DNA from: an uncultured Bacilli bacterium
GTDB taxonomy: Bacteria > Bacillota_I > Bacilli_A > RF39 > UBA660
DNA: 42,712 nucleotides
Assembly: GCA_947630305.1 (NCBI GenBank)
Contig: CANRHC010000006.1
Span: 1-42,712 of the forward strand
Direction: 5' to 3'
Shown: positions 1-42,712 of the stretch, in pieces
How positions within the stretch are numbered: the stretch's first letter is position 1
How the letters are laid out: every line of letters begins with the position of its first letter
Translations under genes and position numbers: made by a program
Notes under the pieces: generated by a model
The model's database searches: none
The model's input: the letters and a program-made list of their open reading frames with translations, nothing else
Told to the model about the DNA's origin: nothing

Positions 1-61
1 CAGCCAAGAATATAGATTTTTCTCCTTTTACAACATCTTCATCCGAATAATTTATTTTCAT
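1..61 (-). CDS. 5' end of an unidentified gene (partial)
   Basis: The first 20 codons of a minus-strand gene that runs off the left edge. The ATG is at 61-59 and a GAGAGG ribosome-binding site lies 4-5 bases upstream. The visible residues begin MKINYSDEDVVKGEKSIF and end in LA. An SIFLAG-like opening occurs in nucleoside 2-deoxyribosyltransferase-like proteins, but twenty residues do not prove that. It is not prfB, the common downstream neighbour of secA in Firmicutes. Confidence 0.5.
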   Translation of the reverse strand, partial: MKINYSDEDVVKGEKSIFLA

Positions 62-79
62 TTGCACCTCTCAGTTTTA

Positions 80-129
80 AAAATAATTTTCCTCTTTTTC
101 AAAAAAGTGAGGAAAAAATGAGGAAAATT
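80..129 (-). terminator. Possible secA terminator
   Basis: AATTTTCCTC (85-94) and GAGGAAAATT (120-129) can form a 10-bp stem, with ATTTTT following on the minus strand. A second GAGGAAA copy at 109-115 can compete for the same left arm. It lies between secA and the next gene. The 25-base loop makes it a moderate candidate. Confidence 0.4.
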
Positions 130-196
130 TTCAGTTTTTATGGTTAATTTATACTTTTTTTAGATTATCAAATCCTGCAAACCCTTATAAAACCTA

Positions 197-2686
197 CTAC
201 TTTCCACAACAATTTTTGTATTTCTTTCCCGAACCACAAGGACAAGGATCATTTCTTCCAACTTTTTGTTCTTTTCTTATAGGCTTTCTACTTTCTTTTT
301 CTTTATGATCATTAGTAGACCCCTTAATAGTTTGCTTTCTTTCAGAATTTTGTTCAATATTAGCCTTTAATAAAAACTGAGCTATACTTTCATCAATCCT
401 ATTTAATAATTGTTCAAAAGTATCATAACCTTCCATAGTATAAGCTTGTAACGGATTAGTCTGAGCATATTGTCTTAAGAAAATACCTTCTTTTAAAGCT
501 TCCATAGCATTTAAATGTTCAACCCATAAAGAATCAATAATTCTTAAAGATATAGCCCTTTCAAATTCTTCAAAATTAGGAGCATCTTTAATCTTATCTT
601 CATAATCATTATTTAATTTTTCAGTTAAATATTCAATAACTTTACCTTCATCTAAATCTTTAATATCCGCAACCTCTAACTTAGAATTCTTCATAAAATT
701 AGTATTCATATATTCAACAATTTCTTTTAAATCATCTTCTGTTAAATATCCTTCAGGTTCAATATGCGCTGTAACTAAATCTTCAATAATATTTCTAAAT
801 GTTTCTTTAATACTATCATGAATACTTTCATTATTAATTATTTCATTACGTTGTTCATATATAATTCTTCTTTGTTCATTAACAACATTATCATAATCAA
901 GTAAATTCTTACGCATATCAAAGTTATTACCTTCAACTTTTTTCTGAGCTTGTTCAATAGATTTAGTTAATCTTTTAGAACGAATACTTTGCGTACCAGT
1001 CATTCCTAAAGCTTCAATCATTGTTTTAACTCGGTCAGTTCCAAACCTTCTCATTAAATCATCTTCAAAAGATACAAAGAATTGACTAGTTCCAGGATCT
1101 CCTTGACGACCAGAACGTCCACGAAGCTGATTATCAATACGACGAGATTCATGACGTTCAGTACCAATTACATATAGTCCCCCTAATTCTTTAACACCTT
1201 CACCAAGTTTAATATCGGTACCACGTCCAGCCATATTAGTAGCAATTGTAATAGCTCCTTTTTCTCCAGCTTTAGCAATAATTTCAGCTTCACGAGCTTG
1301 ATTAGTAGCATTTAATACTTCATGCTTTAAGCCTTCTTTTTTAAGCATTGCACTTAATCTTTCATTATTTTCAACAGAAATTGTACCAACAAGAATAGGT
1401 TGTCCAGTTGCATGTATTTCTTTAATTACATTTACAACAGCTTGATATTTACCCTTTTCTCCACTATAAATTAAATCAGGTAAATCTTGTCTAATAACCG
1501 GTTTATTAGTTGGAATACAAATAACATACATATTATAAATATTTCTAAATTCTTCTTCTTCAGTCTTAGCAGTACCTGTCATACCAGCTAGTTTATTATA
1601 CATTCTAAATAAATTTTGGAAAGTAATTGTTGCCATTGTTTGAGTTTCCTCATTAATCTTAACTCTTTCTTTAGCTTCAATAGCTTGATGTAATCCTTCA
1701 CTATATTGTCTACCATGCATTAAACGTCCTGTAAAAGGATCAACAATAATAACTTCTCCATTACTTACAACATAATCAACATCTTTTTTAAAACCAAAAT
1801 TAGCTTTTAAAGCATTATTAATATGATGTACTAAAACTGAATTACCAAACTCATATAAATTATCTAAATGAAAATGTTTCTCTAACTTACTAGCTCCATT
1901 CTCTGTAATACTAACATTCTTAGTTTTAGCATCTAAAGTATAATCTTCATCTTCCTTAAAATCTTTAACAGCATCTTGAGCTTCTTGATATAAATTTCTT
2001 GCATTTTGTTTACCACCAGAAATAATCAAAGGAGTTCTAGCTTCATCAATTAAAATAGAATCAACCTCATCAACAATACAAAAATTTAAACCTCTTTGTA
2101 CACGATCCTCTTTTCTAACAACCATATTGTCTCTTAAATAATCAAAACCAATTTCATTATTAGTAGAATAAGTAATATCACAATTATAAGCAGCCTGTTT
2201 CTCCATCGGATTCATCTCTCTTAAATTCAACCCAACAGTTAAACCTAAAAATCTAAAAACACTACCCATCCACTCAGAATCACGTTTAGCCAAAAAATCA
2301 TTAACCGTTACAATATGAACACCCTCACCAGTTAAAGCATTCAAATAAGTAGGCATAGTCTCAGTCAAAGTTTTACCTTCACCAGTCTTCATCTCAGCAA
2401 TATTACCATAATGAATAGCAAGTCCACCTAATATTTGAACATAATAAGCTTTTTCACCTATAACACGATAAGCAGCCTCTCTAACAGTTGCAAAAGCCTC
2501 AACCTTAAGATCCTCTAAATCCTCACCATTCTTAAGTCTATCCCTAAACTCTACAGTTTTATTCTTTAACTCATCATCACTTAAATTAGCCATAACAGGC
2601 TCTAAAGCAACAATCTCATCTGCAATCTTTTCAAATCTTTTTAATTCTTTATATTCGGAATCAATTAACTTTCTAAATATTCCCAT
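197..2686 (-). CDS. secA: Preprotein translocase ATPase SecA
   Basis: Motor ATPase that drives unfolded preproteins through SecYEG at the cell membrane. The full family architecture is present: nucleotide-binding domain with Walker A (MKTGEGKT, about residue 100), the DEVDSILIDEAR helicase box near 210, preprotein cross-linking domain, second helicase domain (GRGTDIKLG, LRGRSGRQGDPG), scaffold/wing domains, and a C-terminal zinc-binding SEC-C motif (CPCGSGKKYKNCC). Length is about 829 residues, normal for Firmicutes. The second in-frame ATG (2686) is chosen because GGAGG is 8 bases upstream of it but only 2 from the ATG at 2692, and because SecA proteins start MG(L/I)F. It is preceded by remnants of broken genes and is probably monocistronic or followed by the partial gene at the left edge. 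Confidence 0.98.
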   Translation of the reverse strand: MGIFRKLIDSEYKELKRFEKIADEIVALEPVMANLSDDELKNKTVEFRDRLKNGEDLEDLKVEAFATVREAAYRVIGEKAYYVQILGGLAIHYGNIAEMKTGEGKTLTETMPTYLNALTGEGVHIVTVNDFLAKRDSEWMGSVFRFLGLTVGLNLREMNPMEKQAAYNCDITYSTNNEIGFDYLRDNMVVRKEDRVQRGLNFCIVDEVDSILIDEARTPLIISGGKQNARNLYQEAQDAVKDFKEDEDYTLDAKTKNVSITENGASKLEKHFHLDNLYEFGNSVLVHHINNALKANFGFKKDVDYVVSNGEVIIVDPFTGRLMHGRQYSEGLHQAIEAKERVKINEETQTMATITFQNLFRMYNKLAGMTGTAKTEEEEFRNIYNMYVICIPTNKPVIRQDLPDLIYSGEKGKYQAVVNVIKEIHATGQPILVGTISVENNERLSAMLKKEGLKHEVLNATNQAREAEIIAKAGEKGAITIATNMAGRGTDIKLGEGVKELGGLYVIGTERHESRRIDNQLRGRSGRQGDPGTSQFFVSFEDDLMRRFGTDRVKTMIEALGMTGTQSIRSKRLTKSIEQAQKKVEGNNFDMRKNLLDYDNVVNEQRRIIYEQRNEIINNESIHDSIKETFRNIIEDLVTAHIEPEGYLTEDDLKEIVEYMNTNFMKNSKLEVADIKDLDEGKVIEYLTEKLNNDYEDKIKDAPNFEEFERAISLRIIDSLWVEHLNAMEALKEGIFLRQYAQTNPLQAYTMEGYDTFEQLLNRIDESIAQFLLKANIEQNSERKQTIKGSTNDHKEKESRKPIRKEQKVGRNDPCPCGSGKKYKNCCGK

Positions 2687-2745
2687 TTCCATAACCTCCG
2701 TAATAAATATTTTACCATAATATAAAAGAAAAAAGTACCTTTTTT

Positions 2746-2931
2746 CTATCTTTTTCTAACTAATAATTGTTCTTTATCAAAAAGATAACCCAAATCTTCA
2801 TAAAATTTTAAAACATTTTCATCATAATTAATAAAAATATCCTTAGCTAATCTAAACTCTAACATACCACTAAATATAAAAAACTTTTCCTTCAAAGATT
2901 TTATTAATTTATAAAAAATATCATATAACCA
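2746..2931 (-). pseudogene. Fragment resembling a GNAT acetyltransferase C-terminus
   Basis: An open stretch with no start of its own, entered directly after a stop, ending in a TAG at 2748-2746. Its tail (NYDENVLKFYEDLGYLF) resembles the usual GNAT ending in which NEx-x-xxFYExLGF precedes a short strand. A second fragment in another frame just upstream (HLYVDGSDECLYCAINW, about 2940-2990) may belong to the same broken gene or to the neighbouring Fic debris. Function is inferred only from this weak motif match. Confidence 0.3.
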
Positions 2932-2973
2932 TTAACCAATTTATTGCACAATATAAACATTCATCACTACCAT

Positions 2974-3300
2974 CTACATATAAATGAGCAAAATATAGTA
3001 GGATGTAAATATTGATTTCTTACCGTTAAAGGCACATTTTTCTCCATCAAACACAACTTCATTACCTTTTCTAAATTCACCAGAATCTAAAACAGTTAAA
3101 TAAGACATTATTCCATGTACATTTTTTAAATCTTTAATACTATAAAGATTAACATCATTCATTATTTCATAAGCATTATAAGCATTTTTCACTTCTTGAA
3201 TTTCTTTTTTAGAACCTAAAACTAATTTACAAACAATAATATCTCTAACCTGATTTTTTGTTAATTTATTATTTTCAATTGCAAGTAAAGAATGAACAAA
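2974..3300 (-). pseudogene. Truncated Fic-family protein remnant
   Basis: Fic proteins transfer AMP or related groups to target proteins and often occur in toxin-antitoxin-like pairs. The open frame extends upstream of its first ATG. At about 3200-3300 it reads LLAIENNKLTKNQVRDII and VLGSKKEIQEVKNAY, followed by NAYEIMNDVNLYSIKDL, HGIM and GEFRKGNEVVFDGEK. These match the N-terminal part of Fic/DUF4172-type proteins (inhibitory helix, then the approach to the active site). The frame stops at 2974 before the catalytic HxFxDGNGR motif, and no start or ribosome-binding site is visible upstream. What follows downstream is unrelated debris, so this is a decayed gene. Confidence 0.6.
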
Positions 3301-3373
3301 TTTAATTTAAACTAAAAATTATTTTTCATAAAAAACAATAAAGAACCAAAATGTGAAAAATGAATAATTAAAG

Positions 3374-3405
3374 ACATTCTAAAAAAACTAGCCTAAACTA
3401 GTTTT
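3374..3405 (-). terminator. hpf terminator
   Basis: AAAACTAG (3384-3391) and CTAGTTTT (3398-3405) form an 8-bp stem with a 6-base loop, followed on the minus strand by seven T residues. The stem overlaps the hpf stop codon. Confidence 0.75.
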
Positions 3406-3919
3406 CTAAAATAATACCATAAGAACCATCACTTCTTTTATACAAAACACTAATCTTATCAGTTTCACTATTCTTAAATAAATAAAAATCATGATCAACT
3501 AATTCCATCTGTAAAATAGCCTCTTCTTCACTCATCGGTCTTAATTCAACCTTTTTCCTTTTAACAACAATACTTTCATTTTCCTCTACTTCATCATTTT
3601 CCATTTCAAACTTTAAAACTTCCTTAAACTGTTTTCTAAGCCTAGTCTTATTTTTTCGAATCTGTCTTTCTAACTTATCAGATACTTTATCAATAGCAGC
3701 ATATAAATCATTATCACAAACCTCAGCTCTTAAAGTAAATTTACTAGCAGGCACTGTAACTTCAATAATCTCATCTTTATTTCTAACTCTAATAACAACA
3801 TAAGCCTTCATCTCAACAGGATTTTCAAAATAACGATCTAATCTACCTATTTTCTCATTAACATAACTTTTTATTGCTTCAGTTACCTTAACCTTATCCC
3901 CTCTAATATCTATTCTCAT
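3398..3919 (-). CDS. hpf: Long-form ribosome hibernation promoting factor
   Basis: Binds the 30S decoding region and dimerises 70S ribosomes into inactive 100S particles in stationary phase. The N-terminal S30AE domain spans about residues 1-100 (IDIRGDKVKVTEAI, then the basic RQIRKNKTRLRKQF run). A charged linker follows. The C-terminal dimerisation domain has the family ending PMSEEEAILQMELVDHDFYL. Both domains at 173 residues make this the long HPF typical of Firmicutes. The second of two adjacent ATGs is preferred because AGGTGA then lies 5 bases upstream and the protein starts like other HPFs. Its own terminator overlaps the stop. Confidence 0.95.
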   Translation of the reverse strand: MRIDIRGDKVKVTEAIKSYVNEKIGRLDRYFENPVEMKAYVVIRVRNKDEIIEVTVPASKFTLRAEVCDNDLYAAIDKVSDKLERQIRKNKTRLRKQFKEVLKFEMENDEVEENESIVVKRKKVELRPMSEEEAILQMELVDHDFYLFKNSETDKISVLYKRSDGSYGIILEN

Positions 3920-3969
3920 CATTTCACCTTCCTTAACATAATATTAACATAAATTCTTCTTAAATCAAA

Positions 3970-4000
3970 CAAAAAGAAAAAACTACTTATTAGCAGTTTT
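3970..4000 (-). terminator. Cold-shock gene terminator
   Basis: AAAACTACT (3979-3987) pairs with AGCAGTTTT (3992-4000) with one G-U pair. A T-rich run follows on the minus strand, just past the cold-shock gene stop. Confidence 0.65.
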
Positions 4001-4216
4001 CTAGTTGACTGAAGGTACAATTTCTTCTACATCTAATGCTTGTAGTCCTTTTGCTGTTTCAATCATCTTAAAGTCCACAACGCCACCTTCTTTTAAGGTT
4101 TTATAACCATCTTTTCTGATAGCTGAATAATGAACAAAAATATCTTCTAAATCGCCATATTCAATAAAACCATAGCCCTTCGCATTGTTAAACCACTTAA
4201 CTTTGCCTCTTAGCAT
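4001..4216 (-). CDS. Cold-shock domain RNA chaperone (CspA/CspB family)
   Basis: Single OB-fold cold-shock protein of 71 residues, expected to bind single-stranded RNA and DNA and act as an RNA chaperone. The nucleic-acid binding motifs are RNP1 (KGYGFIEY, residues 13-20) and RNP2 (DIFVHYS, about 25-31). The opening GKVKWFNNAKGYGFI is the family signature. A GGAAGGGAG ribosome-binding site lies 9 bases before the ATG. It has its own terminator and probable promoter, so it is likely monocistronic. Cold-inducibility is usual for the family but cannot be read from this sequence. Confidence 0.95.
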   Translation of the reverse strand: MLRGKVKWFNNAKGYGFIEYGDLEDIFVHYSAIRKDGYKTLKEGGVVDFKMIETAKGLQALDVEEIVPSVN

Positions 4217-4256
4217 AATGAAACTCCCTTCCTATTACATTTTTTACTGCTCTAAA

Positions 4257-4285
4257 AAAATCATAACTTATAAATAAGTAACGAC
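4257..4285 (-). promoter_or_regulatory. Possible cspA-type promoter
   Basis: On the minus strand TTGTCG is followed after 16 bases by TATGAT, ending about 40 bases before the cold-shock start codon. The 4217-4510 gap between divergent cspA and agrB holds nothing else clearly functional. Words containing CTTGTC and AAAATAATT recur on opposite strands near 4280-4295 and 4345-4370. Confidence 0.35.
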
Positions 4286-4452
4286 AAGAATTATTTTAAA
4301 ACTTTATATATATCATAAATATAAAAATGTCTTAAACAATCATTTTCTTGTCTAAAATAATTTTTTAAAAAGATTAAAAAACAAAAAAAACACTTTTAAA
4401 CAAATAAATTACAAACTTAAACCACATTTTATATTTTAAAAATTATTAATGC

Positions 4453-4500
4453 TATACTTTAAATGCTTTTGAAAAAAGTAATTCTAATGTAGTGAAAGGA
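4453..4500 (+). promoter_or_regulatory. agrBD -10 element and ribosome-binding site
   Basis: TATACT (4453-4458) is a plausible -10. No good -35 stands 17 bases upstream (TATATT), which would fit an activator-dependent promoter. GAAAGGA at 4494-4500 is the agrB ribosome-binding site, 10 bases from the ATG. Confidence 0.4.
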
Positions 4501-4510
4501 ATTATAATAA

Positions 4511-5116
4511 ATGAAAAAAATATTTATCGAAAAAGCATTAAATTATATAAAATCAAAAAAAATTTTAAATGATTTAGAAATCAAAAAATTAAAATATGGC
4601 TTAGAAGGAATGTATAACTTATTTACAAAATTAATAGTCATGATATTATTAGCTTTAATATTTAATTTATTACCCGAATTAATATTACTTATCTTAATCT
4701 ATTCTTTATTTAGATTATACGGTTTTGGAATACATGCGAAAAAAAGTTGGCAATGTTGGTTAAGCACAATTCCAATTTATATTGGAGGATGCTTTTTAAT
4801 AAAATATATTATACTGCCTAAAAAAATAACTTTATTAATATGGATATTTGGATTTATATCTTTCCTATTATTTGCACCAGCAGACACCAAATCAAGACCA
4901 TTAATCCATAAATCAAAAAGAATACGCGCTAAAATATTATCTTTATTAATATTAATAAGCATATTCATATTAAATTATTTCAAACCAAATCAAGAATTAT
5001 TAAATACTACATTATATGCCTTAATAATCCAAAGCATATCAATGAATCCCTTAACGTATAAATTATTTAAAGCACCTTATAATAATTATAAGATGTATCA
5101 AAAAACTACGGTTTAA
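4511..5116 (+). CDS. agrB: AgrB-type autoinducer-processing membrane endopeptidase
   Basis: Membrane cysteine endopeptidase that removes the C-terminal tail of the AgrD precursor and forms the cyclic signal peptide. Length is 201 residues with several hydrophobic segments. The catalytic pair is His75 and Cys82 in the run FGIHAKKSWQCW. The seven-residue spacing equals His77/Cys84 of Staphylococcus aureus AgrB, and Arg68 matches its conserved Arg70. The later APADTKSRPL segment is also typical. The gene runs opposite to almost all its neighbours and is followed 49 bases later by a small AgrD-like gene, so the pair forms a two-gene transcription unit. Start chosen by GAAAGGA upstream. Confidence 0.93.
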   Translation: MKKIFIEKALNYIKSKKILNDLEIKKLKYGLEGMYNLFTKLIVMILLALIFNLLPELILLILIYSLFRLYGFGIHAKKSWQCWLSTIPIYIGGCFLIKYIILPKKITLLIWIFGFISFLLFAPADTKSRPLIHKSKRIRAKILSLLILISIFILNYFKPNQELLNTTLYALIIQSISMNPLTYKLFKAPYNNYKMYQKTTV

Positions 5117-5165
5117 ATTTTTGAATAGATTTAAACAAGAAAAGAATAAGAAAGGAGTGAAAAAA

Positions 5166-5276
5166 ATGTTAGCAGCATTATTAAATGGTATTGCAAATAT
5201 TTTTGCAAATTCAGTTTCTTCTGCTTGTTTCTTCTTCTGTTTTGATGAACCAGAAGCAAATGAAGAATTATTATAA
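5166..5276 (+). CDS. agrD: AgrD-like cyclic peptide precursor (36 residues)
   Basis: A small gene directly downstream of agrB, with a strong AAAGGAGTG ribosome-binding site 7 bases before the ATG. The protein has an amphipathic N-terminal half (MLAALLNGIANIFANSVSSA), a core ACFFFCF at residues 20-26, and an acidic tail starting DEPE at 27. This is the AgrD layout of leader helix, Cys-led hydrophobic core, then a DE-P acidic recognition tail. It has two cysteines (21 and 25). A cut before Asp27 gives a six-residue Cys21 ring. A cut before Phe26 gives the usual five-residue ring ending in Cys25. The mature signal cannot be fixed from sequence. Confidence 0.85.
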   Translation: MLAALLNGIANIFANSVSSACFFFCFDEPEANEELL

Positions 5277-5282
5277 TATTTT

Positions 5283-5317
5283 AAAAAAACTGTAATGAAC
5301 AATCTTACAGTTTTTTT
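5283..5317. terminator. Shared bidirectional agr terminator
   Basis: AAAAAAACTGTAA (5283-5295) and TTACAGTTTTTTT (5305-5317) form a 13-bp stem with a 9-base loop. It has a T tract on the plus strand for agrD and one on the minus strand for agrC, whose stop codon starts 2 bases away. Confidence 0.85.
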
Positions 5318-5318
5318 A

Positions 5319-6575
5319 TTACCTTTTTTTAACTATTTTTAACTCCACTTTAAACAAATCATTCTTAATATAAGTTTTAATATTCAAATTACGCTTTAAA
5401 AATAAACTAAATAATCCATATCCATGACCATTATCTTTAGAAGTATACTTAAAATTACCTAACTTTTCTAAATCAATAAAACCAGCAAATGAATTAATCA
5501 AAACAACAATAATCTCATTTTTATTCTCATAAAACTGTAAATATAAAATCTTTTTATCACTTTTAACAGAAGATTCTAAAGCATTATCTAAAGTTATACC
5601 TAAAGATTCACATAAAACATTATAATTACGAGGAGTTAAATATAGAAAAATATTATCCCGTAACTTATTATCAACAACAATATTTAAACCTTCATTAATA
5701 TAATTATAAACTTTTTCAAAAACTAAACCACTAAGACCATCAGGAATATCTTTAACATTCTTAACCGTTTTAAACGAAGAATTATACTCTTTAATTAAAT
5801 CATCAATTATCAACTTAGCCTTCTTAGTCGAAACAGTTTTCAAACCTAACAACTGATTAATTAAATTATGCTTTAATAAATGATAATCATCAATAACTTT
5901 AATATAAAACTTATTATTTTTAAGAATCAAATCATTAGTTATCTTTAAACTAGCAATCTCATACCTACAATATAAAATATAAGTTATCAAAATAGTAACA
6001 CTAAAAAGAATCACAAAATTATAACCATTATTAATATTTATAATACATACAATATCTATCAATAAATAAACTAATAAAATTAAACTTATCTTAAAAGAAT
6101 TAATCTTCAAACTCTTAAACTTTACATAAAGATTAGAAATAATATGCTTAACATGAACATTTTTAGACATAAACTGCAATAAAATAGCCATAATAATAGA
6201 CGCAACTGGTTTCATAAGATCATAATAACTACTTACATCAACTACAAATACATTAAATAACGAAACAATTAACATAAAAAGTATATCAATACCTATACCT
6301 AATAACCATAAAATAAAAATATAAAAAACAATATCCTTAAAATCCAACTTCATCGTCCATTTTAAATACCAATAAAAATAGGCAAAACAAGTCAAACCAT
6401 TAATAGGAACCGACACAAAGAAACTCAAAAAAATTTCAAAAAAAGAATACAACAACATCACTAATATATTAATAGAATTAAGTTTAACACTTTTCTTAGA
6501 AATATTAGAAAACGCCGAAAATAAAACCAATTGAATAATCATAATTGAAATATAACTAATTAAATAAAAAAACAT
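5319..6575 (-). CDS. agrC: AgrC-type sensor histidine kinase
   Basis: Predicted receptor kinase for the cyclic peptide. The N-terminal 200 residues hold about six hydrophobic segments, as in AgrC. The cytoplasmic part has the HPK10-type phosphoacceptor region DDYHLLKHNLINQ (His236 most likely) and a GHKL ATPase domain with N box LGITLDNALESS (about 325-336) and G box NGHGYGLF (about 382-389). The ATG abuts the agrA stop codon (TAA then ATG), so the two are translationally coupled with agrA first. The gene converges on agrBD, unlike the co-directional agrBDCA order of Staphylococcus. Confidence 0.92.
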   Translation of the reverse strand: MFFYLISYISIMIIQLVLFSAFSNISKKSVKLNSINILVMLLYSFFEIFLSFFVSVPINGLTCFAYFYWYLKWTMKLDFKDIVFYIFILWLLGIGIDILFMLIVSLFNVFVVDVSSYYDLMKPVASIIMAILLQFMSKNVHVKHIISNLYVKFKSLKINSFKISLILLVYLLIDIVCIININNGYNFVILFSVTILITYILYCRYEIASLKITNDLILKNNKFYIKVIDDYHLLKHNLINQLLGLKTVSTKKAKLIIDDLIKEYNSSFKTVKNVKDIPDGLSGLVFEKVYNYINEGLNIVVDNKLRDNIFLYLTPRNYNVLCESLGITLDNALESSVKSDKKILYLQFYENKNEIIVVLINSFAGFIDLEKLGNFKYTSKDNGHGYGLFSLFLKRNLNIKTYIKNDLFKVELKIVKKR

Positions 6576-7283
6576 TTATTTCAAAATCTCCTTTCGATAT
6601 TTCTTAGACAACATCATAACCTTTTTACCATTATCTAATATAAAATAACCATCATTAAAACAATATTGAACAACATGATCCTTATTAGCAATACAACTAC
6701 GATGCATCCTAACAAAACGATCATCTAATTTATCAAAAACATCAGTTAATGTACTCACAATTTTAAAAGAAATATCTTTAGTATAAATAATAATCTTACG
6801 ATCTTCTTTATCACGAGTTATATACAAAATATTCTTAAAATAAATCTCTAAATCGGCATTTTTAGAATACACCTTCAACATCTTTTTATCAAACTTCTGA
6901 TTATAAATCAACTTTATATCATCCTCTAACCTTTTCGTAAAATCATGAAACTTCTCAATAAAATCAAAAACATCTAAAATATTACGATGCACCGTTTCAA
7001 ACATCTTATCATGACTAGTAATAAAAATAATTTCACTATCCCAATCATTATCCCTAATCATATGAGCAATATCAATTCCACTAACATTCCCATCCAACTC
7101 AATATCTAATATATATACTTTTCGATACAACTCCTCATCAATTTCTTTTTTTAAATCTTTATTAAATTTAGTATAGTATTTAACATCAATTTCAAAATCA
7201 TTTAACATCGAAATTTTTCTAATTACCTTTTTAACTATATCCTGAATATTTTTATCATCCTCAACTATAATAAATTTAATCAT
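6576..7283 (-). CDS. agrA: AgrA-type LytTR response regulator
   Basis: Response regulator of the agr two-component pair. The receiver domain (1 to about 125) shows the acidic pocket VEDD (residues 7-10), the phosphorylation site Asp60 in YILDIELDG, Thr89/Ser90 in FITS and Lys111 in FIEKF. The C-terminal LytTR DNA-binding domain (about 135-235) ends in the family-typical RFVRMHRSCIANKDHV. It lies directly upstream of agrC on the same strand. Expected targets are LytTR sites in agr promoters; one candidate lies just upstream of this gene. Confidence 0.94.
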   Translation of the reverse strand: MIKFIIVEDDKNIQDIVKKVIRKISMLNDFEIDVKYYTKFNKDLKKEIDEELYRKVYILDIELDGNVSGIDIAHMIRDNDWDSEIIFITSHDKMFETVHRNILDVFDFIEKFHDFTKRLEDDIKLIYNQKFDKKMLKVYSKNADLEIYFKNILYITRDKEDRKIIIYTKDISFKIVSTLTDVFDKLDDRFVRMHRSCIANKDHVVQYCFNDGYFILDNGKKVMMLSKKYRKEILK

Positions 7284-7311
7284 ATTTTACTCCTTCACCG
7301 TTTACTGTCAG

Positions 7312-7355
7312 TAATTATAACACAAAATTTAAACAAAAAGTACAGTTAATAACTG
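7312..7355 (-). promoter_or_regulatory. agrAC promoter with candidate LytTR operator
   Basis: The -10 is TATAAT (complement of 7314-7319). The -35 position, TACTTT 17 bases upstream, is weak. Next to it sits the palindrome CAGTTATTAACTG (7343-7355). The plus-strand word ACAGTTAAT at 7342-7350 fits the AgrA/LytTR half-site consensus. A weak -35 with an adjoining operator suggests autoactivation, which is inference. Confidence 0.45.
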
Positions 7356-7383
7356 CAAAAAAAAGACTCATTTCAAAGCCTTT
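7353..7383 (-). terminator. Terminator of the MreB-like gene
   Basis: On the minus strand AAGGCT and AGTCTT form a short stem (one G-U pair) around TTGAAATG, followed by a run of T. It overlaps the gene's 3' end and precedes the agrA promoter. Confidence 0.5.
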
Positions 7384-7946
7384 TCAATTAAATAAGTTTT
7401 ATAATTATTATAATAATGAACAGAATAATTATTATTTTTTAAAATATCAACAAAATCAATTAACTTATTATTAGATCCAAAAAGTAAATACGAATCATCC
7501 ACCGAAGAACAACAAACACTAAGCAATTCCCTCTTATCCCTAAATAAATTAAAAGGATAAACTAAAGATTTAAAATTATTATTAACAACCCAAGTTTTAA
7601 TCAAATAAGTATCTAAAATATTAAGAAAAACACTCGATTTTTTAGGATAATAATCACTTTCTAATTTAAACTCAACTTTATTAATACCAACCGAATTAAA
7701 AGCCATTAACAATAACTCTTCATCAACATTATAAAACGGAATACAACACATAACTCTAATAGTAGGTGAGAACAACGAATTAATCTTTTCTTTCTTAATA
7801 AAATTTTTAAACTCCTTAATAAACTGTTCAATATGAATAATCTTACCATATAACATAGCATTATAAGAAAAAGAATAACTTTTAATTTCATTCTTTTTAA
7901 CATATTGTAATTTATTATCATGAAAATAAAAAATATACTTTGGCAT
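7368..7946 (-). CDS. Divergent actin/MreB-like protein, sporulation locus
   Basis: No certain identification. The stretch MLYGKIIHIEQFIKEFKNFI followed by TIRVMCCIPFYNVDEELLLMAFNSVGINKVEF (about residues 51-122) resembles the MreB pattern DGVIADFxxTExMIKxFI, then RIVICxPSxxTxxExxAIxxAAxxAGAxxVYLIEE. Length is 192 residues against about 335 for MreB. The N-terminal phosphate loop (DLGTAN) and the later nucleotide-binding motifs are not recognisable. The gene follows spoIID and spoIIQ, where B. subtilis has spoIIID and mbl, so position supports descent from mbl/mreB. It starts with a good GGTGG site. If related, it has probably lost ATP-driven assembly. Confidence 0.5.
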   Translation of the reverse strand: MPKYIFYFHDNKLQYVKKNEIKSYSFSYNAMLYGKIIHIEQFIKEFKNFIKKEKINSLFSPTIRVMCCIPFYNVDEELLLMAFNSVGINKVEFKLESDYYPKKSSVFLNILDTYLIKTWVVNNNFKSLVYPFNLFRDKRELLSVCCSSVDDSYLLFGSNNKLIDFVDILKNNNYSVHYYNNYKTYLIEKALK

Positions 7947-7963
7947 CTAATCCCACCTTTTAA

Positions 7964-7985
7964 AAAAGTCCATTAAGGACTAATC
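7964..7985 (-). terminator. Weak terminator after the spoIIQ-like gene
   Basis: AGTCC (7967-7971) and GGACT (7977-7981) form a 5-bp stem with TTTTTT after it on the minus strand. It overlaps the spoIIQ-like stop and lies just before the next ribosome-binding site, so it may only attenuate. Confidence 0.45.
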
Positions 7986-8618
7986 TAATTCATTCATTAT
8001 TTGTTCATAAAACGTATTTGGATTTACCAACACACCATCCATATAAACTTCAAATAATAAAGTTTGTCTTGTCGTATCAATTTTACCTTGACCAGACTTA
8101 GCAATAATATCATTTTGATTAACACTATCACCTTGTTTAACTAAAACTTCACCTAAAGTATAATAAACACAAGTAACATTATCACTTAAAATTGTTAAAA
8201 CAGTTCCAAGTATCTCATCTTGCTTAATCTCTTTAACAACTCCCGATAAAGATGCAATAACATCAAAAACATTATCACTAGCATATAAAATACCTGTATT
8301 TGGCATATAAGTATTTTCATAAAAAATCAATGACTTTTCTTGGACCTCAGCACTAGATAAAGAATCATAAAAATCTTTAGCTACCACAACATCACTACCA
8401 ATAAAAGGCTTTGATGGCTTATTAACAGAAACAACATCATTAACATAAACATCATCATCTTCTTCATTAAAAACATTAACCGAATAATCATAGTTATCAA
8501 CCTTAGCATCAGAACTCATCACATTACGCGATAATAAAGTAATCCCAATAGCTAATACAACAATAGTTATAATATAAATACTTGGTAACACAAATCCTCT
8601 CAATTTTCTTTTTTTCAT
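7980..8618 (-). CDS. spoIIQ: SpoIIQ-like protein with inactive LytM (M23) domain
   Basis: Forespore membrane protein expected to face the engulfing membrane and contact SpoIIIAH. A single N-terminal membrane segment (about residues 10-30) is followed by an acidic, low-complexity linker and a C-terminal LytM fold (about 100-212). In active M23 peptidases the zinc ligands sit in HxxxD and HxH motifs. Here the corresponding places read PNTGILYAS, YYTLGEVLV and TLLFEVYMDG, all without histidine. The enzyme should therefore be inactive and act as a structural partner. The gene directly follows spoIID, as in B. subtilis. AGGAGG lies 7 bases before the start. Confidence 0.8.
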   Translation of the reverse strand: MKKRKLRGFVLPSIYIITIVVLAIGITLLSRNVMSSDAKVDNYDYSVNVFNEEDDDVYVNDVVSVNKPSKPFIGSDVVVAKDFYDSLSSAEVQEKSLIFYENTYMPNTGILYASDNVFDVIASLSGVVKEIKQDEILGTVLTILSDNVTCVYYTLGEVLVKQGDSVNQNDIIAKSGQGKIDTTRQTLLFEVYMDGVLVNPNTFYEQIMNELD

Positions 8619-8664
8619 ATATTTCCTCCTATACCTATTTTGAAACAGAAGAAATATTTTTATA

Positions 8665-9603
8665 CTAAAAAATCATCGAAATTTCCGTATTTTGATAATA
8701 ATGACTTAAAATATCTTTATAACTTTTACCTTCTAAAGCCATCCCATTCGCACCATATTGGCTCATACCAACACCATGCCCATAACCCCTGGTACTAACA
8801 ACAACGTCATCAGTATTAACCACAATATCAAAATCAGTAGATCTTAAACCAAGCTTACTACGAACATCACTACCCTTAAAAACAACACCATTAATAGAAA
8901 CAGTTAAAACTCGATTAGAATCACTTCTAACTACATCACTAATGACAACATCATCACAAGAAATATCTAACATCGCACAAAAATCAGCCCTTAAAAAACT
9001 CTTATCAACTTTATAATTTTTTAAAGACTCATTATCCCAACTAGAATCAACACTTTTTAAATAAGGAAGAGCTTCACTAAAAACAAGCTCAGAATTTTCA
9101 GTCTTACCATTACTCATCGAAAAATAAAAAGCATTAATAATATCTCCATCATAAGTTAATACTTCATTTTTAGTTGATAAAACAGCATCACGAATCTTCA
9201 AATAATTATTAAAAAACAAAACATTCCATTGCCTTAATAATTGTTCATTAGTCTTATAAGCTTGATCTTTAACCCCAATTATTAAATCATAATCTAAATT
9301 ACGAGTATTCTTCTTATACATTGCAAAAGTTCGAGCCGCAACTGCCTGAGCTTTCAAAGCTTCAACTTCAAAACTAGAAGGCATCTCAGCACTAACAACC
9401 CCAATAATATAATCTTCTAAACTAACATTACTAATAACTCCATTACTTTCATCTAATAAACGAATATTAATTGGATTATCATCATCACTCACAACTGATG
9501 AAACCGGAAAATAATAATTATGTTTTTTTTCATAAAAAATAACAATAACTAAAACAATAACTAAAAGAAAAATAATAGCAAGCAATATCTTATTCTTCAT
9601 CAT
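8665..9603 (-). CDS. spoIID: Stage II sporulation protein D (lytic transglycosylase)
   Basis: Peptidoglycan lytic transglycosylase needed for engulfment in the SpoIID-SpoIIM-SpoIIP complex. It has an N-terminal membrane anchor (about residues 6-24). The SpoIID domain contains the catalytic Glu in GVVSAEMPSSFEVEALKAQA and the C-terminal signature STRGYGHGVGMSQYGANGMA. About 312 residues is a normal length. The start is taken at the ATG at 9603, whose bases overlap the TGA of the upstream gene (ATGA coupling). An in-frame ATG 12 bases further upstream has no ribosome-binding site. It forms one operon with the DUF1146 gene, rpiB upstream and the spoIIQ-like gene downstream. Confidence 0.95.
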   Translation of the reverse strand: MMKNKILLAIIFLLVIVLVIVIFYEKKHNYYFPVSSVVSDDDNPINIRLLDESNGVISNVSLEDYIIGVVSAEMPSSFEVEALKAQAVAARTFAMYKKNTRNLDYDLIIGVKDQAYKTNEQLLRQWNVLFFNNYLKIRDAVLSTKNEVLTYDGDIINAFYFSMSNGKTENSELVFSEALPYLKSVDSSWDNESLKNYKVDKSFLRADFCAMLDISCDDVVISDVVRSDSNRVLTVSINGVVFKGSDVRSKLGLRSTDFDIVVNTDDVVVSTRGYGHGVGMSQYGANGMALEGKSYKDILSHYYQNTEISMIF

Positions 9604-9785
9604 ATCACCTGCCAAAAACTACTTAAAAACTCTGCTAATAAATATCCCAAAACAAAACTTAAAACAAAATACAATAAACGAGCTTCTAATACTTTATTTT
9701 TCCGAATAAATTTTTCAAAATTAACAGATGTTAAAGCAAAAGCACAAACCATCGTACAAAAAGTATATAAATATATTTTAATCAT
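9600..9785 (-). CDS. DUF1146 (YwzB-like) small membrane protein
   Basis: Integral membrane protein of 61 residues with two hydrophobic helices (about 5-18 and 38-58). The central NFEKFIRKNKVLEARLLYF matches the YwzB/DUF1146 family pattern, in which a short basic loop joins two helices and the second ends L-G-Y-L-x-A-E-F. In B. subtilis ywzB lies upstream of murAA and spoIID, which agrees with spoIID being next here (murA is absent). The gene overlaps both neighbours through ATGA junctions. Function is unknown. Confidence 0.75.
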   Translation of the reverse strand: MIKIYLYTFCTMVCAFALTSVNFEKFIRKNKVLEARLLYFVLSFVLGYLLAEFLSSFWQVI

Positions 9786-10231
9786 TTATATACTTCTCTT
9801 TCATATTCTATAATCTTATTTACTCGTCTAATATGTCTTTCATCATTTAAAACTTCAGCACCAATAAAAGCATCAATATACTCTTTAATATTTTCAATAC
9901 CATCAGTATAATTAAAAGTCATAACATTAGCACCATTATCATTCCGAGATAAAACAGCATCTAAAACAGAATTAATCTTTGCACAACGAATACCTTTAAC
10001 CTTATTAGCACAAATAGACATACCTATACCAGTACGACAAACCAAAATACCAATATCAGCACAACCAGACACAACATTATTACAAACTAAAAAAGCAAAA
10101 TCAGGATAATCATCACTAGGTGTATTATTCTTACTACAATCAATAACTTCATAACCTTTACTAACTAAATAATCAATAATTTCTAACTTATACTCTAAAC
10201 CACGATGGTCAGATGCAATAGCAATTTTCAT
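9782..10231 (-). CDS. rpiB: Ribose-5-phosphate isomerase B
   Basis: Interconverts ribose 5-phosphate and ribulose 5-phosphate in the pentose phosphate pathway. The RpiB/LacAB fold is clear: SDHRG with His9, a YPDFA segment, and the GILVCRTGIGMSICANK loop with catalytic Cys65. Length (149) is typical. One oddity is that the later motif, usually SREHNxAN with a histidine, reads SRNDNGAN, so that ring-opening histidine is missing. The enzyme may use another acid, or a different sugar phosphate. It overlaps the DUF1146 gene by an ATGA junction and starts with GGAGGAATG upstream. Confidence 0.92.
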   Translation of the reverse strand: MKIAIASDHRGLEYKLEIIDYLVSKGYEVIDCSKNNTPSDDYPDFAFLVCNNVVSGCADIGILVCRTGIGMSICANKVKGIRCAKINSVLDAVLSRNDNGANVMTFNYTDGIENIKEYIDAFIGAEVLNDERHIRRVNKIIEYEREVYK

Positions 10232-10284
10232 AACATTCCTCCAAATTAATTATATTACAACTAAGAAATAAAAAAAAGATACAA

Positions 10285-11106
10285 TTATTTCCTTCTCAAA
10301 ACAAAATTATCTTCCTTAATCTCAACATAATTTAAAACATCACCATTATTTACACTAATACAAGTATTAACATTATATAAATTTTTATCCAAAAATACAT
10401 TAACTCGTTTCCTTTCAGAACTATCAAACAATTTACCATATAAATATAAATACATCAAAGACCTTTCATAAGGACCATTAACATAACCAATATTAATTAA
10501 ATTATCACTTATAAACTGCATCTTCCTTTTAGATAACTCAACACTATCATGATCATCCATCTTAAAATATAAAAAAGCATTATTACGATGAGCTAACGAC
10601 TTATGAAGTTCATCAAAATAAGAATTCAAATATTGCTTATTTAAAGATTTTTCTAAATACATTAAATAATCACGAGATAACCTAACCAATTCTGGATGAT
10701 TCCTATTAATTGTTTTAAAACGAGGAATAACCCCAAAATTAACCGGTCTAAGACCATACTGATTATAAAACAAATCATTTAAAGCATCTAAATAATACCA
10801 ACCATACTCACCTTTAACCAAAACAACAAATAAAGGAATTTTAGCACTATTAGCAACATCCTTCAAAGCCTCAATCCCCAAATCATTAAATAACTTAACA
10901 TAAAAATCAGCTAAAGTAGAACATACAATATACCTACCATGATTATAAAAACCAGCCTGATACTGCAAAAACTTTTCATCATCACTAGCCAAAAAATAAC
11001 CTAAATCTCTTTCAAAAAAAGGAGCCAAAGACGTATATAAATCATAAATAATTAAATCCTTAGACCTATTTCGAGTAGCTTTATTAATTACATTATCTAA
11101 ATTCAC
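10285..11106 (-). CDS. Transglutaminase-like fold protein, unknown function
   Basis: No confident family. Residues YIVCSTLADFYVKLFNDLGIEA followed by VKGEYGWYYLDALNDLFY (about 60-125 from the start) resemble the transglutaminase/cysteine-peptidase core, with its Cys on a helix and a later W-Y-x-x-D-x-x-x-D strand. The histidine usually found before that strand is not obvious, so activity is uncertain. The rest is charged and aromatic, with no membrane segment or signal peptide. The GTG at 11106 is the likely start, because GGGGG lies 8 bases upstream; an in-frame ATG at 11127 sits at the transcription start with no ribosome-binding site. Confidence 0.6.
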   Translation of the reverse strand: MNLDNVINKATRNRSKDLIIYDLYTSLAPFFERDLGYFLASDDEKFLQYQAGFYNHGRYIVCSTLADFYVKLFNDLGIEALKDVANSAKIPLFVVLVKGEYGWYYLDALNDLFYNQYGLRPVNFGVIPRFKTINRNHPELVRLSRDYLMYLEKSLNKQYLNSYFDELHKSLAHRNNAFLYFKMDDHDSVELSKRKMQFISDNLINIGYVNGPYERSLMYLYLYGKLFDSSERKRVNVFLDKNLYNVNTCISVNNGDVLNYVEIKEDNFVLRRK

Positions 11107-11132
11107 TTTTATACCCCCAAAAAACAATGACT

Positions 11133-11138
11133 AGTATA
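11133..11138 (-). promoter_or_regulatory. -10 element for the transglutaminase-like gene
   Basis: TATACT on the minus strand, 27 bases before the GTG start and directly after the rpmE terminator. No strong -35 is seen because the T-rich terminator occupies that space. Confidence 0.4.
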
Positions 11139-11144
11139 ACATAA

Positions 11145-11178
11145 AAAAGCAAAAAAAAGAAGTCCAAATTACTTCTTT
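11145..11178 (-). terminator. rpmE terminator
   Basis: AAAGAAGT (11156-11163) and ACTTCTTT (11171-11178) form an 8-bp stem with a 7-base loop, followed by at least eight T on the minus strand, just after the rpmE stop. Confidence 0.85.
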
Positions 11179-11369
11179 AAATTATATTTACGATTAAATT
11201 TCTCAATCTTTCCAGCCTTACTAACTTGTCCTTGTTTATTAGTATAAAAAGGATGACATTCACTACATACCTCAACCTCAATATGATCTTTAGTTGATTT
11301 AGTATTAAACGTAGCACCACAAGCACATGTAACTGTTACATCTTTCATTTCTGGATGAATAGCTTTCAT
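11169..11369 (-). CDS. rpmE: Ribosomal protein bL31, zinc-binding form
   Basis: Large-subunit protein at the central protuberance. It is the zinc-containing (C+) type: Cys pairs in VTCAC (residues 14 and 16) and VCSEC (about 34 and 37) coordinate zinc. Sixty-six residues and the ending [14 protein letters not shown] are typical. It has its own promoter, a leader of about 95 bases and a terminator, so it is transcribed alone. The ribosome-binding site AAAGGA is rather far (13 bases) from the ATG. Confidence 0.97.
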
Positions 11370-11493
11370 AATTAACTAACATTCCTTTCTATCGACCTTA
11401 AAAAGCCCTAAATTTTTTTTAAAAATAAATCTACACCAATGATATAGAACAACAGGTCTAAAGTATTATATCAATATATTTTATGACTTTCAA
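11370..11493 (-). promoter_or_regulatory. rpmE promoter and leader
   Basis: A near-consensus sigma-A promoter on the minus strand: TTGAAA (11488-11493), 17-base spacer, TATAAT (11465-11470). The transcribed leader of about 95 bases carries complementary words near its ends (AGACC close to the start, GGTCGA near the ribosome-binding site) that could form a base stem. L31 autoregulatory leaders exist in Firmicutes, but the match here is by position only. Confidence 0.6.
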
Positions 11494-11502
11494 CCCCCAA
11501 AT

Positions 11503-12180
11503 TTACATATGTCGATTTAAAATAATCTTTTTAAAAGAACCTGTCTTTCCATCCATAACATTATAAATATTGAAATAATTTTTATTCTCCTCATAACTTA
11601 TATTATCAATATACTGCCCATTATTACTTTCACCAAAATTAATATTACTATCTAAATAATTTTTAACCTCACTACTAAAATCAAAAAAATTACTTCTTTC
11701 ATTTCGCAAAGATTTATACATATAAGTCATCAAATTAGGATTATTCTTTAATATCTTTAACCATTCATTCCTATTAATAATTAAACCATTAGGCAAATAA
11801 AAATCACCATTAATCTCCATAAAATTTTCACTATTATACTTCCCACTACTTTTCACCATTGGACCTTGAAACTCAAGTTCATTATGAAAAAAGCCAAACC
11901 TTTTCGTATTACCTGCCCAAATAGCATAAGGATATTTATGATTAAAAAATCTATCACAAGGTAATTCAACATAATATTTTAAACTTCTCTCACAATCAAT
12001 TGCAATCTTATTAAGAACAAAAACAACAAATTCAACATTTTTCTCACTTAAATTAGCAATTAAATCACTCATCGTAATTTCATCTTTAATATATAAAGCA
12101 ATCTTCTTTAATAATAGCCTTTCCTTAGGTGTAAAACATACACTTTTAAACTTTTCTAAAGAAACTAAATATTTATCCAT
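11503..12180 (-). CDS. Hypothetical protein, 225 residues
   Basis: Not recognised. It is a soluble-looking protein with an N-terminal helical part (residues 1-60, LEKFKSVCFTPKERLLLKKI), a central aromatic and glycine-rich part (KYPYAIWAGNTKRFGFFHNE, GDFYLPNGLIINRNEW) and an Asn-rich C-terminus. No signal peptide or membrane segment. The ATG at 12180 is preferred, since GAAAGGA lies 10 bases upstream; an in-frame TTG nine bases earlier is too close to that site. It sits between rpsI and the rpmE promoter, where other Firmicutes may have rho. Confidence 0.7.
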   Translation of the reverse strand: MDKYLVSLEKFKSVCFTPKERLLLKKIALYIKDEITMSDLIANLSEKNVEFVVFVLNKIAIDCERSLKYYVELPCDRFFNHKYPYAIWAGNTKRFGFFHNELEFQGPMVKSSGKYNSENFMEINGDFYLPNGLIINRNEWLKILKNNPNLMTYMYKSLRNERSNFFDFSSEVKNYLDSNINFGESNNGQYIDNISYEENKNYFNIYNVMDGKTGSFKKIILNRHM

Positions 12181-12274
12181 ATCAACCAATTCCTTTCAAT
12201 TCATTAAAATACAAATATAATACAACATATTAAAAAAAAATGCAAACAAAAAAAAGCCCACAACGGGCCAAAAA

Positions 12275-12691
12275 TTAACGTTTACTAAATTGTGGAGCTC
12301 TACGAGCCTTTTTAAGACCATATTTCTTACGTTCCTTAACTCTTGGATCTCTAGTAACCATACCATTAGCTTTTAATATCTTACGATAAGCAGTCTCACT
12401 ACTTTGATCAGTATTAGCATCAAACTTTAATAAAGCTCTAGTAATACCCAAACGAATAGCACCAGCTTGACCAGAATATCCACCACCACTAACTTTAACA
12501 GTAATATCAAAACGATTTTCATTATTAGTAAGAGTTAAAGGTTGTTTTAAATCTAACACTAAAATACCATCAGGCATATAATCATTAACATCTACACCAT
12601 TAACTGTAATATTACCTGTACCACTTGTAATAGTAACCTGTGCAACAGCTCTTTTTCTTCTTCCAGTTGCACTCCAAGTCTTATTTGCCAT
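12275..12691 (-). CDS. rpsI: Ribosomal protein uS9
   Basis: Small-subunit protein whose C-terminal tail reaches the P-site t[15 protein letters not shown] near the start, the [20 protein letters not shown] core and the ending [12 protein letters not shown] are diagnostic. Length is 138 residues. It follows rplM with a single base between the genes, as in nearly all bacteria, and has GAGGG 6 bases before the ATG. It is co-transcribed with rplM from the promoter upstream of that gene. Confidence 0.98.
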
Positions 12692-12692
12692 C

Positions 12693-13127
12693 TTAACCCT
12701 CTACTTTCATTTCTACTGGCTTTTGAGCAGAATGCTTATGTTCACCATCACGATAAACAAATAACTTCTTACCCATCGCTCTACCAAGACGATTATGTGG
12801 AAGCATACCTTTTACAGCTCTTTCCATCATCTCTTCTGGATAATTTGTAATCATTTCTTTAGCATTACGTTCTCTAAGTCCTCCTGGATAACCACTATGA
12901 TTATAATACATTTTATCTTCTAGTTTATTTCCAGTTAACTTAACTTTAGATGCATTAATAATAATTACATAATCTCCACAATCAACACTAGGAGTATAAG
13001 TTACCTTATTCTTTCCTCTTAAAACACTAGCTGCCAAAGAAGCAACACGTCCTAAAGACTTACCACTAGCATCAATAACATACCAATTACGTTCAACGTT
13101 CTCTTTTTTTTGCATAAATGTACTCAT
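12693..13127 (-). CDS. rplM: Ribosomal protein uL13
   Basis: Early-assembly large-subunit protein. The motifs [24 protein letters not shown] and [18 protein letters not shown] are family hallmarks. The seventh in-frame Met (ATG at 13127) is the start: AAAGGA lies 10 bases upstream of it, inside the codons of the longer reading. Transcribed with rpsI from a strong promoter behind a leader of about 80 bases. Confidence 0.98.
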
Positions 13128-13241
13128 AAATTTATTTCCTTTCATTTACCTTAAATAATTTTAACTTTCCCAAGGTCAAAACAAATAAGATTTAGAAAAT
13201 GTACCATTAAAAATTATATGCTATAAATAAAGGAAAGTCAA
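13128..13241 (-). promoter_or_regulatory. rplM-rpsI promoter and leader
   Basis: TTGACT (13236-13241), a 17-base spacer and TATAAT (13213-13218) on the minus strand form an excellent sigma-A promoter. The leader that follows can pair ACCTT with AAGGT around the segment before the ribosome-binding site. It occupies the place of the known L13 leader of Firmicutes, but identity with that motif is not shown. Confidence 0.7.
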
Positions 13242-13271
13242 ACATTTTTACTAAAAAACATTTTAAAAAAA

Positions 13272-13994
13272 TCAATATTTAATTTCCTTCAAATATAAAC
13301 CATAACCAGGCACTACCAAAAAATTAACTTTTTCATTAGGATTTAATAAAGCATCTTTAATATCATTTATTCCTCTTCTTTTACTACCAACCATTATTAA
13401 AGCACCTATCATACTCCTAACCATATACCGATAAAAACCCTTACCTTTAACCACAAAATACAACATATTATCCTCTTCATATATCTTAAAATCATAAATT
13501 GTACTAACATAACTACGACGATACCCCGATACAAAATTACGAAAATCATGAGTTCCAATAAACTTTATACAAGCTTTTTGCATCAATTTAATATCAAGAA
13601 AATAACTTATATGATAAGCATAATCACTAAAAAAAACATTTTTCTCACCAAAATATACTTTATATAAATAAGTCTTCTCTTTAACATCATATCTTGCATG
13701 AAAAGAATCAGCAACCAATAAAATACTATTAACACTAATACTAGATGGCAACATTTTATTAACAATATATTTTAACTTATCAACATCAAAATCTTTATTC
13801 AAATCAAAATGAAGACATTGATCATAAGCATGAACTAAAGCATCAGTCCTACCAGCACCTTTAACTAATACTTCACTACCATTAATCTTACTTAAAACAG
13901 ATTCTAAACAAGCTTGAACACTTTTTTTATCACGCAACCTTTGAAAACCATTAAATTTACTACCATCATAACTAATTCTCATTAAATATCTCAT
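13272..13994 (-). CDS. truA: tRNA pseudouridine(38-40) synthase TruA
   Basis: Converts uridines 38-40 of the tRNA anticodon stem to pseudouridine. The catalytic aspartate is Asp51 in the GAGRTDALVHA motif. The YDGSKFNGFQ opening and the late GKGFYRYMVRSMIGALI segment are typical. Length is 240 residues. It overlaps the upstream EcfA-like gene by four bases (ATGA). In other Firmicutes ecfT occupies that junction, so its loss brought these genes together. Confidence 0.97.
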   Translation of the reverse strand: MRYLMRISYDGSKFNGFQRLRDKKSVQACLESVLSKINGSEVLVKGAGRTDALVHAYDQCLHFDLNKDFDVDKLKYIVNKMLPSSISVNSILLVADSFHARYDVKEKTYLYKVYFGEKNVFFSDYAYHISYFLDIKLMQKACIKFIGTHDFRNFVSGYRRSYVSTIYDFKIYEEDNMLYFVVKGKGFYRYMVRSMIGALIMVGSKRRGINDIKDALLNPNEKVNFLVVPGYGLYLKEIKY

Positions 13995-14584
13995 TTTATA
14001 CCTCGATATATAGCCTTTAAAGTTTCATTAAAAGTAATTTCATGATCAATCTTATGACCACAAGATTCCAAATATTTTATAAGCTCAACACTCTTAGGCA
14101 TACAAACATATTTATATAACTCATCATCATAAAAATCATTAATAACTTTATAATTTTTTCCATCAAAAACAATAACTTCTTTAACAAACTCACCCAAAAA
14201 ATCCATATCACTTTCAATCAAAACAATACCAATATTCTGTTTATTAACTAAATTTCTTAATAATCTTTTAAAATATTGTTGCTCACTATATATTAATTTT
14301 GAAAACATCTCTTTAATAATCAAAACTTTATCCTTCTTTAAAAGATAAAAAGCTAATCGAACTTTAATTCTTTCAACCCTAGACAAATAACATAACTTAA
14401 CATCTAAAATACTTTCATCTAATAAAACCATTTTTAAAGCCTTTTTAAATTTAGAAGAAAAACATAAAAAATCTAAAACACTTATTTCATCTTTAAACTT
14501 TTTATCACTTATTATATTATAATTCTTAAACAAATTTTTAGGTGAATTTATTAAAACTTTAATCATCCCTAACTTTGCTTCCAT
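13991..14584 (-). CDS. Eroded EcfA-type ABC ATPase (second copy position)
   Basis: Occupies the ecfA2 place in the conserved ecfA1-ecfA2-ecfT-truA-rplM-rpsI order, but without ecfT. The remains of an ABC ATPase can be followed. A Walker A position reads INSPKNLFKN with no GxxGxGKS. The signature LSGGQ is LSRVE (about 68-72), followed by RIKVRLAFYLL. Walker B is KVLIIKE, with the aspartate replaced by Lys. The C-terminal region (ELIKYLESCGHKIDHEITFN) keeps the EcfA tail pattern. It is 197 residues against about 280 for EcfA. The frame is intact, with GAGGAGG before the ATG and coupled overlaps on both sides. ATP hydrolysis is very unlikely; any present role is unknown. Confidence 0.6.
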   Translation of the reverse strand: MEAKLGMIKVLINSPKNLFKNYNIISDKKFKDEISVLDFLCFSSKFKKALKMVLLDESILDVKLCYLSRVERIKVRLAFYLLKKDKVLIIKEMFSKLIYSEQQYFKRLLRNLVNKQNIGIVLIESDMDFLGEFVKEVIVFDGKNYKVINDFYDDELYKYVCMPKSVELIKYLESCGHKIDHEITFNETLKAIYRGIK

Positions 14585-15147
14585 AAAGCCTCCTCTAACT
14601 CTTCTTTATTATAACAAATCTTATCTAATAACCCATAATATGATAACTGAATACTTAAATCGACATAAAATGGAAGTGAATAACCCAATAATTTCATCAA
14701 TTTTTCTTCTTTTAATATTAACTTAGTTTCACCTTCCATAACAACCTTTTTATTATAAACAACCTTAGTATAAAAAAAATTAACAATATCTTCAACATTA
14801 CTAGTTAAATATAAAACTTTTTTATTTTTTTGTTTTAAATATTCAAATATTTTACAACGCTCATCATAATTAAATACACTACTTAAATCATCAATAACAA
14901 TAAAATCACTTTTACAAATCTTTTTTAACAAACCTTTAATATATGGTAATTTACTTAAATCATCAATAATATTATTACTAATATCATAATTAGCTTTTTC
15001 TAAACAATAAGTATTTATTTTATGTTTTTTTAATTCTTTACATAAATAACTTTTACCATTAGTCATTAAAACACAACTAGAAACACTACTATCAAAATTA
15101 AAATTTTCTAAAATAAGTTTATCATTACATTTAACCGTTATAACCAT
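14569..15147 (-). CDS. Eroded EcfA-type ABC ATPase (first copy position)
   Basis: Occupies the ecfA1 place. The Walker A region is reduced to TNGKSYL (about 29-35), a GKS without the preceding glycines. The helical domain and LSGGQ signature are missing, and Walker B is DFIVIDD, with the catalytic Glu changed to Asp. The C-terminal half (VVYNKKVVMEGETKLILKE, then LMKLLGYSLPFYVDLSIQLSYYGLL) matches the EcfA pattern of G-K-x-x-x-E-G followed by L-G-x-x-x-P and L-x-x-x-G. It is 192 residues against about 280. It overlaps the next gene by 16 bases. The ribosome-binding site is weak. It may be a late-stage relic or a repurposed subunit. Confidence 0.6.
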   Translation of the reverse strand: MVITVKCNDKLILENFNFDSSVSSCVLMTNGKSYLCKELKKHKINTYCLEKANYDISNNIIDDLSKLPYIKGLLKKICKSDFIVIDDLSSVFNYDERCKIFEYLKQKNKKVLYLTSNVEDIVNFFYTKVVYNKKVVMEGETKLILKEEKLMKLLGYSLPFYVDLSIQLSYYGLLDKICYNKEELEEALWKQS

Positions 15148-15169
15148 AATACATCACAAAAATATCATA

Positions 15170-15197
15170 CAAAAAAAAAAGACTTTTTCCTAGTCTA
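15170..15197 (-). terminator. divIC terminator
   Basis: AGACT and AGTCT pair around a 7-base loop (15180-15196). Nine or more T follow on the minus strand, just past the divIC stop. It separates the sporulation/division block from the EcfA-like genes. Confidence 0.7.
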
Positions 15198-15495
15198 TTT
15201 TTTCATCATTAGGAATTTTTATAATAATTTCGCCCGGTAAACTATACATATACCTCTCCCTAGCATAACGAGCAATATAATCTCTATCATGTAATTTAGT
15301 AACTTCACTATTTAAACTTTCTTCCTCTTTTAATAAATTTTCATAATAATCACTTAACAATGCTATAGAATGTTTATTTTCAACTATTTTTAACCAATCT
15401 TTAAAAATTGTACCGACAAAAAGAAACAAAACAGCTATAAAACAAATACTTAAAACCAAAAATCGACTTTTCCTTTTAACAGTACCCTTAGCCAT
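15190..15495 (-). CDS. divIC: Septum formation initiator DivIC/FtsB family
   Basis: Division protein that works with FtsL and DivIB at the septum. A basic N-terminal cytoplasmic part (about 1-12) is followed by one membrane helix (LVLSICFIAVLFLFVGTIF), a coiled-coil region (about 38-70) and the family C-terminal pattern HDRDYIARYARERYMYSLPGEIIIKI. The ATG at 15495 is chosen because GGAGG lies 6 bases upstream. It follows yabP-yabQ, as in B. subtilis. Confidence 0.9.
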   Translation of the reverse strand: MAKGTVKRKSRFLVLSICFIAVLFLFVGTIFKDWLKIVENKHSIALLSDYYENLLKEEESLNSEVTKLHDRDYIARYARERYMYSLPGEIIIKIPNDEKID

Positions 15496-15559
15496 AACAT
15501 CCTCCATATTATGGAAAAGTATAACACAAAAATACATTTTTTACTATTAATTAATTAAA

Positions 15560-15859
15560 TCATTTACACTTTTTATGTAAAATTAATTTATTTATAAACC
15601 ATTTTATTAAAGGAAAAGAACAAATAAAACCAATCAAAACAAAAATCAAAAAATAAATATGAAAAATCCCTAAATTTAATTTATACATTAATAATATATA
15701 TCCTAAAACTACATCTATTATAAATACAATACTAATCAAAAATTTAAAAATTAAATGATAATGACATATTAATTTAAAATGTAAATTAGTTATTATTCCA
15801 AATAAGATTCCATATAAAAATGAAAAGAAAAAACAATATAATTGTAAAAAAGAACTCAT
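15560..15859 (-). CDS. yabQ: YabQ-like spore cortex membrane protein
   Basis: Ninety-nine residues with three or four hydrophobic helices, rich in Phe, Ile and Leu, and a short Lys-rich C-terminus. The opening LQLYCFFFSFLYGILFGI and the position between yabP and divIC identify the YabQ family, required for spore cortex formation in B. subtilis. The start overlaps the yabP stop (ATGA). Sequence similarity alone would be weak; gene order carries the call. Confidence 0.8.
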   Translation of the reverse strand: MSSFLQLYCFFFSFLYGILFGIITNLHFKLICHYHLIFKFLISIVFIIDVVLGYILLMYKLNLGIFHIYFLIFVLIGFICSFPLIKWFINKLILHKKCK

Positions 15860-16143
15860 TTAAATAATTTAGCCATAAAACTTTCTTCTTTTACTTTATT
15901 CTTTCCATTTTCAATATAACTAAAACTATTAATTCGTCCTTTAATTCTAACTTTACCATCATTAGTATCTAACTTAAGAATCTCTAAACCCGCTCCTTTT
16001 AACAACAACATCCCCATATTTGTTTCAAGTAAAAACTCTTCATGATCAAAACTACTAATCTTTTTAACACCAGTCAAATAAATTTCTTTCCTATCTAATA
16101 TATTTACTTCATGATTATTGCTAATATCAATACTTTGATCCAT
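15856..16143 (-). CDS. yabP: YabP spore coat morphogenesis protein
   Basis: Small sporulation protein paired with YabQ. The opening NNHEVNILDRKEIYLTGVKKISSFDHEEFLLET and the later MGMLLLKGAGLEILKLD fit the YabP/YqfC family, built from short beta strands. The ATG at 16143 is preferred (GGGTG 7 bases upstream) over an in-frame GTG nine bases earlier. It is the first gene of yabP-yabQ-divIC, downstream of spoVG. Confidence 0.9.
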   Translation of the reverse strand: MDQSIDISNNHEVNILDRKEIYLTGVKKISSFDHEEFLLETNMGMLLLKGAGLEILKLDTNDGKVRIKGRINSFSYIENGKNKVKEESFMAKLFK

Positions 16144-16177
16144 AAATATCACCCAATAAAGAATATGATAATTTATA

Positions 16178-16210
16178 CAAAAAAAGAACCTTTTTATTTA
16201 AAGATCCTTT
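16178..16210 (-). terminator. spoVG terminator
   Basis: On the minus strand AAGGATCTTT pairs with AAAGGTTCTT through ten base pairs (two G-U) around a 6-base loop, followed by seven T. It lies just beyond the spoVG stop. Confidence 0.6.
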
Positions 16211-16220
16211 AATATTCCCA

Positions 16221-16481
16221 TTATTCTTCTTCTTTATTAAATTCAGCAAATATAGCTTCTTCAAACATCTTACGAACTTCTGGATTTATTGGATGACAAA
16301 CATCTTTATATTCCCCTGTAGCTGTTTTTCTACTAGGCATAGCAATAAATAATCCGTTGTCTCCTTCAATAATTCTAATATCATGAACTGCAAAAGCATC
16401 ATCAATTAAAACACTAGCAATTCCCTTCAATCTAGAATTTTCTTTCGTAATCTTACGAACATTAACAGATGAAATTTTCAT
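16221..16481 (-). CDS. spoVG: SpoVG RNA-binding regulator
   Basis: Conserved regulator of septation and gene expression, shown in other Firmicutes to bind RNA or DNA. The whole family pattern is present: KISSVNVRKI, LKGIASVLIDDAFAVHDIRI, NGLFIAMPSRKT and DVCHPINPEVRK. Length is 86 residues. GGAGGAG lies 5 bases before the ATG, and a promoter is visible upstream. It is flanked by veg and yabP; the ispE-purR-yabJ genes that separate veg and spoVG in B. subtilis are absent. Confidence 0.97.
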   Translation of the reverse strand: MKISSVNVRKITKENSRLKGIASVLIDDAFAVHDIRIIEGDNGLFIAMPSRKTATGEYKDVCHPINPEVRKMFEEAIFAEFNKEEE

Positions 16482-16509
16482 AACATACTCCTCCTAATTT
16501 CATAATTTA

Positions 16510-16538
16510 ATTTTATAGCATTTTCTCGCATATTTCAA
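16510..16538 (-). promoter_or_regulatory. spoVG promoter
   Basis: TTGAAA (16533-16538), 17-base spacer and TAAAAT (16510-16515) on the minus strand, about 30 bases before the spoVG start. It overlaps the veg 3' end by a few bases at most. Whether sigma-H also acts here cannot be judged. Confidence 0.5.
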
Positions 16539-16543
16539 GTATT

Positions 16544-16756
16544 TTAAAGAGGTTTTATTACAACATCCCCAATAATTACATCAGCATAATTAAAACTCTT
16601 TTCGCTACCATCAATAAAAACCGTAAAAACATAAGGATAAACTGCTGATAATACCCCCTCATATTCATAATTTTTATTTCTCATACCATATACTTTAATT
16701 AATACTTTTTTATTTAAATACTTAGCTATATCATCTCTAATTAAATCTAAATTCAA
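16544..16756 (-). CDS. veg: Veg protein (biofilm-related, SH3-like)
   Basis: Small conserved Firmicutes protein of 70 residues. The Veg pattern is seen: a short helix (LIRDDIAKYLNKKVLIK), then YEGVLSAVYPYVFTVFIDG and SFNYADVIIGDVVI. Veg of B. subtilis influences biofilm matrix genes. It follows yabG by ten bases in a conserved order, indicating co-transcription. Confidence 0.88.
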   Translation of the reverse strand: MNLDLIRDDIAKYLNKKVLIKVYGMRNKNYEYEGVLSAVYPYVFTVFIDGSEKSFNYADVIIGDVVIKPL

Positions 16757-16766
16757 AATAATCCCC

Positions 16767-17537
16767 CTATCTTGGAAACCCTACATACATCATTCCATTA
16801 CTCTTTATTCCACCTATCCCACTAGCACCATATTTAGTTTTAGCCAATAAATTTACCAAATCAACCTCTTTATTACGTTCACTCATAGCTAATACAGTCG
16901 CAATTATAGCAGGATCTAAACAATGAATATTAATCCTTTTTGGACTAGAAGCAAAATTTGCCCCAGCTTTAATTAACTGTTCATAATTACTTTGACAAGC
17001 ACCAGCAATAATTACTAATTTCTCATGAGATTTTTCATATTTTCTTGCTTCTTTAATAGCTTTAACAAAAGCATCACTATTCCGATAATTATGATTATCA
17101 TTAGGACTTCCCTTTTTAGGATAATATGCATCATGACCAGTAATTATGACAATATCAGGTTGAAATTCTTCCAATAAATTTCTTATCTCTTTATAAACAT
17201 CTTGCTCATTAATCTTTTTACCAATAACCATTACTTTATTTTTTTTATAAAACTTTATGCATCTTTTTAAATAATCCTCATCAGCATCAATATGTAAAAC
17301 CTTACCAGGCAAATAAAAATATTCACCTCGATCTCCATTAATTTCTAAATCAACATCAACATCATCTTCAACTCTTAATTCTTCATATTTAACTAAATCT
17401 TCTAAAAAAGCATCAGCATATAATCTTACTTGAACTCCTTTTAAATATGCAACTTGATTTTTAATTTTAATAATTTTAAAAACAGTATCATTATTATAAC
17501 TAATTCTTGTAACTAAATCGCCAACATCAAATTCCAT
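16767..17537 (-). CDS. yabG: Sporulation-specific cysteine peptidase YabG
   Basis: Protease that processes spore coat proteins and SpoIVA late in sporulation. The N-terminal SH3-like part (FDVGDLVTRISYNNDTVFKI) is followed by the peptidase domain with the TGHDAYY motif (His, about 138) and GACQSNYEQLIKAGANFASSP (Cys, about 181). The GGIKSNGMMYVGFP ending is also typical. The second ATG (17537) is chosen because AGGGG is 7 bases upstream. The order rsmA-yabG-veg matches Bacillus. Confidence 0.93.
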   Translation of the reverse strand: MEFDVGDLVTRISYNNDTVFKIIKIKNQVAYLKGVQVRLYADAFLEDLVKYEELRVEDDVDVDLEINGDRGEYFYLPGKVLHIDADEDYLKRCIKFYKKNKVMVIGKKINEQDVYKEIRNLLEEFQPDIVIITGHDAYYPKKGSPNDNHNYRNSDAFVKAIKEARKYEKSHEKLVIIAGACQSNYEQLIKAGANFASSPKRINIHCLDPAIIATVLAMSERNKEVDLVNLLAKTKYGASGIGGIKSNGMMYVGFPR

Positions 17538-17561
17538 ACACATCCCCTAAAAAATTTTATG

Positions 17562-17595
17562 AAAAAAACAAATAAAACTTGTCTTATTTTATTTG
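17562..17595 (-). terminator. rsmA terminator
   Basis: CAAATAAAA (17569-17577) and TTTTATTTG (17587-17595) form a 9-bp stem with a 9-base loop, followed by seven T on the minus strand. It ends only about 25 bases before yabG, so yabG needs readthrough or a promoter within the rsmA-yabG gap (17544-17674). Confidence 0.7.
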
Positions 17596-17674
17596 CTTCA
17601 TTATTTTTTTTTAAAATATAATTTAATTTAATTAATAAATTCTAAATATTTTATTTTCAATTAAACAAAAAAAA

Positions 17675-18445
17675 TTAAACTTCTTTTTTCATAACTTCTT
17701 TATATAATTTAACAAACATTTCATAAGGAAGTTCTTCAGCTCGAACATTAATATTATAACCATTATCTAATAAAACAGGTAAAATTATAAACCAATATTC
17801 TTTTAAATTATTTTTTAAAGTCTTTCGTTTTTGCTGAAAAGCTAATTTTACAAAATTAAAGAATTTTTTTTCATCCAAATTTTCCCTTTGTTCTTTTAAA
17901 TCTAAAATTATTACTGAACTCGTAACTTTAGGAATTGGCTCAAAACATTCTGGTTTTACATCAAATTGTTTTTGACAAGTAAAATAATGATTTAAATACA
18001 CAGTAAAATAGCCATAATCTTTTGTATTTGGCAAAGCACAAAAACGCAAAGCAACTTCCTTTTGAACTAACAAAATCATTTTTTTAGGTAAAATATTTTT
18101 TAAAATATGTTCAATTATTGGGGTAGTTATATAATAAGGAATATTAGCCGTAACATATAAATTATTATAATTATATTTTTTTAATAAACTTAAATCACAT
18201 TTTAAAAAATCTTCATAAAAAACTTCTAAATTATCTAATTTATCTAAATATTCTTTCATTCTTTCATCTATTTCATAAGCAACAACTAAAGATTTTTTTT
18301 GAATTAAATATTTAGTTAAAGCTCCCATTCCCGGTCCAATCTCTAAAATCAAATCATTTTTGGTACTACTAAAAAGATTAGCAATATTTGCTAATACATT
18401 TTCATCTTTTAAAAAATTTTGTCCTAAACTTTTCTTAGCCTTCAT
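17675..18445 (-). CDS. rsmA: 16S rRNA dimethyladenosine transferase RsmA
   Basis: Dimethylates A1518 and A1519 of 16S rRNA in the last steps of 30S assembly. SLGQNFLKDENVL, the SAM motif ILEIGPGMGALTKYL, the catalytic NIPYYITTPII (N-x-PY) and FEPIPKVTSSVI are all present. The start is placed at the ATG (18445), which overlaps the upstream gene's stop; another ATG nine bases upstream is possible, and neither has a strong ribosome-binding site. The rnmV gene that usually precedes rsmA is missing. Confidence 0.97.
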   Translation of the reverse strand: MKAKKSLGQNFLKDENVLANIANLFSSTKNDLILEIGPGMGALTKYLIQKKSLVVAYEIDERMKEYLDKLDNLEVFYEDFLKCDLSLLKKYNYNNLYVTANIPYYITTPIIEHILKNILPKKMILLVQKEVALRFCALPNTKDYGYFTVYLNHYFTCQKQFDVKPECFEPIPKVTSSVIILDLKEQRENLDEKKFFNFVKLAFQQKRKTLKNNLKEYWFIILPVLLDNGYNINVRAEELPYEMFVKLYKEVMKKEV

Positions 18446-18977
18446 ACCAACCATCTCTTAATACTTCATAAGTAATACTACTACGACCAACAACTTTAGA
18501 TGCATATGATTCACTAGGAGTTAAAAGATCTAAATCAGTTCCTAAAACTCCTCTATCTAAAACAATAGCATAAATAGGTTCACTTGATAATTTAGAAGAA
18601 AAACGCACTATTGAACCACAAGCTAAATTAGAACTAGAAGCAACAATATTAACTTTTCCATATTGATTATCAACATAAGTATCAGTACCATCTTTAACAT
18701 AATAACTAGGTTTACAAGCAAGTGTTCCATTACATAAAGGACAATTAGCACCATACCCAGTTAAATCACCAGTATAAGATGCAATAGGATTATATAAATC
18801 ATTTTTTTGACTTTCTTCTAAACGCCATGACATCATAGCTAAATTAGTTACTCTATTATTTGCACCACTATATATTTGAGTCGTATCACTACCAACTTTA
18901 ACATTAGCAATTATTATAAAGAAACCTAAAAAAGCAATCTTAATTCCATAATTAAAAAAACTTCCAACTTTCTTCAA
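18435..18977 (-). CDS. Secreted 3D-domain protein in the yabE position
   Basis: N-terminal membrane or signal segment (about residues 10-26, IKIAFLGFFIIIANV), then an extracytoplasmic part. The C-terminal 3D domain has the three-aspartate motif in YAIVLDRGVLGTDLDLLTP, preceded by YTGDLTGYGANCPLCNG and YGKVNIVASSSNLACGS. 3D domains act as lytic transglycosylases in peptidoglycan remodelling, for example in YabE and YuiC. G5 and DUF348 repeats of full-length YabE are absent. A TTG start at 18977 is inferred, since AGAAGGTGA lies 5 bases upstream and no ATG is available. It overlaps rsmA by 11 bases. Confidence 0.8.
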   Translation of the reverse strand: MKKVGSFFNYGIKIAFLGFFIIIANVKVGSDTTQIYSGANNRVTNLAMMSWRLEESQKNDLYNPIASYTGDLTGYGANCPLCNGTLACKPSYYVKDGTDTYVDNQYGKVNIVASSSNLACGSIVRFSSKLSSEPIYAIVLDRGVLGTDLDLLTPSESYASKVVGRSSITYEVLRDGWYEG

Positions 18978-19002
18978 AATATCACCTTCTATTAACAATT
19001 AA

Positions 19003-19031
19003 ATCTTATCATAGGATAATGAAAAAGTCAA
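19003..19031 (-). promoter_or_regulatory. Promoter of the 3D-domain gene
   Basis: TTGACT (19026-19031), 17-base spacer and TAAGAT (19003-19008) on the minus strand, about 25 bases before the TTG start. Confidence 0.6.
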
Positions 19032-19104
19032 AACCAACAAATGGTATATTTTTAAGCATAAATTTTAAAAATATATTCATATTAATAAAAGGAAGTGAAA
19101 AATT

Positions 19105-19647
19105 ATGTTAATTATAATTGGTTCAAGAAGAGAAGGAAATTCTTATAATTTAGCTTATAAAATTAAAGAAGTTTGTGATAAAGAAAGAATTCATTGTGAA
19201 TTAATAACTCCAGGAAATCAAAAAATTCATCTTTGTACAGGTTGCATGGACTGTGATAAAAATGGGGTTTGTGATTTTACCGATGACATGAAAGATAATA
19301 TTGAAAAAATTGAAAAGGAAAGTTTAATTATTATCATAAGTCCAACAAGATGGAATCTATTATCAGGAGATTTAAAAATATTTATGGACCGTCTAAATCC
19401 ATTATATAGTACAAATAAATTAAAAGATAAAAAATTAATTCTTATTACAATTGCTGCTAAAAGTAAAGAACTATATAGTAGTGAAGCATCACTTTCATCT
19501 TTAACCAGTTTTGCCGAAAGTTCCCAAATGAATGTCGTCTTAAAAGCCGAATTTAATAATTGTTTAAATGCTAATGATATTTTAAATCAAGAAGAAAAAA
19601 TAAACAATTTAATAAAAAACATCATAAAAGAAGCTTCTAAATCTTAA
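19105..19647 (+). CDS. Flavodoxin-like NAD(P)H-dependent FMN reductase family
   Basis: Flavodoxin-fold oxidoreductase. The phosphate-binding loop is GSRREGNSYNLAYKI (residues 6-20), and SPTRWNLLSGDLKIFMDR (about 83-100) is the typical second FMN contact. CTGCMDCDKNGVCDFTDDM (about 48-66) resembles the cysteine region of iron-sulfur flavoproteins, so a 4Fe-4S cluster is possible. The natural electron partner is unknown. This is one of few plus-strand genes, set between divergent and convergent neighbours, with AAGGAAGTG before the ATG. Its 3' end overlaps tatD by 11 bases tail to tail. Confidence 0.88.
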   Translation: MLIIIGSRREGNSYNLAYKIKEVCDKERIHCELITPGNQKIHLCTGCMDCDKNGVCDFTDDMKDNIEKIEKESLIIIISPTRWNLLSGDLKIFMDRLNPLYSTNKLKDKKLILITIAAKSKELYSSEASLSSLTSFAESSQMNVVLKAEFNNCLNANDILNQEEKINNLIKNIIKEASKS

Positions 19648-19660
19648 AAACTTCTTTTAT
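19624..19660. terminator. Possible bidirectional terminator between flavodoxin gene and tatD
   Basis: ATAAAAGAAG (19624-19633) and CTTCTTTTAT (19651-19660) form a 10-bp inverted repeat across the two convergent gene ends. The loop is 17 bases and the T tracts are only partial. Confidence 0.4.
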
Positions 19661-20386
19661 ATTATTATTGGTAATTTCACTTAATTCATCTAAAGAAATA
19701 TTAACTTCTTTAGCAATAAATTGAGCAATAGTTTCAATATATTTAGGTTCATTTTTCGTACCTCTATAAGGATGCGGTGTTAAATAAGGACTATCAGTTT
19801 CTAAAATAATATAAGGTAAAATATCTTTTAATATTTCTTTTAAATGACTATTTTTAAAAGTTACAACACCATTAATTCCTAATTTATAGCCTAATTTTAT
19901 GTATTCTTTTGCCATTTCAATTGGCAAGGAAAAAGAATGAATTACCCCTTTAACATCAGGATATTCCTTTAAAATATTTAATGTATCTAAAGTTGATTCC
20001 CTACTATGAATAACAACAGGTTTATGATATTTTCTTGCTAAATCTAATTGTTTTCTCAGTAATTTAATCTGAGCACTTTTATTTTCTTTAGAATAATGAT
20101 AATCTAAGCCAATTTCCCCAATCCCAATAATCTTATTATCTAAAATATGTTCTTCAATAAAATTTAAATCAGATTCATTATATTCTAATACATTTTCAGG
20201 ATGAATTCCTAAACAACCATACATAGAAGGTATTTCATTTACTTTTTTTAAAACTTCCATATTACTTTTCTTATCGCAACCATCAACGATAAAAAGGTTA
20301 ACTTGATTTTCCAAAGCATTGTTAATAACTAAATTGATGTTATCATAATATTCATCATATAAATGACAATGTGTATCACAAAACAT
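19637..20386 (-). CDS. tatD: TatD family metal-dependent hydrolase
   Basis: TIM-barrel metal-dependent nuclease family (YabD of B. subtilis). Metal ligands: CDTHCHL (HxH), GEIGLDYH (Glu), VIHSRES (His), a further His in IHSF and ETDSPYL (Asp). Length is 250 residues. The ATG at 20386 is preferred because GGTGA of the metG stop region lies 5 bases upstream. It follows metG directly, as in Bacillus. Confidence 0.95.
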   Translation of the reverse strand: MFCDTHCHLYDEYYDNINLVINNALENQVNLFIVDGCDKKSNMEVLKKVNEIPSMYGCLGIHPENVLEYNESDLNFIEEHILDNKIIGIGEIGLDYHYSKENKSAQIKLLRKQLDLARKYHKPVVIHSRESTLDTLNILKEYPDVKGVIHSFSLPIEMAKEYIKLGYKLGINGVVTFKNSHLKEILKDILPYIILETDSPYLTPHPYRGTKNEPKYIETIAQFIAKEVNISLDELSEITNNNIKEVFKI

Positions 20387-20387
20387 T

Positions 20388-21929
20388 TTATTCACCAGCT
20401 AACTCCGCTAATTTTTTAGGAATATCAATTCTTTGAAATAAAACAACAGGTTCATTAACTTTAAATTCTTCATTATCTAAAAATTTAACACCTTTTTTAT
20501 TTGTACCTAATTGTCTTAATATTTCATCTCCAGTTCCCGGCAAAAAAGGAATTAATTCTACAGCACAAATTCTTATTGCTTCTAATAAATTATATAAAAC
20601 GGTCTCTAATCGAGGCTTTTTATCATCTTCTTTAGCTAAAGACCAAGGCATAGTTTCATCAATATATTTATTACATCTTCTTAAAACATCAAAAATTTTA
20701 TCTAAAGCATTTCCTATTTCTAATAAATCCATTTTTTCAAGGACTTCATTATCTAAATCATTAGTTAAAGAAATTAACTCTTCATCTAATTGTTCATTAA
20801 CTTTAGAATTACTAACTTTCCCCTCAAAATATTTACGAGCCATTGAAATCGTTCTATTAACTAAATTTCCTAAAACATTAGCAAGGTCAGTATTAATTCT
20901 TTCCATAATAAGTTCATAAGTAGCATTTCCATCATTACTAAAAGGTATTTCGTGTAAAAAATAATATCTAATCGCATCTACCCCAAAATGTTCTACTAAA
21001 TCATCAGCATATAAGATATTACCTTTACTTTTACTCATTTTATCCATTCCCATTAATAACCAAGGATGACCAAAAACTTGTTTTGGTAAAGGCAAATCTA
21101 AAGCCATTAAAATAATTGGCCAATAAATTGTATGAAATCTTACAATATCTTTTCCTATTAAATGTAAATCAGCAGGCCACCATTTTTTAAATTCATCACT
21201 TTGTTTATCAACATCATAGCCAATATTAGTAATATAATTTGATAAAGCATCAATCCACACATATATAACATGAGCATCATTAAATGGCACTTTTATTCCC
21301 CAGTCAAAAGCTGTTCTTGAAACACATAAATCCTGTAACCCAGGCTCTAAAAAATTATGAAGCATTTCATTTTTTCGAGAAACTGGTTGTATAAATTCAG
21401 GATGATTATTGATATATTCAATTAAACGATCTTGATATTTAGATAATTTAAAGAAATAAGCTTCTTCACTTTTAGGTTTTACTTCTCTTCCACAATCAGG
21501 ACATTTACCATCAACAAGTTGAGATTCCGTCCAAAAAGATTCACAAGGTGTACAATATAAACCTTCATATTTACCTAAATAAATATCTCCTTGATTATAT
21601 AATTTTTCAAATATATGACTTACTACTTGTTTATGATGTTCATCAGTAGTTCTTACAAATTTATCATAACTTGTATTCATTATATCCCAAATTCTTTTAA
21701 TTTCGGCACTCTTTTCGTCAACAAATTCTTGAGGTGTTAAACCAACTTCTTTAGCTTTTAACTCAACTTTTTCACCATGTTCATCAGTTCCAGTTTGAAA
21801 ATAAACATCATAACCTTTACTTCTTTTATATCTTGCAATACAATCAGCTAAAACAATTTCATAAGTATTACCTATATGAGGTTTACCTGAAGCATAAGCA
21901 ATAGCTGTAGAAATATAATATTTTGCCAT
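20388..21929 (-). CDS. metG: Methionyl-tRNA synthetase (short form)
   Basis: Charges tRNA-Met. It is a class I enzyme with HIGN (ASGKPHIGNTYE), a zinc-binding knuckle with four cysteines (CTPCESFWTESQLV, then CPDCG), GHPWLLMGMDKMSKSKGN with KMSKS, and an anticodon-binding helical domain. About 513 residues means it lacks the C-terminal tRNA-binding domain of many MetRS. The ATG at 21929 has GGTGGAGG 10 bases upstream; the longer reading starts inside that site. Confidence 0.97.
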   Translation of the reverse strand: MAKYYISTAIAYASGKPHIGNTYEIVLADCIARYKRSKGYDVYFQTGTDEHGEKVELKAKEVGLTPQEFVDEKSAEIKRIWDIMNTSYDKFVRTTDEHHKQVVSHIFEKLYNQGDIYLGKYEGLYCTPCESFWTESQLVDGKCPDCGREVKPKSEEAYFFKLSKYQDRLIEYINNHPEFIQPVSRKNEMLHNFLEPGLQDLCVSRTAFDWGIKVPFNDAHVIYVWIDALSNYITNIGYDVDKQSDEFKKWWPADLHLIGKDIVRFHTIYWPIILMALDLPLPKQVFGHPWLLMGMDKMSKSKGNILYADDLVEHFGVDAIRYYFLHEIPFSNDGNATYELIMERINTDLANVLGNLVNRTISMARKYFEGKVSNSKVNEQLDEELISLTNDLDNEVLEKMDLLEIGNALDKIFDVLRRCNKYIDETMPWSLAKEDDKKPRLETVLYNLLEAIRICAVELIPFLPGTGDEILRQLGTNKKGVKFLDNEEFKVNEPVVLFQRIDIPKKLAELAGE

Positions 21930-21991
21930 AATATTCGCCTCCACCCGATATGCCTAGTATATCATATTAAGTGAAAAAAAACTATTACCAA

Positions 21992-22501
21992 TTATATTTC
22001 AATTTTTCTTACAAATATCTGACTTAAAAATTTATTAAAGTTCCTCTCCCATTCTAAAAACTCTTGATTTTTATAAAAAATAATCATTCCTAAACAATCA
22101 GTTGAAACAATAATCGGCTTCATTAAATAAAAATAATCTTTTTCTTCTTCAAATAACTTTTCTTTATTTTTAGATTCATAACTTTCCCTATTTTCCATCA
22201 AAGCATCAACCATTTTAGGAATCATCCTACCAGTTAATTTACTATTTGAACTTACTAATATTTTATCTCGATCTAAAATTAAAACATTAATATTCATTAT
22301 ATCAAAAACATCATTACATAAATCCAAACAAACATCTTTTAAATCTAACATTTTAGAAAATTTTTGCAAATATACTCCTTTGTCATCAACAAATATCTCC
22401 AAACTTTCACCATCTCTAAATCCTAAATTTCTTCTTATTTCTTTTGGTAATACAATTCTTCCTAATTCATCAATTTTTCTTACTACACCAGTTTGTTTCA
22501 T
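21992..22501 (-). CDS. spoVT: SpoVT-type transition/sporulation regulator
   Basis: DNA-binding regulator of forespore genes. An N-terminal AbrB swapped-hairpin domain (GVVRKIDELGRIVLPKEIRRNLGFRDGE, residues 5-32) is joined to a C-terminal GAF-like domain (about 55-169), the arrangement that separates SpoVT from AbrB. The order pth-mfd-spoVT is the same as in B. subtilis. Confidence 0.92.
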   Translation of the reverse strand: MKQTGVVRKIDELGRIVLPKEIRRNLGFRDGESLEIFVDDKGVYLQKFSKMLDLKDVCLDLCNDVFDIMNINVLILDRDKILVSSNSKLTGRMIPKMVDALMENRESYESKNKEKLFEEEKDYFYLMKPIIVSTDCLGMIIFYKNQEFLEWERNFNKFLSQIFVRKIEI

Positions 22502-22552
22502 AAAAAAAGTTTCACTCCAATCTATCTCTAGTTTGGCACGAAAAACTTCAAA

Positions 22553-25500
22553 TTATACTTCCAAATCATTTTTAATTAAAGAAAATAATGGTACTAAAAA
22601 ATACAAAAAATGTTTATCTAATTGTTTAAGAGGTAATTTAATAATAATTTTTTTATTTAAATACTGAATTTGAAATTTAGGATTAATATTATATGCTTCT
22701 AAAAACAATTTATCACCTTTCATTTTACTAGATTCAAATTCGGGTATTTCTATACAAATCATATCATTAGTTTGTTTAATATTAGTTATATTTAATGAAA
22801 TAGCAATCTTTTCAAACCATTCTTCATACATATATATTTCCATATCAGAAGTAATTTTACCAAATCGATCAATTAATTCTTCTTTTACTTCATTAAGTTT
22901 TTGTTCACTATCAATTTCATTAATTCTTTGATGAATGGCAATTTTAACATCTTCATCTGAAACATAATTATCTTCAATATGTGTACTTACTTTAATTAAT
23001 GGTTCACCTTCACCCTCGTCATCAACTATCTTTTCACCTTTAAGTCTTTTCATCTCATCTTCAACCATTTTCATGTATAAATTTATTCCAACCGTATCAA
23101 CAAAACCAGCTTGTTCACTACCAAGTAAATCACCAGCACCTCTAATGGATAAATCACGCATAGCTATTTTATATCCACTTCCAAGTTCAGTAAAATCTCG
23201 TATAGCATTTAACCTTTTAACAGCAACATCATTTAACATTTTATCTTTTTGATACATTAAATATGCATAAGCAATCTTATTACTTCGTCCAACTCGACCT
23301 CTTAATTGATATAACTGACTAAGCCCAAAACGATCTGCATCATATATAATTAAGGTATTTGCATTTGGTATATCAATACCTGTTTCTATAATAGTGGTAC
23401 TAACTAAAATATCAAATTCATGATTAATAAAATCATTCATAATATCCTCAAGTAATATTTTATTCATCTGTCCATGAGCAAACCGAATATTAGCTTCAGG
23501 AACTAATTTTCGTAATTTCAAAACCTGTTCTTCTATCGTTTCTACTCTATTATATAAAACAAATATTTGACCATTTCTTGCTAATTCTTTATAAATAGCA
23601 TCTTTAATAATTAATTCATTTTCAGCTACTACATAAGTTTGAACTGGATAACGGTTTACAGGAGGAGTATCAATAATAGATAAATCACGTAATCCTGATA
23701 AAGCCATTTTCAAAGTTCTAGGAATCGGAGTAGCAGATAATGTTAAAACATTTACATCATTTTTATATTTTTTAATTTTTTCTTTATGAGTAACACCAAA
23801 ACGTTGCTCTTCATCAACAATTAATAATTCTAAATTTTTAAACAAAATATCATTACTTAAAAGCCTATGAGTTCCAAAAACAACATCTATCTTACCATTT
23901 TTTAAATCTTCAATAATCCTCTTTGTTTCTTTTAAAGAAGTAAACCTATTTAACAAAGCTATCTCCACTGGATAATTTTTAAATCTTTCCACTGCATTTT
24001 CATATTGTTGCTTAGACAAAATAGTTGTTGGACACAAATAAAGGACTTGACCACCATTATAAACAGTTCTAAAAATAGCCCGAAAAGCTACCTCAGTCTT
24101 ACCAAATCCAACATCACCACATAATAATCGATCCATTGGTATATCCTTTTCCAAATCATATAAAATATCTTTTATAGCTTTAGTTTGATCACGAGTTTCC
24201 TCATATGCAAATTCACTGGCAAAAATATCTTCCTCAACATCTTTTTTTAAAGGCCTTACTTTAACACTACCACGAGCAGCATAAAGTTTAACAAGTTCCT
24301 CTGAAATATCCTTAATTTTCTTTAAAACATTTCTTTTTTTCTTTTCCCAATTTGGACTATTTAATTTATTTAATTCTGGTTTTTTACCATCAGCATCACT
24401 ATATTTATATATTGTAGATATTTTTTCAACAGGAACATAAACTTTATCATTACCATGATACTGTATCTGTAAATAATCTTTCGTTAACCCCATAGTTGTC
24501 AAAGCCTTAACTCCACAATATATACCAATACCATGCATTATATGAACAACATAATCACCAACCTTTAAAGAATCTAATGAATTAATTTTCTGCCCCATTC
24601 GAAAATTATTCTTATATTTAATCTCCTGTTTAATATCTTCAATATCATATTCACTAATAAAAGCATACCCATCAAAAATAAATCCATGATTAATTTTCAT
24701 CAAAATAATATTAATAAGACCATCTTTAATTTTTAAATCTTTCGCAAAATGAACCTCATTTAAAAATAATTCACTAATAATTTTCACTTGACTATCTCTA
24801 GATAACATAAAAACAATAGTCAAACCTTTTTTAATATAAGCATTAACAGTATCTTTAAGTAACTGTAAATTACCATGAAAAAGCATCATCTCTTGACTTT
24901 TAAAACTAATCACATTTTTATTTAAAGAATCATTTTCAATTGTATTAATATATATTTCTTTCTTTGGTCTAATATCTTCTAAAAAGAAAAAATGCTTTTT
25001 ATTACCTAAATTTTCCTTTTTATTATAATTAACCATTTCTTCATATAATTTATTATACCCAATTAAAACTTGTTGTTTATCAAAAGTAATAACCGTTGCT
25101 AAAGGAACATAATCCAATAATGAACTACTATAATCAGTTTTAATTTCATCTATAGGTTTAATAATAATTTCATTTAAATTATCTAAAGACCGTTGAGTAT
25201 TTTCATCAAAATATCTTATCGATTCAATTTCATCTCCAAAAAATTCAATTCTAACTGGATGTTCATAGAAATTTAAAAATATATCTAAAACAAAACCTCT
25301 TACAGCATATTCTCCTGTCATAGTAACCATTGAATCACGTTTATATCCTAGTGCTTCTAATTTTTCTAGGATTATTTCCCGGGAAATATTGTTATTAACT
25401 TTTAAATTAAGTAGATTATTTTTTTTGTCTTTAACATTAGAATTAAATTTTAAATAACCCATTAAATTAGATACAATAATATGTTTACCATCATTGATTT

Positions 25501-25777
25501 TTTCTAAAGTTTCTAATCTTTTTAATTTTAATTCTGGTGAAGTAGCTAAAGCAACAGATGTTAAAAAATCATCCATAGGGAATAATAAAACACTATTTGA
25601 ATATGTAACTAAATTATTAAAAATTTGATTTGCTTCATACAAAGTATTAGCTAAAACAATAACATTTTCATTACTTTTATTAAAATAATCAAGAACAAAA
25701 AAAATGTTTAATTCTTTAGTTAAACCAGTTATTATTGAACCATTATCATAACATTCATTTTTAAAAAAATTAATCAT
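22553..25777 (-). CDS. mfd: Transcription-repair coupling factor Mfd
   Basis: Removes stalled RNA polymerase from lesions and recruits UvrA. It has an N-terminal UvrB-like region (about 1-350), an RNA polymerase-interaction domain of CarD type (VGDYVVHIMHGIGIYCGV, about 405-425), and a RecG-like helicase with Walker A (CGDVGFGKTEVAFRA, about 555), DEEQRFG, SATPIPRTLKMAL and the TRG motif QLRGRVGRSNKIAYAY. The C-terminal TRCF domain follows. It is 1074 residues, shorter than the B. subtilis protein, mainly in the N-terminal part. The start is supported by AAAGGTGA. It lies between pth and spoVT. Confidence 0.97.
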   Translation of the reverse strand: MINFFKNECYDNGSIITGLTKELNIFFVLDYFNKSNENVIVLANTLYEANQIFNNLVTYSNSVLLFPMDDFLTSVALATSPELKLKRLETLEKINDGKHIIVSNLMGYLKFNSNVKDKKNNLLNLKVNNNISREIILEKLEALGYKRDSMVTMTGEYAVRGFVLDIFLNFYEHPVRIEFFGDEIESIRYFDENTQRSLDNLNEIIIKPIDEIKTDYSSSLLDYVPLATVITFDKQQVLIGYNKLYEEMVNYNKKENLGNKKHFFFLEDIRPKKEIYINTIENDSLNKNVISFKSQEMMLFHGNLQLLKDTVNAYIKKGLTIVFMLSRDSQVKIISELFLNEVHFAKDLKIKDGLINIILMKINHGFIFDGYAFISEYDIEDIKQEIKYKNNFRMGQKINSLDSLKVGDYVVHIMHGIGIYCGVKALTTMGLTKDYLQIQYHGNDKVYVPVEKISTIYKYSDADGKKPELNKLNSPNWEKKKRNVLKKIKDISEELVKLYAARGSVKVRPLKKDVEEDIFASEFAYEETRDQTKAIKDILYDLEKDIPMDRLLCGDVGFGKTEVAFRAIFRTVYNGGQVLYLCPTTILSKQQYENAVERFKNYPVEIALLNRFTSLKETKRIIEDLKNGKIDVVFGTHRLLSNDILFKNLELLIVDEEQRFGVTHKEKIKKYKNDVNVLTLSATPIPRTLKMALSGLRDLSIIDTPPVNRYPVQTYVVAENELIIKDAIYKELARNGQIFVLYNRVETIEEQVLKLRKLVPEANIRFAHGQMNKILLEDIMNDFINHEFDILVSTTIIETGIDIPNANTLIIYDADRFGLSQLYQLRGRVGRSNKIAYAYLMYQKDKMLNDVAVKRLNAIRDFTELGSGYKIAMRDLSIRGAGDLLGSEQAGFVDTVGINLYMKMVEDEMKRLKGEKIVDDEGEGEPLIKVSTHIEDNYVSDEDVKIAIHQRINEIDSEQKLNEVKEELIDRFGKITSDMEIYMYEEWFEKIAISLNITNIKQTNDMICIEIPEFESSKMKGDKLFLEAYNINPKFQIQYLNKKIIIKLPLKQLDKHFLYFLVPLFSLIKNDLEV

Positions 25778-25782
25778 TCATA

Positions 25783-26334
25783 TCACCTTTTATTAAATTT
25801 TTCCATTGTTTTAGAAGCACCATAAAGAATAAAATTTTTAATTATTTCTTGATAAATATCCATATTACGATTAATTTTTTCTAATTCACTTTTAGACATT
25901 TTACCTAAAACATAATCAATTACATTACCATTCAAATCTTTACCAATTCCAATTTTTAAACGTAAAAAAGCTTCAGTATTTAAAACATTAATTATCGATT
26001 TTATACCATTATGTCCTCCAGAAGAACTATTTCTTTTTAATTTATATTTTCCTAATTCCAAATCCATATCATCCTGAATAACCAAAATATCTTCAATTTT
26101 TATGTGAAAATAATTAACAATTAAACCAACCGAATTTCCAGAAAGATTCATATAAGTAGTTGGCTTAGCAATTATAAATTTTTCTGTTTCATTTACCCCT
26201 TGATAAATATAAGCTTGAAATTTTTTATCCAAACTAAAATCATTTGTAAAATTATCAACAACCATAAAACCAATATTATGCCTTGTATTTAAAAATTCTT
26301 TACCAACATTTCCTAATCCAATTATTAATTTCAA
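25783..26334 (-). CDS. pth: Peptidyl-tRNA hydrolase
   Basis: Recycles tRNA by cleaving peptidyl-tRNA. Core motifs: KLIIGLGNVGKEFLNTRHNIGF with the catalytic His, YMNLSGNSV, DDMDLELGKYKLK and SSGGHNGIKSI. The usual GLGNPG is GLGNVG. The start is taken at the TTG at 26334, giving the family opening MKLIIGLGN and a GAAAGGA site 9 bases upstream; a TTG nine bases earlier is too close to that site. It follows trmN6 and is closely followed by mfd. Confidence 0.97.
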   Translation of the reverse strand: MKLIIGLGNVGKEFLNTRHNIGFMVVDNFTNDFSLDKKFQAYIYQGVNETEKFIIAKPTTYMNLSGNSVGLIVNYFHIKIEDILVIQDDMDLELGKYKLKRNSSSGGHNGIKSIINVLNTEAFLRLKIGIGKDLNGNVIDYVLGKMSKSELEKINRNMDIYQEIIKNFILYGASKTMEKFNKR

Positions 26335-26339
26335 CCTTA

Positions 26340-27053
26340 TCAATCCTTTCTAAAAATATTTTGATAAGTTTTTAAACCTTCAATATTTATACTAGGTCTA
26401 ATCTTAACCCCAAATCTTCCATCTTTTATAAATTTTATTAAAACAATTGTTGCATTTTTATCTTCCTTAGAATAAATAAATTGAATTTCTTTAGCAACTA
26501 ACCTAAATTGATGAGCTAAATATAGTATTTCATCTAATCTTTCCGGAATATGTACTAAATAAAATCGCCCCTTAGAATGAAGCATTTTACTTGCAATTTC
26601 TAAAAGAGATTTTAAATCAATAAATATTTCATGTCTAGCTATCTTTTTTAAATCATTTTTATTAACATGATCTTCATCATAATATGGAAAATATGGAGGA
26701 TTACATAATATAACATCAAAACTTTCCTCTTTAAAATATTTATTTACATTATTAATATCATCGCAAATATAATCAATTTTATCCTCTAATTTATTAACTT
26801 TTAAAGAAAGAACAGCTAAATCATAAATAGATTTTTGTAATTCAATTCCAATAATATTTTTATTCGTTCTCCATGCAAGAATAGTAGGAATAACACCATT
26901 ACCAGTACATAAATCCAATATTTTATTATCATTTTTTTTAATATCGGCAAATTCAGCAAGTAAAATAGAATCTAAAGAAAATTTAAAAGCTTCTTCATAT
27001 TGATATAATTTTAAATTGGGATAATCAAATAACCAATTAAGTGTTTTCTTCAT
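26340..27053 (-). CDS. trmN6: tRNA1(Val) adenine-37 N6-methyltransferase family (YabB)
   Basis: Rossmann-fold methyltransferase. SAM motif ILDLCTGNGVIPTILA (about 44-59), acidic contact IGIELQ, and catalytic NPPY (about 118-121) in DVILCNPPYFPYY. The FKFSLDSILLAEF opening is typical of YabB/TrmN6, which modifies A37 of certain tRNAs. Here substrate is inferred from family only. It overlaps ricT by 17 bases and is followed at once by pth. Confidence 0.9.
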   Translation of the reverse strand: MKKTLNWLFDYPNLKLYQYEEAFKFSLDSILLAEFADIKKNDNKILDLCTGNGVIPTILAWRTNKNIIGIELQKSIYDLAVLSLKVNKLEDKIDYICDDINNVNKYFKEESFDVILCNPPYFPYYDEDHVNKNDLKKIARHEIFIDLKSLLEIASKMLHSKGRFYLVHIPERLDEILYLAHQFRLVAKEIQFIYSKEDKNATIVLIKFIKDGRFGVKIRPSINIEGLKTYQNIFRKD

Positions 27054-27828
27054 CTTTTAAACAAACATCCTCTACTTCATCATTAACTAATATTTTATAA
27101 CAACGATTTAAAATATCAACACTTAAAACTTCACCAATTTTTCCTTGGTAACTAACCTTTTCACCAACTAATGGCAAACCCTTACTACACTTAACATATA
27201 AATCTTCTTCATAAGTAAGACAACATAACAACCGTCCACAACAACCATTAATCTTAGAAGGATTTAAAGCTAAATTTTGATCTTTTGCCATATTTATTGT
27301 TACTGTATCCATATGATTTAAAAAAGTTGCACAACAAAGAGTTTTTCCACAAATTCCAATACCACCAACAATACAAGCTTTATCTCTTGCCCCAACTTGC
27401 CTAAGTTCAATTCTAGTATGATAAATTCCAGCCAATTTTCTAGCAAGTTCTCTAAAATCAACCCGATCATCAGCATAAAAATTCAATAATAATTGTTTTC
27501 GATCAAAAGTAAAATCACCATCTATAAAACGCATATTTAAACCAAGTTCATCACTTAAAACTTGAGCATTTTTTAAAGCTTCATCACAATCCTTACAATT
27601 TTTTAAATATTGATCATAATCTTTTCTAGTAGCTATTCGTTTTATATCCCTTAATTCATCTTTAACAGCATTAGCTTCTTCTTGACTAATTTTTTTAACA
27701 ACTTTTCCAAATTGTTCACCCCTATTAGTATCTACAATAACAGTTACATTATTAGGAATTCTTAAATCATTGCCATTAAAATAATATTCCTTACCTTTAT
27801 CTTTATAAACAACACCATATATATTCAT
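27037..27828 (-). CDS. ricT: PSP1-domain protein RicT (YaaT)
   Basis: Subunit of the Ric (YaaT-YlbF-YmcA) complex, which in B. subtilis assists RNase Y and so affects sporulation, competence and biofilm formation. It has an N-terminal part with TNRGEQFGKVV, a PSP1 domain, and the cysteine-rich GGIGICGKTLCCATFL and NGCCGRLLCCLTYE segments (about 150-210) that bind iron-sulfur clusters. Length is 263 residues. The ATG at 27828 has GGTGA about 5 bases upstream. It lies between holB and trmN6. Confidence 0.95.
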   Translation of the reverse strand: MNIYGVVYKDKGKEYYFNGNDLRIPNNVTVIVDTNRGEQFGKVVKKISQEEANAVKDELRDIKRIATRKDYDQYLKNCKDCDEALKNAQVLSDELGLNMRFIDGDFTFDRKQLLLNFYADDRVDFRELARKLAGIYHTRIELRQVGARDKACIVGGIGICGKTLCCATFLNHMDTVTINMAKDQNLALNPSKINGCCGRLLCCLTYEEDLYVKCSKGLPLVGEKVSYQGKIGEVLSVDILNRCYKILVNDEVEDVCLKDEENT

Positions 27829-27833
27829 ATTTA

Positions 27834-28676
27834 TCACCAACTTTCCAAAACTAAACGATCCAAAATCATCTGATTACTAACATTAAAATCTAAAGTTGAT
27901 AATAAATTTTTTAACATATTTAATCTATTATCAAAAAATGCAACATCATATTCTAACATAAATTTTAAATCATTAAATTCTTCTGGAAGAACTTCCTTTC
28001 TAATTTTATTTTCATAAATTTTTTCATATATTTCAATTAGTTTTAAAAAAAAACAAACTAACCAATTCTTATCTACAATCTTAGGTAACAAAACATTTTT
28101 ATTATATATTAGAGTCTCGTCTTTAAAAACTTCCAAATATTTAATATAATCTACAACATCATTTTCTATATTTTCACTACTAAACAAAGAATTAGAATAA
28201 TAATCACTAAAAACCTGACATCGACTTTTAATTGTATCAATTACATTTTCTTTATTATTCGTTACAAAAAAACCAATTATTTTTTCTTCAGGTTCTTCTA
28301 AAAATTTAAGCATCGTATTAGCAGAAGATGCATTCAAAAATTCAGCATTCATTATAACATACATATTATATTTTGAAAATATAGGCTTAGTTTTCAAACT
28401 ATTTTTCAAACTAATAATTTGTTCTTTTTTAATAAAAGATCCATCAGGTCTTATAATAATTAAATTAGGCAATTGCTGTGTTACAATTAAATGACATAAA
28501 TTACATTTACAACATTCACTAGAATACTCATCTTCACAATTTAACAATTTAAAAAAATCTAAAATTTTTGCTAAACATTTTTCTGAATCATCTGTTTCAA
28601 ATAAAAAAGCATGACCTAACTTCCCATCATGATAATGTTTTTTTAAAATTTCAAAAGAATCATTATTTTCTAACAC
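27834..28676 (-). CDS. holB: DNA polymerase III delta' subunit
   Basis: Clamp-loader subunit. AAA+ fold with a GKLGHAFLF opening, a zinc knuckle (CCKCNLCHLI), IKKEQIISLKNSLKTKP, and NASSANTMLKFLEEPEE with the SRC motif (TIKSRCQVF). The Walker A is absent, as is usual for delta'. Length is 280. The start is a GTG with GTGAGG 4-5 bases upstream. Its 3' end overlaps ricT slightly. Confidence 0.93.
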   Translation of the reverse strand: MLENNDSFEILKKHYHDGKLGHAFLFETDDSEKCLAKILDFFKLLNCEDEYSSECCKCNLCHLIVTQQLPNLIIIRPDGSFIKKEQIISLKNSLKTKPIFSKYNMYVIMNAEFLNASSANTMLKFLEEPEEKIIGFFVTNNKENVIDTIKSRCQVFSDYYSNSLFSSENIENDVVDYIKYLEVFKDETLIYNKNVLLPKIVDKNWLVCFFLKLIEIYEKIYENKIRKEVLPEEFNDLKFMLEYDVAFFDNRLNMLKNLLSTLDFNVSNQMILDRLVLESW

Positions 28677-28692
28677 TAAACCTCACCCAAAA

Positions 28693-28881
28693 TTATTTTA
28701 CAATAAAAAACAAAATAATTAAAGAGGCAAGCCCAGGTAGACCTAAAAAAGTTGTTATTCCAACCGTAAAAAAATTAATTGGAATGTATACATGTAAGGA
28801 ACTAATTAAATAATTTAAACCATAAATCAATAAAAACGCTAAAACAATATTTTTTAATAATCTTCCTAACCTTTTTAACAT
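28693..28881 (-). CDS. bofA: BofA, inhibitor of pro-sigma-K processing
   Basis: Small mother-cell membrane protein that in B. subtilis blocks SpoIVFB together with SpoIVFA until engulfment is complete. Sixty-two residues with two hydrophobic helices and the family end motif IPINFFTVGITTFLGLPGLASLIIL (N-x-x-T, LGxPG). GAGGG lies before the ATG. It sits after recR, as in Bacillus (yaaL missing). Confidence 0.88.
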   Translation of the reverse strand: MLKRLGRLLKNIVLAFLLIYGLNYLISSLHVYIPINFFTVGITTFLGLPGLASLIILFFIVK

Positions 28882-28919
28882 ATAAATCCCTCACAAAATT
28901 ATATGTAATCAAAAAAAAA

Positions 28920-29525
28920 TTATTCGGAAATAATTTTTCTATCTTCTAAAGCCTTATCCAAAGTAGTGGTGTCTAAATAATCAATTTCAGCTCCAATTGG
29001 AAGACCATAAGATAATCTAGAAATTTTAACATTCATCTTTTCAAATATTTTTTGAATATACAAAGTTGTTGTTTCACCTTCTATAGAAGATTTTAAAGCT
29101 AAAATTAACTCCGGATTTTCCAAATTTTTTACCCTCTCAATCAAACTTGATAAATTAATATCCTCCACTCCAACATCTTCCATAGGACAAATTAACCCAT
29201 TAAGTACATGATAAACACCTAAATAATTACCAGCCTTTTCAAAAGCAAACACACTTTTATAATCTTCTATAACACATATTAAATTATGATTACGATTTGG
29301 ATCATCACAAATTTTACAAACATCTTTATTAGTAAGTTGTCCACAAATCGAACAAGGATGCAAATTTTTTTTAGCATTTAAAATATCAACACTAACCATT
29401 TGTAAATAATCATCTGGCATATCAATCAAAGCCAAAGCTAAACGCTCAGCATTTTTTTCACCTATACCAGGCAATTTTTTAAAAAAATCTAACAACTTTT
29501 CTAACTCTACAGGATATACATGCAT
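28920..29525 (-). CDS. recR: Recombination mediator RecR
   Basis: Works with RecO and RecF at gaps. Helix-hairpin-helix KLPGIGEKNAERLAL, a Cys4 zinc finger (CSICGQLTNKDVCKIC), a Toprim domain (LICVIEDYKSVFAFEKAGNYLGVYHVL) and the Walker-like C-terminus (SYGLPIGAEIDYLDTTTL). It is 201 residues. The start overlaps the region of the ybaB stop, and co-transcription with dnaX and ybaB is expected. Confidence 0.97.
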   Translation of the reverse strand: MHVYPVELEKLLDFFKKLPGIGEKNAERLALALIDMPDDYLQMVSVDILNAKKNLHPCSICGQLTNKDVCKICDDPNRNHNLICVIEDYKSVFAFEKAGNYLGVYHVLNGLICPMEDVGVEDINLSSLIERVKNLENPELILALKSSIEGETTTLYIQKIFEKMNVKISRLSYGLPIGAEIDYLDTTTLDKALEDRKIISE

Positions 29526-29526
29526 T

Positions 29527-29823
29527 TTACATCAAACCGCCAAGCATATTAGAATACTGACCCATCTTATTTTCATATTCAACATCATATTTTTTAATAG
29601 CATCATTAAAAGCTAAAGTAATGAAATCCTGCAATACTTCAACATCTTCTTCATCTACTTTATTCACTTTAACTTTACAAGAAACCATTTCCTTTTTACC
29701 ATTAATAACTATTTCAACCCATTCATTACTACCAACAAAAGTCATTTTTTCTAATTCTTCTTGTTTTTTTTGAATATCCCTTTCCATTTTCTGAGCTTGT
29801 TGCATTAATTTTTGCATATTCAT
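29527..29823 (-). CDS. YbaB/EbfC nucleoid-associated protein
   Basis: Small DNA-binding protein of about 98 residues, usually between dnaX and recR. MQKLMQQAQKMERDIQKKQEELEKM forms the N-terminal coiled coil. The later EDVEVLQDFITLAFNDAIKK is the dimer-core helix. The ATG at 29823 has AGGAG 10 bases upstream; a GTG nine bases earlier is too close to that site. Confidence 0.95.
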   Translation of the reverse strand: MNMQKLMQQAQKMERDIQKKQEELEKMTFVGSNEWVEIVINGKKEMVSCKVKVNKVDEEDVEVLQDFITLAFNDAIKKYDVEYENKMGQYSNMLGGLM

Positions 29824-29836
29824 TTTTTCCACACTC

Positions 29837-31420
29837 CTATACTATTTCAATTTTACTACTATCAAACATTTTTTTTGCAAAAATCTCTAATTGTGAATCA
29901 TCAACTGAAGCATCTTTTTTTAAATCAGATTCTTCAATTAATTTATATTTTACACCATTTTTTAAATTATTAATATACTCTTTTTTATAATCCAACCATT
30001 CCTTTTCACTCAAAGCAATAATTTTAACCTCATTTTTAAAAAATAATGTCAATTCTTCTTCTATTTTTTCTAAATGATGATTAATTAAATCAGCTGTACT
30101 CTCTAAAGTAGTTGAAAAAATAATAAATATATCCCCCGCTGCAACAATCTTAGCATCAATAAGAAACGATTGAATAACATCAGAACTACTAATATTTTCA
30201 TTTAATATTATTTGATATTTATTTAATATATCTTTTTTAGCAGTCGTAAAACAATTATTTATCCTAACACCCTTTATTTTCAAAATAAAATCATCATTAA
30301 GTTTAACATCATTAAAAATTTCAACAACATCTTGTTCTTTTTCTTCTTTTAAAGGCAATTTAACCTCATCCTTAATTTCTAAATCAACTGATGAAGAATT
30401 ACTAACATAATTTAACAAAATAATCTTGATTAACGCATAAGGATTTATATGAATACTAATTTTGTTAAAACAATCATTTAAATCTATTATCAAATTTTTA
30501 ATTTTTTCATAAGAAAATGATGATTTTTCAAAATTTTGTTTTATTTTAATTGCTTTATTAATCAATTCATTAACTAATTTTTTTATAAAAACCTTATAAT
30601 CACTAGAACTATTTTCTAAATCATCCATTGCATTAATAACAGCATTGACATCATTATTTTCAATACTAGAAACCAAATTTTTAATAAATACAGTAGAAAT
30701 TGATCCATAATTTTTCAAAATGTTATCCAAAGTAATCTCAGAATCTTTAGTGGATAACTGGTCTAATAATGATAAAGCGTCCCTTAATCCACCTTCAGAC
30801 AAACTAGCAATTTCCAATAAAGCATCATCAGCTATTTTAATATTTTCCTCACTACATATTTTAATAAGCTGATTTTTTATAGTTTCAAAATCAATCTTTT
30901 TAAAATTAAAACGCTGACACCTCGATAAAATAGTTATAGGAACACTTTCAACATTAGTAGTAGCCATAATAAAAATTGCATGAGCTGGTGGTTCTTCTAA
31001 AGTAAGTAATAAAGCATTAAAAGCACTTTGACTCATCATATGAACTTCATCAATTATATAAATTTTATACTTACTAAACGAAGGAGCAATTTTAATATTA
31101 TTAATTAATTCACGAATATCATCCACACCATTATTAGAAGCAGCATCAATTTCAATAATATCAGAAGAATTTAAAAAATTCTGACAAGCTAAACATTTAC
31201 CACAAGCCTCACCATTAATTCGATTTTCACAATTAATAGTTTTAGCAAAAACTTTCGCTGTACTAGTTTTACCAGTACCCCTAGGTCCAGTAAATAAATA
31301 AGCATGAGATAATTTATTATTTATAATAGCATTTTTTAACATAGTTACTGTATAATCTTGACCAACTATTTTGTCAAAACTATTTGGACGATATTTACGA
31401 TAAAGAACTTTATAATCCAA
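29837..31420 (-). CDS. dnaX: DNA polymerase III gamma/tau subunit
   Basis: Clamp-loader motor. VLYRKYRPNSFDKIVGQD, Walker A (FTGPRGTGKTSTAK), zinc module with four Cys, Walker B (IYIIDEVHMMS) and sensor SRCQRF. It is about 527 residues, with a C-terminal tau-like part beyond residue 360. The TTG at 31420 is preferred: GAAAGGA is 10 bases upstream and it gives the family opening MDYKVLYRKYRP. The order tadA-dnaX-ybaB-recR is standard. Confidence 0.96.
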   Translation of the reverse strand: MDYKVLYRKYRPNSFDKIVGQDYTVTMLKNAIINNKLSHAYLFTGPRGTGKTSTAKVFAKTINCENRINGEACGKCLACQNFLNSSDIIEIDAASNNGVDDIRELINNIKIAPSFSKYKIYIIDEVHMMSQSAFNALLLTLEEPPAHAIFIMATTNVESVPITILSRCQRFNFKKIDFETIKNQLIKICSEENIKIADDALLEIASLSEGGLRDALSLLDQLSTKDSEITLDNILKNYGSISTVFIKNLVSSIENNDVNAVINAMDDLENSSSDYKVFIKKLVNELINKAIKIKQNFEKSSFSYEKIKNLIIDLNDCFNKISIHINPYALIKIILLNYVSNSSSVDLEIKDEVKLPLKEEKEQDVVEIFNDVKLNDDFILKIKGVRINNCFTTAKKDILNKYQIILNENISSSDVIQSFLIDAKIVAAGDIFIIFSTTLESTADLINHHLEKIEEELTLFFKNEVKIIALSEKEWLDYKKEYINNLKNGVKYKLIEESDLKKDASVDDSQLEIFAKKMFDSSKIEIV

Positions 31421-31480
31421 GATAATCACGTCCTTTCAATATAAATTATAACATGTAGAATTTAAGCTGTAAATTAATAG

Positions 31481-31897
31481 TTAACGTTTATTTTTAAAAA
31501 AATCAGCAAGCATATTAGCATACATTTGTTCGTTACAATTAGTTATCTTTTTAAATACTGTTTTATCATATTCTTTTTTATAAGAAAATTTATCTAACAA
31601 ATAATATACATTTCTAATTCTAGCCTGATTTATAATCTCAACACACATTGAACAAGGTTTTAAAGTCACATATAAATCACAATCACTTAAATTCCAACGT
31701 TTTAACTTACGTGATGCCTCCAAAATAGCATTAATCTCAGCATGACCTAAAATATTGTGATCAAATTCCCGAGTATTATGCGAACAAGAAATAACAGAAT
31801 CATTGTGAATAACTACTGCTCCTATAGGTACCTCATCTTCTCCAAAAGCTTTTCTAGCTTCCTCTATACAAACATTAAAAATTTCAGATACTGTCAT
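31481..31897 (-). CDS. tadA: tRNA-specific adenosine deaminase TadA
   Basis: Deaminates A34 of tRNA-Arg to inosine. The zinc site is HAEINAI (His, catalytic Glu) and PCSMCVEI (two Cys), with GEDEVPIGAVV near the start. Length is 138. GGAGG lies 7 bases before the ATG, directly after the SRP RNA terminator T tract. The SRP RNA-tadA-dnaX order equals that of scr in B. subtilis, except scr lies the other side of tadA there. Confidence 0.95.
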   Translation of the reverse strand: MTVSEIFNVCIEEARKAFGEDEVPIGAVVIHNDSVISCSHNTREFDHNILGHAEINAILEASRKLKRWNLSDCDLYVTLKPCSMCVEIINQARIRNVYYLLDKFSYKKEYDKTVFKKITNCNEQMYANMLADFFKNKR

Positions 31898-31913
31898 AAT
31901 ATTCCTCCATTAA

Positions 31914-31991
31914 AAAAAGTGCACACAAACAGAGACTGACGTGGCTGCTATCTTCCGATTCTGACCAGATTACAGCATATTTGTTGCACGC
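31914..31991 (-). ncRNA. ffs: Small (4.5S-like) signal recognition particle RNA
   Basis: About 73 bases on the minus strand holding the conserved domain IV: CTGGTCAGAATCGGAAGATA then GCAGCC, which corresponds to the bacterial CAGGTCAGGTCCGGAAGGAAGCAGCC with its GGAA tetraloop and the symmetric and asymmetric loops that bind Ffh. The ends pair (GTGCA with TGCAC, ACAAA with TTTGT) to close one long hairpin. Seven T follow directly (31913-31919), serving as terminator. It is the short type lacking the Alu domain, unlike the long scRNA of Bacillus. Confidence 0.9.
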
Positions 31992-31995
31992 TTAA

Positions 31996-32024
31996 ATTAT
32001 ATCAAATAAAAAATTAATTGTAAA
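31996..32024 (-). promoter_or_regulatory. SRP RNA promoter
   Basis: TTTACA (32019-32024), 17-base spacer and TATAAT (31996-32001) on the minus strand, placing the start at about 31990. The first parS site begins 12 bases upstream of the -35. Confidence 0.75.
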
Positions 32025-32035
32025 CATTTTTTTAA

Positions 32036-32051
32036 TGTTTCACGTGAAACA
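32036..32051. promoter_or_regulatory. parS site 1
   Basis: Perfect 16-base palindrome TGTTTCACGTGAAACA, the ParB/Spo0J binding consensus. Its palindrome extends two bases on either side. It sits just upstream of the SRP RNA promoter. Confidence 0.93.
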
Positions 32052-32269
32052 TTGTTTTAAAAATATTATAATTTTTTTTGAAAAATTAAATAAAACTTTA
32101 AAAAATAATTCAATATTGATTAAAATAATTATTTTATACAAATTATATATTATAAAAAATTTTAAAAAAATTATAAAAAAAACTTAGAGTTACAATAATT
32201 TATAAAAAAAATTTAATAATAATACTTAAATATATCATTTATAAAAAAATCTCAAAAAGTTATAAACAA

Positions 32270-32285
32270 TGTTTCACGTGAAACA
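32270..32285. promoter_or_regulatory. parS site 2
   Basis: Perfect TGTTTCACGTGAAACA; the palindrome extends to 26 bases (32265-32290). TTATAAACA, a DnaA-box-like word, directly abuts it at 32260-32268. Confidence 0.95.
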
Positions 32286-32506
32286 TTGTTTGAAAATATT
32301 ATAATTTTTTTTGAAAAATTAAATAAAACTTTAGAAGATAATTCAATATTGATTAAAATTATTTTTATACAAATTATATATTATAGAATATTTAAAAAAA
32401 AATTATTAAAAAAACTTAGAGTTACGATAATTTATAAAAAAAATTTTGATAATAATACTTAATATATATATATATTTTATAAAAAATTTTAAAAAGTTAT
32501 AAACAA

Positions 32507-32522
32507 TGTTTCACGTGAAACA
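32507..32522. promoter_or_regulatory. parS site 3
   Basis: Perfect TGTTTCACGTGAAACA; the palindrome extends to 26 bases (32502-32527). TTATAAACA precedes it at 32497-32505. Confidence 0.95.
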
Positions 32523-32739
32523 TTGTTTTAAAAATATTATAATTTTTTTTTGAAAAATTAAATAAAACTTTAGAAAATAATTCAATATTGATTAAAATTA
32601 TTTTTATACAAATTATATATTATAGAATATTTAAAAAAAATATTAAAAAAACTTAGAGTTACGATAATTTATAAAAAAATTTTGATAATAATACTTAAAT
32701 ATATCATTTATAAAAAAAATTTCAAAAAGTTATAAACAA

Positions 32740-32755
32740 TGTTTCACGTGAAACA
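32740..32755. promoter_or_regulatory. parS site 4
   Basis: Perfect TGTTTCACGTGAAACA; the palindrome extends to 22 bases. TTATAAACA precedes it at 32730-32738. It lies directly behind the gyrA terminator. Confidence 0.95.
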
Positions 32756-32792
32756 TTGAAAAAGATATTACTTATTCAGCAATATCTTTTTC
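32753..32792 (-). terminator. gyrA terminator
   Basis: GAAAAAGATATT (32758-32769) and AATATCTTTTTC (32781-32792) form a 12-bp stem with an 11-base loop. The stem itself ends in the T run, and it spans the gyrA stop codon. Confidence 0.7.
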
Positions 32793-35234
32793 ATCATTAT
32801 CTTCTTCAATAATATCCTTAACTTGATGTTCAACAATACTAATAGTTGAAACAATTTGATGTTCTTTTAAATTGATTAATCTAACACCCTGAGTAACCCG
32901 ACCTAAAACAGAAATTTGATCAAGAGGTAATCTTATAGTCATACCAGTATTAGTAATAATTACAACATCAGAATTATCGCTTACTAATTTAAATGAAGCA
33001 ATGGATCCATTTTTTTCGGTAATATTCAAGGCCTTTACACCCTTACTGCCACGACTAGTAGTTCGATATTCACAAACATTTGTTTGCTTTCCGTATCCCT
33101 TCTCAGTAACTATTAACAATTTATCATCATCATTGGCAACCTCTGCACCAATACAAACACAACCATTATCTAAAGAAATACCTCTTACACCACTAGCGGT
33201 ACGACCCATGACTCTAATTTGATTTTCATTAAACTTAACCATTCTTCCAGAATTTGATCCCAATAAAATCATGTCATCACCAGTCGTTTTTCTAACACTA
33301 ATCAATTCATCATTATCCCGTAATGAAATACATTTCTTACCATTAGTTCTAATTGAATCAAACTCCGAAATAATAGTTTTCTTAACAATACCTTTTTTAG
33401 TGACAAACATCAAATACTTACTAGCCTCTTCCTTACTAATAGTAATTAATGAATTAATAGACTCATCTTTATCAATTTGTAATAAGTTAATAACTGGTAA
33501 TCCCTTTGATTGACGATTAAATTCAGGTATCTCATACCCCTTTAATCTATAAACCTTACCACGATTAGTAAAGAATAAAATATAATCATGTGTTGATAAG
33601 TTAATTAAATGCTCAACAAAATCATCTTCATTAGTTCCCATTCCTTTAACACCAACACCACCACGATTTTGTGATTTAAATGTATCCACAATAGTCCTTT
33701 TAATGTATCCCTTATTAGTTAAAGCAACCATTACATTTTCAACAGGAATCAAAGACTCATCTTCAATATACTCAATAGCTGTCATATCAATATCAGTACG
33801 CCTTTCATCAGCGTATTTGCGCTTTATTTCCAATAATTCCTCACGAATAATAGCTAAAACCTTTTCATCACTTGCTAATATAGCTTTAAATCTTTCAATT
33901 TCTTTCAATAACTCAGCCAATTCATTTTCAATTTTTTCACGTTCCAAGCCAGTTAATCTTCTAAGACGCATCTCCAAAATAGCTTCAGCCTGTATATCAT
34001 CCAAATTAAATTTAGAAATCAATGTTTCCTTTGCAATAACATCAGTTTCACTATTTCTAATAATGTTAATAACCTCATCAATATTATCTAACGCAATCTT
34101 AAATCCTTCTAAAATATGTACACGATCCATCGCTTTTTTCAAATCAAATTGAGTTCTTCTAATAATAATCTCCTTTTGATAATCAATATACTTACTAATA
34201 ATATCTTTTAAAGGTAACACAACCGGTTTTTGATGATCAAGCATTAAAAAATTAATTCCATAAGTTGTTTGTAATTGAGTGTGCTTATACAAATTATTTA
34301 AAACAACATTAGCATTAGCATCTCTTCTTAAATAAATAACAACTCTAACAGGATTTTCCAAATTCGATTCCTCATGCAAATCAGTAATCCCATCAATTAT
34401 TTTGTCCCTAACTAATTGCCCAATCCTAGATTGAAATTCTGCCTTATTAACCTGATAAGGCAACTCAGTAACAATAATTCGTGATTTACCATTATCCTCT
34501 TCAATTTCAACTCTACCTCTGATAGTAATAGTTCCCCTACCAGTCTCATAAGCCTTCTTAATACCCGAATTTCCCAAAATTGTTGCCCCAGTTGGAAAAT
34601 CAGGACCCTTAATATACTCCATTAATCCATTAGTATCAATCATAGGATTATCAATATAAGCAACACAACCATCAATAACCTCACCTAAATTATGAGGTGG
34701 AATATTTGTAGCCATACCAACAGCAATACCCATCGTACCATTAACTAAAATATTAGGAAATCTACTAGGTAAAATAAGAGGTTCTTGCTCAGTTTCATCA
34801 AAATTAGGCGTAAAATCAACCGTATTTTTACCAATATCACGAACCATTTCCAAAGAAATTTTAGATAACCTAGCCTCAGTATAACGCATTGCCGCAGCAC
34901 CATCACCATCTAAATTACCAAAATTTCCATGACCATCAACAAGCATATGTCTAAAACTAAAAGGTTGAGCCATCCTAACCATTGCTTCATAAATAGAAGA
35001 ATCACCATGAGGATGATATTTTCCCATTACATCCCCAACAATCCTTGCACTCTTACGATGAGGTTTATCAGGAGTATAACCAGCGTCATACATTGAATAC
35101 AAAATTCTTCGATGAACAGGTTTCAAACCATCCCTTAAATCAGGTAATGCCCTAGCCACAATAACACTCATCGAATAATTTAAAAAACTATCTTTAACCT
35201 CAGTTACAATATTATTTTCAATTATCTTGTCCAT
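32772..35234 (-). CDS. gyrA: DNA gyrase subunit A
   Basis: Breakage-reunion subunit of gyrase, forming A2B2 with GyrB. The catalytic tyrosine is Tyr118 ([11 protein letters not shown]). The quinolone-resistance region reads [17 protein letters not shown], with Ser79 and Glu83 at the two common resistance positions, i.e. the sensitive-type residues. The C-terminal beta-pinwheel repeats and the GyrA box (QSKGLP, about 560; usual QRGGKG-like) follow. It is 820 residues. GGGAGG precedes the ATG. It lies 12 bases after gyrB, and is co-transcribed with recF and gyrB. Confidence 0.98.
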
Positions 35235-35246
35235 AAACTAACCTCC

Positions 35247-38265
<3,019 letters not shown>

Positions 38266-38315
38266 AAAATTGCCCCTTAATTTTGTAATATAGAAAAATA
38301 ATAGGTAATCTAATA

Positions 38316-38345
38316 CTCCTATACCTAAAATAATTATATCATAAA
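38316..38345 (-). promoter_or_regulatory. Possible recF-gyrBA promoter
   Basis: A TATAAT-type -10 lies in the 38266-38355 gap on the minus strand (within TATGATATAATTATT), with only a poor -35 (TTTAAA) 16 bases upstream. Confidence 0.3.
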
Positions 38346-38355
38346 ATAATATCTT

Positions 38356-38811
38356 TTAAAATGTTTTTTTATCCTTTCGAGACCTTAATTTACTATCTAA
38401 ACGTGAAGAACGTAAAACCTGATTATTTAAACTACCAACCGAAATAGGCAATTTAATTTTAACATGATTATCAAACTCAACCATAACATCCTTACCATCC
38501 CTATACCCCTTTTTAAAATGCTTTAAACTTACCCAACAATTAACATTATTTCTAATCGAAGAAGTTGGAAAAAAAATCAAATTATTACTTTCCTCAACAA
38601 TAATCGGTGCCTTATAATTAATCCCAATCATTGCCTCAGTACCCTTTCTTCTTCCATCCAAACTACTTCCAAAATATTCACAACTATCCTCCATAATTTT
38701 ATTAGAACCATTTTTCACATAAAAAGATTTATCATTTTCATAAACCCTTGATAATTTATCATTACAAGCAACAATAGCTAACGTTTCATCATTAATTTCA
38801 TAACGTTCCAT
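38356..38811 (-). CDS. comK: ComK-family competence transcription factor
   Basis: ComK activates DNA-uptake genes by binding AT-boxes in the minor groove. Clear family motifs run through the protein: CEYFGSSLDGRRKGTEAMIG (about 44-63), NYKAPIIVEESNNLIFFPT, NCWVSLKHFKKG, and LPISVGSLNNQVLRSSRLDSKL near the end. It is 151 residues against 192 in B. subtilis. The part lost is the C-terminal tail that there binds MecA for degradation. Position is unusual: it lies between dnaN and recF, where the S4-domain gene yaaA is expected. GGGGG precedes the ATG. Confidence 0.88.
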   Translation of the reverse strand: MERYEINDETLAIVACNDKLSRVYENDKSFYVKNGSNKIMEDSCEYFGSSLDGRRKGTEAMIGINYKAPIIVEESNNLIFFPTSSIRNNVNCWVSLKHFKKGYRDGKDVMVEFDNHVKIKLPISVGSLNNQVLRSSRLDSKLRSRKDKKTF

Positions 38812-38868
38812 AACAATCCCCCAAACTAAATTTAATAATAATATAACACATCAAAAACAAAAAAAATG

Positions 38869-38907
38869 TCGAAAAAAAACTTATCAACAAAAAATTAATA
38901 AGTTTTT
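38869..38907 (-). terminator. dnaN terminator
   Basis: AAAAACTTAT (38875-38884) and ATAAGTTTTT (38898-38907) make a 10-bp stem followed by eight T on the minus strand. A DnaA-box-like TTATCAACA (38881-38889) lies partly in the loop. Confidence 0.7.
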
Positions 38908-40013
38908 ATTGGTAAAATCAATTGAATCAAAGATTCATCAGTTAAAGACTTAACAATAATTGGCTTAACATCATCATTTAACAAAATCAAAACATCATCA
39001 CCATCAATAGTTTTCAAAGCCTCCAACATATACTTAGCCGAAAAAGAAATATCAATATTAGATTTCTCATCAGTATCAACCAACAAAGTTTCTTCAGTCC
39101 TACCAATTTCAGAAGCAGTAGAATTAATAACCATTTGCTTATGTTCAATCTTCATTTTAATAATATTTTTATCCTTACCTTGAGTAAGTAAAGCAGCCCT
39201 ATCCACTGCCCCACCAAAATCATTTTTACCAATCTGCACCAAAATATCAAACTCAGTTGGAATCAAATTAGCAGTATTAGGATAAGTACCTGAAAGCAAA
39301 TTAGATTGAAACTTAATATTCTTATATTGAAATAATACCCGATTATTAAAAATATTAATCATAACATCCTCATCATCAACCAATATCTTTTCCAACTCAA
39401 TAACATTTTTACCAGGAACAACAATATTAACATCAGAAACAATCGGCATTTCCAACTTCAAATTTTTCTTAGCCAAACGATAAGAATCAGTCGCAATACA
39501 CTCCAACAAATCACCCGTAATTTTCAAATTAAGTCCAGTCAAAATAGGTCTTAACTCCTGATTAGAAATAGCAAAAGATGTCTGATTAATAATCTCCTTT
39601 AAAATATTAGCTTTAATAATAATCGGATCTTTTTGAACACTTAACTTAATAGTCGGATAATCATTAGGATCCAAACAATTCAAATTATAAACATTAGATT
39701 CAGAAAAAATCTTAATATTCAAATTATCAACCATTTCAAAATTAACAATCTCACTAGGCATCTTTCTTATAATATCTAAAATATACTTACTACTTATAAT
39801 AGCAACACCATTACAAGATATATCACTAATCAAAGCTTTATCAATAAAAGTCTCAACAGTAAGCTCACTATCACTAGCAAGCAAAGTCAACCCATTATTA
39901 TTCAATTCAAATCTAATTCCATTTAAAACAGGAATTACATTCTTAGTAGAAACCCCTTTTATTACATTCGTTAAATTTTCCAATAATATTCCTTTTTCAA
40001 TTGCAAATTTCAT
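38895..40013 (-). CDS. dnaN: DNA polymerase III beta sliding clamp
   Basis: Ring-shaped processivity clamp made of three similar domains. MKFAIEKGILLENLTNVIKGV, IIDVPVLNG-type NVIPVLNGIRFEL, ATDSYRLAKK (about 180) and the end RSLTDESLIQLILPIKTY pattern are typical. Length is 372. AGAGGA precedes the ATG. It follows dnaA after a 142-base gap in which a DnaA-box-like word TTATCAACC (40148-40156) overlaps the dnaA stop. Confidence 0.98.
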   Translation of the reverse strand: MKFAIEKGILLENLTNVIKGVSTKNVIPVLNGIRFELNNNGLTLLASDSELTVETFIDKALISDISCNGVAIISSKYILDIIRKMPSEIVNFEMVDNLNIKIFSESNVYNLNCLDPNDYPTIKLSVQKDPIIIKANILKEIINQTSFAISNQELRPILTGLNLKITGDLLECIATDSYRLAKKNLKLEMPIVSDVNIVVPGKNVIELEKILVDDEDVMINIFNNRVLFQYKNIKFQSNLLSGTYPNTANLIPTEFDILVQIGKNDFGGAVDRAALLTQGKDKNIIKMKIEHKQMVINSTASEIGRTEETLLVDTDEKSNIDISFSAKYMLEALKTIDGDDVLILLNDDVKPIIVKSLTDESLIQLILPIKTY

Positions 40014-40155
40014 TTCCTCTTCCCTCTTTCTTATTATTTAATAAATATTATTATAATTATTATAACAGTGAATAAAGTGTACAACTAACTAAAATGCCAT
40101 AATATCTACCTAAAACAGAGTATATAACTATTAACATTTCCAAAAAGTTATCAAC

Positions 40156-41514
40156 CTACATCATATTTTGAATATCTTTTAATTGTTTTCCTAAATTCAA
40201 ATTATCCTTCAAATCCTTTTCAATTCGATTACAAGCATGAATAACAGTTGAATGATCTCTACCCCCAAACTCCAAACCAATTCGATTAAAATTTTCATCA
40301 GTTAAAGTTTTAGATAAATACATTCCAATCATTCTAGGATAAGCAATATTAGCACTCTTTCTTTTACCTTTCAAATCATCAACAGTAATTTTAAAATAAG
40401 TTGCCACAGCCTTTTGAATACCTTCAATACTACTATTAGTATAAATATTTTGATTAAAAAAATCACCTAAAGCTTCAATCGCAAAATTTAAATCAATCTT
40501 ATCAGGAACAATCATAGCCGTATAAGTCATTAACCTATTTAATGTTCCTTCCAAATATCTTACATCATTTTGACAATTATTAGCAATATATTCAATAACA
40601 TTCTCATCAATTTTAGTCGAAATTGTCATATTCTTTAACTTAGCTCGCAAAATTTTACAACGTAATTCAAAATCAGGAGGATAAATATCAACCGGAAGAC
40701 CCCACATAAACCTACTTCTAAGTCTTTCTTCTAACAACTTTAAATCATCAGGACTCCGATCAGAACTAATTATAATTTGCTTATTAGCCTGATGTAAAGC
40801 ATTAAAAGTATGAAAAAATTCCTGTTGAGTTTTCTCTGCACCAACTAAATACTGAATATCATCAATTATCAAAACATCAATATCACGATACTTCCTTTTG
40901 AAATCAGCTACAACATCAATATTATCCTTTCCAGAATTATTAGTAATATTAACATAATCATCCTTAAACCAATCACTAGTTGTATATAAAACTTTCTTCT
41001 TAGAATTAGCAACAATATAATTACCAATCGCATGCATCAAATGAGTCTTTCCTAACCCACTTTTACCATAAATAAACAAAGGATTATGAATTTTACCAGG
41101 TTGCTCAGCAACCGCCATACCAGCCACCTTAGCCAGTCGATTAGAATCACCAACTACATAATTTTCAAAATTTAAATTAGGATTTAAATTACTTTGCCAC
41201 TCTTCTTCAACATTTATAGAGTTATCAACATTTTGTTCATAACTAACATCATCTAAATCAACATCTAACTCATCTTTCAACACAAACTCAAAAGTATAAT
41301 TAATATTAGTCAACTTAAAAAAAGTATCATCAATTAAAGAATAATAATTTTCATTTAATATTCGTTTATGAATTTCCATTGGAACTTGAATAACAATCTT
41401 ATCATTACTAATCGAAATTAATTTTAAATCACTAAACCAAGCATGAAAAGAGGCAGAATTGACTTCATTATAAATCTTATCTAAAAATTGTTGCCAAAGA
41501 TTTTGATCAGTCAT
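40156..41514 (-). CDS. dnaA: Chromosomal replication initiator DnaA
   Basis: AAA+ initiator that binds DnaA boxes and opens oriC. Domain I is LWQQFLDKIYNEVNSASFHAWF; a variable domain II follows. Domain III has NPLFIYGKSGLGKTHLMHAI (Walker A, about 147-166), DVLIIDDIQYLVG (Walker B) and RLRSRFMWGLPVDI. Domain IV has the signature FGGRDHSTVIHACNRIE (about 417-433). Length is 452. GGGGTGG precedes the ATG, and oriC lies directly upstream. Confidence 0.99.
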   Translation of the reverse strand: MTDQNLWQQFLDKIYNEVNSASFHAWFSDLKLISISNDKIVIQVPMEIHKRILNENYYSLIDDTFFKLTNINYTFEFVLKDELDVDLDDVSYEQNVDNSINVEEEWQSNLNPNLNFENYVVGDSNRLAKVAGMAVAEQPGKIHNPLFIYGKSGLGKTHLMHAIGNYIVANSKKKVLYTTSDWFKDDYVNITNNSGKDNIDVVADFKRKYRDIDVLIIDDIQYLVGAEKTQQEFFHTFNALHQANKQIIISSDRSPDDLKLLEERLRSRFMWGLPVDIYPPDFELRCKILRAKLKNMTISTKIDENVIEYIANNCQNDVRYLEGTLNRLMTYTAMIVPDKIDLNFAIEALGDFFNQNIYTNSSIEGIQKAVATYFKITVDDLKGKRKSANIAYPRMIGMYLSKTLTDENFNRIGLEFGGRDHSTVIHACNRIEKDLKDNLNLGKQLKDIQNMM

Positions 41515-41574
41515 TTAACCACCCCACTGCTCATTAATTTTTAATTACCAATATTCTAACTCATTTTAAAAAAT

Positions 41575-41865
41575 TAAGAAAGTATATTTTTCATTATAAA
41601 TATAAATTCACAAGTTATTCACAAGTTATCAACCTAAAATATCCCATAAAACAAGTAAAAAAACAACTTATCAACTCTATCAACAAATTTATTATTAACA
41701 TAAATACAAATAGTATATAACTTTATCAACAACTAAGTTAACAAGTTAATAACTTCAAAACAACCCATATTTTACAATAAAAAAACAAAAAAGAAAAGTT
41801 AATAACTATCAACAATTAATTTATTTTTTTTCAAAAACTTAAAAGTTATCCACAAAGGATAATAA
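41575..41865. other. oriC: Replication origin oriC with DnaA boxes
   Basis: The intergenic stretch upstream of dnaA holds two exact DnaA boxes, TTATTCACA (41615-41623) and TTATCCACA (41846-41854). Several one-mismatch forms share a TTATCAAC core: 41626-41634, 41668-41676 and 41723-41731, plus CTATCAACA words near 41677 and 41806. All listed boxes lie on the plus strand. Long A/T-only runs between the groups could serve as unwinding region. Gene context (dnaA-dnaN) and box density support origin function. Confidence 0.85.
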
Positions 41866-41895
41866 TTGACATTCTTAAATTACATCTACTATAAT
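41866..41895 (+). promoter_or_regulatory. Promoter of the broken gene right of oriC
   Basis: Consensus TTGACA (41866-41871), an 18-base spacer and TATAAT (41890-41895). It starts 11 bases after the last DnaA box and points rightward, away from dnaA. Confidence 0.7.
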
Positions 41896-41919
41896 TAAAT
41901 TAAAGAAAGAGGCAAGATT

Positions 41920-42579
41920 ATGAAAAATAATCAAAATGTCAATTAAAAAAACTAAAAAGCAAGACAACTTTTGTTAAATATTTTTCTACAACAACTCAAA
42001 TAGGAGCAATTATATCCATATATTATTTTCATCAAACTTAACTCCTTTTAAACAGGATATAACTAAATATTACATTCCAGCAATTGAAACATTTAATGAC
42101 CAAAATGAACATTCTAAACCTGTTTTAGATTTTACTAAACAACATGACGAAGAAAAAAATTTAAAATTATTATTAGAATATAATACTCCATATGAACCAA
42201 TAAAAAATGGTATGTATAAAAAAATCCACTATACATATTCCTATACAAATAAAGATGAAGAAGATATTAGAAACTTACTTTCTAATCCAATCCTACTAAA
42301 TGATACCTTAACCAAAGAATGTGAATACGTTGAATATGCTAATAATATAAATGAACAAGAAAATTATCCAACCTACAATGCTCAAATCTTAAATAAAGAA
42401 AAATCAACTTATCTATATAATAAGGAAACAAAATCAAAAAATAATTTTTATACTTTAATTTATTGTTTAAATACAATAGTCCTCTTTATTTACTAAAAAA
42501 GAAGTCTTTAAACGACCTTGAACAAATAGAAAATGACATGACAAAATATGAAAAAAAACTTAACTTAATTAAAAAATAA
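41920..42579 (+). pseudogene. Frameshifted gene of unknown function beside oriC
   Basis: An intact promoter and an AAAGAAAGAGG ribosome-binding site lead to an ATG at 41920 that stops after eight codons. The coding signal then moves between frames. LKSKTTFVKYFSTTTQIGAI is read first and ends at a stop near 42045. A longer frame, from about 42020, contains TKYYIPAIETFNDQNEHSKP and runs through KNGMYKKIHYTYSYTNKDEE to a stop at 42496. A third frame adds KSLNDLEQIENDMTKYEKK and stops at 42577-42579. The opening resembles a basic, then hydrophobic N-terminus, so a membrane or secreted protein is possible. The family is not recognised. Confidence 0.6.
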
Positions 42580-42665
42580 ATCCAAATGACTGTCCACCAA
42601 AGCCATTTTAAGTTGACTTTTTCCCATTCTTAATATTATAATCTCACGTTTGACAGTTTTAAAAA

Positions 42666-42712
42666 GGCAAAAACTCTCAATGTCCCTATTTATGAGGGGT
42701 TGAGAGTTTTTT
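42666..42712. terminator. Strong hairpin at the right edge
   Basis: AAAAACTCTCAA (42669-42680) and TTGAGAGTTTTT (42700-42711) form a 12-bp stem, with CCCT and AGGG pairing inside. The T run continues to the window edge on the plus strand. It may end the broken gene or a gene entering from the right. Between 42580 and 42665 a TTGACT/TATAAT promoter-like pair (about 42614 and 42638, spacer 18) points rightward; no gene is seen there. Confidence 0.65.

Follow-up and report, generated by a model that had tools for sequence, protein, structure and literature searches.

The locus described here raised the question of why two ATPase genes of an ECF transporter stay open when the gene for the membrane subunit EcfT and the motifs for ATP hydrolysis have been lost. 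The locus lies in 42,712 nucleotides of DNA from an uncultured Bacilli bacterium, which we refer to as the window. An earlier reading of the letters alone (the sequence-only reading) had described two intact, translationally coupled frames of about 195 residues as EcfA genes that stand in the usual position before truA-rplM-rpsI, with ecfT absent. We found the frames, at 197 residues (pA2) and 192 residues (pA1), and the gene order pA1-pA2-truA-rplM-rpsI, all on the minus strand (Table 1). The ecf operon order and EcfT-bearing loci are the ancestral state in Bacilli (PMC8046335).

Table 1. Features of the pA1-pA2 locus, in window coordinates
Feature	Position	Strand	Evidence
pA1, EcfA1-derived pseudo-ATPase, 192 aa	14569..15147	-	NCBIfam profile, AlphaFold model, structural matches, genus orthologues
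pA2, EcfA2-derived pseudo-ATPase, 197 aa	13991..14584	-	NCBIfam profile, AlphaFold model, structural matches
Overlap of pA1 end and pA2 start, 16 nt	14569..14584	-	ORF coordinates
pA1 P-loop remnant, residues 28-33 (MTNGKS)	15049..15066	-	Alignments and motif scan
pA1 C-terminal domain, residues 137-189, most conserved part of pA1	14581..14739	-	Columns of 30 sequences
pA2 C-terminal domain, residues 150-195, most conserved part of pA2	14000..14137	-	Columns of 33 sequences
Expected ecfT position; pA2/truA overlap, 4 nt	13991..13994	-	ORF coordinates
truA, conserved downstream neighbor	13272..13994	-	PF01416, E 1.1e-32
rplM and rpsI, remainder of ancestral ecf operon	12275..13145	-	Gene order

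Homology, predicted fold, and the missing transporter subunits

In profile searches, pA2 matched the NCBIfam family TIGR04521 (ECF_ATPase_2) with an E value of 1.2e-9, and pA1 matched TIGR04520 (ECF_ATPase_1) with an E value of 2.5e-7. Both scores were far below the curated cut-offs (330 bits for TIGR04521 and 315 bits for TIGR04520), which indicated that the proteins were homologues of the two ATPases yet stood outside the working families. A Pfam search of pA1 and pA2 returned nothing useful. AlphaFold2 models, which were built for single chains from the window and related-locus sequences, had a pLDDT of 90.0 for pA1 and 89.7 for pA2, with a pTM of 0.83 in both cases. The best matches of the pA1 model were ECF/CbiO ATPases (Z of 15.6 to 16.9 over about 190 residues), among them 5x3x_A (Z 16.9, rmsd 3.1, 192 residues) and 8bms_B (Z 15.6). 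The pA2 model matched the EcfA2 chain 8bms_B (Z 15.3, rmsd 2.8, 196 residues), and because the alignment ran from residue 28 of that chain onward, the N-terminal beta subdomain is missing. Foldseek agreed in matching both models to ECF-transporter ATPases. As the sequence-only reading requires, the predicted models showed an ABC ATPase fold, here of the EcfA type and over the whole chain; the C-terminal domain was kept in both proteins. Thus, pA1 and pA2 are diverged homologues of EcfA1 and EcfA2.

Two such homologues inside the ecf operon are characteristic of a group II ECF transporter. The EcfT membrane subunit that such a transporter also has was not found in the window, where the ecfT slot was closed by the overlap of pA2 and truA, and the CbiQ/EcfT profile (PF02361) had no match in the window's genome, which is 70% complete. 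A profile for diverged EcfT, whose rows were drawn from the family and which had no positive control in the genus, matched none of 37 genus genomes. In the family-wide surveys, no genome with the eroded pair clearly carried an intact ecfA-ecfT set at another place; an EcfT match on another contig was seen in G105 only, and it carried a stop. The S components sought with PF12822, PF07155, and BioY gave nothing over the cut-offs in 117 order genomes, and the sensitivity of this search is unproven because EcfT-bearing relatives showed none either. Family genomes with an intact-looking EcfA1-EcfA2-EcfT module also had no S component over these cut-offs. In the 37 genus genomes, PF12822 produced only weak, subthreshold hits; the best of these, in G012 and G165, reads as a TspO-like protein.

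Two minus-strand ORFs near rpsI (positions 10285-11127, 280 aa, and 11503-12189, 228 aa) had no Pfam match. Sporulation-type genes were present at positions 15560-17543 and 8665-9615, including those for a YabG peptidase (PF05582), SpoVG, YabP, and SpoIID, with a small membrane protein in the YabQ position; the host is a small-genome, uncultured gut Bacilli lineage. A link to divIC or sporulation was considered as the cause of pair retention and rejected, since only one set of relatives had the block yabG-veg-spoVG-yabP-yabQ-divIC immediately upstream of pA1, which does not account for retention across the family.

Erosion of the ATPase motifs accompanies the loss of EcfT

Among 25 sampled genomes of the genus, counting that of the window, pA2 orthologues were found in 21 (46 to 100% identity) and pA1 orthologues in 21 (38 to 67% identity within the genus); a further weak pA2 hit in G010 was a longer ABC protein. 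Further records with related loci included Candidatus Ventrenecus avicola, C. stercoripullorum, and MAGs from rabbit and chicken guts. The window's order, which as sampled consisted of a single family with 67 genera, was represented mostly by MAGs. The pA2 profile was matched in 103 of 117 order genomes, with the weakest matches being other ABC proteins, and in nearly all of the 80 loci that we read, genes resembling EcfA1 and EcfA2 stood as a pair immediately ahead of truA or of ecfT-truA. Homologues with matching gene order in most genus and family genomes indicated that the ORFs were not chance frames. Twelve truA loci were checked separately: seven had a more diverged pair, two were cut, and three had no pair, which indicated that the pair can be lost.

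When the presence or absence of EcfT was placed on a TruA-RplM-RpsI species tree of 90 genomes, about seven changes were required, at least four of them on well-supported branches. The window clade, with 39 genomes, was uniformly without EcfT. Because EcfT-bearing loci are ancestral in Bacilli, most of the changes on this unrooted and partly gappy tree were probably losses. Both ATPases usually persisted where EcfT had been lost, in several lineages.

The sequence-only reading had also stated that both ATPases lack Walker A, the signature motif, and the Walker B acids. This was accurate for pA2, in which all were lost, but went too far for pA1, which has no complete P-loop and keeps a MTNGKS remnant and the Walker B aspartate (VIDD). 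Neither window protein had the combination of Walker A, signature motif, Walker B glutamate, and switch histidine that marks a catalytically competent ABC ATPase. Apart from G006, the nearest relative, all other genus members examined kept the Walker A GK[ST] of pA1, nearly always as part of a full P-loop, GxxGxGK[ST] (for example, GESGSGKS).

For a wider comparison, 79 loci with a truA anchor were sorted by EcfT state: 20 had a well-scoring EcfT, 8 a poorly scoring EcfT, 5 an unrecognized membrane ORF of 189 to 233 aa in the ecfT slot, and 46 nothing. Motif retention dropped in step with this state. In the 20 genomes with a well-scoring EcfT, the GK, signature, Walker B glutamate, and switch histidine were kept by 17, 12, 14, and 13 of the EcfA1 proteins and by 20, 16, 18, and 10 of the EcfA2 proteins, respectively. 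The corresponding numbers without EcfT were 27, 0, 0, and 1 of 45 for EcfA1 and 4, 0, 5, and 0 of 46 for EcfA2; the signature motif was gone from both subunits in 46 of 46 genomes. The motifs of EcfA1 and EcfA2 were intact in the other families of the class that we checked (L257, L260, L261, L263, and L266).

P-loop loss is also ordered. Without EcfT, GK[ST] was retained by EcfA1 only in 23 genomes, by both proteins in 4, and by neither in 18, and no genome retained it in EcfA2 only. The Fisher P value for this pattern (4e-7) overstates it because the genomes are not independent. Several lineages had lost the P-loop together with much of the N-terminal half (in g32, pA1 was only 145 to 150 aa long), so a nucleotide role, if there is one, does not extend to all of them. 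Membrane ORFs of about 190 to 233 aa without recognizable EcfT similarity occupied the ecfT slot in L210, L214, L216, L218 (g48), L205, L227, and L231; they are possible last stages of EcfT erosion or possible replacement partners.

Selection on the retained pair

The dN/dS values of pA1 and pA2 in close pairs, obtained with the simple Nei-Gojobori method, were 0.06 to 0.29, near the 0.06 to 0.21 of truA; more diverged pairs involving L138 gave 0.40 to 0.65. In the case of L133 and L138, the TruA proteins were 94% identical and pA1 and pA2 only 57 to 58% identical, an unusually fast joint change. A joint replacement of pA1 and pA2 between these two loci was suspected and set aside, with blastn giving one unbroken 79% match across the region.

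These data bear on the first of two explanations that the sequence-only reading had offered, namely, recent decay after ECF uptake ended. The genes would then be pseudogenes in the course of being lost that have yet to acquire a stop. The loss of ecfT and the motifs, the fast divergence of the N-terminal halves, the absence of the pair beside truA in three family genomes, and one in-frame TAG within the pA1 match of G003 all fit recent decay. However, both frames were open in nearly all of dozens of species across the genus and family, with genus members mostly 45 to 70% identical; dN/dS in close pairs was near that of truA; and the pair was retained across the deep EcfT-less window clade. The conserved gene overlap and C-terminal domains described below point the same way. 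Recent decay was therefore strongly contradicted, and we consider it extremely improbable.

Conservation was concentrated at the C terminus. The pA1 domain had invariant E, G, K, P, F, S, L, and Y columns (30 sequences), and the pA2 domain had conserved FYDD..Y, MP, and E..K.IYR columns (33 sequences). Identity was compared by region, with the stretch from the Q-loop to the signature motif taken as the part that docks on EcfT. In these alignment-dependent values, C-terminal-domain identity of EcfA1 was 0.44 with EcfT and 0.45 without it, and that of EcfA2 fell slightly, from 0.39 to 0.35. In contrast, docking-region identity was 0.39 with EcfT versus 0.18 without it for EcfA1 and 0.46 versus 0.25 for EcfA2; in lineages without EcfT, the region was free or deleted.

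The region comparison argued against a further explanation, in which the pair is still a transporter motor that docks on an unrecognized membrane protein in place of EcfT. In several lineages the ecfT slot still holds a membrane ORF or an EcfT that has diverged strongly, which indicates that EcfT can drift beyond recognition, and a need for vitamins is expected of the group, as RF39 bacteria are expected to require them (PMC6784871), provided that the window's family belongs to RF39; NCBI taxonomy assigns Candidatus Ventrenecus to no order. Against this explanation, the docking region had lost conservation or was deleted, no signature motif survived without EcfT, the slot in the window clade was empty, and the 37 genus genomes had no EcfT-like match. 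We regard a hidden transporter partner as unlikely.

Of 78 family pairs, 74 had an EcfA1/EcfA2 gene overlap of exactly 10 nt, whatever the state of EcfT or of motif erosion; class relatives outside the family had a larger overlap. This regularity, and a truA start that often overlaps the pair or lies a few nucleotides away, would fit a role in cis only, in which translation through the frames feeds ribosomes into truA. Such a role predicts free amino acid change, but nonsynonymous sites were constrained and specific C-terminal residues were invariant, and in many genomes truA was spaced from the pair. We judge this explanation to be very unlikely. The overlap itself may help fix the C-terminal tryptophan of pA1.

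EcfA1 and EcfA2 distances were correlated beyond species distances, with a partial rank r of 0.51 for all genomes and 0.42 for those without EcfT, and the maximum of 300 permutations was 0.15. Linkage and shared recombination may account for part of this correlation.

A probable role without transport, and known relatives

Because both subunits were kept under strong selection after their partner and hydrolysis motifs had been lost, the pair very probably does a job other than transport. The reading that we favor is that pA1 and pA2 are a selected, non-hydrolyzing EcfA1-EcfA2 heterodimer with a transport-independent role, derived from a lost group II ECF vitamin transporter; we consider this probable, and decay, a cis role in translation, and a hidden transporter partner fit the data worse. 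The non-ATPase heterodimer with another role suggested by the sequence-only reading was thus the better supported of its two options, with the pairing and the role being what we infer. In EcfA-EcfA', the C-terminal domains serve pairing, and pA1 and pA2 may form a permanent heterodimer through theirs, for which the gene overlap, the conservation of these domains, and the correlated rates give indirect support. Because the signature motif is missing from pA2, and the catalytic glutamate and the switch histidine from pA1, the pair would be unable to hydrolyze ATP as an ABC sandwich dimer. Nucleotide binding at the pA1 site may persist in many lineages and set the shape of the pair, which would act as a soluble adaptor or in regulation. 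In the window species, the nucleotide site of pA1 is nearly gone too, so that the pair may in the end serve some partner as a soluble adaptor or as a scaffold.

The new function could have been gained once, after EcfT was lost in the window clade, with no relation to other lineages. In favor of a single gain, the window clade forms one old group in which EcfT is absent and the proteins are shorter, but both degenerate ATPases also persisted in other lineages with a separate loss of EcfT, and we consider a single gain unlikely. Repeated loss of EcfT with the ATPases usually retained would be explained most simply by a second role that EcfA1-EcfA2 already had before EcfT was lost. In its broadest form, this idea is tentative: EcfA1-EcfA2 of Bacilli may have had, before EcfT loss, a second function that requires neither transport, ATP hydrolysis, nor EcfT; this would explain why several lineages kept the motor pair, and the function might exist in model Bacilli.

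A transporter motor that has outlived its transporter in several lineages, under selection, amounts to a natural gene-dissection experiment and points to a further job for an ATPase pair that is among the most widespread in Bacilli. The graded series from intact to fully eroded also offers material on how an ABC ATPase becomes a pseudoenzyme, and an ecfA annotation alone is no proof of vitamin uptake in uncultured gut Bacilli. Our literature search, whose coverage mostly excluded subscription journals, covered EcfA without EcfT and degenerate EcfA and found no description of this case.

The pair can be compared with three known systems. With EcfA1 and EcfA2 of group II ECF transporters (for example, 8bms, 5d3m, 4huq, and 4hlu), pA1 and pA2 share ancestry, gene order, the ABC-ATPase core, and the C-terminal domain fold, but they have no EcfT, recognized S component, signature motif, catalytic glutamate, or switch histidine, and the N-terminal subdomain of pA2 and the docking region of pA1 are reduced. 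Other families of the class have intact EcfA1-EcfA2-EcfT loci, which encode the same pair in the same order as full-length homologues with intact EcfA motifs. Finally, ABC exporters with one degenerate site (for example, MsRv1273c/72c [PMC12038006] and TmrAB) resemble the proposed EcfA heterodimer in being asymmetric, with one nucleotide site that has persisted longer than the other; those exporters keep one working site and their membrane domains, whereas pA1 and pA2 have neither a complete catalytic site nor a membrane domain.
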